From NCBI RefSeq assembly GCF_030409225.1, contig NZ_JAUFPK010000001.1:2161566-2225565 (forward strand): 64,000 nt of DNA, given 5' to 3'. Shown here in pieces: positions 1 to 64,000 of this stretch (position 1 is the first letter of the stretch; the number at the start of each line of letters is the position of its first letter). The stretch is from Aquisalimonas lutea (GTDB lineage Bacteria; Pseudomonadota; Gammaproteobacteria; Nitrococcales; Aquisalimonadaceae). The notes beneath the pieces were generated by a model. It had not been told where the DNA came from. It ran no database searches and saw only the letters and a list, made by a program, of their open reading frames with translations. A program made the position numbers and the translations under genes.

Positions 1-315
1 CTTGCCGACGTTGTTGCCGGCGGTCACGGTTGAAACACCCGACAGGTGCTCGAGGGTTTGGCCGAGACTGGCGCGCTCGCGGCGCTCCTTCTCGCGGCCC
101 TCGAGCACATCAATGCTCGCGGCCTGAATGGCCGGATCCCCGGGTGCCGGAACGCCGGTGGTGACCTCGAGCGGATCCAGCACCGCGCTGCCCGCGGTCT
201 CCGGTTCGTCGGCCTGGGCGAGGGGAAGGACCGACAGAAGGGCGCAGACCAGCCCTGCGCGATGCATTAGAGGTCTTCCGTGGTGCGGATCAGCGCGGCG
301 TTTCCTGGCAGCCAT
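1..315 (-). CDS. TonB-dependent outer-membrane receptor, N-terminal part (cut by left edge)
   Basis: First 105 residues of an outer-membrane receptor that would import a scarce ligand, often a metal chelate, using TonB energy. A long basic n-region (residues 1-20) is followed by a hydrophobic core and a likely cleavage after PLAQA (residue 35). A TonB-box-like LEVTT lies at 49-53. From about 67 to the edge the sequence reads as the start of a plug domain (SIDVLEG, then TLEHLSGVSTV and AGNNVGK). The ATG at 315 is chosen because AGGAG lies about 9 nt upstream; the ATG at 267 would also give a good signal peptide. The barrel and most of the plug are outside the window, so the ligand is unknown. 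Plugs of this kind occur in zinc- and copper-linked receptors, but that is only a hint. An AT-rich control region lies upstream. Confidence 0.82.
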   Translation of the reverse strand, partial: MAARKRRADPHHGRPLMHRAGLVCALLSVLPLAQADEPETAGSAVLDPLEVTTGVPAPGDPAIQAASIDVLEGREKERRERASLGQTLEHLSGVSTVTAGNNVGK

Positions 316-359
316 CACTTGGTCTCCTCTGGAATGGATTTTTCAACAAATAAAAGAAC

Positions 360-379
360 GTTATATCGTATCTTTTTCG
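360..379 (+). promoter_or_regulatory. Possible operator, copy 1 of an inverted motif
   Basis: Reads GTTATAtCGTATcTTTTTCG on the plus strand, 45 bp upstream of the receptor start. The same motif occurs inverted at 576-593. The half GTTATA matches the first half of the known gammaproteobacterial Zur (zinc repressor) box; the second half matches poorly. Assignment to Zur is inference. Confidence 0.4.
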
Positions 380-575
380 TGACCTACCGAACCGGCCGGA
401 TCATGCGCACGCGCTAGCAGGCGATGCCTTGTGCCGGCGCCCGGAGGCGCTTCCGTCGCGCTACGTCTGGTGTAGCGAAGGGCATGGCTTCAATGTGCTC
501 GGGTGTGATGGTGTGCGGCCCGCGATACGTGTATTGATGCGTTCCATTGGCTCAGTCCGGACTTGCCCGGTAAAT

Positions 576-593
576 CGAAAAATACGTTATAAC
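576..593 (-). promoter_or_regulatory. Possible operator, copy 2 of an inverted motif
   Basis: Reads GTTATAaCGTATTTTTCG on the minus strand and matches the site at 360-379 over nearly its whole length. With about 200 bp between the copies, a looping or cooperative regulator is conceivable. Confidence 0.35.
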
Positions 594-832
594 ATTGCAT
601 TAATTCATGCAAGAGAGCACCAAGATCGCTGGGCGTGTGTTGATACTGCTGATTTGCGTGCACCCCAGCTTGAGACGGACCGCCCGATGGTAATGCGCCG
701 CACGCGATCAGGGTCGCTTTCGTTCCCCTGATACGGGATCCGATTCAGGCCACGGAACCTTTGAAGATTGCGGCGGCGCAACAGGGGCGCATCGGGCAAG
801 TGACTCGTCGTCGGCTGCGCTAGACGACGGCG

Positions 833-1042
833 CTAGCCGCGGATGGCAGCACTGCCGTTCCGGTAGCGCCGGGCCTCGCGCAGGAGGCGCTGCTCCAGGG
901 TCTCGAGCTCGTCGTCGTCTGACCTCGCGGATGCGCTCGTGCGTCGCGCAAGTTCCTGCTCCACGGCGGTCCGCAACGAGCGCAGGGAATCGTCGGGCCA
1001 TTCGCCGCGATCCGTGATGCGGGTTCGAAGTCGTTCAGTCAT
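833..1042 (-). CDS. Small hypothetical protein, Arg/Glu-rich
   Basis: A 69-residue, highly charged protein (many Arg, Glu, Asp) with a probable helical stretch around TAVEQELARR and ELETLEQRLLREARR. No family is recognised, and there is no signal peptide or membrane segment. The ATG at 1042 is preferred over one 30 nt upstream because GGAGA lies about 9 nt before it. It stands alone between the receptor control region and a gene-free stretch. Function unknown; it could be spurious, but the ribosome binding site and charge pattern favour a real gene. Confidence 0.45.
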   Translation of the reverse strand: MTERLRTRITDRGEWPDDSLRSLRTAVEQELARRTSASARSDDDELETLEQRLLREARRYRNGSAAIRG

Positions 1043-1442
1043 CGGTCGTCTCTCCGAGCAGCGGGTGGCCAATCACGAAATAGGATCGGCCGCATAGATG
1101 CGGGCGCCGGTCACGGAATCCAAGGGATCACGGTCATGGCGGATTTCCGCGCGCAGGCGAGAAGCGATTCCGCGGCTTGGTGTCCCGTGAGCACGCGCTG
1201 CCGGTGATCGGCGAGTGCACGGGCAACCCGTGCGCGAGGGGTTGCGCCGGGAGTGGTACAACAGCATCGGCGTGCTCTCCCAGGAGAGCGTTTCCGGCGC
1301 CGGCCGGCTTTGCCGGCGGCAAGGGCCGGCACGGGGATTTCGGCGACATCGGGGAGTAGCTGGCGCTGTGCGGCGCTACTGAGGATGGCGGGTCGTAGCA
1401 AATGCCTATCTGCAGGTTGCTGTCTCCGGAATGGTGTGCGCC
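1043..1442. other. Gene-free stretch
   Basis: No protein with a recognisable family or good ribosome binding site was found on either strand here. Part of it lies beyond the tRNA-Val terminator and may be decayed sequence. Confidence 0.4.
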
Positions 1443-1479
1443 AAAAAGAAAAGGGCCTGCAGCGATGCTGCAAGCCCTT
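1443..1479 (-). terminator. Rho-independent terminator of tRNA-Val
   Basis: On the minus strand a 13-bp stem (AAGGGCTTGCAGC, with one mismatch opposite the second arm) closes an ATC loop and is followed by a T-rich tail. It lies about 10 nt after the CCA end of the tRNA. Confidence 0.85.
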
Positions 1480-1487
1480 GATATTCG

Positions 1488-1562
1488 TGGTGGGCGCGGG
1501 TGGGATTGAACCACCGACCCCTGCCGTGTGAAGGCAGTGCTCTCCCGCTGAGCTACGCGCCC
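1488..1562 (-). tRNA. tRNA-Val, anticodon CAC
   Basis: Cloverleaf read on the minus strand: acceptor stem GGGCGCG/CGCGCCC, D arm AGCTCAGCGGGAGAGC, anticodon stem CTGCC/GGCAG with loop TTCACAC (anticodon CAC, positions 1530-1528), T loop GTTCAATCC, and an encoded CCA (1490-1488). It reads GTG valine codons, which are common in this GC-rich genome. It is divergent from gltX and followed by its own terminator. Confidence 0.97.
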
Positions 1563-1682
1563 GCTTTGAGGTTGGGAATTCTAGGCGGGGGAGCGGGTGG
1601 TGTCAACGCTGCACCTGCGGTACGGGCGCGTGCTCTGGTATCATGCGCGCTCTTTCCAGCGAGTGCAGAAAGGATCGTCCGC

Positions 1683-3101
1683 ATGACCGTGAAGACGCGT
1701 TTTGCCCCCAGTCCCACGGGCTATCTTCATATCGGCGGCGCCCGTACGGCGCTGTTCTCCTGGCTGTATGCCCGCAAGCACGGCGGCAGCTTCGTGTTGC
1801 GGGTGGAGGATACCGACCAGGAACGGTCGACCCAGGAGTCGGTGAACGCGATCCTCGAGGGCATGACCTGGCTCGGCCTGGAGTACGACGAGGGCCCGTT
1901 CTACCAGACCCGGCGCTTCGACCGCTACCGGGAGGTGATCCAGCGCCTGCTGGACGAGGGCAAGGCCTACAAGTGCTATTGCTCCAAGGAGCGCCTGGAT
2001 GCGCTGCGGGAGGAGCAGCAGAAGCGCAAGGAGAAGCCGCGCTACGACGGCAAGTGCCGCGACCTCACCGAGCCGCCGTCGCCGGACGCGCCGTACGTGG
2101 TGCGTTTCCGGAATCCGCTCGAAGGCCAGGTGGTGGTTGATGATCGCGTGCACGGACGTGTGGCGTTCAGCAACACGGAGCTGGATGACCTCATTATCGC
2201 CCGCACCGACGGCTCGCCGACCTACAATCTGACAGTGGTCGTCGACGACATGGACATGGGGATTAGCCATGTCATCCGCGGCGACGACCATCTCAACAAC
2301 ACGCCGCGCCAGGTGAACATCCTGCACGCCCTCGGGGTGGAGGCGCCGGTGTACGCGCATGTGCCCATGATCCTGGGCGAGGACGGCAAGCGCCTGTCCA
2401 AGCGCCACGGTGCGGTGAGCGTCATGAGCTACAGGGATGAAGGCTATCTTCCCGAGGCGGTGCTCAACTACCTGGTGCGCCTGGGCTGGTCCCACGGCGA
2501 CCAGGAGATCTTCTCCCTGGACGAAATGATCCAGCTGTTCGATATCGACGACCTGAACGCCAAGGCCTCGGCGCTCAATGTCTCTAAGCTGAACTGGCTG
2601 AACCAGCAGTACATGAAGGCCATGGATCCCGCGCATGTCGCCCGGCACCTGAGCTGGCACATGGGGCAGCTGGGCGTGGACCCGGCCCAGGGCCCGGCCC
2701 TGGAGGACATCGTGGTCGCCCAGCGGGAGCGTTCGCACACCCTGGTGGAGATGGCCCGGAACAGCCTGTTCTTCTACCGCATGCCGGAGAGCTACGACGA
2801 CAAGGCGGCACGGAAGAATCTCAAGGCGGATACGCGGCCGGCCCTGGAAGCCTTGCGTGCAGCCCTGGCTGCAGCCCCCGAATGGCAGCGGGAGCGCCTG
2901 CACGAGACCGTCACCGGTGTGGCGGAGTCGCTGGACCTCAAGCTGGGCAAGGTGGCCCAGCCCCTGCGCGTGGCGCTGTCCGGTGGCCCGGTGTCGCCGC
3001 CCATCGACGAGACCCTGGAGCTGCTCGGCCGCGACCGCTCGCTGGCCCGGATCGACGCGGCCCTGCAATTCATTGACCAGCAGGGCCAGGCGGCCGGATG
3101 A
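1683..3101 (+). CDS. gltX: Glutamyl-tRNA synthetase
   Basis: Charges tRNA-Glu with glutamate in the cytoplasm (class I synthetase, 472 residues, normal length). The ATP-binding HIGH-type motif is HIGG at residues 16-19 inside [11 protein letters not shown]. The KMSKS-type motif is KRLSKR at 236-241. A zinc-site-like CYC pair and a later Cys (DGKCRD) fit the bacterial GluRS insertion. The ATG at 1683 is chosen because AAAGGA lies about 10 nt upstream and the protein then begins with the conserved [11 protein letters not shown]. The frame is open further upstream, but that extension would run across tRNA-Val and is not real. tRNA-Ala follows 67 nt downstream on the same strand. The shorter paralogue GluQRS is at 38.4-39.3 kb. 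Confidence 0.98.
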
Positions 3102-3168
3102 GACGCGCCGCCGTTGCGCGGTGTTTGACAATCATGGGCGGCCTGCCTATCATGCGCAGCGTTGTCGA

Positions 3169-3244
3169 GGGGCCATAGCTCAGCTGGGAGAGCGCCTGCA
3201 TGGCATGCAGGAGGTCGGCGGTTCGATCCCGCCTGGCTCCACCA
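3169..3244 (+). tRNA. tRNA-Ala, anticodon GGC
   Basis: A 76-nt cloverleaf with the tRNA-Ala identity pair G3:U70 in acceptor stem GGGGCCA/TGGCTCC, anticodon loop ATGGCAT (GGC at 3202-3204), T loop GTTCGATCC and an encoded CCA. It sits between gltX and a strong terminator and may be co-transcribed with gltX. Confidence 0.98.
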
Positions 3245-3260
3245 AACGAATGAAGGAATG

Positions 3261-3287
3261 AACGCCCCGCATTGCGGGGCGTTTGCT
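3261..3287 (+). terminator. Rho-independent terminator after tRNA-Ala
   Basis: AACGCCCCGCA/TGCGGGGCGTT forms an 11-bp stem with almost no loop, followed by TTTG. It ends the gltX/tRNA-Ala unit. Confidence 0.85.
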
Positions 3288-3448
3288 TGTCCGGGGTAGC
3301 GTCCCGCGGGTCCATCGCCCGCAGGCGCAGAGCGCCGGTTTCCGGCCCCGACGAATTCCTGTTTCCTCTTGTACACCTTCTCTTGATCTGCCCTGGTGCC
3401 AGCGCCGGTGGCGCGCGTCGCAATCCGCGCGCCCGCCAGCGGCGAGTG

Positions 3449-3604
3449 CTACCGAATACGGTGAAGGGCATGCGCCGCTGGCTGGTGCGGCGTGTATCCG
3501 TACGCGAGCCCGATGAGCCCGGTATGCTCGATGACGGCGAAGCGCGCATGAGTGCCGCCGATGTCCGCGATAAGCCAGCGCCGTTCGGAGCATCCAGTAG
3601 TCAT
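3449..3604 (-). pseudogene. Glucokinase N-terminal remnant
   Basis: The minus strand encodes 51 residues, including WLIADIGGTHARFAVIE. This matches the phosphate-binding N-terminus of bacterial glucokinases (DIGGTNARFAL type), where about 320 residues are expected. After about residue 38 the similarity is lost and the frame soon stops; the other two frames downstream show no continuing glucokinase. It is therefore probably a decayed or truncated gene. Its apparent start (ATG at 3604) lies 40 nt from the divergent exporter gene. The only other content of the 3288-3643 interval is this remnant. Confidence 0.6.
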
Positions 3605-3643
3605 TGCCGGTAATCTACTGCCATCCAACAGGACGGAGAAACG

Positions 3644-5122
3644 GTGTACCACGAAGTCAGGCGCTTATTCCGGCGGCACGGGCCCGGCTACAAGTGGCTG
3701 GCCCTGGCCACGGTCATGCTCGGTACGCTGTCGGCCGCGGTGGCGACCACCGTCGTGAACGTCGCCATCCCGGACGTCATGCGCGCGTTCGATGTCGGCC
3801 AGAGCCGGGCCCACTGGCTCTCCACCGGCTTTCTGGCCGCCATGACCACCGCCATTCTCCTCAATGCCTGGGCGTTGCAGCGCTTCGGCATGCGGCGGGT
3901 GTACGTGGCCGGCATGGCCGTGTTCGTCGCGGCGTCCCTGCTGGGCGTCTGGGCAGCGGAGCTGTGGCTCGTCATTGTCGCGCGGATCCTGCAGGGGGCG
4001 GTGGCCGGCCTGCTGCAGCCCATGGCGATTACGCTCATCTACCAGGTCTTCCCGCCACACCAGCGGGGGCTGGGCGTGGGCCTGTTCGGCCTGGGCGTGA
4101 TCCTGGGACCCGCCGTGGGACCGGCCATGGGCGGCGTACTGGTCGATCTGACGGGCTGGCAGGCGGTGATGCTGCTGCCGGTGCCGACGGCACTTCTGGG
4201 CGGTTTGCTGTCCCTGGTCTATGTCCCGCGGGGCAGGGCGGCCGGCCGCCGCGTGCGCCTGGACTGGCCCAGCGTTGTGCTCCTGGGCGCCGGCGTGACG
4301 GGGATCCTCTGGTCCATGGTCAGCGGCCAGCGGCTGGGGTGGCTGGAGTGGCCGGTGCTGCCGGTTCTTGCGGGGGCGCTCGTTGCCGTGGCCGTGTTCG
4401 TGGTGCGCCAGAGGACGACACGATCCCCCCTGCTGGACCCGTCGCTGTACGCGGTTCCGGGGTTTGCGGCCGGCTCGGTCATGGCGCTGCTGTTCGGCGC
4501 GGGGCTGTTCGGCTCGACCTATCTGATTCCGCTGTTCATCCAGGAAGTCCAGGGGCTGAGCCCGACCATGGCCGGCCTCGCCCTGATGCCGGCGGGGCTG
4601 GTGATGGCGGCGATGTTCCCCCTCGGCGGCCATCTGGCGGACCGGATCCGGGTGGTTGTGCCCATTGTCATCGGCCTGGTGATCATGGCGTCGTCCTGCG
4701 TGGCCCTGGGCATGGCCGGGCCCGAGACCACCGTGATCGCGGTGACCCTGTGGGCGGCGCTGGGGCGTGTCGGGCTGGGCCTCGGGATGCCTTCGATCCA
4801 CACCGGCACCCTGTCGCGGCTGCCGCTGCGGCGGACGGCACCGGGGGCGGGGGCCCTGAACTTCGCCCAGCAGCTCGGCGGCGCGCTGGGCGTGACGAGC
4901 CTGTCCCTGGTGCTGGACTGGCGGGCGCTGCGGGAGGCGCGCGTTCTGGATGCCGACGCCCTGGCCGCCGCGGACGGTGTCCTGGCCGGGCTGCCGGTGT
5001 CCGTCTACCGCACGGCTTATGCCGCTGCATTCCAGTGGAGCTTTGTCGGGCTCGGGGCGGTTTTCCTGGTTGCGCTGCTCGCCGCGGCGCGGTTCGCCCG
5101 CAGCCAGGGTTCGCGATCATGA
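3644..5122 (+). CDS. MFS multidrug exporter, DHA2 (EmrB/QacA) family
   Basis: Inner-membrane proton-coupled exporter of 492 residues with about 14 hydrophobic segments, as expected for the 14-TM DHA2 group. Visible signatures are TVVNVAIPDV in TM1 (DHA2 motif near residue 37), the motif A variant RFGMRRVYVAG between TM2 and TM3, and the motif C-like GLGVILGPAVGPAMGG in TM5. The start is GTG with GGACGGAGA just upstream. It stands alone, without a membrane-fusion partner such as EmrA or a recognisable regulator, so the substrate cannot be deduced. The divergent glucokinase remnant shares its upstream region. Confidence 0.9.
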   Translation: MYHEVRRLFRRHGPGYKWLALATVMLGTLSAAVATTVVNVAIPDVMRAFDVGQSRAHWLSTGFLAAMTTAILLNAWALQRFGMRRVYVAGMAVFVAASLLGVWAAELWLVIVARILQGAVAGLLQPMAITLIYQVFPPHQRGLGVGLFGLGVILGPAVGPAMGGVLVDLTGWQAVMLLPVPTALLGGLLSLVYVPRGRAAGRRVRLDWPSVVLLGAGVTGILWSMVSGQRLGWLEWPVLPVLAGALVAVAVFVVRQRTTRSPLLDPSLYAVPGFAAGSVMALLFGAGLFGSTYLIPLFIQEVQGLSPTMAGLALMPAGLVMAAMFPLGGHLADRIRVVVPIVIGLVIMASSCVALGMAGPETTVIAVTLWAALGRVGLGLGMPSIHTGTLSRLPLRRTAPGAGALNFAQQLGGALGVTSLSLVLDWRALREARVLDADALAAADGVLAGLPVSVYRTAYAAAFQWSFVGLGAVFLVALLAAARFARSQGSRS

Positions 5123-5176
5123 GGGCGGTTACGCGCGTTATCATGGAAGGCATCTGACCGCATCGCGGGGAACGCC

Positions 5177-5401
5177 GTGTTCGAGACTCTTCCCTTGTCC
5201 CCCTGGCAGAAGATCCTGCTGTGGCCGGGCGGCACGTTCATGGACTGGCTCGCCTATACCTGCCCGGACATCGTCATCCGGTACGGGTTCGGCTTCACGA
5301 CGGAGTCCTACGTCTTCTGGTCGGGGGTGATCTCGCTGGGATTCTGGATGATTCTGCTGTTTGCTGTTACGGGCGTTATGCGTCGGCTGCGAAGGCGGTA
5401 A
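5177..5401 (+). CDS. Small membrane protein, unknown
   Basis: A 74-residue protein that starts with GTG (GGGGAACGCC precedes it). It has one clear hydrophobic helix at about 47-68 (VFWSGVISLGFWMILLF) and ends in the basic tail RRLRRR, so the C-terminus probably faces the cytoplasm. The N-terminal half is moderately hydrophobic and aromatic. It lies 54 nt after the exporter on the same strand and could be co-transcribed with it. No family is recognised. Confidence 0.6.
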   Translation: MFETLPLSPWQKILLWPGGTFMDWLAYTCPDIVIRYGFGFTTESYVFWSGVISLGFWMILLFAVTGVMRRLRRR

Positions 5402-5402
5402 T

Positions 5403-5429
5403 CCGGGCTTTTTGCCCGGAGCCCGGGCA
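5403..5429. terminator. Possible bidirectional terminator between convergent genes
   Basis: CCGGGC-TTTTT-GCCCGG overlaps a second hairpin TGCCCGG-AGC-CCGGGCA. The two would exclude each other. They lie just after the small membrane gene and beyond the end of flgN on the other strand. No long T run follows, so efficiency is uncertain. Confidence 0.4.
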
Positions 5430-5473
5430 GGGCAGGCACGGACGCCCGGTGGGAATGGAACGGCGTGGGGATG

Positions 5474-5953
5474 TCAGGCGCGGCTGATCTCGCGCCCGCC
5501 CCCCGGCGAGGGCTCGGAGGCGTTGTCCGGGCCGTACGCCGATGAGGCGGACGTATCTTCCTGGAGCAGCTCCATGGTGCGTTGGACGCCGGTCTGCTGC
5601 TTCTGGATCACGCGGCCGTTGGCGTCGTTCAGGGCACGGCACTGCCGCAGGGCCTCGACCAGGTCGTGCCATCGCCTGCGCGCGGCGTCCGGGTCCGGCA
5701 TGCGCTCCAGGCATGCCTCCATGCCTGCTTCGCCGTGGTCGTCGCCGATCGCCGCGGCCAGCTGGACGCGCCTTTGCTCGTCGGCCTCCACGGCCCCGAG
5801 CAGCTCCACCTTGCGGCTGAGAAGGCCGGGGAGCGCTTCCATGTCCCGGGCCACCAGCGCCGTCTGCTCGTCCTGGAGCAGCTGGTTGAGCGCCTCGAGG
5901 CGCTCCAGCTGGTCGTGGAGGAGCTGGTCCAGATCGCTGCGGGGATCAGTCAC
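5474..5953 (-). CDS. flgN: Flagellar export chaperone FlgN
   Basis: Cytoplasmic chaperone of 159 residues that keeps the hook-filament junction proteins FlgK and FlgL export-ready. It is almost entirely helical, with an N-terminal heptad-like segment (LHDQLERLEALNQLLQDEQTAL) and the conserved C-terminal motif around CRALNDANG (near residue 105) followed by YGPDN. It follows flgM by only 3 nt, the usual flgM-flgN arrangement, and would share the sigma-28-type promoter in front of flgM. Its clients flgK and flgL are about 11-13 kb away on the other strand. Confidence 0.9.
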   Translation of the reverse strand: MTDPRSDLDQLLHDQLERLEALNQLLQDEQTALVARDMEALPGLLSRKVELLGAVEADEQRRVQLAAAIGDDHGEAGMEACLERMPDPDAARRRWHDLVEALRQCRALNDANGRVIQKQQTGVQRTMELLQEDTSASSAYGPDNASEPSPGGGREISRA

Positions 5954-5956
5954 CGC

Positions 5957-6268
5957 TCAGCTCTCCAGAAGGCCTTCGAGCTCGGCGAATCGATCCGCGA
6001 TGCTCTCGGCGTTCAACGGGTACTCGCCGTTGGCAATCTGCTCGCGCAATGCATCGACCCGCTCGCGGTCCACTTCCGGCGTCTGGTCGATGGCCTCGCG
6101 GACGGACTGCAGGCGCTCCGACTCACCGGAGGAGACTTTCCGGGCGCTGTCGCCCTGGGTGTTGCTCTCCCGCGAGGGATCGAGCTGCTGCTGGACCTGG
6201 CGGTTGCCCCGTGCCTCCTGCAACGGGTTACCTGTGGGCCGTCCACTGCCGTCTATCGGGTTCGCCAT
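5957..6268 (-). CDS. flgM: Anti-sigma-28 factor FlgM
   Basis: A 103-residue protein that holds FliA (sigma-28) inactive until the hook-basal body is finished and FlgM is exported. The N-terminal half is polar and probably disordered. The C-terminal half has the FlgM core: VREAIDQTPEVDRERVDALREQIANGEYPLN-type helix pairs ending in a hydrophobic FAELEGLL segment. A strong sigma-28 promoter at 6355-6329 means FlgM is made late, giving the usual autoregulatory loop. It is upstream of flgN and downstream of flgA in the same direction. Confidence 0.93.
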   Translation of the reverse strand: MANPIDGSGRPTGNPLQEARGNRQVQQQLDPSRESNTQGDSARKVSSGESERLQSVREAIDQTPEVDRERVDALREQIANGEYPLNAESIADRFAELEGLLES

Positions 6269-6328
6269 GAGGTCGCTCCTGTCGTTAATGCGCTCCGGGG
6301 CCCCATGCGGTTCCCCGGTTTCCAGTGC

Positions 6329-6355
6329 CTATCGGCACCTTACGGTGAAACTTGA
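6329..6355 (-). promoter_or_regulatory. Sigma-28 (FliA) promoter for flgMN
   Basis: Minus strand: TCAAGTTT, 11 nt, GCCGATAG. This is nearly the enterobacterial FliA consensus (TAAAGTTT-N11-GCCGATAA). It lies about 60 nt upstream of flgM. Confidence 0.88.
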
Positions 6356-6387
6356 GTCCCGGATACGGGTTCGATGGCCGCCTCGCA

Positions 6388-7134
6388 TCAGTATCCCACC
6401 TGAACCCGGCTGTCGGCCACAATTTCTCCTTCGACAACACGCTCGGAGGAGTTGTTGCGTACCCGGATGCGATCCCCGAGGGCGCCCGACTGCAGGGCTT
6501 CGCCGCTCATGCTGATGCTGGCTCCCGAGCCGCTCGCGGTGATCAACACGGTCTGCCCGCGCTCCACGAGCCGCGGGGCGTCGATGCGCCCGGCGGTGAT
6601 GATCTCGCCTTCCCGCAGAGGGCGGCTGGCCTCCATTCCCAGGAGCTGCTCGGCATCGGTGAAGTAGCCCCGGGTGAGTCGATTGACGTTGCGCTCCACG
6701 CGGGTGAGGTCCGACTCCGTGAGCAGGGTGCCGCGCGGGATGGTACGGGCCGCGACGAAGATATCCTTGATGGTCTCGATGCGCACCGAGACATACAGTG
6801 TCCACGGGCTCGGGGCGTGGCAGCGCACGCCGACGGTGGCCCGTGACCGACCGCCACGGCCCGGCGGCTCGAATGTCTCCAGCGGCTCGCCGCACGGCGC
6901 CAGCCGCAGCCTCGGGTCCACGCGGCTGACTTCCACGGTGCTGTTGCTCCCTTCCGCGAGCTTCGCGCGCGCGTGCTCTGTTACGGCCTCGCGGATCTCG
7001 TCCAGCGATTGCCGGTCATTCGCGCCCGCGGCCCCGGTCCAGAGCACGGCGGTGACGGCCAGCATGGCGACGGCGCGGCGCGATCCGCGGCCGATCCGGG
7101 AGGTGCAAGCTGTGATGCGCGTCCGAGTGTCCAT
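6388..7134 (-). CDS. flgA: Flagellar P-ring assembly chaperone FlgA
   Basis: Periplasmic protein of 248 residues that helps FlgI build the P ring. An N-terminal signal peptide has a basic region (RGSRR), a hydrophobic core (VAMLAVTAVLWTGAAG) and likely cleavage near residue 38. The SAF/ChapFlgA part follows: DIFVAARTIPRGTLLTESDL, the LGMEASRPLREGEIITAGRI turn, then a C-terminal beta domain (GQTVLITASGSG to VEGEIVADSRVQVGY). It is transcribed away from cheV, and the 285-bp space between them holds a sigma-54-like site for flgA and a sigma-28 site for cheV. flgM follows after 119 nt with its own promoter. Confidence 0.95.
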   Translation of the reverse strand: MDTRTRITACTSRIGRGSRRAVAMLAVTAVLWTGAAGANDRQSLDEIREAVTEHARAKLAEGSNSTVEVSRVDPRLRLAPCGEPLETFEPPGRGGRSRATVGVRCHAPSPWTLYVSVRIETIKDIFVAARTIPRGTLLTESDLTRVERNVNRLTRGYFTDAEQLLGMEASRPLREGEIITAGRIDAPRLVERGQTVLITASGSGASISMSGEALQSGALGDRIRVRNNSSERVVEGEIVADSRVQVGY

Positions 7135-7196
7135 GGTTCACTCAAGCTACCCTGATTCCAGGAATTGCGGCCTGGCTGCCGTGTGCCCGAGTGTCT

Positions 7197-7212
7197 AGCA
7201 GGAATCGGGCCA
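7197..7212 (-). promoter_or_regulatory. Probable sigma-54 promoter for flgA
   Basis: Minus strand TGGCCC-GATTC-CTGCT has GG and GC exactly 10 nt apart, with two mismatches to TGGCAC-N5-TTGCT. It lies 62 nt upstream of flgA. A sigma-54 flagellar class, as in Pseudomonas and Vibrio, would explain it. Confidence 0.5.
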
Positions 7213-7245
7213 GGATGATTGCGGGGCCTGTGTCGACGGGCTCCA

Positions 7246-7272
7246 TCAAGTCGGCGGCGTGGCTGCCGATAG
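7246..7272 (+). promoter_or_regulatory. Sigma-28 promoter for cheV
   Basis: TCAAGTCG, 11 nt, GCCGATAG on the plus strand. The spacing and -10 are the same as at the flgM promoter. The predicted start gives a leader of about 140 nt before cheV. Confidence 0.75.
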
Positions 7273-7419
7273 CATCCAGGCCGGCATGGTTTTGCCGCCG
7301 GTGATCGGGGCGCGCCGCGAGGGTCGGGGCGGCCGCGGGCAAGCAGACAGTGGGCGGACCGATGTCCGCCGGCATCAAGGTCACGATCCGGAGACGGGTC
7401 GCGCGTTGGGGAGCTAATC

Positions 7420-8364
7420 ATGGCCAGCATTATGGATTCGGTGGATCAGCGGACCACACTGGCGGGAACCAACCGCATGGAATTGCTGCTGTTCCAGCTG
7501 GCGGGTGCCCAGCTCTTCGGAATCAACGTCTTCAAGGTGCGCGAGGTCATCCCGGTGCCCCGCCTCGTGCACCTGCCCCACTCCAGCCCCGTGGTGGCGG
7601 GCGTTTGCTACATCCGCGACCGGGCCATATCCGTGCTCGACCTCGCCATGGCGACCACTGGCCGGCCTCTTGAGGAGCATTCGGGCACCTCGGTGATCGT
7701 CACCGAGTACAACCGCAGCGTGCAGGGCTTCATGGTGCGTGCCGTGGACCGCATCGTGAACGTGAACTGGAAGGACATCATGCCGCCGCCGAGCAAGTGG
7801 TCGAACACCGCCTATCTCACCGGTGTCACCCGCGTGGAAGAGCGGCTCGTGCAGATCATCGACGTGGAAAAGGTCATGGACGAGCTCAACCAGGCCGGGG
7901 GGCTCGGACGTCTGCCGGGCATGGACGAGGGCGGTCTGCAGTCCGCGGGGGCAGACGCCGGGTCCTGGCACGTGCTCGTGGTGGACGACTCCACCGTGGC
8001 CCGGCGTCAGATTCGTGACACCCTCCAGGAAATGGGGCTGCAGGTCACCCTGGCCCGGGACGGCCAGGAAGCGCTGGAGGTCCTCCGGGACTGGGCGTCC
8101 CGGCCCGAGGAATCGCCGTGGCGGCAGCTGCTGATGGTGATCTCCGACGTGGAGATGCCGCGCATGGACGGCTACACCGTGGCGACGGAAATCCGTCGCG
8201 ACGATGCATTGCGCGAGATCTACCTGCTCCTGCACTCGTCGCTGAGCGGCATGTTCAACACCGAGCTCGTCCGGCAGGTCGGCGCTGACGATTTTCTGGC
8301 GAAGTTCGCCGCCGGCGAACTGGCGGAGCGGGTGCACCAGCGCATGGAGCAGGTGAACGCCTGA
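7420..8364 (+). CDS. cheV: Chemotaxis coupling protein CheV (CheW-REC fusion)
   Basis: Couples chemoreceptors to the CheA kinase and tunes signalling through its own phosphorylation. Residues about 20-165 form a CheW-like domain (ELLLFQLAGAQLFGINVFKVREV). Residues about 185-305 form a receiver domain with acidic pocket VVDD, phospho-acceptor Asp243 in SDVEMPRMDG, and a late Lys (DDFLAKF). The 314-residue length is normal. It is followed by cheR after 102 nt, the common cheV-cheR pairing beside flgA/flgB, and has a sigma-28-type promoter upstream. This places it in the late, filament-stage class of genes. Confidence 0.95.
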   Translation: MASIMDSVDQRTTLAGTNRMELLLFQLAGAQLFGINVFKVREVIPVPRLVHLPHSSPVVAGVCYIRDRAISVLDLAMATTGRPLEEHSGTSVIVTEYNRSVQGFMVRAVDRIVNVNWKDIMPPPSKWSNTAYLTGVTRVEERLVQIIDVEKVMDELNQAGGLGRLPGMDEGGLQSAGADAGSWHVLVVDDSTVARRQIRDTLQEMGLQVTLARDGQEALEVLRDWASRPEESPWRQLLMVISDVEMPRMDGYTVATEIRRDDALREIYLLLHSSLSGMFNTELVRQVGADDFLAKFAAGELAERVHQRMEQVNA

Positions 8365-8466
8365 CAGGTTGGTTGTCCTGGTACCGTACGGGCTACAATC
8401 GCCGCACCGGCGCTTGTAGCCTGGCCGGTGAGGTCCTGATCCGAGCAGCCGCGAAGGAAATCCCTG

Positions 8467-9297
8467 TTGGTGTCCTCCAGAGAGATCATCCCGGAGCATT
8501 ACCAGGCGTTCCGTGCCTTTCTGGAGCAGTCCTGCGGTATCGTTCTCGGCGAGAACAAGCAGTACCTGGTGTCCAGCCGCCTGGGCCAGCTCATGGAGCG
8601 CGAGGGCCTGAAGGACCTGGGCGAGCTGGTCTATCGGGTCCAGCAGCCGGGCGGGCAGCGTCTGCGGGGCATGGTGATCGAAGCCATGACCACCAACGAG
8701 ACGCAATGGTTCCGGGATACCTATCCCTTCACCATCCTCCAGGAGACGCTCCTGCCGGAGTACCAGCGGCGGGGCGTGCAGCAGATGCGGATCTGGTCCG
8801 CCGCCTGCTCCTCCGGCCAGGAGCCGTACTCGCTGAGCATCGCGCTGGAGGAGTACCGGGCCCGGGGTGCCCGGCTCGAGGCGGAGATCGTGGGCACCGA
8901 TATCTCCCCGGCGATGATCACCCAGGCCCGCGAGGCCCGCTACTCCGCATCCACCGTCAATCGCGGCCTGAGTCCCGAGCGGCGGGATCGCTACTTCGTC
9001 CGTGAGGGGGCCGACTGGGTGGTACGCCCGGAAATCCGCCGGCGGACGCAGTTCACGGTGCACAACCTGCTGGACAGCTACAGCAACCTGGGGCGGTTCG
9101 ACCTGATCTTCTGCCGCAATGTCCTGATCTACTTCTCCGCCGAATCCCGCGAGAGCATTCTCACGCGCATGATCCAGCAGATGCGCCCCGGCGGCTATCT
9201 CATCGTGGGTGCCTCCGAGTCCCTGGCGCGCCATGCCCGGGACCTGGAAATGGTCCGCAGCCACGGGGGCGTGATCTACCGCCTGCGGGGCAAGTAG
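8467..9297 (+). CDS. cheR: Chemotaxis methyltransferase CheR
   Basis: Uses S-adenosylmethionine to methylate glutamates on chemoreceptors for sensory adaptation. The 276 residues are the normal length. The N-terminal helical CheR domain includes TTNETQWFRD. The SAM-binding fold has the motif IWSAACSSGQEPYS, then EIVGTDISPAMI, and FDLIFCRNVLIYF. The gene starts at TTG 8467 (or the adjacent GTG), with AAGGAAA about 8 nt before. It is downstream of cheV and probably in the same transcript; a perfect hairpin follows before the flgB promoter. Confidence 0.95.
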   Translation: MVSSREIIPEHYQAFRAFLEQSCGIVLGENKQYLVSSRLGQLMEREGLKDLGELVYRVQQPGGQRLRGMVIEAMTTNETQWFRDTYPFTILQETLLPEYQRRGVQQMRIWSAACSSGQEPYSLSIALEEYRARGARLEAEIVGTDISPAMITQAREARYSASTVNRGLSPERRDRYFVREGADWVVRPEIRRRTQFTVHNLLDSYSNLGRFDLIFCRNVLIYFSAESRESILTRMIQQMRPGGYLIVGASESLARHARDLEMVRSHGGVIYRLRGK

Positions 9298-9306
9298 CAA
9301 ACCGCG

Positions 9307-9334
9307 CCGGGCGGCAAGGGCTTGCCGCCCGGTT
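9307..9334. terminator. Perfect hairpin after cheR
   Basis: CCGGGCGGCAAG-GG-CTTGCCGCCCGG gives a 12-bp perfect stem with a 2-nt loop, 9 nt past the cheR stop. The short following TT is weak for intrinsic termination, so it may act with Rho or protect the 3' end. Confidence 0.5.
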
Positions 9335-9475
9335 GCCGCATTGCCGGTGGCGGGATTCCGTCACCCCGGCGTATCGGCCGTCCCGTCCGGGACTTGAGCA
9401 TCCCTCCCCGAATCGTGCCCCGGCCTTTGCGGTTCCCCGCTGCGACCCGGCTCGTCTCGCCGCATCCGGCGCTCA

Positions 9476-9491
9476 TGGCACGGGGATTGCT
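9476..9491 (+). promoter_or_regulatory. Sigma-54 promoter for the flgB-flgJ operon
   Basis: TGGCAC-GGGGA-TTGCT is a perfect match to the sigma-54 consensus (GG and GC 10 nt apart), 34 nt before the flgB start. It implies control by a FleQ/FlrC-type flagellar activator, whose gene is not in this window. Confidence 0.88.
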
Positions 9492-9524
9492 AGCTCTTGC
9501 CCGGGAAGCGACAGGAGACAGGTC

Positions 9525-9932
9525 ATGAGCCTTTCCTTTGACGATGCCGTCGGTGTTCACGCCGCGGCGCTGAAACTTCGGGGCGAGCGGCACCAGCTGC
9601 TGTCGGAGAACCTGGCCAACGCGGATACGCCGCATTACAAGGCCCGGGATTTCGATTTCGCCACGGCACTGGAGCAGGTGCAGCAGGGCCAGAACGGTCA
9701 GCTTCAGCTGGCGACCACGAACCAGGGGCATATCGGCAACGGCAGCGGCCAGGGCACGTCGGGCGTGGATACCCTCTACCGCGTGCCCAACAGCCCATCC
9801 CTGGACGGCAACACCGTAGAGACCCACGTCGAGCAGGCAAAGTTCGCCGAGAACGCCGTCAAGTACCGGGCGTCCCTGAACTTCCTGGGCGGCAAGGTCA
9901 CGTCCCTGATCGGTGCCCTGCGAGGAGAGTAA
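9525..9932 (+). CDS. flgB: Flagellar rod protein FlgB
   Basis: Proximal rod subunit of the basal body (135 residues), exported by the flagellar type III system. It carries the rod/hook N-terminal signature LSENLANADTPHYKARDFDF near residues 26-45 and the C-terminal helix EQAKFAENAVKYRASLNFLGGKV that packs in the rod. The start at ATG 9525 has AGGAGACAGGTC upstream. It is the first gene of an operon that runs without large gaps to flgL; flgC starts 3 nt after its stop. Confidence 0.95.
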   Translation: MSLSFDDAVGVHAAALKLRGERHQLLSENLANADTPHYKARDFDFATALEQVQQGQNGQLQLATTNQGHIGNGSGQGTSGVDTLYRVPNSPSLDGNTVETHVEQAKFAENAVKYRASLNFLGGKVTSLIGALRGE

Positions 9933-9935
9933 GCC

Positions 9936-10358
9936 ATGTCCGTATTCAGCGTGTTCGATGTCGCCGGCTCCGCCATGAACGCGCAGTCCCTGCGCCTGAA
10001 CATGACGGCCAGCAATCTTGCCAACGCCGAGACCGTCGCCGGCTCGCCGGAGGAGGCCTACAAGGCCCGCCAGCCGGTGTTCGCCGCGGCGCTGCGCAGT
10101 GTCCAGGGCGGCGGCGAGCAGGCGGCGGTGGGTGTCACCATGCGGGATGTCGCCGAGAGCGATGCCCCGAACCAGCGGCTGCACATGCCCGACCATCCGG
10201 CCGCGGACGAGAACGGCTACGTGTACCGCTCGAACGTGAACACCGTGGAGGAGATGACCAACATGATCTCCGCCTCGCGTTCCTACCAGAACAGCGTGGA
10301 GGTGATGAACACCTCCAAGCAGCTTGCGCTGCAGACGCTGCAGCTCGGCCAGAACTGA
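9936..10358 (+). CDS. flgC: Flagellar rod protein FlgC
   Basis: Rod subunit of 140 residues. The N-terminus has the family motif MNAQSLRLNMTASNLANAET, and the C-terminus has VNTVEEMTNMISASRSYQNSVEVMN, with which rod proteins polymerise. Length and order (after flgB, before flgD) are typical. It is translated from within the sigma-54-driven operon. Confidence 0.96.
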   Translation: MSVFSVFDVAGSAMNAQSLRLNMTASNLANAETVAGSPEEAYKARQPVFAAALRSVQGGGEQAAVGVTMRDVAESDAPNQRLHMPDHPAADENGYVYRSNVNTVEEMTNMISASRSYQNSVEVMNTSKQLALQTLQLGQN

Positions 10359-10369
10359 GGAGATGGACC

Positions 10370-11047
10370 ATGAACGGACTGGACGCACTGATGGGCAGCA
10401 GCGGCAGCTCGAACACCAGGCAACCGGACGACGCCCAGGGCAAGTCCATGCAGGATCTGGAACAGAAGGACTTCTTCAACCTGATGATGACCCAGTTCCA
10501 GAACCAGGATCCGTTCGAGCCCATGGACAGCGAAAAGATGATGGGCCAGCTCACGCAGTTCACCACGGCCAACGGCATCTCCCAGCTGCAGCAGTCGTTC
10601 AAGGACTTCGCCAGTGAGATGAGCCAGAGCCAGGCGCTGCGCGCCGGCAGCCTCGTGGGCCGCAACGTGCTGGCGGAGAGCGACACTATGCGCCTCGACG
10701 AGGGCGGTCTCAGCGGCGTGGCGCGCCTGTCCGAGAACACCGGCAGCCTCACCGTGGAGATCCACGACGGTGCTGGCCAGAAGGTGCGCGAGATCGCCAT
10801 GGGCCAGCAGGATGCCGGCGATGTCGCTTTCAGCTGGGACGGGCGCAATGACGACGGCGAAATGATGCCGGCAGGAACGTACGAAGTGCGTGCCCGGGCC
10901 GGCAGCGGCGAGGACAGCGTGGCGGTGCAGACGCTGGCCTCGGCCGAGGTCCAGAGCGTCAGCCTGGAGGGTGACGGGCAGAGCCCGCGTCTCAACCTGG
11001 CGGGGGTGGGTGACGTCTCCCTCGATTCCGTTCGCCACATTCAGTAA
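10370..11047 (+). CDS. flgD: Hook-capping protein FlgD
   Basis: Scaffold that caps the growing hook so that FlgE subunits can assemble; it is later replaced by FlgK (225 residues). The conserved N-terminal segment MQDLEQKDFFNLMMTQFQNQDPFEPMDSEKM binds the hook end. The C-terminal half has the FlgD Ig/Tudor-like region with FSWDGRNDDGEMMPAGTYEV. It lies between flgC and flgE with 11- and 15-nt gaps. Confidence 0.95.
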   Translation: MNGLDALMGSSGSSNTRQPDDAQGKSMQDLEQKDFFNLMMTQFQNQDPFEPMDSEKMMGQLTQFTTANGISQLQQSFKDFASEMSQSQALRAGSLVGRNVLAESDTMRLDEGGLSGVARLSENTGSLTVEIHDGAGQKVREIAMGQQDAGDVAFSWDGRNDDGEMMPAGTYEVRARAGSGEDSVAVQTLASAEVQSVSLEGDGQSPRLNLAGVGDVSLDSVRHIQ

Positions 11048-11062
11048 GCAAGGGGTGCATCC

Positions 11063-12310
11063 ATGGCTTTCAATACTTCACTGTCCGGTCTCAACGCAGC
11101 CCAGTCCGATCTGGATGTGACCAGCAACAACATCTCCAACAGTGAGACGGTGGGCTTCAAGAACTCCCGGGCGGAGTTCGCCGACGTCTTCGCCAGCTCC
11201 CAGCTCGGTGTCGCGTCCAATGCCATCGGGCAGGGCGTGCGCCTGAACAATGTCGCCCAGCAGTTCACCCAGGGCCAGTTCGACTTCACCGGCAACAGCC
11301 TGGACCTCGGCATCAACGGCGAGGGCTTTTTCCGCATGAGCGACCAGGAAGGCGCCATCTCCTATACGCGCAACGGCGCCTTCCAGATCGACGAGAACGG
11401 GACCATCGTCAACGCCGACGGGCTGCAGCTCACGGGCTATCCGGCGGACAATAACGGCAATATCGGCGGCAACCTGGCACCGCTGCAGGTGAACACGGGC
11501 AACATCGAACCCCAGGCCACCGGCGGAATGACCGTGAACGCGAACCTGACCTCGGAAGCGGACGAGATCGACCAGACGGCCAATCCCTTCGATGCCACCG
11601 ACCCGGAGACGTACAACTTCTCTACCTCCACCACGGTGTACGATTCCCAGGGCGGGGCCCACGAAGCCAACTTCTACTTCACGCACACGGATGATGCCGC
11701 CAACGAATGGGGCGTGAACGTGCGCGTGGACGGCCAGGCGCCGGACAACTTCAGCGACCAGCAGACGCTGACGTTCAACAACGACGGCTCCTATGCCGGC
11801 ATCGCGGATGCCTCCGGTGACCCGGAGAACGATCCCTACCAGTTCAACCTCGGCGGCGGCATCGACCCCATTGTTGCGGATATCGATTTCTCGGACACGA
11901 CGCAGTTCGGTACCCCTTCGGCGGTCAACGAGCTGAACCAGGACGGCTACGAGGCCGGTGAGTTCGCCGGGCTGGAGGTCGCCGAGAACGGCACCATCTT
12001 CGGCCGCTACACCAACGGCGAGTCCCAGGCGATGGGGCAGGTGCCGCTGGCGCGCTTCCCCAGTGAGCAGAACCTCACGCCCCAGGGCGACAACATGTGG
12101 ACCGAGAGCGCCGAGTCCGGAGCGCCCATTGTCGGCGCGCCGGGGACTTCCGGCCTCGGCGGTGTCGAGGGGGGGGCCCTGGAGCAGTCCAACGTGGACA
12201 TCACCGCGGAGCTGGTGAACATGATCACCGCCCAGCGGAATTTCCAGGCCAACGCCCAGATGATCAGCACCCAGGACCAGGTGACCCAGGAGATTCTCAA
12301 TATCCGCTGA
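11063..12310 (+). CDS. flgE: Flagellar hook protein FlgE
   Basis: Main subunit of the flexible hook (415 residues). The N-terminal motif LSGLNAAQSDLDVTSNNISN and the C-terminal helix VDITAELVNMITAQRNFQANAQMIS form the inner tube. The central domains (about 150-340) are rich in Asp, Asn, Gln and Gly and poor in Lys, consistent with adaptation to a salty medium. It is expected to be exported by the flagellar apparatus before the specificity switch. Confidence 0.95.
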   Translation: MAFNTSLSGLNAAQSDLDVTSNNISNSETVGFKNSRAEFADVFASSQLGVASNAIGQGVRLNNVAQQFTQGQFDFTGNSLDLGINGEGFFRMSDQEGAISYTRNGAFQIDENGTIVNADGLQLTGYPADNNGNIGGNLAPLQVNTGNIEPQATGGMTVNANLTSEADEIDQTANPFDATDPETYNFSTSTTVYDSQGGAHEANFYFTHTDDAANEWGVNVRVDGQAPDNFSDQQTLTFNNDGSYAGIADASGDPENDPYQFNLGGGIDPIVADIDFSDTTQFGTPSAVNELNQDGYEAGEFAGLEVAENGTIFGRYTNGESQAMGQVPLARFPSEQNLTPQGDNMWTESAESGAPIVGAPGTSGLGGVEGGALEQSNVDITAELVNMITAQRNFQANAQMISTQDQVTQEILNIR

Positions 12311-12339
12311 TCCGGCGCACGCCGGCGAGGAAACGAGCC

Positions 12340-13083
12340 ATGGACAATTTCTCCTATCTCTCCATGACCGGTGCCAAGCACGCCCTGCAGGCGCAGCAGC
12401 ACACGAGTCACAACCTGGCGAACGCCAACACGCCGGGCTTCCGGGCGGACCTGGACCAGCTGGTCACGCAGCCGGTCCAGGGGCCCGGGTTCGACAGCCG
12501 CGCGTACTCCGCCGAGAGCAGCATCGGCGCGAGCTTCGAGCCCGGGCCCATGCGCACCACCGGTCGCGACATGGATGTCGCCGTCCAGGGCGACGGCTTC
12601 ATCGCCGTCCAGGGTGCCGACGGCAACGAGGCCTACACACGGCGCGGTGACCTCCGTGTCTCCAGCATGGGCCTGCTGGAGACCGGTGCCGGTGACCCGG
12701 TCATGGGCGAGAACGGCCCGGTGGCCGTGCCGCCCGCGGACGAGGTGGAGATCGGCGAGGACGGCACCATCAGCATCGTGCCGCCGGGCGGCCAGGGCGG
12801 CGAGATGGCGGTGATCGACCGCATCAAGCTCGTGGATGCCGCCCCGCAGAACCTGGAGAAGGGCAACGACGGCCTGTTCCGTCTCGCCGACGGCGGAGTC
12901 GCCCCCGCCGACGGGGCCGTGCGCGTGCGTTCCGGGATGCTGGAGGGCAGCAACGTCAACTCCGTGGAGGCGATGGTCGAGCTCATCGACAACCAGCGCC
13001 AGTTCGAGACCAACATCAAGATGCTCACCAAGGCGGAGGAGAATGACTCCGCCAGCAGCCAGCTCCTGCGGCTGCAGGGCTGA
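12340..13083 (+). CDS. flgF: Flagellar rod protein FlgF
   Basis: Proximal rod protein of 247 residues. It opens with MDNFSYLSMTGAKHALQAQQ and HNLANANTPGF, and closes with the rod/hook C-terminal helix (VEAMVELIDNQRQFETNIKML). The start at ATG 12340 is chosen from the family's N-terminus and GAGGAAACG upstream; the frame stays open further back inside flgE, but that part has no family similarity. It lies between flgE and flgG, the standard order. Confidence 0.94.
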   Translation: MDNFSYLSMTGAKHALQAQQHTSHNLANANTPGFRADLDQLVTQPVQGPGFDSRAYSAESSIGASFEPGPMRTTGRDMDVAVQGDGFIAVQGADGNEAYTRRGDLRVSSMGLLETGAGDPVMGENGPVAVPPADEVEIGEDGTISIVPPGGQGGEMAVIDRIKLVDAAPQNLEKGNDGLFRLADGGVAPADGAVRVRSGMLEGSNVNSVEAMVELIDNQRQFETNIKMLTKAEENDSASSQLLRLQG

Positions 13084-13122
13084 ACCGGATAACGCCGCGG
13101 TTGCGGCAGGGAGGGTAACCAG

Positions 13123-13908
13123 ATGAATCCGGCACTGTGGGTAGCCAAAACGGGCCTGGAAGCCCAGGAGACGCGCATGCAGACCGTCTCCAACAACCTG
13201 GCCAACGTCAATACCACCGGTTTCAAGCAGGACCGCGCGGTGTTCGAGGACCTGGTCTACCAGAACGTCCGCCAGGCGGGCGCCCAGAACACCCAGGACG
13301 CACAGCTGCCCACGGGCCTGTCCCTGGGGACCGGGGTGCGCGTGGTGGCCACGGAGAAGGAGCACACCCAGGGCAATCTCCAGCAGACGGGCAATGCCCT
13401 GGATGTCGCCATCGAGGGCGACGGCTTCTTCCAGGTGCTCCAGCCCGACGGCACGGTGGGCTACACCCGGGATGGCTCCTTCCAGGTGAACAGCGAGGGC
13501 ACCGTGGTGACCTCCAGCGGCTTCGAGCTGGAGCCGCCGCTGCAGATCCCGGATAACGCCCAGGACGTCACCATCGGCCGCGACGGCACGGTGACGGTCA
13601 CCGTGCCCGGGCAGGCGGAACCCCAGCAGATCGGCCAGATCCAGCTCGCCGAGTTCGTCAACCCCGCGGGGCTCCAGCCCATGGGCGGCAACCTGTACAG
13701 CGAGACGGCCGCCAGCGGCCAGCCCCAGGTGGGCACGCCCGGGCTCGATGGCCTGGGCTCGGTCATGCAGGGGGCGCTGGAGTCGTCCAACGTCAACATC
13801 GCCGAGGAGCTGGTGAACATGATCGAGACCCAGCGGGCCTTCGAGACCAACACCAAGTCCATTTCCTCGTCCGACCAGATGCTGCAGTTCGTCACGCAGA
13901 ACCTGTAA
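13123..13908 (+). CDS. flgG: Distal rod protein FlgG
   Basis: Distal rod subunit of 261 residues, highly conserved: MNPALWVAKTGLEAQETRM, NNLANVNTTGFKQDRAVFEDL, the FFQVLQPDGTVGYTRDGSF beta region and the C-terminal ELVNMIETQRAFETNTKSI. It sits between flgF and flgH, and the rod it forms passes through the FlgH and FlgI rings encoded immediately downstream. Confidence 0.97.
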   Translation: MNPALWVAKTGLEAQETRMQTVSNNLANVNTTGFKQDRAVFEDLVYQNVRQAGAQNTQDAQLPTGLSLGTGVRVVATEKEHTQGNLQQTGNALDVAIEGDGFFQVLQPDGTVGYTRDGSFQVNSEGTVVTSSGFELEPPLQIPDNAQDVTIGRDGTVTVTVPGQAEPQQIGQIQLAEFVNPAGLQPMGGNLYSETAASGQPQVGTPGLDGLGSVMQGALESSNVNIAEELVNMIETQRAFETNTKSISSSDQMLQFVTQNL

Positions 13909-13933
13909 CCGCGGCCGCGTGGAGGGCCCGCTC

Positions 13934-14608
13934 ATGCGATGGATAACGGCGATCATTGCCCTGGCGACCCTGGTCCTCGGCGGCTGCGCCACGACGACGC
14001 CGCCGGAGTACCGGGACCCGCCGGCCCTGCCGGAGCCGGTGGTGTCGGAACCGGAGCGCGAGAACAACGGCGCCATCTTCCAGGCGAACCAGGGACAGCG
14101 GCTGTTCGAGAACCGCACGGCGCTGCGCCCCGGTGACATCCTGACCATCGAGCTGCAGGAGCAGACCGGTGCCAGCAAGAACGCCAGCACCAGCGTGACC
14201 AAGGACAGCAGCGCGGAACTGGGCGTGCCGAGCATCTTCGGGCGCGATGCCACCATCAACGGCAACCCGGTATCGGCGAGCCTGGAGGGATCCCGCGGCT
14301 TCGACGGCTCGGGCAGCGTGGACCAGGGCAACGAGCTGACGGGCACGCTTACCGCTGTCGTGGTGGAGGTCCATCCGTCCGGCAACCTGGTGGTCCAGGG
14401 CCGCAAGAGACTGACCATTAACCAGGGTGACGAGTACATTACGCTCACCGGCCTCGTCCGTCCCGACGACGTGGCGCCGGACAACACCATCTCCTCGGAG
14501 CGGGTGGCCAACGCCCAGATCGCCTACACCGGCACCGGCACGCTCGCGGACTCCAACCGCATGGGCTGGGGTCAGCGCATTCTCAACAGCCCTCTGTGGC
14601 CGTTCTGA
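13934..14608 (+). CDS. flgH: L-ring lipoprotein FlgH
   Basis: Outer-membrane L-ring subunit of 224 residues that acts as a bushing for the rod. A lipoprotein signal ([18 protein letters not shown], lipobox LGGC) gives a lipidated Cys18. Later segments are typical: [27 protein letters not shown], then [21 protein letters not shown], and C-terminal [15 protein letters not shown]. The ATG at 13934 is preferred to the GTG at 13919 because GGAGGG lies 8 nt upstream and the signal peptide then has normal length. flgI begins 17 nt after the stop. Confidence 0.95.
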
Positions 14609-14625
14609 CAACCAGGAGACTGGCC

Positions 14626-15750
14626 ATGCTACGTATGCCTCTCATTGCTCTCATCGCCCTGGTGCTCGGCGCCAACGCCGGCAGCCTGCACGCCCAGGAC
14701 TGGACCGGCGAGCGCATCAAGGATCTCGCCGAAGTGGCCGGCGTGCGGGACAACCAGCTCGTGGGCTACGGGCTGGTGGTGGGCCTGGACGGAACCGGCG
14801 ACCAGACCACCCAGGCACCGTTCACGGCGCAGAGCATCCGCAGCATGCTGAGCTCCCAGGGCGTGCAGGTCCCGCCCGACGTGAGCTTCCAGACGGAGAA
14901 CGTCGCCGCCGTGATGGTGACGGCGAATCTGCCCGCGTTCGCCCGGCCCGGCCAGGATATCGACGTGACCGTGGCGTCCATCGCCAATGCCGAGAGCCTG
15001 CGCGGCGGATCGCTGCTGATGACGCCCCTGCGCGGCGCCGACGGCGAGATCTACGCCATGGCCCAGGGCAATCTGACGGTGAGCGGTTTCGGCGTCGGCG
15101 GCGAGGACGGCTCCAGCATCACGGTGAACATTCCCAGCGCCGGCCGCATCCCCGGTGGTGCCACGGTGGAGCAGGAGGTGGCCTCGCCGTTCAACAGCGG
15201 CGATACCATCGAGCTCACCCTGAATACCCCGGACTTCACCACCGCCCGCCGCATGGCGGACGCCATCAACGAGGAGCTGGGCCCCGAGACCGCCCGCGCC
15301 AAGGACGCCGGCGCCGTCAGCGTCCGCGCCCCCGACGATCCGGACCAGCGTGTCGGCTTCATGGCCTATCTGGAGAAGATCCGCGTGCATCCCGGGGCGG
15401 CGCCGGCCAAGGTCATCGTCAACTCCCGCTCCGGCACCGTGGTGGTGGGCAGCGAGGTGCGCGTGCGCCAGGCGGCGGTGACCCACGGCAGCCTGACGGT
15501 CACCATCACCGAGGACTTCGACGTGGATCAGCCGCCGCCCTTCGGCGAGGGCGAGACCGTCGTCACGCCGGACACCGACATCGAGGTACAGCAGGAGGAC
15601 AACCCCATGTTCCTGTTCGGCCCCGGCGTCCGGCTGGAGGAGATCGTCGAGCAGGTCAACCGCGTCGGCGCGGCGCCGGGGGACCTGGTGGCCATTCTCG
15701 AGGCCCTCAAGCAGGCCGGCGCCCTGCGCGCGGAGCTGGTGATCATCTGA
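14626..15750 (+). CDS. flgI: P-ring protein FlgI
   Basis: Periplasmic ring subunit around the rod (374 residues), assembled with the help of FlgA. The signal peptide [23 protein letters not shown] precedes the conserved start of the mature chain: [33 protein letters not shown] later family marker is [24 protein letters not shown], and the C-terminus is [21 protein letters not shown]. The ATG at 14626 follows AGGAGACTGGCC. It precedes flgJ by 10 nt. Confidence 0.97.
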
Positions 15751-15760
15751 GGCAGCTGTC

Positions 15761-16738
15761 ATGGTCCTGAGCGCTCCCCAGCATCCCGAGGCCAACATCT
15801 TCGACACCGGTTCCCTGGACCGGCTGCGCCACGGCCTCAAGGATCCGCAGCCGTCGGATCTCCGGCAGGTGGCCGAGGAGTTCGAGTCGGTGTTCGTGGG
15901 CATGATGCTCAAGAACATGCGCGCCGCCACGCCGGGCGACGAGCTCTTCGGCGGCCAGGCGATGGAGAAGTACCAGCAGCTCCACGACCAGCAGCTCGCG
16001 CGGAGCGTGGGCCAGCAGGGCGGCTTCGGCATCGCCGACATGGTGGAGCGCCAGCTCCGCGAGCAGGCCGGCCTGGAGACCCGGGCGACGGGTGTGGGCG
16101 ATCGGGGGCTGGAGGCCTATGACCGGCGGTTGCCGCCCATGCGGATGAACGTGCCCGACACCGAAGCGGCCGCACCCCGCGCCGGCGCCCCGGAGCCGCA
16201 TCGCCCCGGCGGCAAGGGTGCGGCTTGGGACACGCCGGAGGCCTTCGTGCGGGACGTCTGGCCGGCGGCGAAGGGGGCGGCCGAGCAGCTCGGGGCCGAT
16301 CCGCGCGCCCTGGTGGCCCAGGCGGCCCTGGAGACGGGCTGGGGGCAGCACGTCATCCGCGACGGCGAGGGCAACAGCAGCAACAACCTCTTCGGCATCA
16401 AGGCGGACGCCGGCTGGGACGGGGATTCCGTGCGTGTTCCCACCCTGGAGTTCCGGGAGGGCATCCCCCAGCGGGAGACGGCCAGCTTCCGCGCATACGG
16501 CTCGCTGGAGGAGGGGTTCCAGGATTACGTGCGCTTCCTGGAGGACAACCCGCGCTACCGCCAGGCCCTGGACAGCGCCGGCGACCCGCAGGCCTGGACG
16601 GAGGGGCTGCAGGAGGCCGGCTATGCCACGGATCCGGCCTACGCGGACAAGCTCCAGCGCATCCTGGGCGGCCGGCAGCTGGAGGCGGCGCTCGAGCCGC
16701 TCAAGCCCTCGGCGGATCGGCCGATAACGGAGACATAG
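15761..16738 (+). CDS. flgJ: FlgJ: rod cap fused to peptidoglycan hydrolase
   Basis: Bifunctional protein of 325 residues. The N-terminal part (about 30-100, FESVFVGMMLKNMRAATPG, ELFGGQAMEKYQQLHDQQLA) is the rod-capping domain. After a proline/alanine linker (about 130-155), the C-terminal GH73 N-acetylglucosaminidase domain cuts the murein for the rod; the likely catalytic Glu191 lies in AALETGWGQH, followed by SSNNLFGIKAD. The fused form is typical of beta/gammaproteobacteria. The last codons contain a sigma-28 promoter that serves flgK. Confidence 0.95.
   Translation: MVLSAPQHPEANIFDTGSLDRLRHGLKDPQPSDLRQVAEEFESVFVGMMLKNMRAATPGDELFGGQAMEKYQQLHDQQLARSVGQQGGFGIADMVERQLREQAGLETRATGVGDRGLEAYDRRLPPMRMNVPDTEAAAPRAGAPEPHRPGGKGAAWDTPEAFVRDVWPAAKGAAEQLGADPRALVAQAALETGWGQHVIRDGEGNSSNNLFGIKADAGWDGDSVRVPTLEFREGIPQRETASFRAYGSLEEGFQDYVRFLEDNPRYRQALDSAGDPQAWTEGLQEAGYATDPAYADKLQRILGGRQLEAALEPLKPSADRPITET
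16701..16727 (+). promoter_or_regulatory. Sigma-28 promoter for flgKL inside flgJ
   Basis: TCAAGCCC, 11 nt, GCCGATAA: the -10 is a perfect FliA match and the first five bases of the -35 are the same as in the flgM and cheV promoters. It lies in the last codons of flgJ, 29 nt before flgK. It would separate the late flgKL genes from the sigma-54-driven rod and hook genes. Confidence 0.78.
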
Positions 16739-16755
16739 GGAAGGAGTAACACATC

Positions 16756-18792
16756 ATGGCGGACATGCTCGGTACAAGTGTCTCCGGCCTGCTGGCGTTC
16801 CAGCGGTCCCTGGCGACCACCTCCCACAACATCTCCAACGTCAACACCGAGGGATACAGCCGCCAGCGGGCGGAGCTGGAGACCCGGCTCGCCACGCCCC
16901 GGGGCGACGGCTTCATCGGCAACGGCGTGCAGACGGACACCGTGCGCCGGCTGTTCGACCAGCAGCGCGAGGATGCGCTGCGCAACGCCGGCTCCGATTT
17001 CCAGGAGATGGACACCCTGGCCACCTACGCCGGGCGCATCGACAACCTGCTCGCCGACAAGGAGGCCGGACTGGCGCCGGCCATGCAGTCGTTCTTCGAC
17101 AGCATCCAGGACGTGGCCAACGATCCGTCCTCCAGCTCGGCCCGGGAAGTGGCCCTGGCCGAGGCGGACAACATGGTCAGCCGCTTCGAGCTGCTGGACC
17201 AGCGGTTCCGCGACCTGGACAGCGAGGTGAGCTCCCAGCTCCGGGGCGAGATCAAGGAGATCAATCAGTACGCGGAGAGCATCGCGGAGCTCAACCAGGA
17301 GATCCGCGAGGCCGAAGGCCGCACCGGGCAGCCCCCCAACGATCTTCTGGACCAGCGCGACCTGCAGATCCGCAAGCTCTCCGAGAAGATCGGCACCCAG
17401 ACCGTGCGACAGGACGACGGTGCCATCAATGTCTTCGTGGGCAACGGCCAGCCCCTGGTCAGCGGCGACCGCGCCGGCGAGCTGGCCATGCAGCCCAGCG
17501 AGTACGACCCCGGCCGCAGCGAGATTACGTTCACCGGCGGCAGCGGCAATCAGCAGACCATCACCGGGACGATCAGCGGCGGCAGCATCGGCGGCATGCT
17601 GGATTTCCGCTCCGAGATCCTGGATCCGGCGCGGAACGATCTCGGGCGCCTGGCCACCGAGTTCGCCGGTGCCTTCAACGCCCAGCACGAGCTCGGGCTG
17701 GACGCCAACGGCAACCAGGGCAGCGCGTTCTTTGCCACGGGGCAGCCGCGGGTGCTTGCCTCGGATTTCAACAGCGGCGCCATCTCCGGCAGCCCGGATG
17801 TGGCCATCGCCGACAACGCCGGCGGACAGCTCACCGGTGCGGACTACCGCATGACCTTCGACGGCGGCGCCGGCGAGTGGCAGGTCGAGAACATCGACAG
17901 CGGCGCCACCCAGACGATCGCTGCCGGGAATACGGCCACGTTCGAGGGGCTGGAGATCGATACCGCGCCGATCAGTGGAGCGCAGGACGGCGACAGCTTC
18001 CTGCTCCAGCCGACACGCGAGGCGGTCAGTGGCATGGACGTGCTGCCGGGCTCGGGTGACCGCATCGCTGCAGCCGGGCCCATTGCCGCCGGCGAGGTGA
18101 CGGGCAGCGGCGGCGAGGCGATCAACAGCGGCAGTGGAACCATCGGGGGCGTGGAGGTGAGCTCGGACGCGAACGTCCCGTTCGCCAACGACGTGACCCT
18201 GGAGTACCGGGAGGCGGAGAACGGCTTCGTCATCCAGGATGACGCCGGCAACGTGCTCGAGGACGGCGGCGGCAACCCGGTGGTGCTCGGCTACGATCCG
18301 CAGACCGACAGCGGCGGGGTGGCGTTCTCCGGTGCGGATCTGGATGCCCAGGGCGCGGACTACTCGACCACCAACTTCCCGGACAACCCGCTGGAGGGGG
18401 TGTCGTTCACCCTCGCCGGTGAGCCCGACGACGGCGATGCCTTCGTCATGGAGGCGAACGCGGACGCCATCGGCGACAACCGCAATGCCCAGGAGCTGGC
18501 CGGCATTGCCGACGAGGGGCTGCTGAACAACGGCAACGACAGCCCCCAGGACTTCTTCAGCGGCATGGTGGGCGAGATCGGCACCGAGACCCGCCGCGCC
18601 CAGAGCGGCCGCGACGCCCAGGAGCAGCTGCTGGACCAGGCCCGGGCCGACCGCGAGGCCGTCTCGGGGGTCAATCTCGAAGAGGAGGCGGCCAATCTCC
18701 TGCGCTTCCAGCAGGGCTTCCAGGCGGCCGCCCGGGCCACCACGGTGGCCAATGAAGTCTTCCAGAGCCTGCTCAGCGCAGTGCAGCGGTGA
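16756..18792 (+). CDS. flgK: Hook-filament junction protein FlgK (HAP1)
   Basis: First junction protein between hook and filament (678 residues; the E. coli protein is about 550). The N-terminus has the family motif SVSGLLAFQRSLATTSHNISNVNTEGYSRQR; the C-terminus is the helix LEEEAANLLRFQQGFQAAARATTVANEVFQSLL. The extra length lies in the surface-exposed middle (about 340-600), which is Asp/Gly/Ser-rich with beta-type repeats. It overlaps the start region of flgL. It is probably a client of FlgN and transcribed from its own sigma-28 promoter. Confidence 0.95.
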   Translation: MADMLGTSVSGLLAFQRSLATTSHNISNVNTEGYSRQRAELETRLATPRGDGFIGNGVQTDTVRRLFDQQREDALRNAGSDFQEMDTLATYAGRIDNLLADKEAGLAPAMQSFFDSIQDVANDPSSSSAREVALAEADNMVSRFELLDQRFRDLDSEVSSQLRGEIKEINQYAESIAELNQEIREAEGRTGQPPNDLLDQRDLQIRKLSEKIGTQTVRQDDGAINVFVGNGQPLVSGDRAGELAMQPSEYDPGRSEITFTGGSGNQQTITGTISGGSIGGMLDFRSEILDPARNDLGRLATEFAGAFNAQHELGLDANGNQGSAFFATGQPRVLASDFNSGAISGSPDVAIADNAGGQLTGADYRMTFDGGAGEWQVENIDSGATQTIAAGNTATFEGLEIDTAPISGAQDGDSFLLQPTREAVSGMDVLPGSGDRIAAAGPIAAGEVTGSGGEAINSGSGTIGGVEVSSDANVPFANDVTLEYREAENGFVIQDDAGNVLEDGGGNPVVLGYDPQTDSGGVAFSGADLDAQGADYSTTNFPDNPLEGVSFTLAGEPDDGDAFVMEANADAIGDNRNAQELAGIADEGLLNNGNDSPQDFFSGMVGEIGTETRRAQSGRDAQEQLLDQARADREAVSGVNLEEEAANLLRFQQGFQAAARATTVANEVFQSLLSAVQR

Positions 18793-18797
18793 TAGCG

Positions 18798-19997
18798 ATG
18801 CGTGTATCCACCAGTGAGTTCCAGCAGGCGACGACCAATACCATCCTGGATCAGCAGGCCCAGCTGCTGAAGACCCAGAACCAGCTCGGCACCGGGCGGC
18901 GGATCCTGACGCCGTCCGACGATCCGGCCGGCGCGACCCGTGCGCTGGACATCGACTCGGCGGTGAAGAGCACCGAGCAGTACCAGCGCAACAACGAGCA
19001 GGCGGAGCTGCGGCTCAAGCAGGAAGACTCCATCCTGGACCAGGTGTCCAACATCACCAACCGTATCCGCGAGCTCACCGTCCAGGCGGCCAACGGCACG
19101 CAGACGGAGAACAGCCGCGCCTCCATCGCTGCCGAGCTGCGCGAGCGCCGCGAGGAGCTGGTGGATCTGGCCAATGCCAAGGACGGCCGCGGCGAGTACC
19201 TCTTCTCCGGGCTCAAGACCGATACCCAGCCCTTTGTCAGCGAGGGCGGCGGCGTCGCCTACCAGGGCGACCAGGGCCAGCGCGACATCCAGGTCGGTCC
19301 CACCCGCAAGGTGGACAGCAGCCACAACGGCTTCGAGACGTTCATGGACATCCCGACGGGCAACGGCGAGTTCCGCGTGGTGCCCGACGAGGCCAACCAG
19401 GGCAGCGCCCGGCTGGCGGGGGAGAGCACGAATCCCCAGGCCGATTTCGACGGGCCGTACCAGATCCGCTTCGTGGACAACGGCAGCGGCGACCTGGAGG
19501 TCGAGGTCGAGGACGGCGGCGGCAACGTCAGCACGAGCCCTTACGAGCCGGGCGAAGAGATCACCTTCGACGGCCGGACCGTGACCTTCGAGGGAACCCC
19601 GGAGTTCGGCGACAGCTTCACCGTGGAAGAAGCCGACAGCCGGTCCATTTTCGGCACCGTCGACAACATCATCGAGTCCCTGGAGACCCGCGGCGACAAC
19701 AATGCCGACCGTGCCCGCCTCGCCACCGAGAGCTACCAGGCGCTGGAGGATCTGGACGCCGCCATCGACGCCTTCTCCGAGACCCGCGCCGAGACCGGGG
19801 CGCGCATGAATGCCCTGGAGTCGGAGTACCAGGCCAACGAGACGGCCAAGCTCGATCTCAAGACCGAGCTATCGCGGGTGGAGGACCTGGACTACGCCGA
19901 GGCCATCAGCCGCCTCAACCAGCAGAGCGTCGGCCTCCAGGCCGCCCAGAAGAGCTATGCCCAGGTGCAGAACCTGTCGCTGTTCCAGTACATCTGA
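18798..19997 (+). CDS. flgL: Hook-filament junction protein FlgL (HAP3)
   Basis: Second junction protein (399 residues), flagellin-like at both ends: MRVSTSEFQQATTNTILDQQ with GTGRRILTPSDDPAGATRAL, and a C-terminal helix ending AQKSYAQVQNLSLFQYI. The centre is acidic and Gly-rich. ATG 18798 gives the family N-terminus; a GTG nine bases earlier overlaps the flgK stop. It is the last gene of the cluster. No flagellin, cap or fli gene is in the window. Confidence 0.95.
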   Translation: MRVSTSEFQQATTNTILDQQAQLLKTQNQLGTGRRILTPSDDPAGATRALDIDSAVKSTEQYQRNNEQAELRLKQEDSILDQVSNITNRIRELTVQAANGTQTENSRASIAAELRERREELVDLANAKDGRGEYLFSGLKTDTQPFVSEGGGVAYQGDQGQRDIQVGPTRKVDSSHNGFETFMDIPTGNGEFRVVPDEANQGSARLAGESTNPQADFDGPYQIRFVDNGSGDLEVEVEDGGGNVSTSPYEPGEEITFDGRTVTFEGTPEFGDSFTVEEADSRSIFGTVDNIIESLETRGDNNADRARLATESYQALEDLDAAIDAFSETRAETGARMNALESEYQANETAKLDLKTELSRVEDLDYAEAISRLNQQSVGLQAAQKSYAQVQNLSLFQYI

Positions 19998-20026
19998 TCG
20001 CTGCCGGTATCCGCGAGCGAACGCGC

Positions 20027-20206
20027 CCGTAGGAGCGACATCAGTCGCGACCGTTGCAGAGAACCTGATGCTCTGGAACGTCGCGGCTGAAGCCGCTCCT
20101 ACAACCCCGGCCTCGGGCCCTGGTGCCATTGTGGGAGGGGCTTCAGCCCCGACGTTCCAGAGGGCAGCATCCCCTGCAACGGTCGCGACTGATGTCGCTC
20201 CTACGG
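20027..20206. repeat. Paired REP-like elements forming a 180-nt inverted repeat
   Basis: Outer arms (20027-20059 and 20174-20206) are perfectly complementary over 33 nt and contain GTAGGAGCGACATCAGTCGC. Inner arms contain the related words GTCGCGGCTGAAGCCGCTCC and GTGGGAGGGGCTTCAGCCCC, so each arm holds two REP-type palindromes. The whole could form a long hairpin or cruciform. REP sequences of this GTAGGAGCGGCTTCAGCCGC kind are known from Pseudomonas and relatives, where RAYT transposases are thought to spread them. It fills the space between the convergent flgL and yhaN-like genes and may also stop transcription. Confidence 0.9.
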
Positions 20207-20244
20207 ATGCTGGCCGATACCGTGGTGCAAGACGCCGCTCCCCC

Positions 20245-23200
20245 TCACCACCCCGCCATGACGGCGTTGCCGTCCGCCGATGCTTCCTGTCCGACGGCCT
20301 GCTCCAGCGCGGCGACGACCCACTGGGCCTCGGCCACGGCCGTCGCCTCGTCGGGCAGCCGTGCCAGGACGTGATGCCAGCGTTCGGTGGCGTCCAGCGG
20401 CGAGCGGGGATCGACAAACCCCTGCTCCTCGAGCCAGGCGGCGATCTGCTCGATCTTCTTCGGCCCGACACCGCTGATGCGGTTGTCGCGTAGCGACTCG
20501 ACGAAGGCGCGGGGGTCGCCCGCCACCTCGGCGGCGCGTTCGGCCAGGGCGTCCAGGTGCTGCCAGTTGCTCATGGGGCCTTGCTCCAGGGCGGGGCGGT
20601 CCACGGGGGTGCCGCGGCCGATGTCCACGGCGTCGAACCAGGCGCGGGCCGCGGCGATGCGATGGACCAGGCGCCGGCGGGCCGCCTGGTCCAGATGGCG
20701 CTGCCCGGCCGGGCCCTGGAGGAGGCTGTCCGCCTGCCCCAGGGTGGTGACGTGGAAATCCGCCAGCAGCCGGTGGAGTAGCGCCAGGTCGTCGCCGAGT
20801 AGATGGAACAGATGCAGCGACCCCGCCGGCGCCCGTGGATCGACGGCGGGAACCCCCAGCGCCGCCGCGTAGCTCTCCCGGTCGTGGTCCTCCGGGGCGG
20901 GGATGCGTTCCCGGGCCGGCAGGGGCAGCGGCTCCGGCGGCGGGGTGTCGGGCATGCGCAGGCGGTCCAGGTCGATGACCCGCGGCGCCTCGCCGGTGGC
21001 CCGGCGCCAGCGCTCGGCGTCCTCCGGCTGGGCGGTGAGATAGACCAGCTGTCGTGCCTCGGCCCGGGTCAGCGCGTGCAGGGCGCCGGCGACGGCGTCG
21101 AAGCGCGCCGGATCGGTGGTGGTCAGGGCCTCGTCCAGCATCAGCGGCAGGGCGACGTGGTGCTGCTCGTGCTGCTCGACCCAGGCCATGCGCAGGGCGA
21201 TGAGCAGCTGCATGCGCGTGCCCACGGAGAGCTCCGCCAGGGGGCGGACGGCGGCGGTGGCGGTCTCGCGGGCGCAGGGCTCGCCGGCGTCGTTCAGCTC
21301 CAGCGTGAACGCGTCGTGGGTGAAACGCCGCAGGCGCTCGTCAGCCAGCCGGATGGCCTCGGGCCGGTGCCGGCTGCGGTGCTCCTGCTCCACCTCATCC
21401 AGGAGGCAACGCCCGGCCTCGGCGATCATGCGCTGCTCGTATCGATCCGCGACGGCTTCCGCGGCCTCGTCGCGCTCCGCCCGGGCGGCCTCCAGCCGCA
21501 ACTGGCGTTCGGCGTCCCGCAGGGCGTGATCGATCCCGGCGCGTTCGTGGATGAGCGCCTCGTGCCGGTCCGCCTCGGCGGCGGCGATGTTGAGCTGCTC
21601 CTGCAGCCAGGCGGTGTCCTCCGCCTCCGCGCGGGCGCGGATGTCCTCGGGGGCGTCGCTCAGGCGCTGCCGTGCCGTGTCCTCCTGGATGCGGGCCGTG
21701 CGCAGGGCGTCGCGGGCCTGTTCCCACGCCGGAAGATCCCGGATGCGCTCGAGGAGCGTTGCCCGGTCGCCGGGTTCCACCCCGGCGCGCTGATAGAGCT
21801 CCCGGAGCCGGGCATCGGCATCCCGGGCGGCCGCGCGGGCACGGGCTTCCTTCTCTTGTGCCTGCTGGTACTCGCGCTGCGCCTGCCACGCCGTCTGCGT
21901 CTGCTGATCCAGGGTCTCCAGGGCGCGTCCCAGGGCCGCGGGGTCGCGGCCGTCGGCAGCGGCATCCCAGCCGTTCAGGAACTCCACCAGCCGCTCGCGG
22001 AGCGGCCCTGCGCTGTCGTCCAGGTGGTGGATCCGGGCCGACGCGCCGGCGTGCTCGGCGCGGGCCTGGTCCAGCGCGACGACGCGCTGGAGAACCAGCT
22101 GGAAATGCTGGGCGATGTGCTCCGGGTCCAGCTGCAGGCCTGCCTCGGCGGCCCGGGCCCGCAGGCGCTCCCGGGCCGCGGCCAGCGCCTGATCCGCCTC
22201 GTTCAGCCGGTCCGCCGCGGCCGCATCGCGACCGGTCGCCGTCGCGGGGCGCAACGCCTGCCGGAGCAGCCAGGCGAGACCGATGACACCGGCGGCCGCC
22301 GCCGCGGCCGCCAGCACGGCCCACCAGCCGAGCGGGCCCCAGCCGGCGAAGCCGCCGCCGGCGGGGGCGCCGCCGCCGATCAGGGTGAAGGCCACGGCCA
22401 GGTGACGTCGTGCAGCCGGCCGCCCCGCGGGGGCATTCGCCTCGTGCGCCGCGGCGACGGCACGTGCCTGGCGATGGTCCGCGGCGGCCTGGGCGAGTTC
22501 CTGCACCGCTTCCTCCAGGCGTGCCACCTGCGCGGTATCCAGCTGCGCGCGGGAGCCGACATCGATGCCCAGGAGCTCGCCCGCCTCGCGCATGCGCTCC
22601 GCTGCCGCGGCCTGCTCCTCGCACGCCTTCTCCCGCCGTGCCTCCAGGTCCCGGAGCTCGTCCAGGCGGGTGCGCATGGCGGCGATCGCGGATGCCTCCG
22701 GTGCCGTTTCCTCCATCCCCGTGGCCTGCAGCCGCGCCAGGGCAGCGTCCGCCTCCTCGCGGGCGGCCTCGGCCTGGCCGGACTCGCGCTCGCGGGCCTT
22801 CTCCAGGTTGTCGACTTCCTCGGCGGTAATGCCTTCCGGCATGGAGTCGGGGAAGCGGTCCAGGTAGAGGCGCGCCTCCCGGGTCGCCCGGCAGGCGTCC
22901 GCGAGCTCCAGTCCGGCGCGATACTGCTGGGCGCGACGCAGGGCCGTGCCCGCGCGGGCGATGTCCTCGTCCAGCTCCGGGAGCCGGCGGCGCTGCTCCA
23001 GTAGCTGGCGGTTGTCCGCCTCGGCCCGGCGAAGCGCCTGTTCACTGTGCTGCAGCGTTTCACCCGCGGTGCGGTCACGCCGGGGGTGGACGGCGAATAC
23101 GCCGCCGTCGCCGCGCAGCACGGAGAGATCGTAGCCGCCGGCGAGCTCGCGCCGCAGCCGGCTGGCCACCGCCTGGTCGGTGCGGCTGAGCTGCAGGAGC

Positions 23201-23529
23201 TCGTCGACGGGCAGCAGATAGCCGCCCAGGGTGTCGGCATCGGGCAGCGGCGGCGGGGCGTGGGGCTCGCCGTCCCGGTGCCAGAGGATCTCGCGGCCGA
23301 TGCGCTCCACCTGCCAGCGGTGATGGTCATCGCTGAAGACCGCCTCCAGCATGACGTTGGGCGGGTCATCCCGGCGCGGCGTCAGCAGCAGGCGCAGCGC
23401 CCGCAGGAGGCTGCTCTTGCCGGAGGCGTTGGCACCGGTGACGACATTGACGCCGGCGCTGAAGCTGTCCACGGCCAGCGTGCCCTGGATGCCCGGCAGG
23501 CGACGGATATGGAGCGCGTCCAGCCTCAC
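20245..23529 (-). CDS. Rad50/SbcC-like ATPase, YhaN type, with helix-hairpin-helix tail
   Basis: SMC-like ATPase of 1094 residues that probably acts with the upstream nuclease in DNA end or structure processing. The Walker A GANASGKS is at 32-39. Long charged coiled coils (about 150-340 and 430-720) surround a hydrophobic, Ala-rich segment at about 380-426 that could span the membrane as a hairpin; no CxxC zinc hook is seen there. The C-terminal ATPase half has LSVGTRMQLLIALRM (signature) and LPLMLDEAL (Walker B, about 795). A further 250 residues follow, including a helix-hairpin-helix DNA-binding motif (ISGVGPKKIEQIAAWLEEQG, about 1013-1032). The GTG start overlaps the upstream stop (GTGA). 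The tail is unusual for this family. Confidence 0.8.
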   Translation of the reverse strand: MRLDALHIRRLPGIQGTLAVDSFSAGVNVVTGANASGKSSLLRALRLLLTPRRDDPPNVMLEAVFSDDHHRWQVERIGREILWHRDGEPHAPPPLPDADTLGGYLLPVDELLQLSRTDQAVASRLRRELAGGYDLSVLRGDGGVFAVHPRRDRTAGETLQHSEQALRRAEADNRQLLEQRRRLPELDEDIARAGTALRRAQQYRAGLELADACRATREARLYLDRFPDSMPEGITAEEVDNLEKARERESGQAEAAREEADAALARLQATGMEETAPEASAIAAMRTRLDELRDLEARREKACEEQAAAAERMREAGELLGIDVGSRAQLDTAQVARLEEAVQELAQAAADHRQARAVAAAHEANAPAGRPAARRHLAVAFTLIGGGAPAGGGFAGWGPLGWWAVLAAAAAAAGVIGLAWLLRQALRPATATGRDAAAADRLNEADQALAAARERLRARAAEAGLQLDPEHIAQHFQLVLQRVVALDQARAEHAGASARIHHLDDSAGPLRERLVEFLNGWDAAADGRDPAALGRALETLDQQTQTAWQAQREYQQAQEKEARARAAARDADARLRELYQRAGVEPGDRATLLERIRDLPAWEQARDALRTARIQEDTARQRLSDAPEDIRARAEAEDTAWLQEQLNIAAAEADRHEALIHERAGIDHALRDAERQLRLEAARAERDEAAEAVADRYEQRMIAEAGRCLLDEVEQEHRSRHRPEAIRLADERLRRFTHDAFTLELNDAGEPCARETATAAVRPLAELSVGTRMQLLIALRMAWVEQHEQHHVALPLMLDEALTTTDPARFDAVAGALHALTRAEARQLVYLTAQPEDAERWRRATGEAPRVIDLDRLRMPDTPPPEPLPLPARERIPAPEDHDRESYAAALGVPAVDPRAPAGSLHLFHLLGDDLALLHRLLADFHVTTLGQADSLLQGPAGQRHLDQAARRRLVHRIAAARAWFDAVDIGRGTPVDRPALEQGPMSNWQHLDALAERAAEVAGDPRAFVESLRDNRISGVGPKKIEQIAAWLEEQGFVDPRSPLDATERWHHVLARLPDEATAVAEAQWVVAALEQAVGQEASADGNAVMAGW

Positions 23530-24815
23530 GCGGTCACCTCGGCATCGTCCCGCTCCCGGAGCTCGTCCAGCGCCGCCAGCGCGGCCCGCCGCAGCCAGTC
23601 GGCGACCGCGGCGTCATCCGGCTCGCCGGCGTCCAGCCCCTGCCATGCCGTGTCCCGGTGGACCGGCATCAGATGCTCCCGGGCGCGTTGCAGCAGGGCC
23701 GTGCGCTCCGGGTCGCTCCCGGGCGCCTGGTCCAGCAGCTGGACCCGGCGGGCGAGCAGGCCGACCGGGTCCGGCCGCCGGGCGAGGGCGTCGATATCCA
23801 TCTCCGGCCGTGTGTCCAGCCACCATCGGCCCACGAAGCCCTGGATTCCGCCGGCCAGGGGGAGATCGTCCATGTCTTCGCCGGCGAGCAGGCTCCCGAT
23901 CTGGCGCCGCAGCCCCGTGCGTCCGTGCAGGCGGACCCGCAGCCCCAGCACGGCAGGCTGCCAGGGCTGGTCGGCGAGATCCGCCGCGGTCTCGTCGGCC
24001 GCCCGGAGAATCCGGCTGCGCACCTCGGCGGCGCTGTCCATGCCGGTGACGTCCACCTCCAGGGCTTCCCAGCGCAGCGGGGCCAGGGGCCACTGGGTCA
24101 CGGCCTCGATGCCCCCGCTGCCGATGGTGTACAGCCACGGGCCGCGGGCGCCGGTCTCGCTGGCCCGCAGCGCGCTCACTGATCCCAGGTAGCCGGAGGG
24201 ATGGCCGGCACTGATGGCGTCCGGCTTGTGGATGTGGCCCAGCAGCCAGGCATCCAGACCCGCGGCGGCGAGCTCGCGGCTCGTTACCGGGGCGTGGGCG
24301 CTGGCGGGCTGATCCCGGTCGCAGTGAAGCAGCCCCAGGGCGGGGGTGCCGTCGCGGGAGAAGCGCACCCCCTGCAGCGGGTTCTCGGCGGGAACGGGGC
24401 GGGGAAACGACCAGCCGTGCAGCCGTACCGGGACGCCGCCCGCATCACGCACAGTGACGGATTCCCAGTTGCCGCCGGCTCCCAGGAGCCGGAAGCCGGG
24501 CACCTCCCGGGCCAGTTGCGGCAGTACCTGGACGTCGTGGTTGCCGGCGACGCCGACGACGGTGATCCCGGCATCCACGAGGCTCGCCACGGCGCGGCGA
24601 AGACGGCCGTAGGCCTCGAAGAAATCGTCTTCCTGCTCGACCACGTCGCCGGCGAACGCCACGACATCCACGCCCTGGTGGACCGCCTCGCTCACCAGCC
24701 GGTCCAGGGCGCCCGCCGGTCCGAGCCGGCCGAGATCGTGGCGTGCCCGCACCGCCTCCGGCAGGCGGCCGGGGCGCCGGCCCAGATGGAGATCTCCCAC
24801 GGCGAGTAGCTGCAT
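23526..24815 (-). CDS. Mre11/SbcD-like metallophosphoesterase, YhaO type
   Basis: Probable DNA exonuclease/phosphoesterase subunit of 429 residues that pairs with the overlapping ATPase gene. Two-metal phosphoesterase motifs are in order: DLHLG (residues 8-12), GDVVEQ, GNHD, a lone His in LLHCD, and GHIHKP. The C-terminal third is a capping/partner-binding region with no clear motif. The ATG at 24815 starts directly at the conserved MQLLAVGDLHLG. The one- or four-base overlap with the ATPase gene implies translational coupling and a joint complex. The family includes YhaO, SbcD and Mre11; the membrane-type ATPase partner points to YhaO. Confidence 0.85.
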   Translation of the reverse strand: MQLLAVGDLHLGRRPGRLPEAVRARHDLGRLGPAGALDRLVSEAVHQGVDVVAFAGDVVEQEDDFFEAYGRLRRAVASLVDAGITVVGVAGNHDVQVLPQLAREVPGFRLLGAGGNWESVTVRDAGGVPVRLHGWSFPRPVPAENPLQGVRFSRDGTPALGLLHCDRDQPASAHAPVTSRELAAAGLDAWLLGHIHKPDAISAGHPSGYLGSVSALRASETGARGPWLYTIGSGGIEAVTQWPLAPLRWEALEVDVTGMDSAAEVRSRILRAADETAADLADQPWQPAVLGLRVRLHGRTGLRRQIGSLLAGEDMDDLPLAGGIQGFVGRWWLDTRPEMDIDALARRPDPVGLLARRVQLLDQAPGSDPERTALLQRAREHLMPVHRDTAWQGLDAGEPDDAAVADWLRRAALAALDELRERDDAEVTA

Positions 24816-25043
24816 GTCTCTATTGGATCACGGTTGCCGGGGGGTTGAGTACTGCGGAATGCGCGCAGGCGCACAAACCGGAACTGCTTCACATTTTACG
24901 TGCAATGGTGTACGTATGGTCTTGATTTGGGATACTGAATAACAACGGCGTCACGATAACGATACCGGAATTCAGGAAGACGCCACCCGGGCACACGGGT
25001 GCGGACGTGTGGTCGCGGGTCACGCAGACGGGGACGCAGAGCT

Positions 25044-28000
25044 ATGCCGATCAAGGGCCTGTCGACCGGACTGGTGGCCGACACGGGGCCGCCCGCCGGC
25101 GCCGAGACGGCCTTCACGGAAGGCGCCGATACGCTGGCGCACGTGCTGCTGGAAGGCGGCAGCCTGTCCGACGCCCTGTCGCGGATCTGTGCAGGCATTG
25201 ATTCGGAGCTCGGCGATGACGGCGTCCGCTCGACTGTCTGCCTGATCCGTGAGGGCCGTCTTTCGTACGTCGCGGGGCCCGGTATGCCCGGCGCCTTCTG
25301 GCGGGCCGTGAACGGCCTGCAGGTGGCCAGGCAGAGCGGCGCTTGCGGGCGCGCCGCGACGCTGGCCGAGCCCGTGTTCGTGGCCGATGTCCTCGACTCC
25401 CCTGCGTATGCGCGCTACCGCGAGCTGATCCGGCCCCTGGGTGTGGGCTCGGTCTGGGCCGTGCCGGTGCTCGACGGCTCGGGCCAGGTGCTGGCGACGG
25501 TATCGATGCACTTCCCGCAGCGCATGGATGCCCCTCCGGAAGGGGCGCAGGAGCCCATGCAACGGCTCGTGGGCCTGGTGCGCACGGCGCTGGTCATCGA
25601 GGAGCTCGGACAGCAGGGTGATCGGGACATCGCGGGGCTGCTGCGCTACATCCAGGGCAGCTCCATCGGCTGCATCGAGTGGGATCCCGATTTCCGGATC
25701 CGCTTCGGCAATCCCGCCGCGGCCGAGATGTTCAGCTACCTGCCGGATCACCTGATCGGCATGACCGGTGAGGACTTCCTGCTCCACGACAAGGATCGCA
25801 AGGGCCTGACCGCGATCAAGCAGGACATGCGCCGCGGCGGCATGCGGCACATGCACACCTATGCCCGCTGCCGGCGCAGCGACGGCGTCCCCATCTGGGT
25901 GGAGTGGTTCAACCTGGCGGTAACGGGCCGTGACGGGCGCATCACCGGCTTCCTGTCGCTGCTCAAGGATGTCACCGAGAGCACCCTGATCCGCCGGTAC
26001 ATGGACCGCGTCGCCTCGCTTCCGGAGGCCGGCGGCGGCTGGAGCTACCTCGACCATCTCGTGGAGCAGATCCGCAGCGTCATGGGGGCCGACGCGGCGG
26101 TGGTCGCGTCCGTGGACGCGAGCCGGAACGTCGCCCGGGTGCTTTCCGCGAGCGCGCGCGGCGCGCCCCTGGATATCGACTCCTACGCCCTTGCGGGCAC
26201 GCCCTGTGCGGAGCTGAACCATTGCGACGCCTGTGTCATCAACCACGAGGTGCAGGCCCGGTATCCCGACGATGAGCTTCTCACCCGGCTGGATGCACGG
26301 AGCTACGCCGGTGTCCGCCTGCGCGACGGCGACGGGCGGTCCGTCGGGCTGCTGGCGGTCGTCGGCAGGCATGCCCTGGGGCCGGTGGAACCGGTCCAGC
26401 GGACGCTGGAGCACGCGGCCGTCCGCATCCGTCTGGAGCTGCAGCGGCTCTGGGCGGAGCGCGATACGCGGCTGGCGGCTCTGGCCTTCGAGACCCACGA
26501 GGCGATCATGATCCTGGACCGGGACTACCGCTTCGTGCACGTCAACGACGCGTTCAGCCGCATGACCGGCTATCCGGCGGGCGCCGTCGTCGGCCACGGC
26601 CTGCGCCTGCTGCTGGGCGGCAGGCGTGGCGGCCCGGTGCGCCGGGATATCCAGGAGACGGTGCGTCGCAATGGTCGCTGGCACGGTGAGGTCTGGGCAC
26701 GCAGCCGGGACGGGGGGCAACGCCTCTACCGGCTGAGTCTGACCGCCCTGGAGGGGGCGGATGACCGGGACGCCCACTTCATCGGCAGCTTCCTGGACGT
26801 GACGTGGCACCGGGAGGCGGAAGAGCGCATCCATCGCCTGACCTTCGAGGACGGCGTGACGGGGCTGCCGAACCGGGCGTCGCTGCTGGGGCGCCTGGCG
26901 CGCAACAACGAGGTCCCGGCCAGGGGGCGCGGCGACGTCCTGATGGTCATGGACCTGGACGGCTTTCGTCGCGTCAACGAGGGCATGGGCTACGAGACGG
27001 CGGACTCGCTGCTGGAGATCCAGGCGGCGCGTCTCCGGGCCCTGGTGCCGGGGGCCGCCGCCGTGGCGCGGGTGGGGGCCGACGAGTTCGCCGTGCTGCT
27101 CAGCGGCGCCACGTTGCCGAAGGAGAGAAAGGCCTTCTGGGGCCGGGTTGCCGACGAAGCGGAGCGCCTGCGACGGGCCTTCCTGCAGCCGGTGGAAGTC
27201 AGCGGCACCATGGTGCAGTCGGGGGTCAGCATCGGGGTCGCCGTCATGGAAGCCGGGATGGACGATCCGTCGGCACTGCTGGGGCGCGCCGAGATCGCCG
27301 CGGGGCAGGCACGCCATCAGGGCGGCAACGGCGTGGCCTGGTTTGCACCGGAAATGGAGGCCGAGGCCAGCGAGCGCCGCGAGCTGGAGCGCGCGTTGCG
27401 GCAGGCGGTGGACGACGCGAGCATCGGCTTCTGCCTGCAGCCGCTGGTGAACGTCGAGGGCGGCATCACGGCCCTGGAGGTACTGGCCCGGTGGGAGTTC
27501 GACGGGGAGCCGGTGTCGCCGGCGAAGTTCATTCCCATCGCCGAGGCGTCCGGCCTCATCCGCCCCCTGGGGGCCCAGATTCTCCGGGCCGCTTGCCGGT
27601 GGCTCGCGGACTGGCATCGCGGCGCCCCGGAGCGGCCGCTGCCGGCGCTGGCCGTCAACGTCAGCGTCCGCCAGTTCCACGATCCCGATTTCGAGACCAT
27701 GGTGGCCGGGATCCTGGAGGAAAGCGGCCTGCCGCCCCGCGCCCTGCTGCTGGAGGTCACGGAGAGCCTGCTGGCGGACGAGGGCGACGGCGTGGTCGGG
27801 CGCATGAACCGGCTCCGGGACCTGGGCGTGCGCTTCGCCATCGACGATTTCGGCACCGGCTACTCCTGCCTTGCCTACCTGCGGCGGTTGCCCATCGACG
27901 AGCTCAAGATCGACGGCTCCTTCGTCGACGCCATGCTTCTCAGTCCGGAGGACGAGGAGATCGTGCGCACCATCATCGCCATGGCGCAGGCGCTGCGACT

Positions 28001-28130
28001 GAACGTGGTCGCCGAGCGGGTGGAGTCCCGGGACCAGGCCGAGCGCCTGCGCGAGCTGGGCTGCACCACCCTGCAGGGCTACTACTTCCACCGCCCGGCG
28101 AGCCCGGACGCCATCCTCGAGCATCTCTAG
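25044..28130 (+). CDS. Cyclic-di-GMP protein with GAF, PAS, degenerate GGDEF and EAL domains
   Basis: Large cytoplasmic sensor of 1028 residues with no membrane segments. Order: GAF (about 30-185), PAS (about 200-310), second GAF-like domain (about 330-480, containing CAELNHCDACVI, where the cysteines might bind a cofactor), second PAS (about 480-590), GGDEF (about 595-760), EAL (about 775-1028). The GGDEF signature is GADEF (about 677), probably weak or inactive as a cyclase. The EAL part is intact: EVLARWE (about 808), the NVSVRQF loop, LEVTES, DDFGTGYS, ELKIDGSF. Net phosphodiesterase activity is therefore likely. ATG 25044 is chosen with GGGGA upstream; a GTG at 24999 is also open. It is next to the flagellar block, consistent with a motility/biofilm switch. 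Confidence 0.88.
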   Translation: MPIKGLSTGLVADTGPPAGAETAFTEGADTLAHVLLEGGSLSDALSRICAGIDSELGDDGVRSTVCLIREGRLSYVAGPGMPGAFWRAVNGLQVARQSGACGRAATLAEPVFVADVLDSPAYARYRELIRPLGVGSVWAVPVLDGSGQVLATVSMHFPQRMDAPPEGAQEPMQRLVGLVRTALVIEELGQQGDRDIAGLLRYIQGSSIGCIEWDPDFRIRFGNPAAAEMFSYLPDHLIGMTGEDFLLHDKDRKGLTAIKQDMRRGGMRHMHTYARCRRSDGVPIWVEWFNLAVTGRDGRITGFLSLLKDVTESTLIRRYMDRVASLPEAGGGWSYLDHLVEQIRSVMGADAAVVASVDASRNVARVLSASARGAPLDIDSYALAGTPCAELNHCDACVINHEVQARYPDDELLTRLDARSYAGVRLRDGDGRSVGLLAVVGRHALGPVEPVQRTLEHAAVRIRLELQRLWAERDTRLAALAFETHEAIMILDRDYRFVHVNDAFSRMTGYPAGAVVGHGLRLLLGGRRGGPVRRDIQETVRRNGRWHGEVWARSRDGGQRLYRLSLTALEGADDRDAHFIGSFLDVTWHREAEERIHRLTFEDGVTGLPNRASLLGRLARNNEVPARGRGDVLMVMDLDGFRRVNEGMGYETADSLLEIQAARLRALVPGAAAVARVGADEFAVLLSGATLPKERKAFWGRVADEAERLRRAFLQPVEVSGTMVQSGVSIGVAVMEAGMDDPSALLGRAEIAAGQARHQGGNGVAWFAPEMEAEASERRELERALRQAVDDASIGFCLQPLVNVEGGITALEVLARWEFDGEPVSPAKFIPIAEASGLIRPLGAQILRAACRWLADWHRGAPERPLPALAVNVSVRQFHDPDFETMVAGILEESGLPPRALLLEVTESLLADEGDGVVGRMNRLRDLGVRFAIDDFGTGYSCLAYLRRLPIDELKIDGSFVDAMLLSPEDEEIVRTIIAMAQALRLNVVAERVESRDQAERLRELGCTTLQGYYFHRPASPDAILEHL

Positions 28131-28213
28131 GGAAACGCCGCGCTCCGTGCACAGCGGGCCCGAACCGTTGTAGCCTGATGCCCCGGGCAACGCTCTGACG
28201 CCGGAGGAAGCGC

Positions 28214-28879
28214 ATGACGGAGATGGTGACCATCACGGGTGTCTACCAGGGCCAGGTCCGCCCGATGGACGGCGACGGCCGGCCCACGGCCATCTACAAG
28301 GTGCCGGTGCGCGAGGCGGTGGCCGTGGACGATGCCGGGATCGAGGATGATCACCAGGGCGATGCGCGCGCCCACGGCGGCCCGGACCGGGCGCTGAGTC
28401 ATTACCCGGCGGAGCACTACGCCATCTGGGCGGAGCTCTACCCCGACGCGGCGTCGCTGCTCGGCCCGGGCGTGCTGGGCGAGAACATCTCCACCAACGG
28501 CCTGACCGAGAGGAACGTGCGCGTGGGCGACGTCTTTCGCATGGGGACCGCCGTGGTCGAGGTGAGCCAGCCCCGGCAGCCGTGCTGGAAGATCAGCCAG
28601 CGCCTGGAGATCCCGGACCTGGCCCGGGAAGTCGCGAGCACCGGCCGCTCCGGCTGGCTGTATCGCGTCCTGGAGCCCGGTTACCTGGGGCCGGGGGACG
28701 TGGCGGAACGGGTCGATACCGCGGCGCACGGCATTACCCTGGCGGACATGTGGGCGATCCACAACAGCACCCGGCCGTCCATCGAGGACCTGGAAGCGCT
28801 CGCCGAGCTGGACGTGCTCGCCGATTCCTGGCGCCGCCGCTTCGCCCAGCGCCTGGACTGGCTGCGCCGCCACGCGTAG
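28214..28879 (+). CDS. MOSC domain protein, YiiM type
   Basis: A 221-residue protein with a MOSC fold; such proteins handle sulfur or the molybdenum cofactor and include YiiM, linked to detoxification of N-hydroxylated bases. Visible markers are the early HGGPDRALSHYPAEHY, the GPGVLGENISTNGL strand, and the conserved Cys in RQPCWKIS (about residue 122). The C-terminal helical extension (about 170-221) is the YiiM-type tail. GGAGGAAGC precedes the ATG. It is followed by the COG3044 ATPase gene after 40 nt and may share its transcript. Confidence 0.85.
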   Translation: MTEMVTITGVYQGQVRPMDGDGRPTAIYKVPVREAVAVDDAGIEDDHQGDARAHGGPDRALSHYPAEHYAIWAELYPDAASLLGPGVLGENISTNGLTERNVRVGDVFRMGTAVVEVSQPRQPCWKISQRLEIPDLAREVASTGRSGWLYRVLEPGYLGPGDVAERVDTAAHGITLADMWAIHNSTRPSIEDLEALAELDVLADSWRRRFAQRLDWLRRHA

Positions 28880-28919
28880 ACCCTGACCGCAATCCGCGGC
28901 ATTTCCGACGGGAGGATGA

Positions 28920-30596
28920 ATGAAGCGCTTGCAGTCCCTGCTGCTCGGTATCGATGGCAAGGGCTACAAGGCCTACCGCCAGCTGACCGGGACGTACCGT
29001 TTCGACGACTTCCGGTTGCAGGTGGACCACGTCCAGGGAGACCCCTTCGCCAGCCCGTCGCGCATGCGTGCCGTCATGCCGTGGTCCGAGGCCGGCTTGC
29101 CGGACGGCGCGCGGGAGCCGGCGTCCCGGGAGCGGGCCGCGCGCGACTGGCTGGGCCGGGCCTTCCGCGAGGCGGCCCGTGAGACGCCGGACATCCGCAT
29201 CGATGCCGGCGGGCAGACCGTGCTCGACCGCACGGCGGTGCTGTTCACCGGCGACGGCGTGGAGCTGCGCTTCACGGTGAACCTCCCCGCCAAGGGGCGG
29301 ACGATCCTGGGCAAGACCGCCCGTGATCTGCTGTGCCGGACGCTGCCGCGGATCGTCCGGGCGACGCTGCGCCCGGAGTATCGTGATGACGACGCCCTCC
29401 GCGGGCACTGCGATACGGTGGAGGACCAGGGCGCCCTGCGGAGCAGCCTGGCGGAGGCCGGCCTGGTGGCGTTCGTGGCCGACGACTCGATTCTGCCGCG
29501 CCGCTCGGGCGTCGACGATCGCCCCCTGGAGGAAGCGGTCGCCTTTCGTGCACCGGAGTCGTTGCGGGTTACCCTGGACGCGCCCAACGCCGGAGCGATC
29601 GCCGGCCTGGGGATCCCCGCCGGGATCACGCTGGTGGTCGGCGGCGGTTTCCACGGCAAGTCCACCCTGCTCAGCGCTGTCCAGAACGGCGTCTACGATC
29701 ATCTCCCCGGTGACGGCCGCGACCGCGTGGTGGCCCGGGACGAGGCCGTCAAGCTGCGGGCGGAGGACGGCCGCGCCGTGCACGCCATGGACCTGTCGCC
29801 GTTCATCAAGGAGCTGCCGTTCGGCAAGTCCACGCGGGCGTTCTCCACGGCCCTGGCCTCCGGCTCCACCAGCCAGGCGGCGGCCCTCCAGGAGGCCCTG
29901 GAGCTGGGCGCCGATCCCCTGCTGGTGGACGAGGACACCTCGGCGACCAACTTCATGATCCGGGATGCCCGCATGCAGGCGCTGGTGGCCCGCGAGGAGG
30001 AGCCCATCACCCCGTTCGTCGACCGCATCGCCGAGCTGCGCGACCGGCTGGGCGTGTCCACGATCCTGGTGATGGGGGGCTCCGGCGACTATTTCGGCGC
30101 GGCGGATACGGTCATCCAGATGCACGACTACCAGCCCCGGGACGTCACGGCGGAAGCCCACCGGATCGCCCGTGAGTACGACACCGCCCGGCACATGGAA
30201 GCCCCGGAACCGCTGCGGGCGCCGCGCCCCCGCGTGCTGGCCACGCGTTCCGTGGATCCGGCGGGCAAGCGCGGCAAGCGCCGCGTCAAGGTGCGCGGGG
30301 TGGAGTCGCTGGAGTTCGGCGACGACGTGGTGGATCTGCGCGCCCTGGAGCAGCTGGTGGACCCGTCCCAGGTCCGCGCCATCGGGCTGCTCCTGCCGGC
30401 CGCGGGAGCAGCCGGAGTGGCGGACGTCGACGACGTGCCGGCCTGGTTCCGCGCACACCTGCAGCGCCCCTGGGAGGAGCTCACGGGGCGCCCGGACGGA
30501 GACCTGGTCCGCCCGCGGCTGGCGGAGGTCATGGCGGTACTGAACCGGCTGCGTTCCGCCCGGTTCCGGCCGGGGGCGACGCCACCGGGCGAGTGA
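28920..30596 (+). CDS. COG3044-type ABC-class ATPase, function unknown
   Basis: Cytoplasmic protein of 558 residues that matches the poorly understood family of predicted ABC-class ATPases. The family N-terminus GIDGKGYKAYRQLTGTY and the block DHVQGDPFASPSRMR are present. A Walker A-like VVGGGFHGKSTLL lies at about 239-251, a DEDTSATNFMIRD (Walker B plus D-loop type) at about 340, and TILVMGGSGDYFGAADTVI at about 380. No transmembrane partner is nearby, so it is not a transporter. It ends just before an SDR gene; the role of the family is not established. Confidence 0.85.
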   Translation: MKRLQSLLLGIDGKGYKAYRQLTGTYRFDDFRLQVDHVQGDPFASPSRMRAVMPWSEAGLPDGAREPASRERAARDWLGRAFREAARETPDIRIDAGGQTVLDRTAVLFTGDGVELRFTVNLPAKGRTILGKTARDLLCRTLPRIVRATLRPEYRDDDALRGHCDTVEDQGALRSSLAEAGLVAFVADDSILPRRSGVDDRPLEEAVAFRAPESLRVTLDAPNAGAIAGLGIPAGITLVVGGGFHGKSTLLSAVQNGVYDHLPGDGRDRVVARDEAVKLRAEDGRAVHAMDLSPFIKELPFGKSTRAFSTALASGSTSQAAALQEALELGADPLLVDEDTSATNFMIRDARMQALVAREEEPITPFVDRIAELRDRLGVSTILVMGGSGDYFGAADTVIQMHDYQPRDVTAEAHRIAREYDTARHMEAPEPLRAPRPRVLATRSVDPAGKRGKRRVKVRGVESLEFGDDVVDLRALEQLVDPSQVRAIGLLLPAAGAAGVADVDDVPAWFRAHLQRPWEELTGRPDGDLVRPRLAEVMAVLNRLRSARFRPGATPPGE

Positions 30597-30631
30597 ACAC
30601 CCCAGGAATAACCATCATCGGAGGAGATCCC

Positions 30632-31405
30632 ATGAACGACGAGCTGTTCGATCTTTCAGGCCGTGTCGCCCTGGTTACCGGGGCGTCCAGCGGTCTCGGG
30701 GCGCATTTCGCCCGGGTGCTGGCCGGTAACGGCGCCCGTGTCGTGGCGACGGCGCGCCGGGTGGAGCGCCTGCAGGAGCTCGTGGAGGGGATTGCCGCCG
30801 ACGGCGGCGAGGCCCGGGCCATTGCCATGGACGTCACCGACCCGGACAGCGTGCAGGCGGGCTTCGATGCCGCCGGGGAAGCCTTCGGCACGGTGGACCT
30901 GCTGGTGAACAACGCCGGCGTGGCGCAGCCGCGCTCGTTTCTCAAGACCACCGAGGCGGACTGGGACTACGTCATGGATACCAATCTCAAGGCGGCCTGG
31001 CGGGTGGCGCGCGCGGGCGCCGAGCGCATGAAGCAGGCCGGCCGGCCCGGCAGCATCGTCAACATCGCCTCGCTGCTGGGCCTGGGCGTGCAGTTCGGCG
31101 AGTCGCTGTATGCCACCTCCAAGGCCGGGGTGGTCCAGCTTACCCGCCACATGGCGCTGGAGCTGATGCGCTACGGCATTCGCGTCAACGCGATCTGTCC
31201 CGGCTACTTCGAGACCGAGATGAATCGGGACTTCTTCGCCTCGGACAAGGGCCAGGCCTACATCCGCGAGCACATTCCTGGCCAGCGCCTGGGCGACCTG
31301 CCGGAGCTGTCGGGTCCGCTGCTGCTGCTCGCCTCCGACGCCGGTTCCTTCGTCAACGGCGTAGCCCTGCCGGTGGACGGCGGCCACCTGCTGAAATCGC
31401 TCTAG
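30632..31405 (+). CDS. Short-chain dehydrogenase/reductase
   Basis: NAD(P)-dependent oxidoreductase of 257 residues with the classical SDR fold. The cofactor motif is TGASSGLGAH (about 16-25), NNAGVAQP is near 90, the Ser of NIASLLG, and the catalytic YxxxK is Tyr160-Ala-Thr-Ser-Lys164. The C-terminus is the usual FVNGVALPVDGGHLLKS. Arg residues after the second strand (ATARRVERL) suggest NADPH preference. ATG 30632 is chosen because GGAGGAG lies 6 nt upstream. The substrate is unknown; the family includes 3-oxoacyl and hydroxybutyrate-type reductases. It is convergent with acs. Confidence 0.88.
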   Translation: MNDELFDLSGRVALVTGASSGLGAHFARVLAGNGARVVATARRVERLQELVEGIAADGGEARAIAMDVTDPDSVQAGFDAAGEAFGTVDLLVNNAGVAQPRSFLKTTEADWDYVMDTNLKAAWRVARAGAERMKQAGRPGSIVNIASLLGLGVQFGESLYATSKAGVVQLTRHMALELMRYGIRVNAICPGYFETEMNRDFFASDKGQAYIREHIPGQRLGDLPELSGPLLLLASDAGSFVNGVALPVDGGHLLKSL

Positions 31406-31460
31406 CCGCAGCAAACCCGCCCGGCGGCCCTGGAGCCGCGGGGCGAGTCCTGCTTGCGCG

Positions 31461-31490
31461 GGTGCTCCCGGGGCGCTGCCCGGGAGCACC
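31461..31490. terminator. Hairpin between convergent SDR and acs genes
   Basis: GGTGCTCCCGG and CCGGGAGCACC form an 11-bp perfect stem around an 8-nt loop, symmetrical and placed between the two stops. No T run follows, so it may work as a bidirectional, partly Rho-assisted terminator. Confidence 0.55.
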
Positions 31491-31502
31491 ACGCTCCGCT
31501 CG

Positions 31503-33440
<1,938 letters not shown>

Positions 33441-33620
33441 GGGATGACTCCTCCTCTGGGATTGTACGGCCAGCGGCTATACCGCCGCGCCGCGTGTTCT
33501 TGGTCCTGCTACCGCCAAGCCTAGCACTCCGGCCGGGGCGTGCCGGAGACGCGCCGGCCGGGTGCCGCTCCCTGATGCGGGAGCGGGCGGGGTCTGGCGA
33601 ACGGATGCTTTTGCGCTTGC

Positions 33621-33636
33621 TGCGAAACGTGTGCCA
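33621..33636 (-). promoter_or_regulatory. Sigma-54 promoter for acs
   Basis: Minus strand TGGCAC-ACGTT-TCGCA has GG and GC 10 nt apart and one mismatch to TGGCAC-N5-TTGCA. The predicted start is near 33610, giving a leader of about 170 nt before acs. Confidence 0.75.
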
Positions 33637-33689
33637 CGTGTGAAACGCCCTTCTGGACAGGGAGTTACGGCTTTGCGGCCCTGGTTCCG

Positions 33690-33706
33690 TGTTACCGAGA
33701 GTAACA
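33690..33706. promoter_or_regulatory. Probable CbrB binding site upstream of acs
   Basis: TGTTAC-CGAGA-GTAACA is a perfect palindrome with a 5-nt spacer, centred about 88 bp upstream of the predicted sigma-54 start of acs. The half-sites equal those I recall for Pseudomonas CbrB at crcZ (TGTTAC-N14-GTAACA); the spacer is shorter here. It lies just after the cbrB stop codon. Confidence 0.65.
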
Positions 33707-33736
33707 TCGGCTGAGGTCCTGTGTAACGCGCGGCGG

Positions 33737-35080
<1,344 letters not shown>

Positions 35081-35123
35081 GAATCGGCTTCCTCCTGATT
35101 CGTGAACCGGGTCCCGTCCGGGC

Positions 35124-38093
35124 TCAGCCCGCCTGCTCCCGTACCGTGTCCGCGGCCGCGGCATGCGGCTCCCCGGGGCGGAACCGCAGCGTGATGCAGG
35201 TCCCCTCGTGATCGCTGTCGATGAGCACCTCGCCGCCGTGCTCGCGCACGATGTTGTACACCAGCGGCAGGCCCAGGCCGGTGCCGTGCCCGGGCTGCTT
35301 GGTGGTGACGAAGGGCTCCAGGACTTGGTCGAGGACATCCGCGGGAATGCCCTCGCCGTTGTCGCGCACCTGGACGGTCAGCCAGCCGTCGCCGCGGTCG
35401 ACGCTGGTGACACGGATGATGCCCTCGTCGGCGTGGTCAGCGCAGGCGTCGGCGGCGTTGCTGAACAGGTTGACGAACACCTGGACCAGCTGCTGCGGAT
35501 TGCCGGTCACGGTGAGGGTCTCCGGGAGATCGTTGTCGAAGCGCACGAAACGCGCCCGGCGGCTGAGCGTGGTCAGCCGCGTGGCCTCGTCCACGGTCTC
35601 GCGCAGCCGCACCGGCTCCGGCGGTTGCTGGCTGTCGGCGCCGCCGTGGGCGTAGCGCACCAGGCTCTGGACGATGTTGTTGATGCGCTGGGCCTGATGC
35701 AGGACCTCCTCGGCGATGGCCTGCTCGCGCTCGCGGTCGGTGTCCTCGTCGCGCAGCTCCTGGGCCAGGCAGGAGATGCCGGTGACAGGGTTGCCTATCT
35801 CGTGGGCCACCCCCGCCGCCAGGCGCCCGATGGAGGCCAGGCGCTCGCTGTGGGCGAGCTCCTGCTCCAGCAGGGAGACCTCGGTGAGGTCCTCCACCAG
35901 CAGCACCGTGTCGTCGCTGCGGCTGGTCAGCCCCGGATCCTCGATGGTCGCCTTGTGCAGGCTGTACCAGCGTGCGCGGTCGTCGGTGTGGATCTCCTGG
36001 CGGTGCCAGTGGTTGGCGTCGGATTCCAGGAACGAGGCCAGGAGCATGCCCCAGGGGCCGGGGAGCTCGTCCAGGCGCCGCCCGATGACGTCGGACATGG
36101 GAATGCCGGTGAGCTCGGCGATGGCCGGGTTCCAGCGCACCAGGCGCCCGCCCTGGGCCACGGCGCATACGCCCAGGGGCAGGTCCTCGATGATCTGGCG
36201 GTGATAGCGGCGCAGGCGGTCCAGCTCCGCGGCCAGGCCGCGCAGCCGCGTGCGCGAGGTCTCCAGCCGGTCCTCGATGAGGCGCACGTTCTGGGCCAGC
36301 GCCGTGCGGCTCTCCTTGTCCAGCTGCAGGCGCTCGTCGACGATCATCCGCGCCAGCACCGGCCCCATCATCCCGGAGATGTTGCGCTCGATCTGCGCCC
36401 GCAGCCCGTGCAGATGGTTCGGGCGGCGCTCGTCCCAGGACAGGCCGAGCTCGCGGACGGCCTTGTCCACCTCCTTGCGCGCGGCGTCCTTGCCCATGAC
36501 CGTGGCCAGGCGCTTGACGAACTGCTTCGGCGAGCGCGCCTGCAGGTCGCCCACGGGCAGCGACGGGTTCAGGTCGCGGCAGGCCGCCGCCGCCTCGCGC
36601 TCCTGCTCGTCCGGCCGGCTGAGCAGCGAGACGGTGACGAACAGCAGGGCGTTCAGGCTCAGGGACCAGAACGTCGACGATTGATACGCCTCGGCGGGCC
36701 CGTCGCCGGCGGCCGTCAGGCCCAGCCAGGCCAGCGTGCTGTCGCCGGTCACCGGCGGCAGCAGCACGGTGAACACCCAGACGCTGGCGCCGCCCAGCAG
36801 ACCGGCGATGAAGCCGTGACTAGTTGCACGGGGCCAGAACAGCAGGCCGACGATCCCCGGCAGGAGCTGGGCCATGGCCAGGAACGAGATCAGGCCCCAG
36901 CCCACCAGCCCGGAGGTGGGCTCGAGAATGCGGTAGAAGCCGTAGCCGGCGGCGATCACCGCCACCATGGCGACCCGCCGGGCCCAGCGCAGGGCCCCGT
37001 AGAAGTCCCGGTGCGGCTGCGGTCCGGCCAGGGGCAGGACCAGGTGGTTCAGGGTCATGGAGGAAATGGCCAGGGTACTGACCACGATCATGGCGCTGGC
37101 CGCGGAGATGCCGCCCAGGTAGGCGAGCAGGGCCAGGCTGGGCCAGCCGCTCATCAGGGGGATGCCGAGCACGTGGTAGTCCCCGGGCGTCCCCGGCTCC
37201 AGCACCTGGGCGGCCCACAGGATCGGCGGCACGGCCAGGGTGAGCAGCAGCAGGAACAGCGGGAACGCCCAGGAGGCGACATTCAGGTGCCCGGGCGCCT
37301 GGTTCTCGGCGAACAGCATGTGGAACTGCCGCGGCAGCAGGAAGGCGGCGGCGAAGGCGAGCACCAGCAGGCTCGCCCAGGGCCCCTCGCGCGCCGGCGC
37401 GTACAGGGCTTCGACCTGCTCCGGGTGGGCCGCGAGCCATTGCTGCATGCCCACGGGCCCGCCGAAGGCCATGTACATGGCCACGCCCGCCACCAGGAGC
37501 AGGGCGACGAGCTTCATCAGCGACTCGAAGGCGATGGCGGCCACCAGCCCGTCGTGGTGCTCGCGGGGCGAGACGTGACGGGCGCCGAAGATGATGGTGA
37601 ACACGGTGACCAGCACCACGAACCAGAAGGCCAGCACGTCCGGCGAGGACTCCCGGGTCAGCACCTGGGTGGATTCCGCCACCGCGCGGATCTGCAGGGC
37701 GATATAGGGCAGCACCCCGGCCAGCATGAGCAGGGTCACCAGCACGCCCACCGGCTGGCTGTTGAAGCGGAAGGCGAACAGGTCCGCCACCGAGGTGAGC
37801 TGGTAGGTGCGCGTCAGCCGCAGTATGGGCATGAGCAGCACCGGTGTCAGCACGAAGGCCAGGGTGACGCCGAGATAGATGGTCAGGAAGTTGAGGCCCT
37901 GGTACTGGGCGAAGCCGACGCTGCCGTAGTAGCTCCAGGTGGTGGCGTACACCCCGAGGGAGAGCACGTAGACGAACGGGTTGCGCGTCAGCCAGGTGGG
38001 CAGCCACCGCCGGTCCGTGACGTAGGCGATGAGGAACAGCAGCAGCAGGTAGCCCACGGCGATGGCCGTGAGAACGCCGAGGTCAAACGTCAT
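35124..38093 (-). CDS. cbrA: Sensor kinase CbrA with sodium/solute symporter domain
   Basis: Membrane histidine kinase of 989 residues, the size of Pseudomonas CbrA. Residues about 1-500 are an SSS/SLC5-type transporter domain with about 13 TM segments (for example YGSVGFAQYQGLN). A linker with coiled coil follows (about 510-640), then PAS (about 645-750), a DHp domain with phospho-acceptor His764 in AGVAHEIGNPVTG, and a kinase ATPase domain (N box NLFSNAADAC, G boxes DNGEGIP and GHGTGLGLPL). CbrA-type proteins may transport an amino acid such as histidine and signal to CbrB. Its start overlaps the end of the small cbrX-like gene by 11 nt, implying translational coupling. Confidence 0.92.
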   Translation of the reverse strand: MTFDLGVLTAIAVGYLLLLFLIAYVTDRRWLPTWLTRNPFVYVLSLGVYATTWSYYGSVGFAQYQGLNFLTIYLGVTLAFVLTPVLLMPILRLTRTYQLTSVADLFAFRFNSQPVGVLVTLLMLAGVLPYIALQIRAVAESTQVLTRESSPDVLAFWFVVLVTVFTIIFGARHVSPREHHDGLVAAIAFESLMKLVALLLVAGVAMYMAFGGPVGMQQWLAAHPEQVEALYAPAREGPWASLLVLAFAAAFLLPRQFHMLFAENQAPGHLNVASWAFPLFLLLLTLAVPPILWAAQVLEPGTPGDYHVLGIPLMSGWPSLALLAYLGGISAASAMIVVSTLAISSMTLNHLVLPLAGPQPHRDFYGALRWARRVAMVAVIAAGYGFYRILEPTSGLVGWGLISFLAMAQLLPGIVGLLFWPRATSHGFIAGLLGGASVWVFTVLLPPVTGDSTLAWLGLTAAGDGPAEAYQSSTFWSLSLNALLFVTVSLLSRPDEQEREAAAACRDLNPSLPVGDLQARSPKQFVKRLATVMGKDAARKEVDKAVRELGLSWDERRPNHLHGLRAQIERNISGMMGPVLARMIVDERLQLDKESRTALAQNVRLIEDRLETSRTRLRGLAAELDRLRRYHRQIIEDLPLGVCAVAQGGRLVRWNPAIAELTGIPMSDVIGRRLDELPGPWGMLLASFLESDANHWHRQEIHTDDRARWYSLHKATIEDPGLTSRSDDTVLLVEDLTEVSLLEQELAHSERLASIGRLAAGVAHEIGNPVTGISCLAQELRDEDTDREREQAIAEEVLHQAQRINNIVQSLVRYAHGGADSQQPPEPVRLRETVDEATRLTTLSRRARFVRFDNDLPETLTVTGNPQQLVQVFVNLFSNAADACADHADEGIIRVTSVDRGDGWLTVQVRDNGEGIPADVLDQVLEPFVTTKQPGHGTGLGLPLVYNIVREHGGEVLIDSDHEGTCITLRFRPGEPHAAAADTVREQAG

Positions 38094-38280
38094 GGTGCCC
38101 GCTGCGTCGTGCCAGGGCCCCGGAGAGCCCGATGAGGACGGCCCACAGGACCCACACCGTGTACCAGGGCGCCCCGGTGCTCATCCACCAGGTCGTGAAC
38201 GGCGAGGCCAGGAACAGCAGCCCCAGCAGGAACAGCAAGACACTCAGCCCGCCCGGGCCGGTTTCCTGGAACTGCGCCAT
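38083..38280 (-). CDS. CbrX-like small membrane protein
   Basis: A 65-residue protein with two hydrophobic helices (about 11-28 VLLFLLGLLFLASPF, and 37-56 PWYTVWVLWAVLIGLSGAL) and a short charged C-terminus. Such a small gene directly upstream of cbrA is known in Pseudomonas as cbrX; homology is inferred from position and type, not shown. GGGAGGAG precedes the ATG. Its stop lies inside the start of cbrA. The leader carries a CA-rich motif and a TGTTAC-type site. It may assist folding or activity of the symporter domain. Confidence 0.75.
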   Translation of the reverse strand: MAQFQETGPGGLSVLLFLLGLLFLASPFTTWWMSTGAPWYTVWVLWAVLIGLSGALARRSGHHDV

Positions 38281-38305
38281 CGTGGTTCTCCTCCCGCGGC
38301 GTGGG

Positions 38306-38324
38306 GGTTGTTCTTGTTATTGTT
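38306..38324 (-). promoter_or_regulatory. CA-rich motif in the cbrX-cbrA leader (Crc/Hfq-type)
   Basis: The leader RNA reads AACAATAACAAGAACAACC, ending 26 nt before the cbrX ATG and close to the GGGAGGAG ribosome binding site. It contains two copies of the AAnAAnAA pattern bound by Hfq with Crc in Pseudomonas catabolite repression. Whether this organism has Crc is not visible here. Confidence 0.5.
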
Positions 38325-38337
38325 ACCGAATGTAGCA
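38321..38337. promoter_or_regulatory. Second, imperfect CbrB-like site
   Basis: TGTTAC-CGAAT-GTAGCA differs from the acs-side palindrome by one base in the half-sites and shares its spacer length. It lies just upstream of cbrX and could mediate autoregulation, or be chance. Confidence 0.35.
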
Positions 38338-38364
38338 CATCGGTTCTGTCGGGGCGAATGCGGA

Positions 38365-39270
38365 TCAGCCGACGGGAGAGGCCGCAGCGGTGACACCCTG
38401 CAGCAGCGAAGCGTCCCAGTGGGCGACGGCCCAGGCGAGGAGCTCGGCCGGCGGCGCCCCGGCGAGTTCCCCCGGCGGCTCCTGCCGCAGGAACGCCAGC
38501 GCCGCCAGGAGCGCGGCGCCGGGGGCGTCGTCGTCCAGCGGTGCCGCCAGGTTCTGCTTGCTGAGCTTGCGGCCGTCGGCGTTGACGGCGAGGGGCAGGT
38601 GGGCATAGGCGGGTGGTTCCGCGCCCAGGTACTGCATGATCCGGATCTGCGGCGGGGTGCATGCCAGCAGGTCATGGCCGCGCACCACGTGGGTGATGCC
38701 GCTGGCGATGTCATCCACCGCCGCCGCCAGGTGATAGGCCGGCCAGCCGTCCGCGCGCCGGATCAGGAAATCGCCGGTGGTCTCGGCCAGGTCCCACTGG
38801 ACCGGGCCCTGCAGCCCGTCGCGGAAACGCACCGTGCCTTCGCCCCGGGCCCGCCAGGTGCGCGCCTCGTGGCCCGGTGGCAGGCCGTTGCGGCAGGTGC
38901 CGGGATAGATGACGCCATTCGGCCCGGGCCTGCCCTGGCGCAGCACCATCTTGCGCGTGCAGCTGCAGGCGAAGGCACGGCCGTGCTCGACCAGCTCGGC
39001 GATGGCGGCGTGGTGGGCATCCAGACGCCGGCTCTGGTAGACCACCGGGCCATCGGGCTCGAGACCGAGGCGCGCCAGGGTGTGCAGGATGGCGTCGGCC
39101 GCGCCCGGCTGCTCCCGGGCGGGATCGATGTCGTCGATGCGGACCAGCCACTCACCGCCGCGGCTGCGTGCTTCCAGGTACGAGCCCAGGGCGGTGACCA
39201 GCGAGCCGAAGTGCAGCGGACCGGTGGGGCTCGGTGCGAACCGGCCGCGATAGGCCGCCGTCGCCGTCAT
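38365..39270 (-). CDS. gluQ: Glutamyl-Q tRNA(Asp) synthetase
   Basis: Attaches glutamate to the queuosine base at position 34 of tRNA-Asp (301 residues). It is a GltX paralogue without the anticodon-binding half. Motifs: HIGH-type LHFGS within APSPTGPLHFGS (about 12-23), zinc site CSC...YPGTC (about 101-126), and KMSKS-type GRKLSKQN (about 233). The start overlaps the upstream PilZ-like gene by 4 nt, so the two are coupled. queF, an earlier step in the same modification, lies two genes upstream on the same strand. Confidence 0.95.
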   Translation of the reverse strand: MTATAAYRGRFAPSPTGPLHFGSLVTALGSYLEARSRGGEWLVRIDDIDPAREQPGAADAILHTLARLGLEPDGPVVYQSRRLDAHHAAIAELVEHGRAFACSCTRKMVLRQGRPGPNGVIYPGTCRNGLPPGHEARTWRARGEGTVRFRDGLQGPVQWDLAETTGDFLIRRADGWPAYHLAAAVDDIASGITHVVRGHDLLACTPPQIRIMQYLGAEPPAYAHLPLAVNADGRKLSKQNLAAPLDDDAPGAALLAALAFLRQEPPGELAGAPPAELLAWAVAHWDASLLQGVTAAASPVG

Positions 39271-39662
39271 GCACCGCCCTGGCCGCTCATCCGCTGGCGC
39301 TGGCGCTGGCGTCGCCGGGCCTCCTGGCGCACGAACGCCAGCAGCCGCTCACGGTCGGCCGGCGCCATGTGCGTTACCGTCAGCCCCGCGCGGAACCGCG
39401 CCGCCGGGCGGGTGAGCTCCACCAGGTAGCTGACCTGGCACCGGATGTGGATCGGCTCCAGGCGGTGGGCCTCGTGATTGGGGACAACGGCGTGCACGTC
39501 CACGATCTCGCCGGTCATCAGCGGCGTGTCCACGAGCACGGCGAGCCCGCGCTGGAACAGGCTCTCGCTGTGCGCACTGACGGTATCCCCCGTTCCGCGC
39601 ACCAGGCGGATCTCCTGTTCCCAGGCGGTACGGGGCAACTGATCCTGATCCTCGTCCGGCAT
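39267..39662 (-). CDS. PilZ-like small protein
   Basis: A 131-residue basic-tailed protein that resembles PilZ domains in outline: a GLAVLVDTPLMTGEIVDV strand pair and the late RFRAGLTVTHMAPADRERLLAFVRQEARRR. The two c-di-GMP binding signatures (RxxxR and D/NxSxxG) are not clearly present; the expected position reads AHSESLFQRG. It may therefore be a non-binding PilZ relative. ATG 39662 is chosen because GGAAGGAACC lies just upstream. It overlaps gluQ by 4 nt. Confidence 0.5.
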   Translation of the reverse strand: MPDEDQDQLPRTAWEQEIRLVRGTGDTVSAHSESLFQRGLAVLVDTPLMTGEIVDVHAVVPNHEAHRLEPIHIRCQVSYLVELTRPAARFRAGLTVTHMAPADRERLLAFVRQEARRRQRQRQRMSGQGGA

Positions 39663-39753
39663 GGTTCCTTCCACTGCGTCGCGCGTGCCAAACTCAAGTG
39701 TCCTGTCCCGAGTTCCTCGGGGACAGGGCACTAGTATAGTCACCCGGAACGCG

Positions 39754-40143
39754 TTACGGCAGCGTTACCGGTTGCGGCGGCGTCCAGCCCGGGGCCCGGT
39801 GCTCGGCGATGACCGAGGTGTAGATGCCGCCGCGCACGTTGAAGTCGCCGGTCACGCGCATGAAGCGCGGTGCGGTGGCCGCCACCAGGTCGCTGAGCAT
39901 GTCGTGGGTGACCTGCTCGTGGAACGCCCCCTGGTCCCGGAACGACCACATGTACAGCTTCAGCGACTTCAGCTCGATGCAGTCCCGGTCGGGCACGTAC
40001 TCGATATGGATGGTGGCGAAATCCGGCTGTCCGGTCTTGGGGCACAGGCACGTGAATTCCGGGATCCGCATGCGGATGGTGTAGTCGCGCTCCGGCTGCG
40101 GATTGGGAAATGTCTCGATCTGGCGGCTGGGTTCCTGGGTCAT
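39754..40143 (-). CDS. queF: NADPH-dependent 7-cyano-7-deazaguanine reductase QueF
   Basis: Reduces preQ0 to preQ1 in queuosine synthesis (129 residues, the short YkvM-like type). The catalytic Cys34 lies in [11 protein letters not shown] and the partner Asp is Asp41; the QueF signature [14 protein letters not shown] and the FHE segment (Phe-His-Glu) follow. ATG 40143 gives the normal N-terminus. The gene is divergent from smc. With gluQ nearby it indicates tRNA queuosine modification in this organism. Confidence 0.96.
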
Positions 40144-40304
40144 GGCTTTCCAACGGTTTGAGTCAACGCGATAATGGCGCCTTCGCCGAGGCGCCGGGCA
40201 GGTTCGGCGGGTGCCCGGCGACGGATTATACCCGCGCCGGCGGCGTCGCCGCGACCATGCCGGGATATGACCCACACGCCCCCGCGGGGAAGGGACGGAG
40301 CTGC

Positions 40305-43300
40305 ATGCGTCTGAAGAAGATCAAGCTGGCGGGGTTCAAGTCCTTCGTCGATCCCACCACGGTGCACCTGCCGAGCAACCTCGTCGGGGTCGTTGGCCCC
40401 AACGGCTGCGGCAAGTCCAACGTCATCGACGCCGTGCGCTGGGTCATGGGTGAGAGCTCGGCGAAGCACCTGCGCGGCGAGTCCATGTCCGACGTCATCT
40501 TCAACGGCTCCAGCAGCCGCAAGCCGGTGAGCCAGGCGTCCATCGAGCTGGTGTTCGACAATGCCGACGGCACCCTGGGCGGGCAGTACGCCAGCTATTC
40601 GGAGATCTCCGTCAAGCGCCAGGTGAACCGGGAAGGGCAGTCCCAGTACCTGCTCAACGGCACCCGCTGCCGCAAGCGCGACATCACCGACGTGTTTCTC
40701 GGCACGGGCCTGGGCCCGCGCAGCTACTCCATCATCGAGCAGGGCATGATCTCGCGGATCATCGAGGCCAAGCCCGACGAGCTGCGCGTGTACCTGGAGG
40801 AGGCGGCGGGCATCTCGCTGTACAAGGAGCGGCGGCGGGAGACGGAGCGGCGCATCCGCGACACCCGGGAGAACCTGGAACGCCTGGACGACGTCCGCGA
40901 GGAAGTCGCCGGCCAGCTGGACAAGCTCAGCCGGCAGGCGCGCACCGCCGAGCGCTACAAGGAATACAAGAAGGAGGAGCGCCAGCTGCGCGCGGAGCTG
41001 CTGGCCATCCGCCTGCGCGGTCTGGTCGCGGAGATGCGCGCCGGCGAGCAGGCCCTGGAGGAAAAGCGCAACGCCCTGGAGGCCGAGGTCGGGCGCCAGC
41101 GCGCCGCCGAGCGCGAGCTGGTGGAGCAGCGGGAGCAGCAGAGCGAGCTGGGCGAGGAGGTCAACACCGCCCAGGGTCGCTACTACTCCCTGGGCAGCGA
41201 GATCGCGCGGGTGGAGCAGCAGATCCAGCACGAGCGCGAGCGCCAGAAGAAGCAGGCGGACGATCTGGCCGCCAACAGCCAGGCGCTGGAGGATCTCCAG
41301 CAGACCATCCGCGACGACGAGGACAAGCTGGCCGCCGCCCGCGACCGGCTGGCGGAGCTCACGCCGGAGATCGAGGAGCTGCAGGGGCTGGAGGAGACCG
41401 CCTCGGATCAGGTCATCGAGGCGCAGCAGGCCATGGACGACTGGCAGCGGCGCTGGGAGGCCTTCAACGAGGCGGCCGCCCAGGCCGTGCAGCAGGCCCA
41501 GGTGGAGCGCACGCGCATCGAGGGGCTGGAGCAGCGCCAGCAGGAGCTGGCCCGGCGGCGCGAGCGCCTGGTCGCCGAGCGGGATCAGCTGGACCCGGAC
41601 GCCGTGGCCGCCGAGCTGGACGAGCTCACCGACGAGGCCGCCGAGCTGGCCGAGCGCCAGGAGACGCTGGCCGAGTCCCTGGAGGAGGCCCAGCGGGCGG
41701 TCACCGAGCTCGCCGAGCAGGAGACGGAGCTGGATGACAGCATCCACGACCTGCGCGGCGAGATCCAGCAGGGCGAGGCCCGCCTGACGTCGCTGGAGAC
41801 GCTGCAGCAGGACGCCCTGGGCGCCGGTGACGACGGCCCGGTGGTGGCGTGGCTGGCGCGCCACGGCCTGGACGGCCACCCGCGGCTGGCGCAGATCCTG
41901 TCCGTTGCCGCGGGTTGGGAGCGGGCCGTGGAGGCGGTGCTGGCCGAACGCCTGCAGGCGGTGTGTGTCGGCGAGGCCGAGATGCCCGCTGCGGATGCCC
42001 TCGGGGCGCCGGAACAGGGCCGCGCCACGCTGCTGCGGCGCGACGGTCATGCCCCGTCGGCGGACGGCGGCCGGGACGGGCTCGAGCCCCTGGCGGCGCA
42101 CGTCACCGCGCCCGCACCGCTGGCGGATCTCCTGCACGGCGTCTTCTGTGCCGGTGATGCGGCCGCGGCGGAGCGCCTGCGCGGGCAGCTGGGCCCCGGG
42201 GAGCGCCTGGTGACGCCGGAGGGCATGGTGCACGGCCGGGGCTGGAGCCAGGTTGCCGGGGGCGACGGCGACAGCGACGGCCTGCTGGAGCGCGAGCGCG
42301 CCATGGAGGAGCTGCGGGCGTCCCTGGAGGCGTCCCGGGAGTGGCTGGAGACATTGCTGCAGCAGCGCCGCGAGCTGGAAGAGCGCCGCATGGACCACGA
42401 GGAGACCCGGGACCGCCTGCGCGAGGAACGCGACACGGTCGCCCAGCGGCTCACCGAGGTGCGCGCGCGGGAGGAGGGCCGCCGCCAGCGCCTGGACGAG
42501 CTGCGCGAGCGCGGCGAGCGCCTGGCGCACGACATCGACGCCCTGGACCGGGAAGCCGTCGAGGTGGACGAGTCGGTGCGCAGCGCCCGGGCCCGCCTGC
42601 AGGAGGCCATGGACCGCAGCGAGGCGGACGAGGAGCAGCGGCAGACGCTGCAGGCCGAGCGGGAGCAGCACGAGCAGGCGCTCAACGACGCCCGCGAGGT
42701 GATGCGCGAGCGCCGGGAGCGCCGGCACGAGCTGTCCCTCAAGCAGGAGAGCGCGAGCTCCGCGCAGCAGTCCCTGGAAGAGCAGCTGCGCCGCCTCCGC
42801 GATCAGCAGGAGCGGCTGCAGGGGCAGCAGGAGGAGCTGCGGGCCGCCGGCGACGAGCAGGGCGACCCGGTCCCGGGGCTGGAGGCGGAGCGGGAGCGGC
42901 TGCTGCAGCAGCGGGTGGAAGCGGAGCAGGCGCTGACCGCGGCCCGTGAGCGCGTATCCGCCGTGGAGAGCCGCCTCCGGGAGCTCGAGGAGCAGCGCCA
43001 GCAGGCCGAGCAGCGGGTCGAGGCCCTGCGCGGGGAGGTGGAGCAGATGCAGCTGCGGGACCAGGAGCTGCGGGTGCACCGGCAGACGCAGTCCGAGCAG
43101 CTGGTGGAGCTCGGCTTCGACCTGGACACGCTTCAGGCCAATCTGCCCGAGTCGGCCGCCGAGGCGGACTGGCAGGCGCGGCTGGAGCAGGTGGAGCAGC
43201 GCATCAACCGCCTGGGGCCCATCAACCTGGCGGCCATCGACGAGCACGAGCAGCTCTCCGAGCGCAAGGGCTACCTGGACCAGCAGCACGCGGACCTCAC

Positions 43301-43829
43301 CGAGGCCATGGAGACCCTGGAGTCGGCCATCCGCAAGATCGACCGCGAGACGCGCCAGCGTTTCCGCGAGACCTTCGACAAGGTCAACGCCGGCATCCAG
43401 CGCATGTATCCGCGGCTGTTCGGCGGCGGCGAGGCCTACCTGGAGATGACCAGCGACGACCTCCTGGAGACCGGCGTGACCATCATGGCGCGGCCGCCCG
43501 GCAAGCGGGTGAGCACCATCCACCTGCTCTCCGGCGGCGAGAAGGCGCTGACCGCCGTGGCCCTGATCTTCGCCATCTTCGAGCTCAACCCGGCGCCGTT
43601 CTGCATGCTCGACGAGGTGGACGCGCCCCTGGACGAGGCCAACGTGGGGCGGTTCTGCGAGCTCGTCCAGGAGATGTCGGCGCGGGTGCAGTTCATCCTG
43701 ATCACCCACAACAAGGCGACCATGGAGATCGTCAGCCACCTCATGGGGGTGACCATGCACGAGGCCGGCGTCTCCCGGCTGGTCGCCGTGGACGTCGACG
43801 AGGCCGCGGAGATGGCGGTGGCCGTGTAG
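40305..43829 (+). CDS. smc: Chromosome partition protein SMC
   Basis: Condensin ATPase of 1174 residues that organises and separates sister chromosomes with ScpA and ScpB. The N-terminal head has Walker [10 protein letters not shown] (about 32-40). Two very long coiled coils rich in Glu, Gln and Arg flank the hinge (about 505-645, [16 protein letters not shown] to [10 protein letters not shown]). The C-terminal head has signature [14 protein letters not shown] and Walker [19 protein letters not shown] 40305 follows GGGACGGAG. zipA follows 161 nt downstream, the usual gammaproteobacterial order. Confidence 0.98.
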
Positions 43830-43990
43830 CAGGAACACAGCAGAAGGAACAGAATATCGGGTGCGGGCGTCTCCTTGTGAAGACGCTGGACGGTGGCGGC
43901 CCGAACGTGGACCCTGTACACGGAGCCGGTCCGAGCGGAAACGGTCCCGGTCCGGCACGGGCAGGCCCTGAAGATTGGCGGATGGAGACA

Positions 43991-45076
43991 ATGGACGCGC
44001 TGCGCTGGATACTGCTGGCTGTTGGTGTTCTGGTGATTGCCGGCCTGTTCGGCTACTACAAGTGGCAGGAGAGCGGGGCGAAGCGCCCGGGGCGCCGATC
44101 GTCGCGTCCGCGGCGCGGCGGCCGCGAGGACCGGGACGTGGAGGCGGCGCTGCAGGACATGGACGATTTCGTCCTGGGCGACGACGATGACGTCGACGCC
44201 CGCGCGGGCGGCGATGCCGGGGCCACGTCGTTCGGATCCGCCGACGAGGGCGTCGGGCGCGCCCGCACCGTGGGTAATCCGCGGGCCCTGGACGACGCCG
44301 ATGACACGGTGGGGCCGGTGCGGGTCCGGCAGGTCGGTGAGCCCGCCGGGTCGGCGGCCTCGCGGGAAGAACCCGAGCGGCGGCCGCCGCCGGAGCCCGA
44401 GCCCGAGCCCGAGCCGGAATTCGATACCCAGCCGCCGCCCGCCGATGACCTCCGGGCGGAACGGGAAGAAGCGCGTACTGGGGCGCGGAATGACGACGCG
44501 TCGTGGAACCTGGGGCCGGTGCGCATTCCGCGGCCGTCCTGGACCCGGGACGGCGAGCGCTCGGCCGGGCGCGAGGAAGCCGGCGGCGACGCCGGGGAGA
44601 CCTCGGAGCGGGAGGCCGTCGCCGCCGCCGTCGGCGAGAAGATCATCGTGCTCCATGTCCACGCGGGCGAAGGACTGTGCTTCACCGCCCCGGCCGTCCA
44701 GGAGGCGCTGGAGGCCCTGGGGCTGCGCTTCGGCCAGCACGGCATCTTCCACCGGCATGTGGAGACCAGCCGCGGGCACGAGCCCATGTTCAGCGTCGCC
44801 AGCATGGTCAAGCCGGGCACCCTGGACCCCAACGATCCGGACACGCTGGAGACGCCGGGGCTGGCGCTGTTCATGCAGCTGCCCGGCCCGTTCGACGGCC
44901 TGTCCGGGTTCGAGCAGATGCTCGAGGGCGCCCGGCGCCTGGCGGACCGCCTGGAAGGGCATCTGCTGGACGGCAATCGCTGCGACCTGACCAATCAGAC
45001 CGTGGAGCACATCCGCGAGGATCTGCGGGAGTACCGGCGGCTGGCCCACCTGGCCGCCCGGCGCCATCGCGCCTGA
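43991..45076 (+). CDS. zipA: Cell division protein ZipA
   Basis: Inner-membrane anchor that tethers FtsZ to the membrane at the septum (361 residues). An N-terminal membrane helix (LRWILLAVGVLVIAGLFGYY, about 4-23) is followed by a basic patch (GRRSSRPRRGGR), then a long acidic, Pro/Glu-rich linker (about 45-210, with a PEPEPEPEPE run). The C-terminal FtsZ-binding domain (about 215-350) has EKIIVLHVHAGEG and HGIFHRH, and AGARRLADRLEG-type helices. ATG 43991 puts GGAGA 5 nt upstream; an ATG three codons earlier is possible. The very acidic linker suits a halophile. The ligA gene, usually next, is absent. Confidence 0.93.
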   Translation: MDALRWILLAVGVLVIAGLFGYYKWQESGAKRPGRRSSRPRRGGREDRDVEAALQDMDDFVLGDDDDVDARAGGDAGATSFGSADEGVGRARTVGNPRALDDADDTVGPVRVRQVGEPAGSAASREEPERRPPPEPEPEPEPEFDTQPPPADDLRAEREEARTGARNDDASWNLGPVRIPRPSWTRDGERSAGREEAGGDAGETSEREAVAAAVGEKIIVLHVHAGEGLCFTAPAVQEALEALGLRFGQHGIFHRHVETSRGHEPMFSVASMVKPGTLDPNDPDTLETPGLALFMQLPGPFDGLSGFEQMLEGARRLADRLEGHLLDGNRCDLTNQTVEHIREDLREYRRLAHLAARRHRA

Positions 45077-45109
45077 TATCCGTCAACCAGTAATCAGCGA
45101 GGTAGATGA

Positions 45110-45961
45110 ATGAGCGTCAAGACTGTCGGCGTTGTCGGGGCCGGGACCATGGGCAGCGGCATTGCCCAGGCGTTTGCCGCCAGCGGCTTCAACGTGAAGA
45201 TGTCCGACATCGGGCCCGAGCAGGTCGAGCGCGGCCGCAAGGCGGTCGAGAAGAGCCTGGACCGGCTCGTGTCCAAGGACAAGATCAGCGTCGCCGATCA
45301 CGGCGCCGCCCTGGAGCGCCTGGAAGGCGTCGTCGGGCTGGATCCGCTGGCGGACTGCGACCTGGTGGTCGAGGCGGCCACCGAGCGGGAAGAGCTCAAG
45401 CTGCAGATCTTCCGCGATCTCTCCGGGCTCGTCGGCGAGCACGTGGTGCTCGCCTCCAACACCTCGTCCATCTCCCTGACGCGCATCGCTGCGGCCACCA
45501 CCCGGCCGGAGCGCGTGATCGGCATGCACTTCTTCAATCCCGTGCCGGTGATGAAGCTGGTGGAGGTCGTGCGGGCGCTGCAGACCAGCGACGCGGTGTT
45601 CGAGCAGGTGGACGGGCTGACCCGGCAGCTGGGCAAGGAGCCGGTGGCGGTCAAGGACAGTCCGGGCTTCGCGGTCAACCGCATCCTCGTGCCCATGATC
45701 AACGAGGCCTGCTTCGCCTACGCCGAGGGCATTGCGTCGCCGGAGGACATCGACCGGGTGATGCAGATGGGCGCCAATCACCCCATGGGGCCGCTGGCCC
45801 TGGCCGACCTCATCGGGCTGGACACGTGCCTGGAAGTCATGAAGGTCCTGCACGGCTCGCTCGGCGACCCCAAGTACCGGCCCTCGCCGCTGCTCCAGCA
45901 GATGGTGGACGCCGGCTACCTGGGCCGAAAGGTGGGGCGCGGCTTCTACGTCTACGACTAG
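45110..45961 (+). CDS. 3-hydroxybutyryl-CoA dehydrogenase
   Basis: NAD(P)-dependent oxidation of 3-hydroxyacyl-CoA, or the reverse reduction of acetoacetyl-CoA (283 residues, normal length for the PaaH/Hbd family). The dinucleotide motif GAGTMGSGIAQAFA is at about 9-22. Active-site residues lie in SNTSSIS (Ser), MHFFNPVPVMKLVEVV (His and Glu) and FAVNRILVPMINEA (Asn). It ends RGFYVYD. It sits 33 nt after zipA, where ligA is common, so it may be an insertion between core genes. It could link fatty-acid or PHA metabolism with phaC at the right edge. Confidence 0.93.
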   Translation: MSVKTVGVVGAGTMGSGIAQAFAASGFNVKMSDIGPEQVERGRKAVEKSLDRLVSKDKISVADHGAALERLEGVVGLDPLADCDLVVEAATEREELKLQIFRDLSGLVGEHVVLASNTSSISLTRIAAATTRPERVIGMHFFNPVPVMKLVEVVRALQTSDAVFEQVDGLTRQLGKEPVAVKDSPGFAVNRILVPMINEACFAYAEGIASPEDIDRVMQMGANHPMGPLALADLIGLDTCLEVMKVLHGSLGDPKYRPSPLLQQMVDAGYLGRKVGRGFYVYD

Positions 45962-45990
45962 CGGCGTAGGGCCGGGCAAGAGGAGCGGGC

Positions 45991-46935
45991 ATGCTGGCTT
46001 TCCTGCAGGGGTTCGCCCTGGGGCTGTTCGTCTCCTGCGGCCCCTGGTTCCTGGCGGGGCTGATCAATCCGGCCCTGGCCGTGCCGGCGGAGCCGGCGGG
46101 GCGCCTGCAGGTCATCCTGCGCTACTGGCTGGCGATCCCGTTCATCGCGTTCGTGCTGTGGCTGACCTCGCTGTGGGGCGGCTTCGGCCCCGGTTTCCTG
46201 GGCTGGATCGCGGGGCTGCTGGCCGTCGCCGTGGAGCTGCCCCTGGAGCGGTGCTGGCGCCGCTGGCGGGCGGGGCGCCGGGACCGGGAGCAGCGCGCCC
46301 GCGCCGAGCGCAGCCGGGCCGCCCGGGCGGCCTCGGAGCGCGAGGCAGGGGTCACCGAGCTGGATCCCGCGCACCCGCCGGCGGATGCGGACGCCCTGGT
46401 TGACGCCCTGTGCCGCGTCAAGCAGCGCCTCCTGGACGCCCGGCGGGCGGACCTGGCCGGGCATGCCGATCGCCTCTACACCCGCTACCGGCGGGCGCTG
46501 GAGCTGCTGCGCCGGCGCTTCGACGCCCGCGAGGTGACCGGCGAGCGTGCGCTGGAGCTGCTCCGGGCGGTGGGCCACAACGGCGTGGACGAGCTGGAGT
46601 CCATGGCCTCCCGGGCTGCCGGCGTGCTCGGCGTGGACGCGCAGTACGTGCAGCGGCGGCTGCGAGCCGAGGGCGATACACTGACCGCCGAGGAACGCCG
46701 GGCGCTGGAGCGGCGCCTGCAGCTGGTGGATGACACCGAGGCCGAGCTGCGGCGCCGGGCCGGGCGGCTGGAGACCGTCATGACCGCCCTGGACGACGCC
46801 GTCGTGGCCCTGGCCGGCATCGAGACCGGCCGCGGGCACGCATCCGTCACCGCGGACCGGGCCCTGGCGGATCTGCAGCGGTTCGTGCAGGGAGCGGAGC
46901 GGTATCAGCGGACCACGGAATCGACACGGGAGTAG
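45991..46935 (+). CDS. Membrane protein paired with TelA, unknown
   Basis: A 314-residue protein with two or three N-terminal hydrophobic segments (about 1-30, 40-62 and 64-85), then a basic, helical cytoplasmic part with long charged helices (KQRLLDARRADLAGHADRLYTRYRRALELLRRR, DTEAELRRRAGRLETVMTALDDAV). It overlaps no gene but ends 4 nt before telA, so the two are probably translated together. TelA-family genes are often found next to a helical membrane protein of the XpaC kind; membership of this protein is inferred from context only. Function unknown. Confidence 0.65.
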   Translation: MLAFLQGFALGLFVSCGPWFLAGLINPALAVPAEPAGRLQVILRYWLAIPFIAFVLWLTSLWGGFGPGFLGWIAGLLAVAVELPLERCWRRWRAGRRDREQRARAERSRAARAASEREAGVTELDPAHPPADADALVDALCRVKQRLLDARRADLAGHADRLYTRYRRALELLRRRFDAREVTGERALELLRAVGHNGVDELESMASRAAGVLGVDAQYVQRRLRAEGDTLTAEERRALERRLQLVDDTEAELRRRAGRLETVMTALDDAVVALAGIETGRGHASVTADRALADLQRFVQGAERYQRTTESTRE

Positions 46936-46939
46936 GGGC

Positions 46940-48082
46940 ATGAGCCAGCAACAGGGGGATGCCGCCGGCGGCGAGCCGCTCCGCCTGGAGTTGCCGGGCG
47001 CGGAGGACGTCGCCGGCGGTGCGGCCCCGGATACGGACCCGGGGCTGGAAGCGGAGGCGCGGGCGTCAGTCGACCGCCTGGTCGAGGATGCCCGGGCGGA
47101 CGGCCGGAGCGCGCGCGAGACCGTGGACCGGCTGGGCCTGGAGGAGCAGCAGGAGGCGGCCCATCGCAGCGCCATGCTGCAGACGCCGTTGCGGCGCCTG
47201 GCCCACCAGGGCGACGACGGCGGGCCGGTGGCGGAGTCCCTGGAGGCGCTGCGCGGGCGCATGGAGGAGCTGGACCCCAACCGCCACAATCTCTCCCGGG
47301 ACGGGATGTCGCGCCTGCTGGCCCGTATCCCCGGGGTGGGGAGCCGCCTGCAGCGCTACTTCCGCCGCTTCGAGACGGCCCAGGAGGCGCTGGACGGCAT
47401 CATCCGTGACCTGGAGTCCGGCCGGGACATGCTGCGCCGGGACAACATCACCCTGAGCGACGATCAGGCGGCCCTGCAGGAGAGCCTCCAGCGCCTGCGG
47501 CGCCAGGTCGCCCTGGGCCGGCTCATGGACGAGCGGCTGGCGGCGGCGGCCTCGAGCCATGCCGAGGACGATCCGCAACGCACCTTCCTGGAGAACGAGC
47601 TGCTGTTCCCCTTGCGCCAGCGCATCACCGATCTCCAGCAGCAGCAGGTGGTGGCCCAGCAGGGGATCCTGGCGCTGGAGGTGGTGATCCGGAACAACCG
47701 CGAGCTCATGCGCGGCGTCGACCGCGCCCTGAACGTAACCGTCTCGGCGCTCAACGTGGCCGTCACCGTGGCCCTGGGGCTGGCCAACCAGCGCCTGGTA
47801 CTGGACCGGGTGGAGGCGCTCAATGCCAGCACCTCGAACATGATCGCCGGCACGGCGCAGAAGCTGCGCGACCAGGGCGTGGCCATCCAGCAGCGGGCCG
47901 CGTCCACGTCGCTGGACATGGAGCAGCTGGAGGAGGCGTTCGCCAACGTCATGGCGGCCATCGACGAAGTGGCGCGCTATCGCCGCGACGCGCTGCCGCG
48001 GCTGGATGCCCAGATCGACCGCCTGGAGCAGCTGGCCCGGCAGGGGGACGCGGCCTTGCGCGACATGCCGCCGGAGGGCTGA
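46940..48082 (+). CDS. TelA/KlaA family toxic-anion resistance protein
   Basis: Soluble, almost all-helical protein of 380 residues. TelA relatives are linked to tellurite and cell-envelope stress resistance, though the mechanism is unclear. Family features: [15 protein letters not shown] (about 130), [41 protein letters not shown] (about 235-260) and the [27 protein letters not shown] helix, then a C-terminal [24 protein letters not shown]. It forms a tight pair with the membrane gene upstream. Tellurite resistance is one reading; general stress tolerance is another. Confidence 0.85.
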
Positions 48083-48115
48083 TCGCCCGGCTGAGGCGCC
48101 TTGCCGGAAATCCTG

Positions 48116-49381
48116 TCAGGTCTCGGCACCGCCGCCGGGCAGCGTGAAATATCGCGCCGTGGCTCCGCGTGTCTCGCGGGCCCGCCGCAGCTCGGACCGG
48201 GCCACGCTGCGCAGGTGCACCTCGTCGGGGCCGTCCAGGAAGCGCATGGCCCGGCCCCAGGTCCAGAGGTAGCTCAGGGGCGTGTCCGGCGTCAGCCCCA
48301 TGGCGCCGAAGACCTGCATGGCGCGGTCCACCACCCGGGTCTGCAGTTGCGCGACCACCACCTTGATGGCCGATACGGCGGTTCGCGCCTCGCTGTCGCG
48401 CCCCTGGTCGATGAGCCAGGCGGCGTGGAGGACCAGCAGCCGGGCCTGGTCGATCTCCATGCGCGACCAGGCGATCCAGTCGCCGATGTTGGCCTGCTCG
48501 GAGAGATACCGGCCGAAGCTGCGGCGCTCCAGGGCGCGTTCGCGCATGAGCTCCAGGGCCAGCTCGCACTGGCCGATGGACCGCATGCAGTGGTGGATGC
48601 GGCCGGGCCCGAGGCGCGCCTGGGCCATGGCGAAGCCCCGGCCCTCGTCGCCCAGGAGATTGGCCGCCGGCACGCGGACGTTGCGGAAGACCAGCTCGCA
48701 GTGCCCCTCGGGCGCGTGGTAGTGCATGACCGGCAGATCGCGGACGATCTCCAGGCCCGGCGCGTCCATGGGCACCAGCACCATGCTGTGCCGGTGATGC
48801 GGGTCGCTGTCGGGCGCCTCGTCGGAGACGCCGAGCACCACCGCCAGGCGGCAGTTCGGGTGCAGCGCGCCGGTGATGAACCACTTGCGGCCATTGATGA
48901 CATAGTCGCCGCCGTCGCGGCGGATGCTGGTGCGGATGCCGGTGGCATCGGACGAGGCCACGTCCGGCTCGCTCATGGCGAAGCACGAGCGGATCTCGCC
49001 GTCGAGGAGCGGAGCCAGCCAGTCGCGGTACTGGGCCGGTGTCGCGAAGCGATGCAGGAGCTCCATGTTGCCGGTGTCCGGCGCGGAGCAGTTGAATACC
49101 TCGGCGGCCCAGTGCACCCGCCCCATGGTCTCGGCCACCGGGGCATAGTCCAGGGTGCTCAGCGGTGTGCCGGGCTCGTCGTCGCGCAGGCCGGGGAGGA
49201 ACAGGTTCCATAGGCCGTCCCAGCGGGCCAGGGCCTTGATGTCGTTCACCAGCTCCAGCGGGTACCGGCCGGCCGCGACTTCCCGGTGCCACTGGGCGTT
49301 GTACGGCAGCACGTAGTGCTCCATGAACTGGAAGACCTGGCTGCGGATGGCCTCGCTGCGGGAGCTGTGGCTGAAGTCCAT
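48116..49381 (-). CDS. Acyl-CoA dehydrogenase (ACAD10/11-like)
   Basis: FAD-dependent desaturation of acyl-CoA (421 residues). Recognisable blocks: SEPDVASSDATGIRTSIRRDGGDYVINGRKWFITG (FAD/substrate loop), HHRHSMVLVPMDAPGLEI, GPGRIHHCMRSIG, and the C-terminal DRAMQVFGAMGLTPDTPL followed by MRFLDGPDEVH, which holds the carboxylate region expected for the catalytic base. ATG 49381 follows GGAG by 8 nt. It is more like the ACAD10/11 branch than short-chain enzymes; the substrate is unknown. It is divergent from the transglutaminase-like gene and convergent with telA. Confidence 0.9.
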   Translation of the reverse strand: MDFSHSSRSEAIRSQVFQFMEHYVLPYNAQWHREVAAGRYPLELVNDIKALARWDGLWNLFLPGLRDDEPGTPLSTLDYAPVAETMGRVHWAAEVFNCSAPDTGNMELLHRFATPAQYRDWLAPLLDGEIRSCFAMSEPDVASSDATGIRTSIRRDGGDYVINGRKWFITGALHPNCRLAVVLGVSDEAPDSDPHHRHSMVLVPMDAPGLEIVRDLPVMHYHAPEGHCELVFRNVRVPAANLLGDEGRGFAMAQARLGPGRIHHCMRSIGQCELALELMRERALERRSFGRYLSEQANIGDWIAWSRMEIDQARLLVLHAAWLIDQGRDSEARTAVSAIKVVVAQLQTRVVDRAMQVFGAMGLTPDTPLSYLWTWGRAMRFLDGPDEVHLRSVARSELRRARETRGATARYFTLPGGGAET

Positions 49382-49560
49382 GGCGTTCTCCGGCGATCGC
49401 GGAAGGTGTCCCTGTATCGCAGTGTGGGCGGCCGGCGGCCCGGGCTCCATGACCCAGGTCAAGCGGCCCGGGAGCGGTCCCAAGAGCGGCCGAAAGACGC
49501 GTATGCTGGCGGGGTAAGAGATGCTCACCCGGGCGGACCGACTGGCGGGGAAGATGGCCC

Positions 49561-50364
49561 ATGTGGCTCGACGTTACCTGTAGCATCCGGATGGACTGTC
49601 CGCAGCCGACCCCGATGATCCTGCTGCTGCGCCCGAGCAGCGGTGCGCACCAGTGGGTGGAATCGGAGAGCTACGTCCTCGCCCCCCGGGTGCCGGCCAC
49701 CGAGTACACCGACGGCTTCGGCAACCGCTGCCAGCGGCTGGTCACCACCGCCGGCCCGTTCCGCATCGACAACCACGCCCGGGTGCGGGTCCCCGCGCAG
49801 CAGGATGTCTGTCCGGGGGCGCCGTACGTGCCCGTGCAGGAGCTGCCGGACACGGTTCTGCTCTATCTCATGCCGAGCCGGTTCTGCGAGTCCGACCGCC
49901 TGGGGCCGCTGGCGCAGGAAGTCGTCCAGGACGCCCGCCCGGGCTACGACCAGGTGGCCCGGATCTCCCGGTGGGTATACGAACGTCTCCAGTATCTTTC
50001 GGGCTCGGACCCGGCGCCGGTTTCGGCGGACGAGGTCCGCAAGCGCGGCGAGGGCGTGTGCCGCGACTTCGCGCATCTCGGCATGGCCTTGTGCCGGAGC
50101 CTGAACATCCCCGCACGGATGGTCGTGGGCTACGTTCAGGACCTCCAGCCCATGGACCTGCATGCCTGGTTCGAGGCCTGGGTGGGCGGGCGCTGGTACA
50201 CGTTCGACCCGACCCAGCCGGACCGCAACACCGCGCGCGTCACCGTGGCCGTGGGCCGGGATGCTGCCGACGTCCCGGTATTCAACCAGTTCGGCCCGCC
50301 GGTGACGCCGTCGCGCATGGAGGTCAGCGTAACGGCGATCGACGAGCGCGGCGAAGGTTCGTAG
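49561..50364 (+). CDS. Transglutaminase-like protein
   Basis: Cytoplasmic protein of 267 residues with a bacterial transglutaminase-like N-terminal beta region (about 1-120) and the core papain-like fold. The catalytic triad is visible: Cys167 in GEGVCRDFAHLG, His201 in MDLHAWFEA, Asp216 in TFDPTQ. Proteins of this type are often encoded next to circularly permuted ATP-grasp/alpha-E genes involved in peptide modification, but no such partner is present here. Enzyme activity (protease, amidase or crosslinking) cannot be fixed. It is convergent with an SDR. Confidence 0.88.
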   Translation: MWLDVTCSIRMDCPQPTPMILLLRPSSGAHQWVESESYVLAPRVPATEYTDGFGNRCQRLVTTAGPFRIDNHARVRVPAQQDVCPGAPYVPVQELPDTVLLYLMPSRFCESDRLGPLAQEVVQDARPGYDQVARISRWVYERLQYLSGSDPAPVSADEVRKRGEGVCRDFAHLGMALCRSLNIPARMVVGYVQDLQPMDLHAWFEAWVGGRWYTFDPTQPDRNTARVTVAVGRDAADVPVFNQFGPPVTPSRMEVSVTAIDERGEGS

Positions 50365-50378
50365 GGCCCGCCTGCGCC

Positions 50379-51218
50379 TCAGTCGCCGGAGAACTCCGTG
50401 GCCGCCCCGGCCCGGGGTTCCCAGGCGTCCAGGTCGGCGGCCACGCCGGCCAGCTTCTCGCGGATGCGGCCGTAGGCGTAGCTGCCCAGCGGGAGCCGCA
50501 ACGGCGGATCCTCCGAGGCGACCGCCTCCAGGATGACGGCGGCCGCCCGGGCGGGATCGCCGGGCTGGCTGCCGTGGCGGTTGCGCACGGTCTCGCGGCT
50601 GGCACCGGCGGTGGCCGCGTAGTCGCCGATGACCTGCTCGGCGAGCTGCAGGGAGCGCCCGGTGAACTCGGTGCGGAACGGCCCGGGCTCGATCAGCGTC
50701 ACGTGGATGCCCAGCGGGCGCAGCTCGCCCGCCAGGGCCTCGGACATGCCCTCCAGGGCGAACTTGGAGGCGGCGTAGAAGCCGTATCCGGGCCGGGCGG
50801 CCATGCCGGCCACCGACGAGATGTTGACGATGTGCCCGCGGCCGCGGGCGCGCATGGCCGGGAGCAGGGCGCGGGTGAACTCCACCGTGCCGAAGAAGTT
50901 GGCTTCCATCATGGGGCGGTATTCCGCCGGCGACATCTCCTCGACGGCACCGATGACCCCGTAGCCGGCGTTGTTGACCAGCACGTCCACCTGCCCGAAC
51001 GCGTTCTCGGCTTCCCGGGCGGCGGCCGTGATCCGTTCCGGCTGGGTCAGGTCGAGGACGACGGGGGCGACCCGGTCGGCATACGCCGAGCGCAGGTCCG
51101 CCAGGGATGCTTCGCTGCGCGCGGTCACCACCGCACGGTCCCCCTGCGCGAGGACGGCCTCGGCGAGGGCCCTGCCGAAGCCGCTCGAGGCGCCGGTAAT
51201 GATCCAGTTGCGCGGCAT
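50379..51218 (-). CDS. Short-chain dehydrogenase (oxidoreductase)
   Basis: A 279-residue SDR of the classical type. The nucleotide motif ITGASSGFGRAL is at about 7-18, NNAGYGVIGAVEE near 85, NISSVAGM (Ser), and the YAASK catalytic Tyr/Lys at about 151-155. The C-terminal extension (DPARAAAVILEAVASEDPPLRLPLGSYA) is typical of the retinol-dehydrogenase-like YusZ group. The substrate is unknown. It lies 69 nt after the MFS gene in the same direction and could share its transcript. Confidence 0.88.
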   Translation of the reverse strand: MPRNWIITGASSGFGRALAEAVLAQGDRAVVTARSEASLADLRSAYADRVAPVVLDLTQPERITAAAREAENAFGQVDVLVNNAGYGVIGAVEEMSPAEYRPMMEANFFGTVEFTRALLPAMRARGRGHIVNISSVAGMAARPGYGFYAASKFALEGMSEALAGELRPLGIHVTLIEPGPFRTEFTGRSLQLAEQVIGDYAATAGASRETVRNRHGSQPGDPARAAAVILEAVASEDPPLRLPLGSYAYGRIREKLAGVAADLDAWEPRAGAATEFSGD

Positions 51219-51287
51219 GGTCCTGTCCTCCCGGTTGTGCCTGCCAGTGTAGCCCCGCGCGACCGCCCCCGGAACCGGAGCGGGTCG

Positions 51288-52625
51288 TCAGGGACGCCCG
51301 GCGGCCGGGGGAGTGATGTCCTCCCCGTTGTCCGCCGCGGGTTGGCCGGGCTGGGTCGCGGACGGTTCCGCCGCGTCCTCCCGGGCGCGCGGATCCAGCT
51401 CGGTGATCACCGCCGTTGTACGGGACAACGTCCGGTACGGGTTACGCGCCAGCGCCGACTCCCAGCGCATGATCCAGGCGACGGCGCCGGTCGCCAGGGC
51501 GACGGCGCCGATGTAGACGAACAGCCCGGGATCGCCGGTGCGGTTGATCACCCAGCCGGCAGCGATGGGGCCGGCGGCCGCGCCGATGCCCCAGATGAAC
51601 AGCAGCGCCCCGGCGACGGCCACGAAGTCGCTGGCCCGGGCGATGGTGTCGTTGGCCTGGGAGACGGCCAGGGGGTAGAAGGTGAAGGAGAAGCCCCCGA
51701 GCACCGCCACGCTCACCAGCAGGGCCTCGAACGGCATGCGCGCGCCGGCGAAGCCGATGCCGGCGGCCAGGACGGCGGCAATGAATCCCACCGCCAGGAT
51801 GACCGGCCGGCGCCCGTAGCGGTCCGAGAGGTGGCCGATGGGCCACTGCAGGGCGACGCCGCCGAGGATCAGGCTGGCCATGAGCGTGGCGATGGCGCCG
51901 ACATCCAGACCCAGGCGCACGCCGAATGCCGGCGTGAGCGTAAAGATGGCGCCGCTGATCAGCCCCGACGCCAGGCACGTCCAGGCGGCCAGCGGGGCGC
52001 CGGTGACGGTCTGCCGCAGCGCCATGGGCGTATGCGGGGTCGGCTCCGGGGGGTTGCTGGCGCGGCTCAGCGCGACCGGTACCAGGCACAGGGCGAACAG
52101 GACGGCCACGACCATGAACAGCTCGGCGCCGGCCGGGTCGCCGAGGTGCATGAGGAACTGACCCGCGCCCAGGGCGACGTAGGAGATGATCTGGTAGACG
52201 GAGAACACGCGCCCGCGGTTGTCCGTATCGGAGCGCTCGTTGAGCCAGCTCTCCACCACCATGTAGATGCCGGCGGTGGAGAAGCCGATGACGACCCGGG
52301 CGACGAACCAGGCGGCCGGGAGCACATACATGCCCTGGAGAAGGATCGCCGCCGTGCTGACCGCGGCGAAGATGGCGAATGCCCGGATATGGCCGGCGTG
52401 GCGGATGATCCGGCCGGCCTGCTGGGAGCCCGCCACCAGGCCGATGTAGTAGGCCGCCAGGATCAGCCCCTTGATCTGCGGGTCCACGGCGTCGAAGCTC
52501 AGCCGGACGCTGACGACCGTGCCCATGAGCCCGCCGCCGATGAGGAGCAATGCCATGGAGGCGAGCAGGGCGGTGATCGAGATCAGGAACTGGCGCAAAG
52601 GCACACTCCGGGTTGCTGCCGGCAT
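51288..52625 (-). CDS. MFS transporter, YcaD-like
   Basis: Inner-membrane transporter of 445 residues with about 12 TM segments. It resembles the YcaD group: AAYYIGLVAGSQQAGRIIRHAG (motif A-like loop), VVIGFSTAGIYMVVESWLNERSDTDNRGRV, and GHLSDRYGRRPVILAVG in the second half. The C-terminus is a long acidic, Pro-rich tail (about 405-445) with no membrane segment. ATG 52625 is chosen over upstream codons because GGACGAGA precedes it. The substrate is unknown. Confidence 0.88.
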   Translation of the reverse strand: MPAATRSVPLRQFLISITALLASMALLLIGGGLMGTVVSVRLSFDAVDPQIKGLILAAYYIGLVAGSQQAGRIIRHAGHIRAFAIFAAVSTAAILLQGMYVLPAAWFVARVVIGFSTAGIYMVVESWLNERSDTDNRGRVFSVYQIISYVALGAGQFLMHLGDPAGAELFMVVAVLFALCLVPVALSRASNPPEPTPHTPMALRQTVTGAPLAAWTCLASGLISGAIFTLTPAFGVRLGLDVGAIATLMASLILGGVALQWPIGHLSDRYGRRPVILAVGFIAAVLAAGIGFAGARMPFEALLVSVAVLGGFSFTFYPLAVSQANDTIARASDFVAVAGALLFIWGIGAAAGPIAAGWVINRTGDPGLFVYIGAVALATGAVAWIMRWESALARNPYRTLSRTTAVITELDPRAREDAAEPSATQPGQPAADNGEDITPPAAGRP

Positions 52626-52753
52626 TCTCGTCCAAGCACGGCAACGGGGCAAGGCGCGGCGGCCGCGGCAGCCCGGGGTGCCGGCAGGGCGTCGGAACCG
52701 GTACGATCGGAGGCCGACGCGTCCGCGATGCTACGAAGGATGGGCAGGTGCCG

Positions 52754-53854
52754 ATGATTGCAGAGCTGCAGCAGGCGGCGCAGGGGTGGCTGGTGATCGC
52801 CGTGGCGGCGGTCATGGTGGCGCTCTTGGTGCTCGGCGCGTACTGGCTGGCGCTGGCCAGCCTGCGGCGGATTCTCCGGGCCGACGGCGTCGCGCGCATG
52901 TTCCTGGACAGTGCCGCCCGGGCCCTCGGTGCAGTGATCTGCCTGTTCGCGCTGAAGGTCTTCTGGCAGGCGGCGCCGACGGAGCTGCCGCTGGCCGGCC
53001 CGGTGGAGTATCTGCTCACCCTGGGCCTGATCGCGGCACTGACGTGGGCCGCAGTGCGCTGCTCCGCGGCGATCGGGGAAGTGATCATTCATCTGAATCC
53101 GCCCCTGCCGGAGCAGAGCCGCCAGGCGCGCAAGATCGAGACCCAGACCCGCTTCATTACCCGCGGGCTGAACATCCTCATCGTCATCGTCGGTATCGCC
53201 ACGGCGCTGATGACGTTCCCGCCCGTGCGCCAGATCGGCACCAGCCTGCTGGCCTCGGCGGGTATCGGCGGCATCGTCCTGGGCTTCGCGGCCCGGCCGG
53301 TGCTGACGAACCTGCTCGCCGGCATGCAGATCGCGCTGACCCAGCCGTTCCGCATCGACGACGTGGTCTTCGTCCAGGGGGAGTGGTGCTGGGTGGAGGA
53401 GGTCACTAGCACCTATGTGGTGCTGCGGGTGTGGGACTTGCGGCGCCTGGTGGTGCCGCTGCAGTGGTTCATCGAGAACCCGTTCCAGAACTGGACGCGG
53501 AACTCCACCAATATCCTGGGCACGGTCTTCCTCTGGGTGGACTACCGCATGCCGGTGGACGCCCTGCGCGAGGAGTTTCTGCGCCTGCTGGGGCAGGCCC
53601 CGGAGTGGGACGGCGTGACCAGCACGGTCCAGGTCACCGACTCCTCGGACCAGGCCGTGCAGGTGCGCTTCCTCATGAGCGCGCCGGATTCCTCCCGGGC
53701 CTGGGACCTGCGCTGCCGCGTCCGGGAGGGCCTGGTTGCGTTCGTGCAGCGGGACTACCCCGCCTATCTGCCGCGCATCCGGGCCCAGCTCAGCGACGCC
53801 GCCGGCGCGACCGGCGCGCCCCTGACGCAGGGCGAGCCGGCCGATCGCGGCTAG
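52754..53854 (+). CDS. MscS-family mechanosensitive channel (small)
   Basis: Osmotic safety-valve type channel of 366 residues in the inner membrane. About four hydrophobic helices (residues about 12-35, 50-72, 82-103 and 135-155) precede the pore helix region SLLASAGIGGIVLGFAARPVLTNLLAGMQIALTQPFRIDD. The cytoplasmic beta domain follows (VVFVQGEWCWVEEVTSTYVVLRVWD, VPLQWFIENPFQN). ATG 52754 has GCAGGTG upstream. It is separate from the larger MscS protein at 58.2-60.5 kb; two such channels fit a salt-stressed lifestyle. It is convergent with the NCS1 permease gene. Confidence 0.92.
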   Translation: MIAELQQAAQGWLVIAVAAVMVALLVLGAYWLALASLRRILRADGVARMFLDSAARALGAVICLFALKVFWQAAPTELPLAGPVEYLLTLGLIAALTWAAVRCSAAIGEVIIHLNPPLPEQSRQARKIETQTRFITRGLNILIVIVGIATALMTFPPVRQIGTSLLASAGIGGIVLGFAARPVLTNLLAGMQIALTQPFRIDDVVFVQGEWCWVEEVTSTYVVLRVWDLRRLVVPLQWFIENPFQNWTRNSTNILGTVFLWVDYRMPVDALREEFLRLLGQAPEWDGVTSTVQVTDSSDQAVQVRFLMSAPDSSRAWDLRCRVREGLVAFVQRDYPAYLPRIRAQLSDAAGATGAPLTQGEPADRG

Positions 53855-53870
53855 AACCGTTTCCGCACGC

Positions 53871-55355
53871 TCACACCGCCGAGTCGCCGTGGGTGCGCTG
53901 GGCCGCCGCCGCGGTCTGGACGTGCCCGCGCATGAGCAGGAAATAGAACAGCCCGCCCAGGGCCGCACCGATCAGCCACGCGTAGCCGTCCAGCGCCGCC
54001 AGGGCGGGCACCCAGACCGAGGAGACGGAGAACGCCCCGGCCAGGACGAAGGCGATCACGGCGCGCACGTTCCAGCCCTTGACGTAGTAGTAGGCGCCGT
54101 CCGGGTCCGCCGTGAACAGGTCGGGGACGTTCAGCCTGGATTTCTTGATCAGGTAGAAGTCGGCCACGAGGATGCCGTAGAACGGCGCGATCACGGCGCC
54201 CAGGGCGTTAACGAAGCCGGTGATGCCGATTTCGCTGATCACCGCCACCCACAGCCCGCCGATGAAGAATGCGGCCACGGCCGTGATCAGCCCGGCGATC
54301 CGGAACGTGATGTACTTCGGGAACAGGTTGGCCAGGTCGTAGGCCGGCGGGATGAAGTTCGCCACCAGGTTGATGCCCACGGTGGCGGCGAAGAACGTTA
54401 CCGCCGCCAGGAAGGTCAGCCACAGCGCGTCGACGCGTTCCACGATCTCGGTGGGATTCGTGAGGGTCTCGCCGAAGAGCACGATGGTCCCGGCGGTGAT
54501 GATCAGCGCCAGGAACGAGAACAGCGCGACGTTGACCGGCAGGCCCAGGAAATTGCCGATCTTGAGCTCGCGGTCGCTGCGCACGAAGCGGGTGAAGTCG
54601 CCGAAGTTGATCACCACGGCGGCGAAGTAGGCGATCATGGTGCCGGCAATGGCGAAGAATGCCGCGATGGCACTGCCCTCGTAGTCGCCGCTGCTGCTGA
54701 ATACCGTGCCGATGGCCGGCATCAGCTCGCCGCCGGCCTGGTACCAGATGATGCCGGCCAGAATGACCATCACCACGTAGACGAACGGCCCGGCGAAGTT
54801 CAGGAACACCTTGATGCCCTCGATACCTCGCCAGAACAGCAGCACCTGGAACGCCCAGACGATGATGAAGGAGATCCAGTCGATGGTGGTCAGCCCCAGG
54901 AACGTCGCCGTGGTGCCGGCCGTGACCAGGGCGCCCAGCAGCAGGGAGACGGCCGTGGACGCGAAATAGGTCTGCACGCCGTACCAGAAGATGGCGATGA
55001 TGGCCCGCAGCTGCGCCGGGAAGTTGGCGCCCCGTATGCCCATGCTGGCGCGCGCCATGACCGGGAACGGGATGCCGTACTTGACGCTGGGGCTGCCGGT
55101 GAGATTGACCAGCACCATGACCACGAAGCCGGCGAGAATGATGGCGGCCATGACCGCCCAGCCGTTGATGCCGTAGGTCAGGAACAGCGATGCGGCCAGG
55201 GTGTAGCCGAACAGGCTCTGGATGTCGTTGGACCAGACGTTGAAGATCTCGAACCATCCCCAGGAGCGTTCGCTGTGTTTGACCGGCGCGAGATCCTCGT
55301 TGTAGAGGGTCCCGTCCTGCGACTTGATTTCCAGATCGCTGTCTTTGATGCTCAC
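53871..55355 (-). CDS. NCS1 family nucleobase:cation symporter
   Basis: Inner-membrane importer of 494 residues with about 12 TM helices that takes up purines, pyrimidines, hydantoins or allantoin with Na+ or H+. Family marks: SWGWFEIFNVWSNDIQSLFGY in TM1, VKYGIPFPVMARASMGIRGANFPA (TM3 region), NFGDFTRFVRSDRELKIGNF (TM6-7 loop), PFYGILVADFYLIKK (TM9-10). The exact ligand is not readable. It is divergent from the MoxR/CoxE pair, which suggests a link to purine or other N-heterocycle oxidation, but no molybdenum hydroxylase gene is nearby. Confidence 0.92.
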   Translation of the reverse strand: MSIKDSDLEIKSQDGTLYNEDLAPVKHSERSWGWFEIFNVWSNDIQSLFGYTLAASLFLTYGINGWAVMAAIILAGFVVMVLVNLTGSPSVKYGIPFPVMARASMGIRGANFPAQLRAIIAIFWYGVQTYFASTAVSLLLGALVTAGTTATFLGLTTIDWISFIIVWAFQVLLFWRGIEGIKVFLNFAGPFVYVVMVILAGIIWYQAGGELMPAIGTVFSSSGDYEGSAIAAFFAIAGTMIAYFAAVVINFGDFTRFVRSDRELKIGNFLGLPVNVALFSFLALIITAGTIVLFGETLTNPTEIVERVDALWLTFLAAVTFFAATVGINLVANFIPPAYDLANLFPKYITFRIAGLITAVAAFFIGGLWVAVISEIGITGFVNALGAVIAPFYGILVADFYLIKKSRLNVPDLFTADPDGAYYYVKGWNVRAVIAFVLAGAFSVSSVWVPALAALDGYAWLIGAALGGLFYFLLMRGHVQTAAAAQRTHGDSAV

Positions 55356-55420
55356 GATGGCCTCCAGGGTGCCGCCCGGTGTTGCTTTATGGTGATATGT
55401 ACGCAGTAACTCTGTTCTTC

Positions 55421-55428
55421 TGTATACA
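55421..55428. promoter_or_regulatory. Palindrome TGTATACA in the divergent NCS1/MoxR control region
   Basis: An AT-rich patch in the 208-bp divergent spacer contains the perfect 8-bp palindrome TGTATACA, with related TTTGTAC 6 nt on. GntR-type regulators often bind words like this. No regulator gene is adjacent. Confidence 0.35.
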
Positions 55429-55563
55429 AAAACTTTGTACGTGCTCGGCTATGATGCGTCAATCGGTTTGTTTTCATGCACTTCCCGTTCCAGAAGCGGG
55501 GCCCCGGCTCGCTTTCCGGGGAGCGACGTACCGATGACGGTGGAGGCGGAGCAAGGAGGGAAC

Positions 55564-56490
55564 ATGACCGACGCCGCCGAGCGCATTCGGGCGCTGAACG
55601 ACGACCTGGCCGGTGCCGGCTACATCTGCGGCGAGGACATTGCCACGGTGGTGTACCTGGCCCAGGCCCTGGGCAAGCCCGTGCTCGTCGAGGGCCCGCC
55701 GGGCGTGGGCAAGACCGAGCTCGCGCGGGCCGTGGGCACGGCGTCCGGGCGCGAGGCCATCCGCCTGCAGTGCTACGAGGGCCTGGACGAGAGCCGCGCC
55801 CTGTACGAGTGGAAGTACGGCAAGCAGCTCCTGTATACGCAGCTCCTGCGGGACCGGCTGGCCGCGCTGCTCGCCGATGCGCCGGATCTCGACGCCGCCG
55901 TGGCCCGCCTCGACGACCTCGGCGGCGGTTTCTTCTCCGAGCCGTTCCTGGAGGCCCGGCCGCTGCTGCAGGCCCTGCGCTCGGAGCAGGGCGCCGTGCT
56001 GCTCATCGACGAGGTCGACAAGGCCGACCCCGAGTTCGAGGCGTTCCTGCTGGAGTTCCTGGCGGACTACCAGGTCACCATCCCGGAGCTCGGCACCATT
56101 CCGGCGCGTCATGCACCATTGGTGTTCCTCACCAGCAACGGCAGCCGCGAGCTGTCCGAGGCGCTGAAACGGCGCTGCCTGCATCTGCACATCCCGTATC
56201 CCGACCGCGGCCTGGAGGCGCGCATTCTCTCGCAGCACGTACCGGAGCTGAGCGCCAGCCTGCGCGACGAGATCGTCGCGTTCGTCCATGGCCTGCGGGA
56301 TCTGGACCTGCGCAAGCGCCCGGCCATCTCCGAGACCCTGGACTGGGCACGCACCCTGGTGCTGCTGCAGGCCGACCAGCTCGGCCCGGCGACGGTCGAG
56401 CGTACCCTGAATGTCCTGCTGAAGTTCCAGGACGACGTGGACACGGCGTTGCCGCAGATCCGCGCCATCCAGAACGGGCGCCGGGGGTAG
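55564..56490 (+). CDS. MoxR-type AAA+ ATPase (CoxD-like)
   Basis: A 308-residue AAA+ protein of the MoxR group that works with VWA proteins to mature enzymes, in the CoxD branch cofactor loading of molybdenum hydroxylases. Walker A is GPPGVGKTE (about 43-51), Walker B LLIDEVDKAD (about 148), sensor 1 TSNGSRELSEALKRRC (arginine finger region near the end). ATG 55564 follows GGAGGGAAC. The VWA gene starts 8 nt after its stop, so the two form one unit. Confidence 0.9.
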   Translation: MTDAAERIRALNDDLAGAGYICGEDIATVVYLAQALGKPVLVEGPPGVGKTELARAVGTASGREAIRLQCYEGLDESRALYEWKYGKQLLYTQLLRDRLAALLADAPDLDAAVARLDDLGGGFFSEPFLEARPLLQALRSEQGAVLLIDEVDKADPEFEAFLLEFLADYQVTIPELGTIPARHAPLVFLTSNGSRELSEALKRRCLHLHIPYPDRGLEARILSQHVPELSASLRDEIVAFVHGLRDLDLRKRPAISETLDWARTLVLLQADQLGPATVERTLNVLLKFQDDVDTALPQIRAIQNGRRG

Positions 56491-56498
56491 CCGCGACC

Positions 56499-57857
56499 AT
56501 GGAGCGGCGCCTGGCCGAGTTCGTCCAGCTGCTGCGCGGGGCCCGTATCGACGTGGGCCCGGCGCAGGCCGTGGATGCGGCCCGGGCCCTGACCCTGACC
56601 GGCATGGCCGACCGCGAGCGCGCCCGGGCGGTTCTCGCCGCCACCCTGGTGAAAACCGCGGACGAGCGCCCGGCGTTCGACGCCTGCTTCGACCGCTTCT
56701 TCCGGGTGGCGGGCCAGGTGGACGCGGAGGCGGGTGGCACGGAGACGACGGACGAGACCGATGAACCGGTGGATGCGGCTCCCGGTGCGGCCGGCGTGAC
56801 CCCGGGCAGCGGCGGCGGTCTGGCCAGGGAGCTGGAGACGGGAGACACCGCGGCCTTGGAGGCCCGCCTGGCGACGGCCATGGCGGAGGCCCGGGTGGAC
56901 GAGGCGCGCCACTGGACCCAGACCGGCGTGTACACCCAGCGGGTGCGCCAGGCGCTGGATCTCGCGGCGGTGGATGATCTCATCCGGGCCCGGCGCGAGG
57001 CCGGGGAGCCCGCGGAACAGCTCGCCCGGGCCCGGGCGGGGTTCGATGCGCGCCTGCGCGAGCGCGTGGAGCAGCGCGTGCGGATGCAGGCAGAGGCGCA
57101 GGCCTGGAGCTTCCGTGACCGGGTGCTCCGGCAGACCCCGCTGTCGGCGCTGGATCGCCGCGACCAGGCGCGCATGCGCGAGCTGGTCCGTCGCCTGGCG
57201 CGTCGCCTGGCGGCCCGCCACGGCCGCCGCCGGCGCCGGCGCAAGCGGGGTCGCCTGGATGCCGGCGCGACCATGCGCGCGAGCCTGCGCTGGGGCGGCG
57301 TGCCGTTCCGCCCGGTGTGGAAGGGGCGCCGCCGCGACCGCGCCCGCGTGGTGGTGCTGTGCGACGTCAGCCAGTCGGTGCGCGCCCAGGCGACGGTCCT
57401 GCTGCCGTTCGTCCACGCGCTGCAGGACGTGCTCCCGGAGGTGCGGTCGTTCGTGTTCGCCAGCGACCCCGCCGAGGTGACCACGCTGTTCCGGCACGAC
57501 CCGCCGGAACGCGCCATGGCCGAGGCCCTGGCGCGCTACGGAAACGGCTCCACCGACTACGGCGGCACGCTGACGCAGTTCGACCTCCTGACCCGCGACC
57601 TGATCCAGCGCCAGACCACGGTGGTGATCCTCGGGGACGGCCGCAACAACTACGGCGATCCGGCGCTGGCCGCCCTGTCGCGGATCGCGGATCGCTGCCG
57701 CGAGCTCATCTGGCTGAATCCCGAGGCCGAAGGCAGCTGGGGCACCGGCGACTCGGAGATGCCCGCCTACGCGCGCCGCTGCCACCAGGTCCTGCGCTGC
57801 CGCACGCTGCGCGATCTCGAGTGGGCGGTGATGCAGCTACTGCGGCGGGCCGGGTGA
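56499..57857 (+). CDS. VWA domain protein, CoxE-like
   Basis: Partner of the MoxR ATPase (452 residues). The N-terminal half is helical and acidic (about 1-130) followed by a very basic stretch (RRLARRLAARHGRRRRRRKRG, about 230-250). The C-terminal VWA domain has the metal-site motif as DVSQS (about 289), Thr in GNGSTDYGGTL, and Asp in VILGDGRNNYGD. CoxE proteins are thought to help insert metals into large hydroxylases. The short spacing to the MoxR gene supports a complex; the target is not in the window. Confidence 0.9.
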   Translation: MERRLAEFVQLLRGARIDVGPAQAVDAARALTLTGMADRERARAVLAATLVKTADERPAFDACFDRFFRVAGQVDAEAGGTETTDETDEPVDAAPGAAGVTPGSGGGLARELETGDTAALEARLATAMAEARVDEARHWTQTGVYTQRVRQALDLAAVDDLIRARREAGEPAEQLARARAGFDARLRERVEQRVRMQAEAQAWSFRDRVLRQTPLSALDRRDQARMRELVRRLARRLAARHGRRRRRRKRGRLDAGATMRASLRWGGVPFRPVWKGRRRDRARVVVLCDVSQSVRAQATVLLPFVHALQDVLPEVRSFVFASDPAEVTTLFRHDPPERAMAEALARYGNGSTDYGGTLTQFDLLTRDLIQRQTTVVILGDGRNNYGDPALAALSRIADRCRELIWLNPEAEGSWGTGDSEMPAYARRCHQVLRCRTLRDLEWAVMQLLRRAG

Positions 57858-57943
57858 GAGATCCGGTCGCCGCGGCCGTGACGGCGCCCCCCGTTTCCGG
57901 CAACAATGGGGACGACCGCCATTGCCATCCCCGGGAGGGCACC

Positions 57944-58183
57944 ATGACCGAACCCGTGATCGCCAGCACGAGCCCGCATGTCCTGGAGCTCGAGCCGGGC
58001 ACCTACTGGTGGTGCCGGTGCGGGCGCTCCGGTAACCAGCCGTTCTGCGACGGCTCCCACAAGGGAACGGGCCTGGCGCCGGAGAAGTGCACCGTGGCGG
58101 AGCCGGGCAAGGTGGCGCTGTGCGGATGCAAGCACACCGCCAACGCCCCCTACTGCGACGGCAGCCACAAGCGGTACCGGTGA
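57944..58183 (+). CDS. Double CDGSH iron-sulfur protein
   Basis: A 79-residue protein with two 2Fe-2S CDGSH motifs in tandem: CRCGRSGNQPFCDGSH (about 24-39) and CGCKHTANAPYCDGSH (about 61-76). It resembles the mitochondrial CISD3/MiNT type. ATG 57944 follows GGGAGGGC. It is likely a redox or iron-sulfur transfer protein; the partner is unknown. It lies 86 nt after the CoxE-like gene on the same strand and could act in the same cofactor process. Confidence 0.92.
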   Translation: MTEPVIASTSPHVLELEPGTYWWCRCGRSGNQPFCDGSHKGTGLAPEKCTVAEPGKVALCGCKHTANAPYCDGSHKRYR

Positions 58184-58225
58184 GCCGTCGCCCGGATGGG
58201 CGCCGGCGCGTGACCGCGCGGAGAG

Positions 58226-60496
58226 TCAGTTGCCTTCCGGTGCGGGCTCGCCCCCGGCGCTCGACGCCGTCGGCGCGGTCCCGTCGGACCCCGTCACCGG
58301 GCTCTCCATGTCCAGGGTGATGCGCTGGCGGGCGAGATCGACGCCGTTGCGCTCCATGTGCTGCTTGAGGCGCAGATTGAATTCCCGGGCCACGTCCCAC
58401 TGCATCACCGGCGCCGTGCGTATGGACAGGCGTACCACGGCCGCGCCCTCCTCGAAACTCTCCACGCCCTGCAGTTCCAGCGGGCCCCAGATGTGGCGCC
58501 CCATGATGCTGTCCTTCCGCAGTTCGTCGCCGACCTCGCGGAACATCTGGATGGCATCGTCCACCGCCAGGGTGTACGGCACCTGGATGCGCAGCAGCGC
58601 CACGCCGAACTGGCGCGACATGTTGTGAATGACCCCGATCTGGTTGAACGGGATGATGTGGAGAATGCCGTCCAGGTCCCGCAGCCGCACGGTCCGCAGG
58701 CTCAGGCCCTCGACGGCGCCCATCTGTCCGCCCAGGTCGACGAAATCGTCGATGGCGAGGGAGTCCTCGATGAGGATGAACATCCCCGTGATCAGGTCCT
58801 GCACCAGCGTCTGCGCGCCGAAGCCGATGGCGATGCCGATGATGCCGGCGCCGGCCAGCAGGGGGGTGACGTTCACGCCCAGGTTGGCCAGGGCGACGAT
58901 GGCGGCGATCACCAGGATGGTGACGAACAGGACATTGCGGATCATGGGCGTGATGGTCTGCGCCCGCGCGGCGTTGACCCGGCGCCCCCGGCCTTCGACG
59001 GTGGACGCGAGACCGTGCTGGATGGCCGTGTCGGCGAGGATCCAGGCCAGCCAGGCAAGCAGGGCGGTGATCGCCACCGCCAGCACGGCCTGCCCGATAC
59101 GCGCCCCGGCCGTTGCCTCGCCCACGGCGAACAGGGAGCCGCCCCATATCTGCAGGGTCACCTCCGCGAACACCGTCCACAGAACCAGGTGGCCCACCAT
59201 GTAGCCGAACCGCTCCAGGCGCACCCGGTACTCCGACACCCGCCGGGGCCGGCGCGCCAGGCGCTCGCCGTGGTGGTTGATCAGCCGCGTGACCACCAGG
59301 GTCACGATCAGCAGCGCGACGCACACGGCGCCGCGGGTGAGCGTCTCGCCCGGGTCGCCCGCGGCCGCGACCAGGGTCACCAGGGAGATGCCCACGAGCA
59401 GGAGCGCGGGGAAATGCCAGAACCGCCCCAGGGCCCGGAGGATCTCGTTGGTGGAGCTGCTGCGCCGGCGCTGGTGGTAGGGGCGGTTGTAGATCAGGTG
59501 CTGCACCGGCCGGCGGAAGCGCAGGATGAAGTGCCCGATGAGCAGGGTGGCGATGCCGGTGCCGAGCAGCGACAGCAGCGAGGCGAGCTCCTCGCCCAGG
59601 ATCGAGCCGAGCCGGTTGGAGTCCAGCGCATCGGCGAGCCCGATCAGCACGCCGATGACGAACAGGCGCGGCAGGCCGTGGCGACGGAAGAGGGTCACGG
59701 CGGGCCGGCGGTGGCCGCGGTTGGACAGGGAAATGACCAGCTCGCAGACAATGGCCACGGCGCGTCCGCACAGGCCGGCGTAGGCGATGACCACCACCGC
59801 CGTGCGCCCCGGGGTTGCGGGGAGGAACTGCAGCGCCGCGAGCAGCAGGGCGAACGCCAGGGCCCAGGGGAGCAGGTGCCGCAGGAAATGGATACCCAGC
59901 AGCCAGCCCCCCGGTTCCGCGGGCAGGCGCGCCGGCCAGTCCCTGAGCCGGCTCAGGCGTCGGCCCGCGAACGCGGCCGCACCCAGGGTGACGATCCACA
60001 GGCCGAGAAACATGCCGGCGTCGGTGACCAGGCCCATGGCGCCCCGGTAGCTGGCCGCATCGATCCGGGAGGCGAGATCGTCGCCGGCGCCGGTGATACG
60101 CTCCCGCCACATCGCCGGGATGGTCTCCCCGGAGCCGGCCGGCTGGCCGAGCTCATCCACCGCCGCACCCAGGGCGCCCAGCAGCCCCCGGCCCGGCCCG
60201 GGGCCGGATTCGTCTTCCGCCTCCCCGACAGCGGCGCGGAGCTCCTTGAGGTCCTTGAGCAGGGCCTCGCGGTGCTCGGCATCTTCCAGCGTCGTGATGA
60301 CCTGGTCCAGGCTCTGCCGCAGCTCCTCCGGGTCGGTGGTGCCGCTGTCGCCGCCCTGGGAGCCGGTGAGCTGGCCCACCGGCAGCTGCTGCGCGGCCAG
60401 GGGGGTGCAGGCGAGGGCCAGGAGCCACAGGGCTGCGACCAGGAGATGCGCGCGCCAGCGGCGCCGGGGCGGCACGGCCCATGCGGCAATGTCCAT
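58226..60496 (-). CDS. Large MscS-family channel (YbiO-like)
   Basis: A 756-residue mechanosensitive channel. An N-terminal signal peptide (about 16-36, LLVAALWLLALACTPLAAQ) is followed by a periplasmic, Gly/Asp-rich domain (about 37-150), a row of about 10 membrane helices, and the MscS core: NLGVNVTPLLAGAGIIGIAIGFGAQTLVQDLITGMFILIED (pore, about 520-565) and the cytoplasmic beta domain with IPFNQIGVIHNMS. The size and layout match E. coli YbiO-type channels. It releases osmolytes during down-shock. The smaller MscS gene is 4.4 kb away. Confidence 0.92.
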   Translation of the reverse strand: MDIAAWAVPPRRRWRAHLLVAALWLLALACTPLAAQQLPVGQLTGSQGGDSGTTDPEELRQSLDQVITTLEDAEHREALLKDLKELRAAVGEAEDESGPGPGRGLLGALGAAVDELGQPAGSGETIPAMWRERITGAGDDLASRIDAASYRGAMGLVTDAGMFLGLWIVTLGAAAFAGRRLSRLRDWPARLPAEPGGWLLGIHFLRHLLPWALAFALLLAALQFLPATPGRTAVVVIAYAGLCGRAVAIVCELVISLSNRGHRRPAVTLFRRHGLPRLFVIGVLIGLADALDSNRLGSILGEELASLLSLLGTGIATLLIGHFILRFRRPVQHLIYNRPYHQRRRSSSTNEILRALGRFWHFPALLLVGISLVTLVAAAGDPGETLTRGAVCVALLIVTLVVTRLINHHGERLARRPRRVSEYRVRLERFGYMVGHLVLWTVFAEVTLQIWGGSLFAVGEATAGARIGQAVLAVAITALLAWLAWILADTAIQHGLASTVEGRGRRVNAARAQTITPMIRNVLFVTILVIAAIVALANLGVNVTPLLAGAGIIGIAIGFGAQTLVQDLITGMFILIEDSLAIDDFVDLGGQMGAVEGLSLRTVRLRDLDGILHIIPFNQIGVIHNMSRQFGVALLRIQVPYTLAVDDAIQMFREVGDELRKDSIMGRHIWGPLELQGVESFEEGAAVVRLSIRTAPVMQWDVAREFNLRLKQHMERNGVDLARQRITLDMESPVTGSDGTAPTASSAGGEPAPEGN

Positions 60497-60525
60497 GCGG
60501 TTCCCCTTCGTTCCGGCCCGTGCCG

Positions 60526-61116
60526 TCAGGCGCGCTGGAGCTCCTCGATGACGAAGTCCAGGCGGTCCTGTCCGAAGAACATCTCGTCACCGACGAAGAA
60601 GGTCGGCGCACCGAAAACGCCGCGCTCCACCGCCTCGTCGGTATTCGCCCGCAGGCGGTCCTTGACGTCCTGGCGGTCCACGGCCTCGCGGAATTCCTCG
60701 GCGCCGATGCCGGCCTCGCGGGCGAGCTCGGTGAGCACGTCGGTGTCCTCCAGGTCCCGGTCATGAACCCAGAACCCCTCGAACATCGCGCGCACATAGG
60801 CCGGGAACTCCGGGCGGTCCAGGTAGGCGACGGCGCCGCGCATGGCCGCCATGGTGTTGACCGGGTGGCGGGACGGATAGTGGAGATCGACCCCGTAGCG
60901 CCGCGCCCAGCGGGAGAAGTCCGTGCGCATGTAGCGGCCCTTGGCCGGAATGCTCGGCGGCGGCTGGTTACCGGTGGCCTTCATGACCGCGCCGAGCACC
61001 ATGGGCCGCCAGAGGATCTCGGTGCCGGTCTCGCGGACCAGTCGCGGGAGCTGCGTCCACGCCAGGTAGCTGGCGGTGCTGACGAAATCGAAAAAGAACT
61101 CCACTTGCCGCGTCAT
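60526..61116 (-). CDS. 2-Hydroxychromene-2-carboxylate isomerase-like protein (DsbA fold)
   Basis: Glutathione-dependent isomerase family of 196 residues with a kappa-class GST/DsbA fold. The active-site region FDFVSTASYLAW has Ser rather than a CxxC pair, as in HCCA isomerases. Later ATGNQPPPSIPAKGRYMRTDF and a cis-Pro loop GVFGAPTFFVGDEMFFGQDR are typical. The genuine substrate is often unknown in bacteria that lack naphthalene catabolism, and no such pathway is here. It is divergent from hspQ. Confidence 0.88.
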   Translation of the reverse strand: MTRQVEFFFDFVSTASYLAWTQLPRLVRETGTEILWRPMVLGAVMKATGNQPPPSIPAKGRYMRTDFSRWARRYGVDLHYPSRHPVNTMAAMRGAVAYLDRPEFPAYVRAMFEGFWVHDRDLEDTDVLTELAREAGIGAEEFREAVDRQDVKDRLRANTDEAVERGVFGAPTFFVGDEMFFGQDRLDFVIEELQRA

Positions 61117-61284
61117 GCGTGCCTCCCCAGAGTGTACGGGCAGCCCGGGCCCAGCAACCTTTCAGGAACTATTGTCAGGTCGTTGGACGGGGCTTTGCAT
61201 TCGGTCTGCATCGACCGCATATCAAGCGACAGGGTACTAACCTTTCAGCGAGTAAAGCCAGGTTTCCGAGTGCGGGGGAGTGTC

Positions 61285-61593
61285 ATGCCCACGTTCAGCG
61301 TCGGCGAGATCGTCCACCACCGCAAGTTCGACTATCGCGGTGTCATCGTTGCCGTGGATCCGGTGTACCGCGGGAGTGACGAGTGGTACGAGGCCATGGC
61401 GCGCAGCCGACCGCCCCGGGACCAGCCGTGGTACCACGTGCTGGTGGATGGTGCGGCCCACAGCACCTATGTCGCCGAGCGCCACCTGGAGCCGGATCCG
61501 TCCGGCGGCCAGATCGCGCACCCGGCGCTCGGCGAGTTCTTCGACCGTTTCCTGGACGGTCGCTACTATGCCTCCGCGTCCTCCGGGCAGTAG
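61285..61593 (+). CDS. hspQ: Heat shock protein HspQ (YccV, hemimethylated-DNA-binding type)
   Basis: A 102-residue protein with MPTFSVGEIVHHRKFDYRGVIVAVDP, EWYEAMARSRPPRDQPWYHVLVD and the ending FLDGRYYA. In E. coli HspQ enhances degradation by Lon and binds hemimethylated DNA. ATG 61285 follows GGGGGAG. No heat-shock (sigma-32) promoter was recognised upstream. The 3' end overlaps the end of the opposite universal stress gene by 28 bp. Confidence 0.9.
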   Translation: MPTFSVGEIVHHRKFDYRGVIVAVDPVYRGSDEWYEAMARSRPPRDQPWYHVLVDGAAHSTYVAERHLEPDPSGGQIAHPALGEFFDRFLDGRYYASASSGQ

Positions 61594-62408
61594 ACCAGGA
61601 CGGGGCAGCCGACGTTGTGGACCACATCCCGGGCGACGCTGCCGAAGGCCAGCCGCCGGAGCCCGGTGTAGCCATGGGTGGTCATGGCCACCAGGGCGTC
61701 GGGGAACCCCGCGACGTAGTCCGCGATGGCCCGGCCCGGGTCCTTGCCGTGGAGCACGTCCCAGTTCGCCTGCAGGCCGTGCCGCCGGCGAATGTCCGCC
61801 GCGCGGGCCTGCAGGTAGCCGCTCTCGGCGGCATCCTGGGAAAGGGCCGTCTCCGGGGCGTCCGGCGACTGGACCTGGACCAGCAGCAGATCCGCACCCG
61901 TGGTCGACGCCATGTCCGCGGCCGGGTCGATGATGGCCTCGGACAGCGACGAGCCGTCCAGGCAGATCACCAGCGTGCGCACCGGCCCCCGCCAGTCGGC
62001 GCTGAAGCGGGGGCCGGTGAGCACCACCGGGCGCTTGGCCCGGTTGAGAATGGCGCTGGCGACGCTGCCCAGCAGGAGATCGCCGACGGCCGAGCGCGCG
62101 TGGGTCGCCATGCACACCAGTGTCCCGGGCGATTCGGCCACGAGCTGCAGCAGGCCGCCTTCTTCGCTGCCCACCGGCATGGTGTTGAGGTCGGCCCTGA
62201 GCACGGAGATGCGCGGCTGCTGGAGGCCGTGGCGACGGGCTTCCTCGACCAGCGCCTGGCGGCGCTCGTCGTCGGAGGCCTCCCAGGGGATCACGGACAC
62301 CAGATGGACCGGGCTGCCGGTGCTCTCCGCCAGGCTGCGGGCCGGAGTGAGAGCGGCGAGGGACCGCCGCGTCCATTCCACGGGGACGAGAATCTCGCTG
62401 GCGTTCAT
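61566..62408 (-). CDS. Tandem universal stress protein
   Basis: A 280-residue protein with two UspA domains (about 1-140 and 145-275). Each ends with the ATP-binding type motif G-2x-G-9x-G-S: THARSAVGDLLLGSVASAI and THGYTGLRRLAFGSVARDV. It probably protects cells under energy or oxygen stress. It is divergent from phaC; the 188-bp space between them carries a perfect FNR/Anr box. The end overlaps hspQ by 28 bp on the other strand. Confidence 0.92.
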   Translation of the reverse strand: MNASEILVPVEWTRRSLAALTPARSLAESTGSPVHLVSVIPWEASDDERRQALVEEARRHGLQQPRISVLRADLNTMPVGSEEGGLLQLVAESPGTLVCMATHARSAVGDLLLGSVASAILNRAKRPVVLTGPRFSADWRGPVRTLVICLDGSSLSEAIIDPAADMASTTGADLLLVQVQSPDAPETALSQDAAESGYLQARAADIRRRHGLQANWDVLHGKDPGRAIADYVAGFPDALVAMTTHGYTGLRRLAFGSVARDVVHNVGCPVLVYCPEDAEA

Positions 62409-62489
62409 GGGTGCGCTCTCCTGTGTGCGGCATGGCCTTGAGAATGAATGCGATCAACCGCACTTTGCACCAGCGCGACGCCCGTGCTC

Positions 62490-62531
62490 TTGATCCGGAT
62501 CAACGGGGAGCGCCGATGAATCGGTTGTAAT
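62490..62531 (+). promoter_or_regulatory. FNR/Anr box and -10 for phaC (class II)
   Basis: TTGATCCGGATCAA (62490-62503) is a perfect FNR/Anr palindrome. TGTAAT at 62526-62531 is a good -10; a start near 62538 would put the box centre at -41.5, the classical class II activator position. The box could also serve the divergent universal stress gene. Confidence 0.75.
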
Positions 62532-62596
62532 GGAACAAGTGCCGTTCCGTTGCACGCCTGCGCCGGGGCGGCACGCGCAATCACGGGGAGTGAGCC

Positions 62597-64000
62597 ATGT
62601 CCCGGAGTACCGTACCCCAGCAGGATCCGAATCCGCCCGATCCGCCGTCGCCGCTGGACCGGCTGGTGCGCGTGGGCCTGGGCCGCGCCACCATGGGCCT
62701 GTCGCCGGCGGCGCTGCAGCTGGCCTACCTGGACTGGGCCGTCCACCTGCTCAGCGCCCCCGGCAAGCAGGGCCAGCTGGTGGACAAGGTGCTGCGCAAG
62801 GCGGCGCGCCTGGCCGCGTACAGCTGTCACTGCCACGAGGCCGGTGCCAGGCCGTGCATCGAGCCGCTGCCCAACGACCGGCGGTTCCGCGGCGACGAGT
62901 GGCAGCAGTGGCCGTTCAATATCATCCACCAGTCATTCCTGCTGACCCAGCAGTGGTGGCACAACGCCACCACGGGGGTGCGCGGCGTCACGCCGCACCA
63001 CGAGGAGGTGGTGAACTTCATGGGGCGCCAGGTCCTGGACATGGTCTCGCCCAGCAACTATCTGCTCAGCAACCCCGAGGTGCTGCGGCAGACGTTCCAG
63101 GAGGGCGGCGCCAACCTGGTCCGGGGTGCCGGCTACCTGTGGGAGGACGCCCAGCGCAACCTCGGCGGTGCGCCCCCGGCCGGTGCCGAGGCGTATCAGC
63201 CCGGCGAGAACGTCGCCGTGACGCCGGGCAGGGTCGTCCACCGCAACCGGCTCATGGAGCTGATCCAGTACCAGCCGGCCACCGCCCGGGTTCACCCCGA
63301 GCCGATACTGGTGGTGCCGGCCTGGATCATGAAGTACTACATCCTGGATCTCAGCCCGGACAACTCCCTGATCCGCTACCTGGTCGGGCAGGGCTACACC
63401 GTGTTCGCCATCTCCTGGAAGAACCCGGACGAGGGCGACCGCGACCTCGGCTTCGACGACTACCGGCGGCTGGGGGTCATGGCTGCGCTGGACGCGATCA
63501 GCGCCATCGTGCCGGAGCAGCCCGTCCACGGCGTCGGCTACTGCCTGGGCGGCACGCTGCTGATGATCGCTGCGGCCGCGATGGCCCGGCGCGGGGACGA
63601 GCGCCTGGCCAGCCTGACCCTGTTCGCCGCCCAGGCGGACTTCTCCGAGCCCGGCGAGCTGGGCCTGTTCATCGACGACAGCCAGGTCACGTTCCTGGAC
63701 GACATCATGTGGGAGACCGGCTACCTGGACGGCAAGCAGATGGCCGGGGCGTTCCAGCTGCTGCGCTCCCAGGACATGATCTGGTCGGCCATGGTGAACC
63801 AGTACCTCAAGGGCGAGCGCTTCCCCATGAACGATCTCATGGCCTGGAACGCGGATGCCACGCGGCTGCCGTACCGCATGCACAGCGAGTACCTGCAGCG
63901 GCTGTACCTGGACAACGAGTTCGCCGACGGCGTGTTCGAGGTGGACGGCGACGTGGTGCACCTGTCCGACGTCAAGGTGCCCTTCTTCGTGGTGGGCACC
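62597..64000 (+). CDS. phaC: Polyhydroxyalkanoate synthase, N-terminal 468 codons (cut by right edge)
   Basis: Polymerises 3-hydroxyacyl-CoA into PHA storage granules. The N-terminal domain (about 1-200) has PFNIIHQSFLLTQQWWHN, GRQVLDMVSPSNYLLSNPEV and GGANLVRGAGYL. The alpha/beta hydrolase core has the lipase-box variant GYCLGG with nucleophile Cys316. The reading frame is open to the window end, so the His and Asp of the triad are only partly covered. The length so far suits a class I-like enzyme. ATG 62597 follows GGGGAG. An FNR/Anr box upstream suggests induction when oxygen is low. Confidence 0.93.
   Translation, partial: MSRSTVPQQDPNPPDPPSPLDRLVRVGLGRATMGLSPAALQLAYLDWAVHLLSAPGKQGQLVDKVLRKAARLAAYSCHCHEAGARPCIEPLPNDRRFRGDEWQQWPFNIIHQSFLLTQQWWHNATTGVRGVTPHHEEVVNFMGRQVLDMVSPSNYLLSNPEVLRQTFQEGGANLVRGAGYLWEDAQRNLGGAPPAGAEAYQPGENVAVTPGRVVHRNRLMELIQYQPATARVHPEPILVVPAWIMKYYILDLSPDNSLIRYLVGQGYTVFAISWKNPDEGDRDLGFDDYRRLGVMAALDAISAIVPEQPVHGVGYCLGGTLLMIAAAAMARRGDERLASLTLFAAQADFSEPGELGLFIDDSQVTFLDDIMWETGYLDGKQMAGAFQLLRSQDMIWSAMVNQYLKGERFPMNDLMAWNADATRLPYRMHSEYLQRLYLDNEFADGVFEVDGDVVHLSDVKVPFFVVGT

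What the first reader, a model, noticed from the sequence alone, without database searches (positions are those of the whole stretch)
20245..24815. Membrane-type Mre11/Rad50-like pair with an added helix-hairpin-helix tail
The ATPase replaces the usual zinc hook with a hydrophobic hairpin and adds about 250 residues after the ATPase head, including ISGVGPKKIEQIAAW, a DNA-binding HhH. Together with the overlapping phosphoesterase this could be a DNA-end processor anchored at the membrane, perhaps acting on incoming DNA.
Basis: partly seen in the sequence, partly recalled or inferred. Interest (0 to 1): 0.57.

Follow-up and report, generated by a model that had tools for sequence, protein, structure and literature searches.

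The report
Membrane-hairpin Mre11/Rad50 pair with extra tail
Two neighbouring genes encode a DNA-end-processing nuclease and motor of the Mre11/Rad50 kind that seems held in the cell membrane and carries an extra helical domain found only in this lineage of the machine, scattered through many bacteria and on plasmids of salt-loving archaea.

Summary
The tail is not a general YhaN feature (0 of 16 canonical YhaN proteins with a visible C-terminus). It marks one clade of pairs, in bacteria of many phyla and on haloarchaeal plasmids. The apex island (mostly uncharged, R/K-flanked) recurs in the clade, so a membrane hairpin is likely, although the window's own first helix is weak. A tail-less pair with such a hairpin also exists, so the hairpin is not new.

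The helix-hairpin-helix reading is mostly not borne out. The GxG hairpin is nearly confined to the window's family, Pfam finds no HhH, the domain is acidic, and the most conserved residues lie elsewhere. The tail models confidently (pLDDT 94.8) without a convincing PDB match.

In relatives the pair and other Mre11/Rad50 pairs tend to exclude each other, and this genome shows no other SbcD. I read it as the resident SbcCD-type DNA-end processor, membrane-tethered, with the tail a docking or regulatory domain. The clade also lacks the ATPase switch histidine. Function is inferred; action on incoming DNA is untested.

The parts
23526..24815 (-). Mre11/YhaO-like calcineurin-type phosphoesterase, 429 aa
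   Evidence: Pfam Metallophos E 2.1e-10. D8, H10, D57, N92, H93, D94, H164, H194 and H196 invariant in an alignment of 48 rows; that these are the Mre11 metal ligands is recalled. Profile matches solved Mre11/SbcD structures.
20245..23529 (-). Rad50-like coiled-coil ATPase, 1094 aa, GTG start, 4-bp overlap with the phosphoesterase
   Evidence: Profile matches Rad50 structures, best E 2.1e-11. Full-length model's top PDB match is a Mre11-Rad50-Nbs1 complex, Foldseek E 7.2e-11.
23410..23436 (-). Walker A, residues 32-40
22264..22404 (-). Uncharged hydrophobic apex, residues 376-422 (likely two-helix membrane hairpin), in place of a zinc hook
21208..21231 (-). ABC signature, residues 767-774
   Evidence: L767, S768 and Q774 invariant in 53 of 53.
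21103..21147 (-). Walker B and D-loop, residues 795-809
   Evidence: P795, D799, D806 and R809 invariant in 53 of 53.
21019..21051 (-). Altered H-loop, residues 827-837: no histidine at the switch position, mostly Ala
   Evidence: No His at column 833 in 53 of 53; canonical YhaN reads THH.
20248..20934 (-). C-terminal all-helical tail domain, residues 866-1094
   Evidence: Alignment A2 of 68. Model pLDDT 94.8, pTM 0.87. No Foldseek PDB match at E<=0.001.
20434..20478 (-). HhH-like motif ISGVGPKKIEQIAAW, residues 1018-1032; the glycine hairpin is not conserved outside the window's family

Best explanation
It is a two-protein Mre11-Rad50-type machine that serves as this lineage's SbcCD equivalent. 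The phosphoesterase cuts DNA ends or hairpins and is gated by ATP-dependent closing of the Rad50-like heads. Instead of joining two complexes through a zinc hook, the coiled-coil apex sits in the inner membrane as a short hairpin, so that the heads work on DNA near the membrane. The extra C-terminal domain follows the head and most likely docks another protein or the phosphoesterase, or regulates head closure; it is not a simple DNA-binding HhH. Shown by sequence: the gene pair, an intact set of nuclease motifs, a Rad50-like head, a hydrophobic apex with positive flanks, a conserved tail, absence of the switch histidine, and a distribution that tends to exclude other Mre11/Rad50 pairs. Inferred: membrane insertion, nuclease activity, substrate, and the tail's role.
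For: Phosphoesterase before ATPase in 64 of 64 loci with upstream DNA, three of them archaeal, and annotated so in 8 of 9 haloarchaeal plasmid loci, the same three included. The nuclease motif residues are invariant in 48 rows. The ATPase head is Rad50-like. Apex: in 92 rows (8 of them second copies of a gene reached by another route, judged by shared sequence or contig length) the best 36-48-residue window has mean hydropathy 0.74-2.3, median 1.79; 18 YhaN-locus controls reach at most 0.83. The first charged residue outside the island is K/R in 83 of 92 on the N side and 80 of 92 on the C side, against 44% K/R among charged residues of the arms. Own genome: the only match of the sbcD model at E<=0.001 is this phosphoesterase, at 24 bits, below the cut-off. 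Among 59 genomes (own included), another sbcD-like match of at least 40 bits is in 2 of 30 with the pair and 13 of 29 without it (Fisher p 0.0009); at 30 bits 4 of 30 against 13 of 29 (p 0.01). In genomes at least 95% complete: 1 of 19 against 8 of 18 (p 0.008). Within genus g10: 1 of 5 against 4 of 4 (p 0.048). I read ten of the fifteen such loci: nine hold a Walker-A ATPase beside the phosphoesterase, and in the tenth (L218) the neighbouring ATPase-like frame showed no Walker A.
Against: The window's first hydrophobic segment is weak and not modelled as a helix. The lowest relatives overlap the YhaN controls (L064 0.74; L061 0.89; control maximum 0.83). The genomes compared are related, so the Fisher values overstate independence, and the bit thresholds were chosen after seeing the scores. 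16 of the 29 genomes without the pair also lack another sbcD-like match at 40 bits, so neither system looks indispensable; one of the 29 (G037) holds an ATPase fragment. Two genomes hold both. No experiment exists. The missing switch histidine could mean ATP hydrolysis differs from Rad50.
Confidence: 0.55

Rival explanations
1. The tail is a DNA-binding helix-hairpin-helix domain that grips the duplex beside the nuclease.
For: The motif reads like an HhH in the window. Of the 7 rows from the window's family, 7 keep the second glycine and 6 have G-x-G. The model has helix 1006-1014, a loop and helix 1023-1035 there. Weak VIA-align rows for that stretch include SARM1 (8gni, Z 3.4) and chain NA of a complex that holds NusA (8y5l, Z 2.6).
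Against: G-x-G in 2 of 68 tails. No Pfam HhH in any of 68 tails at E<=0.1; one of 18 tails matched PF00633 at E 0.18. Net charge is -12 in the window, and zero or negative in 67 of 68. The best conserved residues (H906, F908, D913, L915, G931, G971, R972) lie outside the motif.
Confidence: 0.15
2. A defence or counter-mobile-element system that degrades incoming phage or plasmid DNA at the membrane.
For: Patchy distribution over phyla and presence on haloarchaeal plasmids. A few neighbours such as DUF3883 or a CRISPR-associated ring nuclease. PDB matches of the model include Lamassu and Wadjet SMC proteins.
Against: The phosphoesterase is in 14 of 14 genomes of one genus (g9) and 5 of 5 of the window's own. 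No recurrent third partner: the commonest neighbour cluster is in 9 loci. Of the 48 PADLOC families matched by the ATPase, the 25 shown mostly cover only the P-loop stretch, and the phosphoesterase matches none. The tendency to exclude SbcCD-like pairs points to repair. A defence enrichment of the neighbourhoods was not tested.
Confidence: 0.15
3. A processor of transforming DNA at the uptake machinery, like B. subtilis SbcE (YhaN).
For: The title of Krishnamurthy 2010 names DSB repair and competence for SbcE (reference entries). A tail-less YhaN with an apex hairpin exists (L208).
Against: The two flanking genes are flgL and a c-di-GMP phosphodiesterase-like gene, not competence genes. The tailed clade is separate from YhaO. 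Competence genes in the genome were not searched.
Confidence: 0.12
4. The hydrophobic apex is a soluble hydrophobic dimerisation hinge, not a membrane anchor.
For: Gly/Ala-rich, one weak segment in the window. Other Rad50/SMC proteins dimerise at the apex (recalled).
Against: Length (mean 45 residues), 0.64 charged residues per island on average (none in 51 of 92), and the K/R bias on both flanks.
Confidence: 0.15

Closest known systems
YhaO-YhaN pairs with PF13514 (Proteobacteria)
   Same: Phosphoesterase next to a long coiled-coil ATPase (18 loci read). Their phosphoesterases are the outgroup side of the tree.
   Different: No apex segment at 19-residue mean hydropathy 1.6 in 18 of 18; no tail in 16 of 16 with visible C-terminus, ending shortly after a THH H-loop. 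Separated from the tailed clade by a branch of SH-aLRT 100. The window ATPase is below the PF13514 cut-off (16.2 against 22 bits).
SbcE (YhaN) / YhaO of Bacillus
   Same: Probably the same general plan. L208, a human-gut contig labelled phage, holds a YhaO-YhaN pair with an apex hairpin. B. pumilus yhaO and yhaN are listed under lexA/SOS (PMC3896406, passages).
   Different: L208 has no tail match. The B. subtilis protein itself was not obtained; that it has membrane helices is only recalled.
SbcCD / Mre11-Rad50
   Same: Mre11-type motifs, Rad50-type head.
   Different: No CxxC hook, below SbcD and Rad50 model cut-offs, extra tail, no H-loop histidine.

Membership tests
Mre11-Rad50 superfamily pair | Phosphoesterase with DxH, GD, GNHD, H, GHxH metal motifs | tested here: met
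   Invariant in 48 rows; Pfam PF00149 41.8 bits, cut-off 21.5.
Mre11-Rad50 superfamily pair | ABC head split by a long coiled coil | tested here: met
   Long helices between 149 and 720 separate the head halves in the model; Rad50 structure matches.
Mre11-Rad50 superfamily pair | ATP-dependent nuclease activity | not testable with these tools
   Needs biochemistry.
SbcCD | SbcD model TIGR00619 over cut-off | tested here: not met
   23.9 against 77.65 bits.
SbcCD | CxxC zinc hook at the apex | tested here: not met
   No CxxC in the protein; uncharged hydrophobic island instead.
YhaN (PF13514, AAA_27) | Pfam gathering score | tested here: not met
   16.2 against 22 bits; no match in the own genome at E<=0.001.
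Helix-hairpin-helix DNA-binding domain (tail) | Conserved glycine hairpin (GxG) and HhH sequence model | tested here: not met
   GxG in 2 of 68; no Pfam HhH in 68 tails at E<=0.1.
Helix-hairpin-helix DNA-binding domain (tail) | HhH fold | tested here: inconclusive
   VIA-align rows only up to Z 4.2, over 54 residues.
Membrane hairpin protein | Two hydrophobic segments with positive cytoplasmic flanks | tested here: inconclusive
   Two or more segments in 45 of 51 rows and one in 6, though in at least one of the 45 (L106) the second lies far from the apex; flank bias; the window's first segment is weak.

The most novel reading that the evidence does not exclude
A clade-wide third design of the Mre11-Rad50 machine, shared by bacteria and haloarchaeal plasmids. 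The hook is replaced by a membrane hairpin, the switch histidine is lost, and the head carries an undescribed all-helical domain, so DNA ends are processed at the membrane under control of a partner that binds this domain.
Probability: 0.35. Interest if true: 0.7.

Novelty: new variant of a known kind. Interest (0 to 1): 0.5.

Why it matters
Mre11-Rad50 is among the most conserved DNA-repair machines, and its zinc hook is considered central to tethering (recalled). A lineage that swaps the hook for a membrane hairpin, adds a conserved head domain and appears to stand in for SbcCD would make 'what is the hook for' testable. It also offers a tagged-protein test of DNA-end processing at the membrane. 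The tail is a well-predicted conserved domain that no Pfam model recognised in our scans, so it is a good target for structure determination.

Tried and rejected
Viral origin: 16 pattern matches in viral contigs, none confirmed as a relative of the tail; one weak phosphoesterase hit in phage records; the tail model has no BFVD match at E<=0.001. A third operon partner: the commonest neighbour cluster is in 9 loci, and larger shared neighbourhoods are within close relatives. SOS control: no match to one LexA-like consensus with up to 3 mismatches in the window, no sigma-70 promoter match at 24750-25050. Known fold for the tail: Foldseek PDB best E 1.5, VIA-align best Z 4.2 over 54 residues, PDB profile search best E 0.28. 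These absences do not prove a new fold. Literature: in ten searches no listed title or abstract start describes the tailed pair. The listings were capped (30 of 109, 10 of 12) and subscription journals are mostly not held.

Rows left out: A1 took 18 of the 29 tails at hand. A2 has the window and 67 of 69 scan tails (without L136 and L143). A3 has the window and 52 of 61 full-length rows, A4 the window and 47 of 57, mostly close duplicates dropped; so 'invariant' refers to these subsets. L195-L196 were fetched as weak PF13514 matches and not counted as YhaN. L182 and L193 run off their contigs and were left out of the C-terminus counts. In the control the longest frame of L188 is a shadow ORF. 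L065 and L066 were left out of the hairpin count as truncated. One search covers only rows whose Walker A fitted a strict pattern (51). G037 counts as lacking the pair although an ATPase fragment is present. Eight near-duplicate rows and rows under 260 residues were left out of the tree, which was a quick search with SH-aLRT support only. Of the ten alternative loci read, two (L212, L218) come from genomes that also have the pair.

Full report
What is there. The phosphoesterase (23526-24815, 429 aa) and the ATPase (20245-23529, 1094 aa) lie on the minus strand and overlap by 4 bp. Upstream is a divergent c-di-GMP phosphodiesterase-like gene, downstream a convergent flgL. The phosphoesterase matches Metallophos and, as a profile, solved Mre11/SbcD proteins. 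The Mre11-type motif residues are invariant in 48 aligned rows. The ATPase profile matches Rad50, and the full-length model (pLDDT 83.4, pTM 0.46) finds a Mre11-Rad50-Nbs1 complex first.

The apex. In the window residues 376-422 hold no charged residue, and arginines stand on both sides; the protein has no CxxC. In 92 rows (8 genes counted twice) the same place is hydrophobic, uncharged in 51 of 92, and the first charged residue outside is K/R in 83 and 80 of 92, against 44% in the arms. Canonical YhaN has no such segment in 18 of 18; its best 40-residue means reach 0.83, which overlaps the lowest relative, 0.74. A gut contig carries a tail-less YhaO-YhaN pair with an apex hairpin, so the hairpin alone is not special to this clade. 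In the window itself the first helix is weak.

The tail. Residues 866-1094 align over 68 sequences and model at pLDDT 94.8. In 69 of 69 genome-contig loci the tail lies in one frame with the C-terminal part of the ATPase; that scan used a single peptide pattern, so tails apart from the ATPase could have been missed. It is absent from canonical YhaN (0 of 16 with a visible C-terminus). The most conserved positions are H906, F908, D913, L915, G931, G971 and R972. The proposed HhH keeps its glycines in the window's family (second glycine 7 of 7); elsewhere the place reads roughly [VL]x[GR]FRxxKxxELExW. Net charge runs from -17 to +2, zero or negative in 67 of 68. No convincing fold match was found.

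A further difference. Where canonical YhaN reads THH in 16 of 16, the tailed clade has no histidine at the switch position in 53 of 53 (Ala 41, Ser 7, Cys 3, Pro 1, Asn 1), and 7 of 7 archaeal rows shown read TA. ATP hydrolysis or its coupling may therefore differ from Rad50; this is inference.

Distribution. Relatives: phosphoesterase 35 of 59 genomes, 30 of them at E below 1e-40; ATPase 32 of 59. Class sample: 6 of 274, the window's own among them. Phylum sample: 1 of 299, the own genome only. The genome scan gave 69 loci in Gammaproteobacteria, Planctomycetota, Acidobacteriota, Myxococcota and others, by record titles. Nine haloarchaeal plasmids matched; in eight the phosphoesterase is annotated directly before the ATPase, while in the ninth (NZ_CP084880.1) only an ATPase C-terminal piece was seen. 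In the phosphoesterase tree (84 rows, SH-aLRT) the tailed rows form one side of a branch of support 100, with bacteria (97) and archaea (98) separate. Some MAG labels may be binning errors.

Role. In the own genome the sbcD model finds nothing but this phosphoesterase. Over 59 genomes the pair and other SbcD-like proteins of at least 40 bits tend to exclude each other (2 of 30 against 13 of 29), also within one genus (1 of 5 against 4 of 4). Nine of the ten alternative loci read have a Walker-A ATPase next to the phosphoesterase; no frame in the ten matches the tail model, and the best 40-residue mean hydropathy of the ATPase frames is at most 0.80. The simplest reading is that the pair does the SbcCD job. 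Related genomes are not independent, the threshold was set after seeing the scores, and 16 of 29 genomes lack both, so this is support and not proof.

Known work. B. subtilis SbcE (YhaN) is cited as a DSB-repair and competence SMC-like protein (reference entries and passages, PMC3896406, PMC4205851 and PMC5059476). The original paper was not held. No paper on the tailed clade appeared in the listings of the ten searches named under Tried and rejected.

Noticed in passing
window 40110-43829 (+): A full-length chromosome segregation protein SMC (TIGR02168, 1129.6 bits), about 15 kb from the pair.
   Followed up: yes
L209-L217: Other Mre11-like pairs in relatives: phosphoesterase frame of 372-509 aa beside a Walker-A ATPase frame of 852-1293 aa without hydrophobic apex or tail. 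H-loops read TCR in L209-L211 and TCH in L214-L215; L213 has a CxxC in its middle third.
   Followed up: partly
L208 (MT838737.1): A record labelled Bacteriophage sp. from human faeces holds a cellular-looking YhaO-YhaN pair with an apex hairpin.
   Followed up: partly
L086, L083, L102: MAG contigs labelled Thermaerobacter, PVC group and Lentisphaerae group with Gammaproteobacteria in the phosphoesterase tree: horizontal transfer or binning error.
   Followed up: no
NZ_CP119813.1 (L145 and hit H41): This haloarchaeal plasmid holds two places that match the family.
   Followed up: no
L112:1416-2682 and L143: The phosphoesterase of L112 is split over two frames; the tail match of L143 stops half-way in a longer frame. 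Sequencing error or decay.
   Followed up: no
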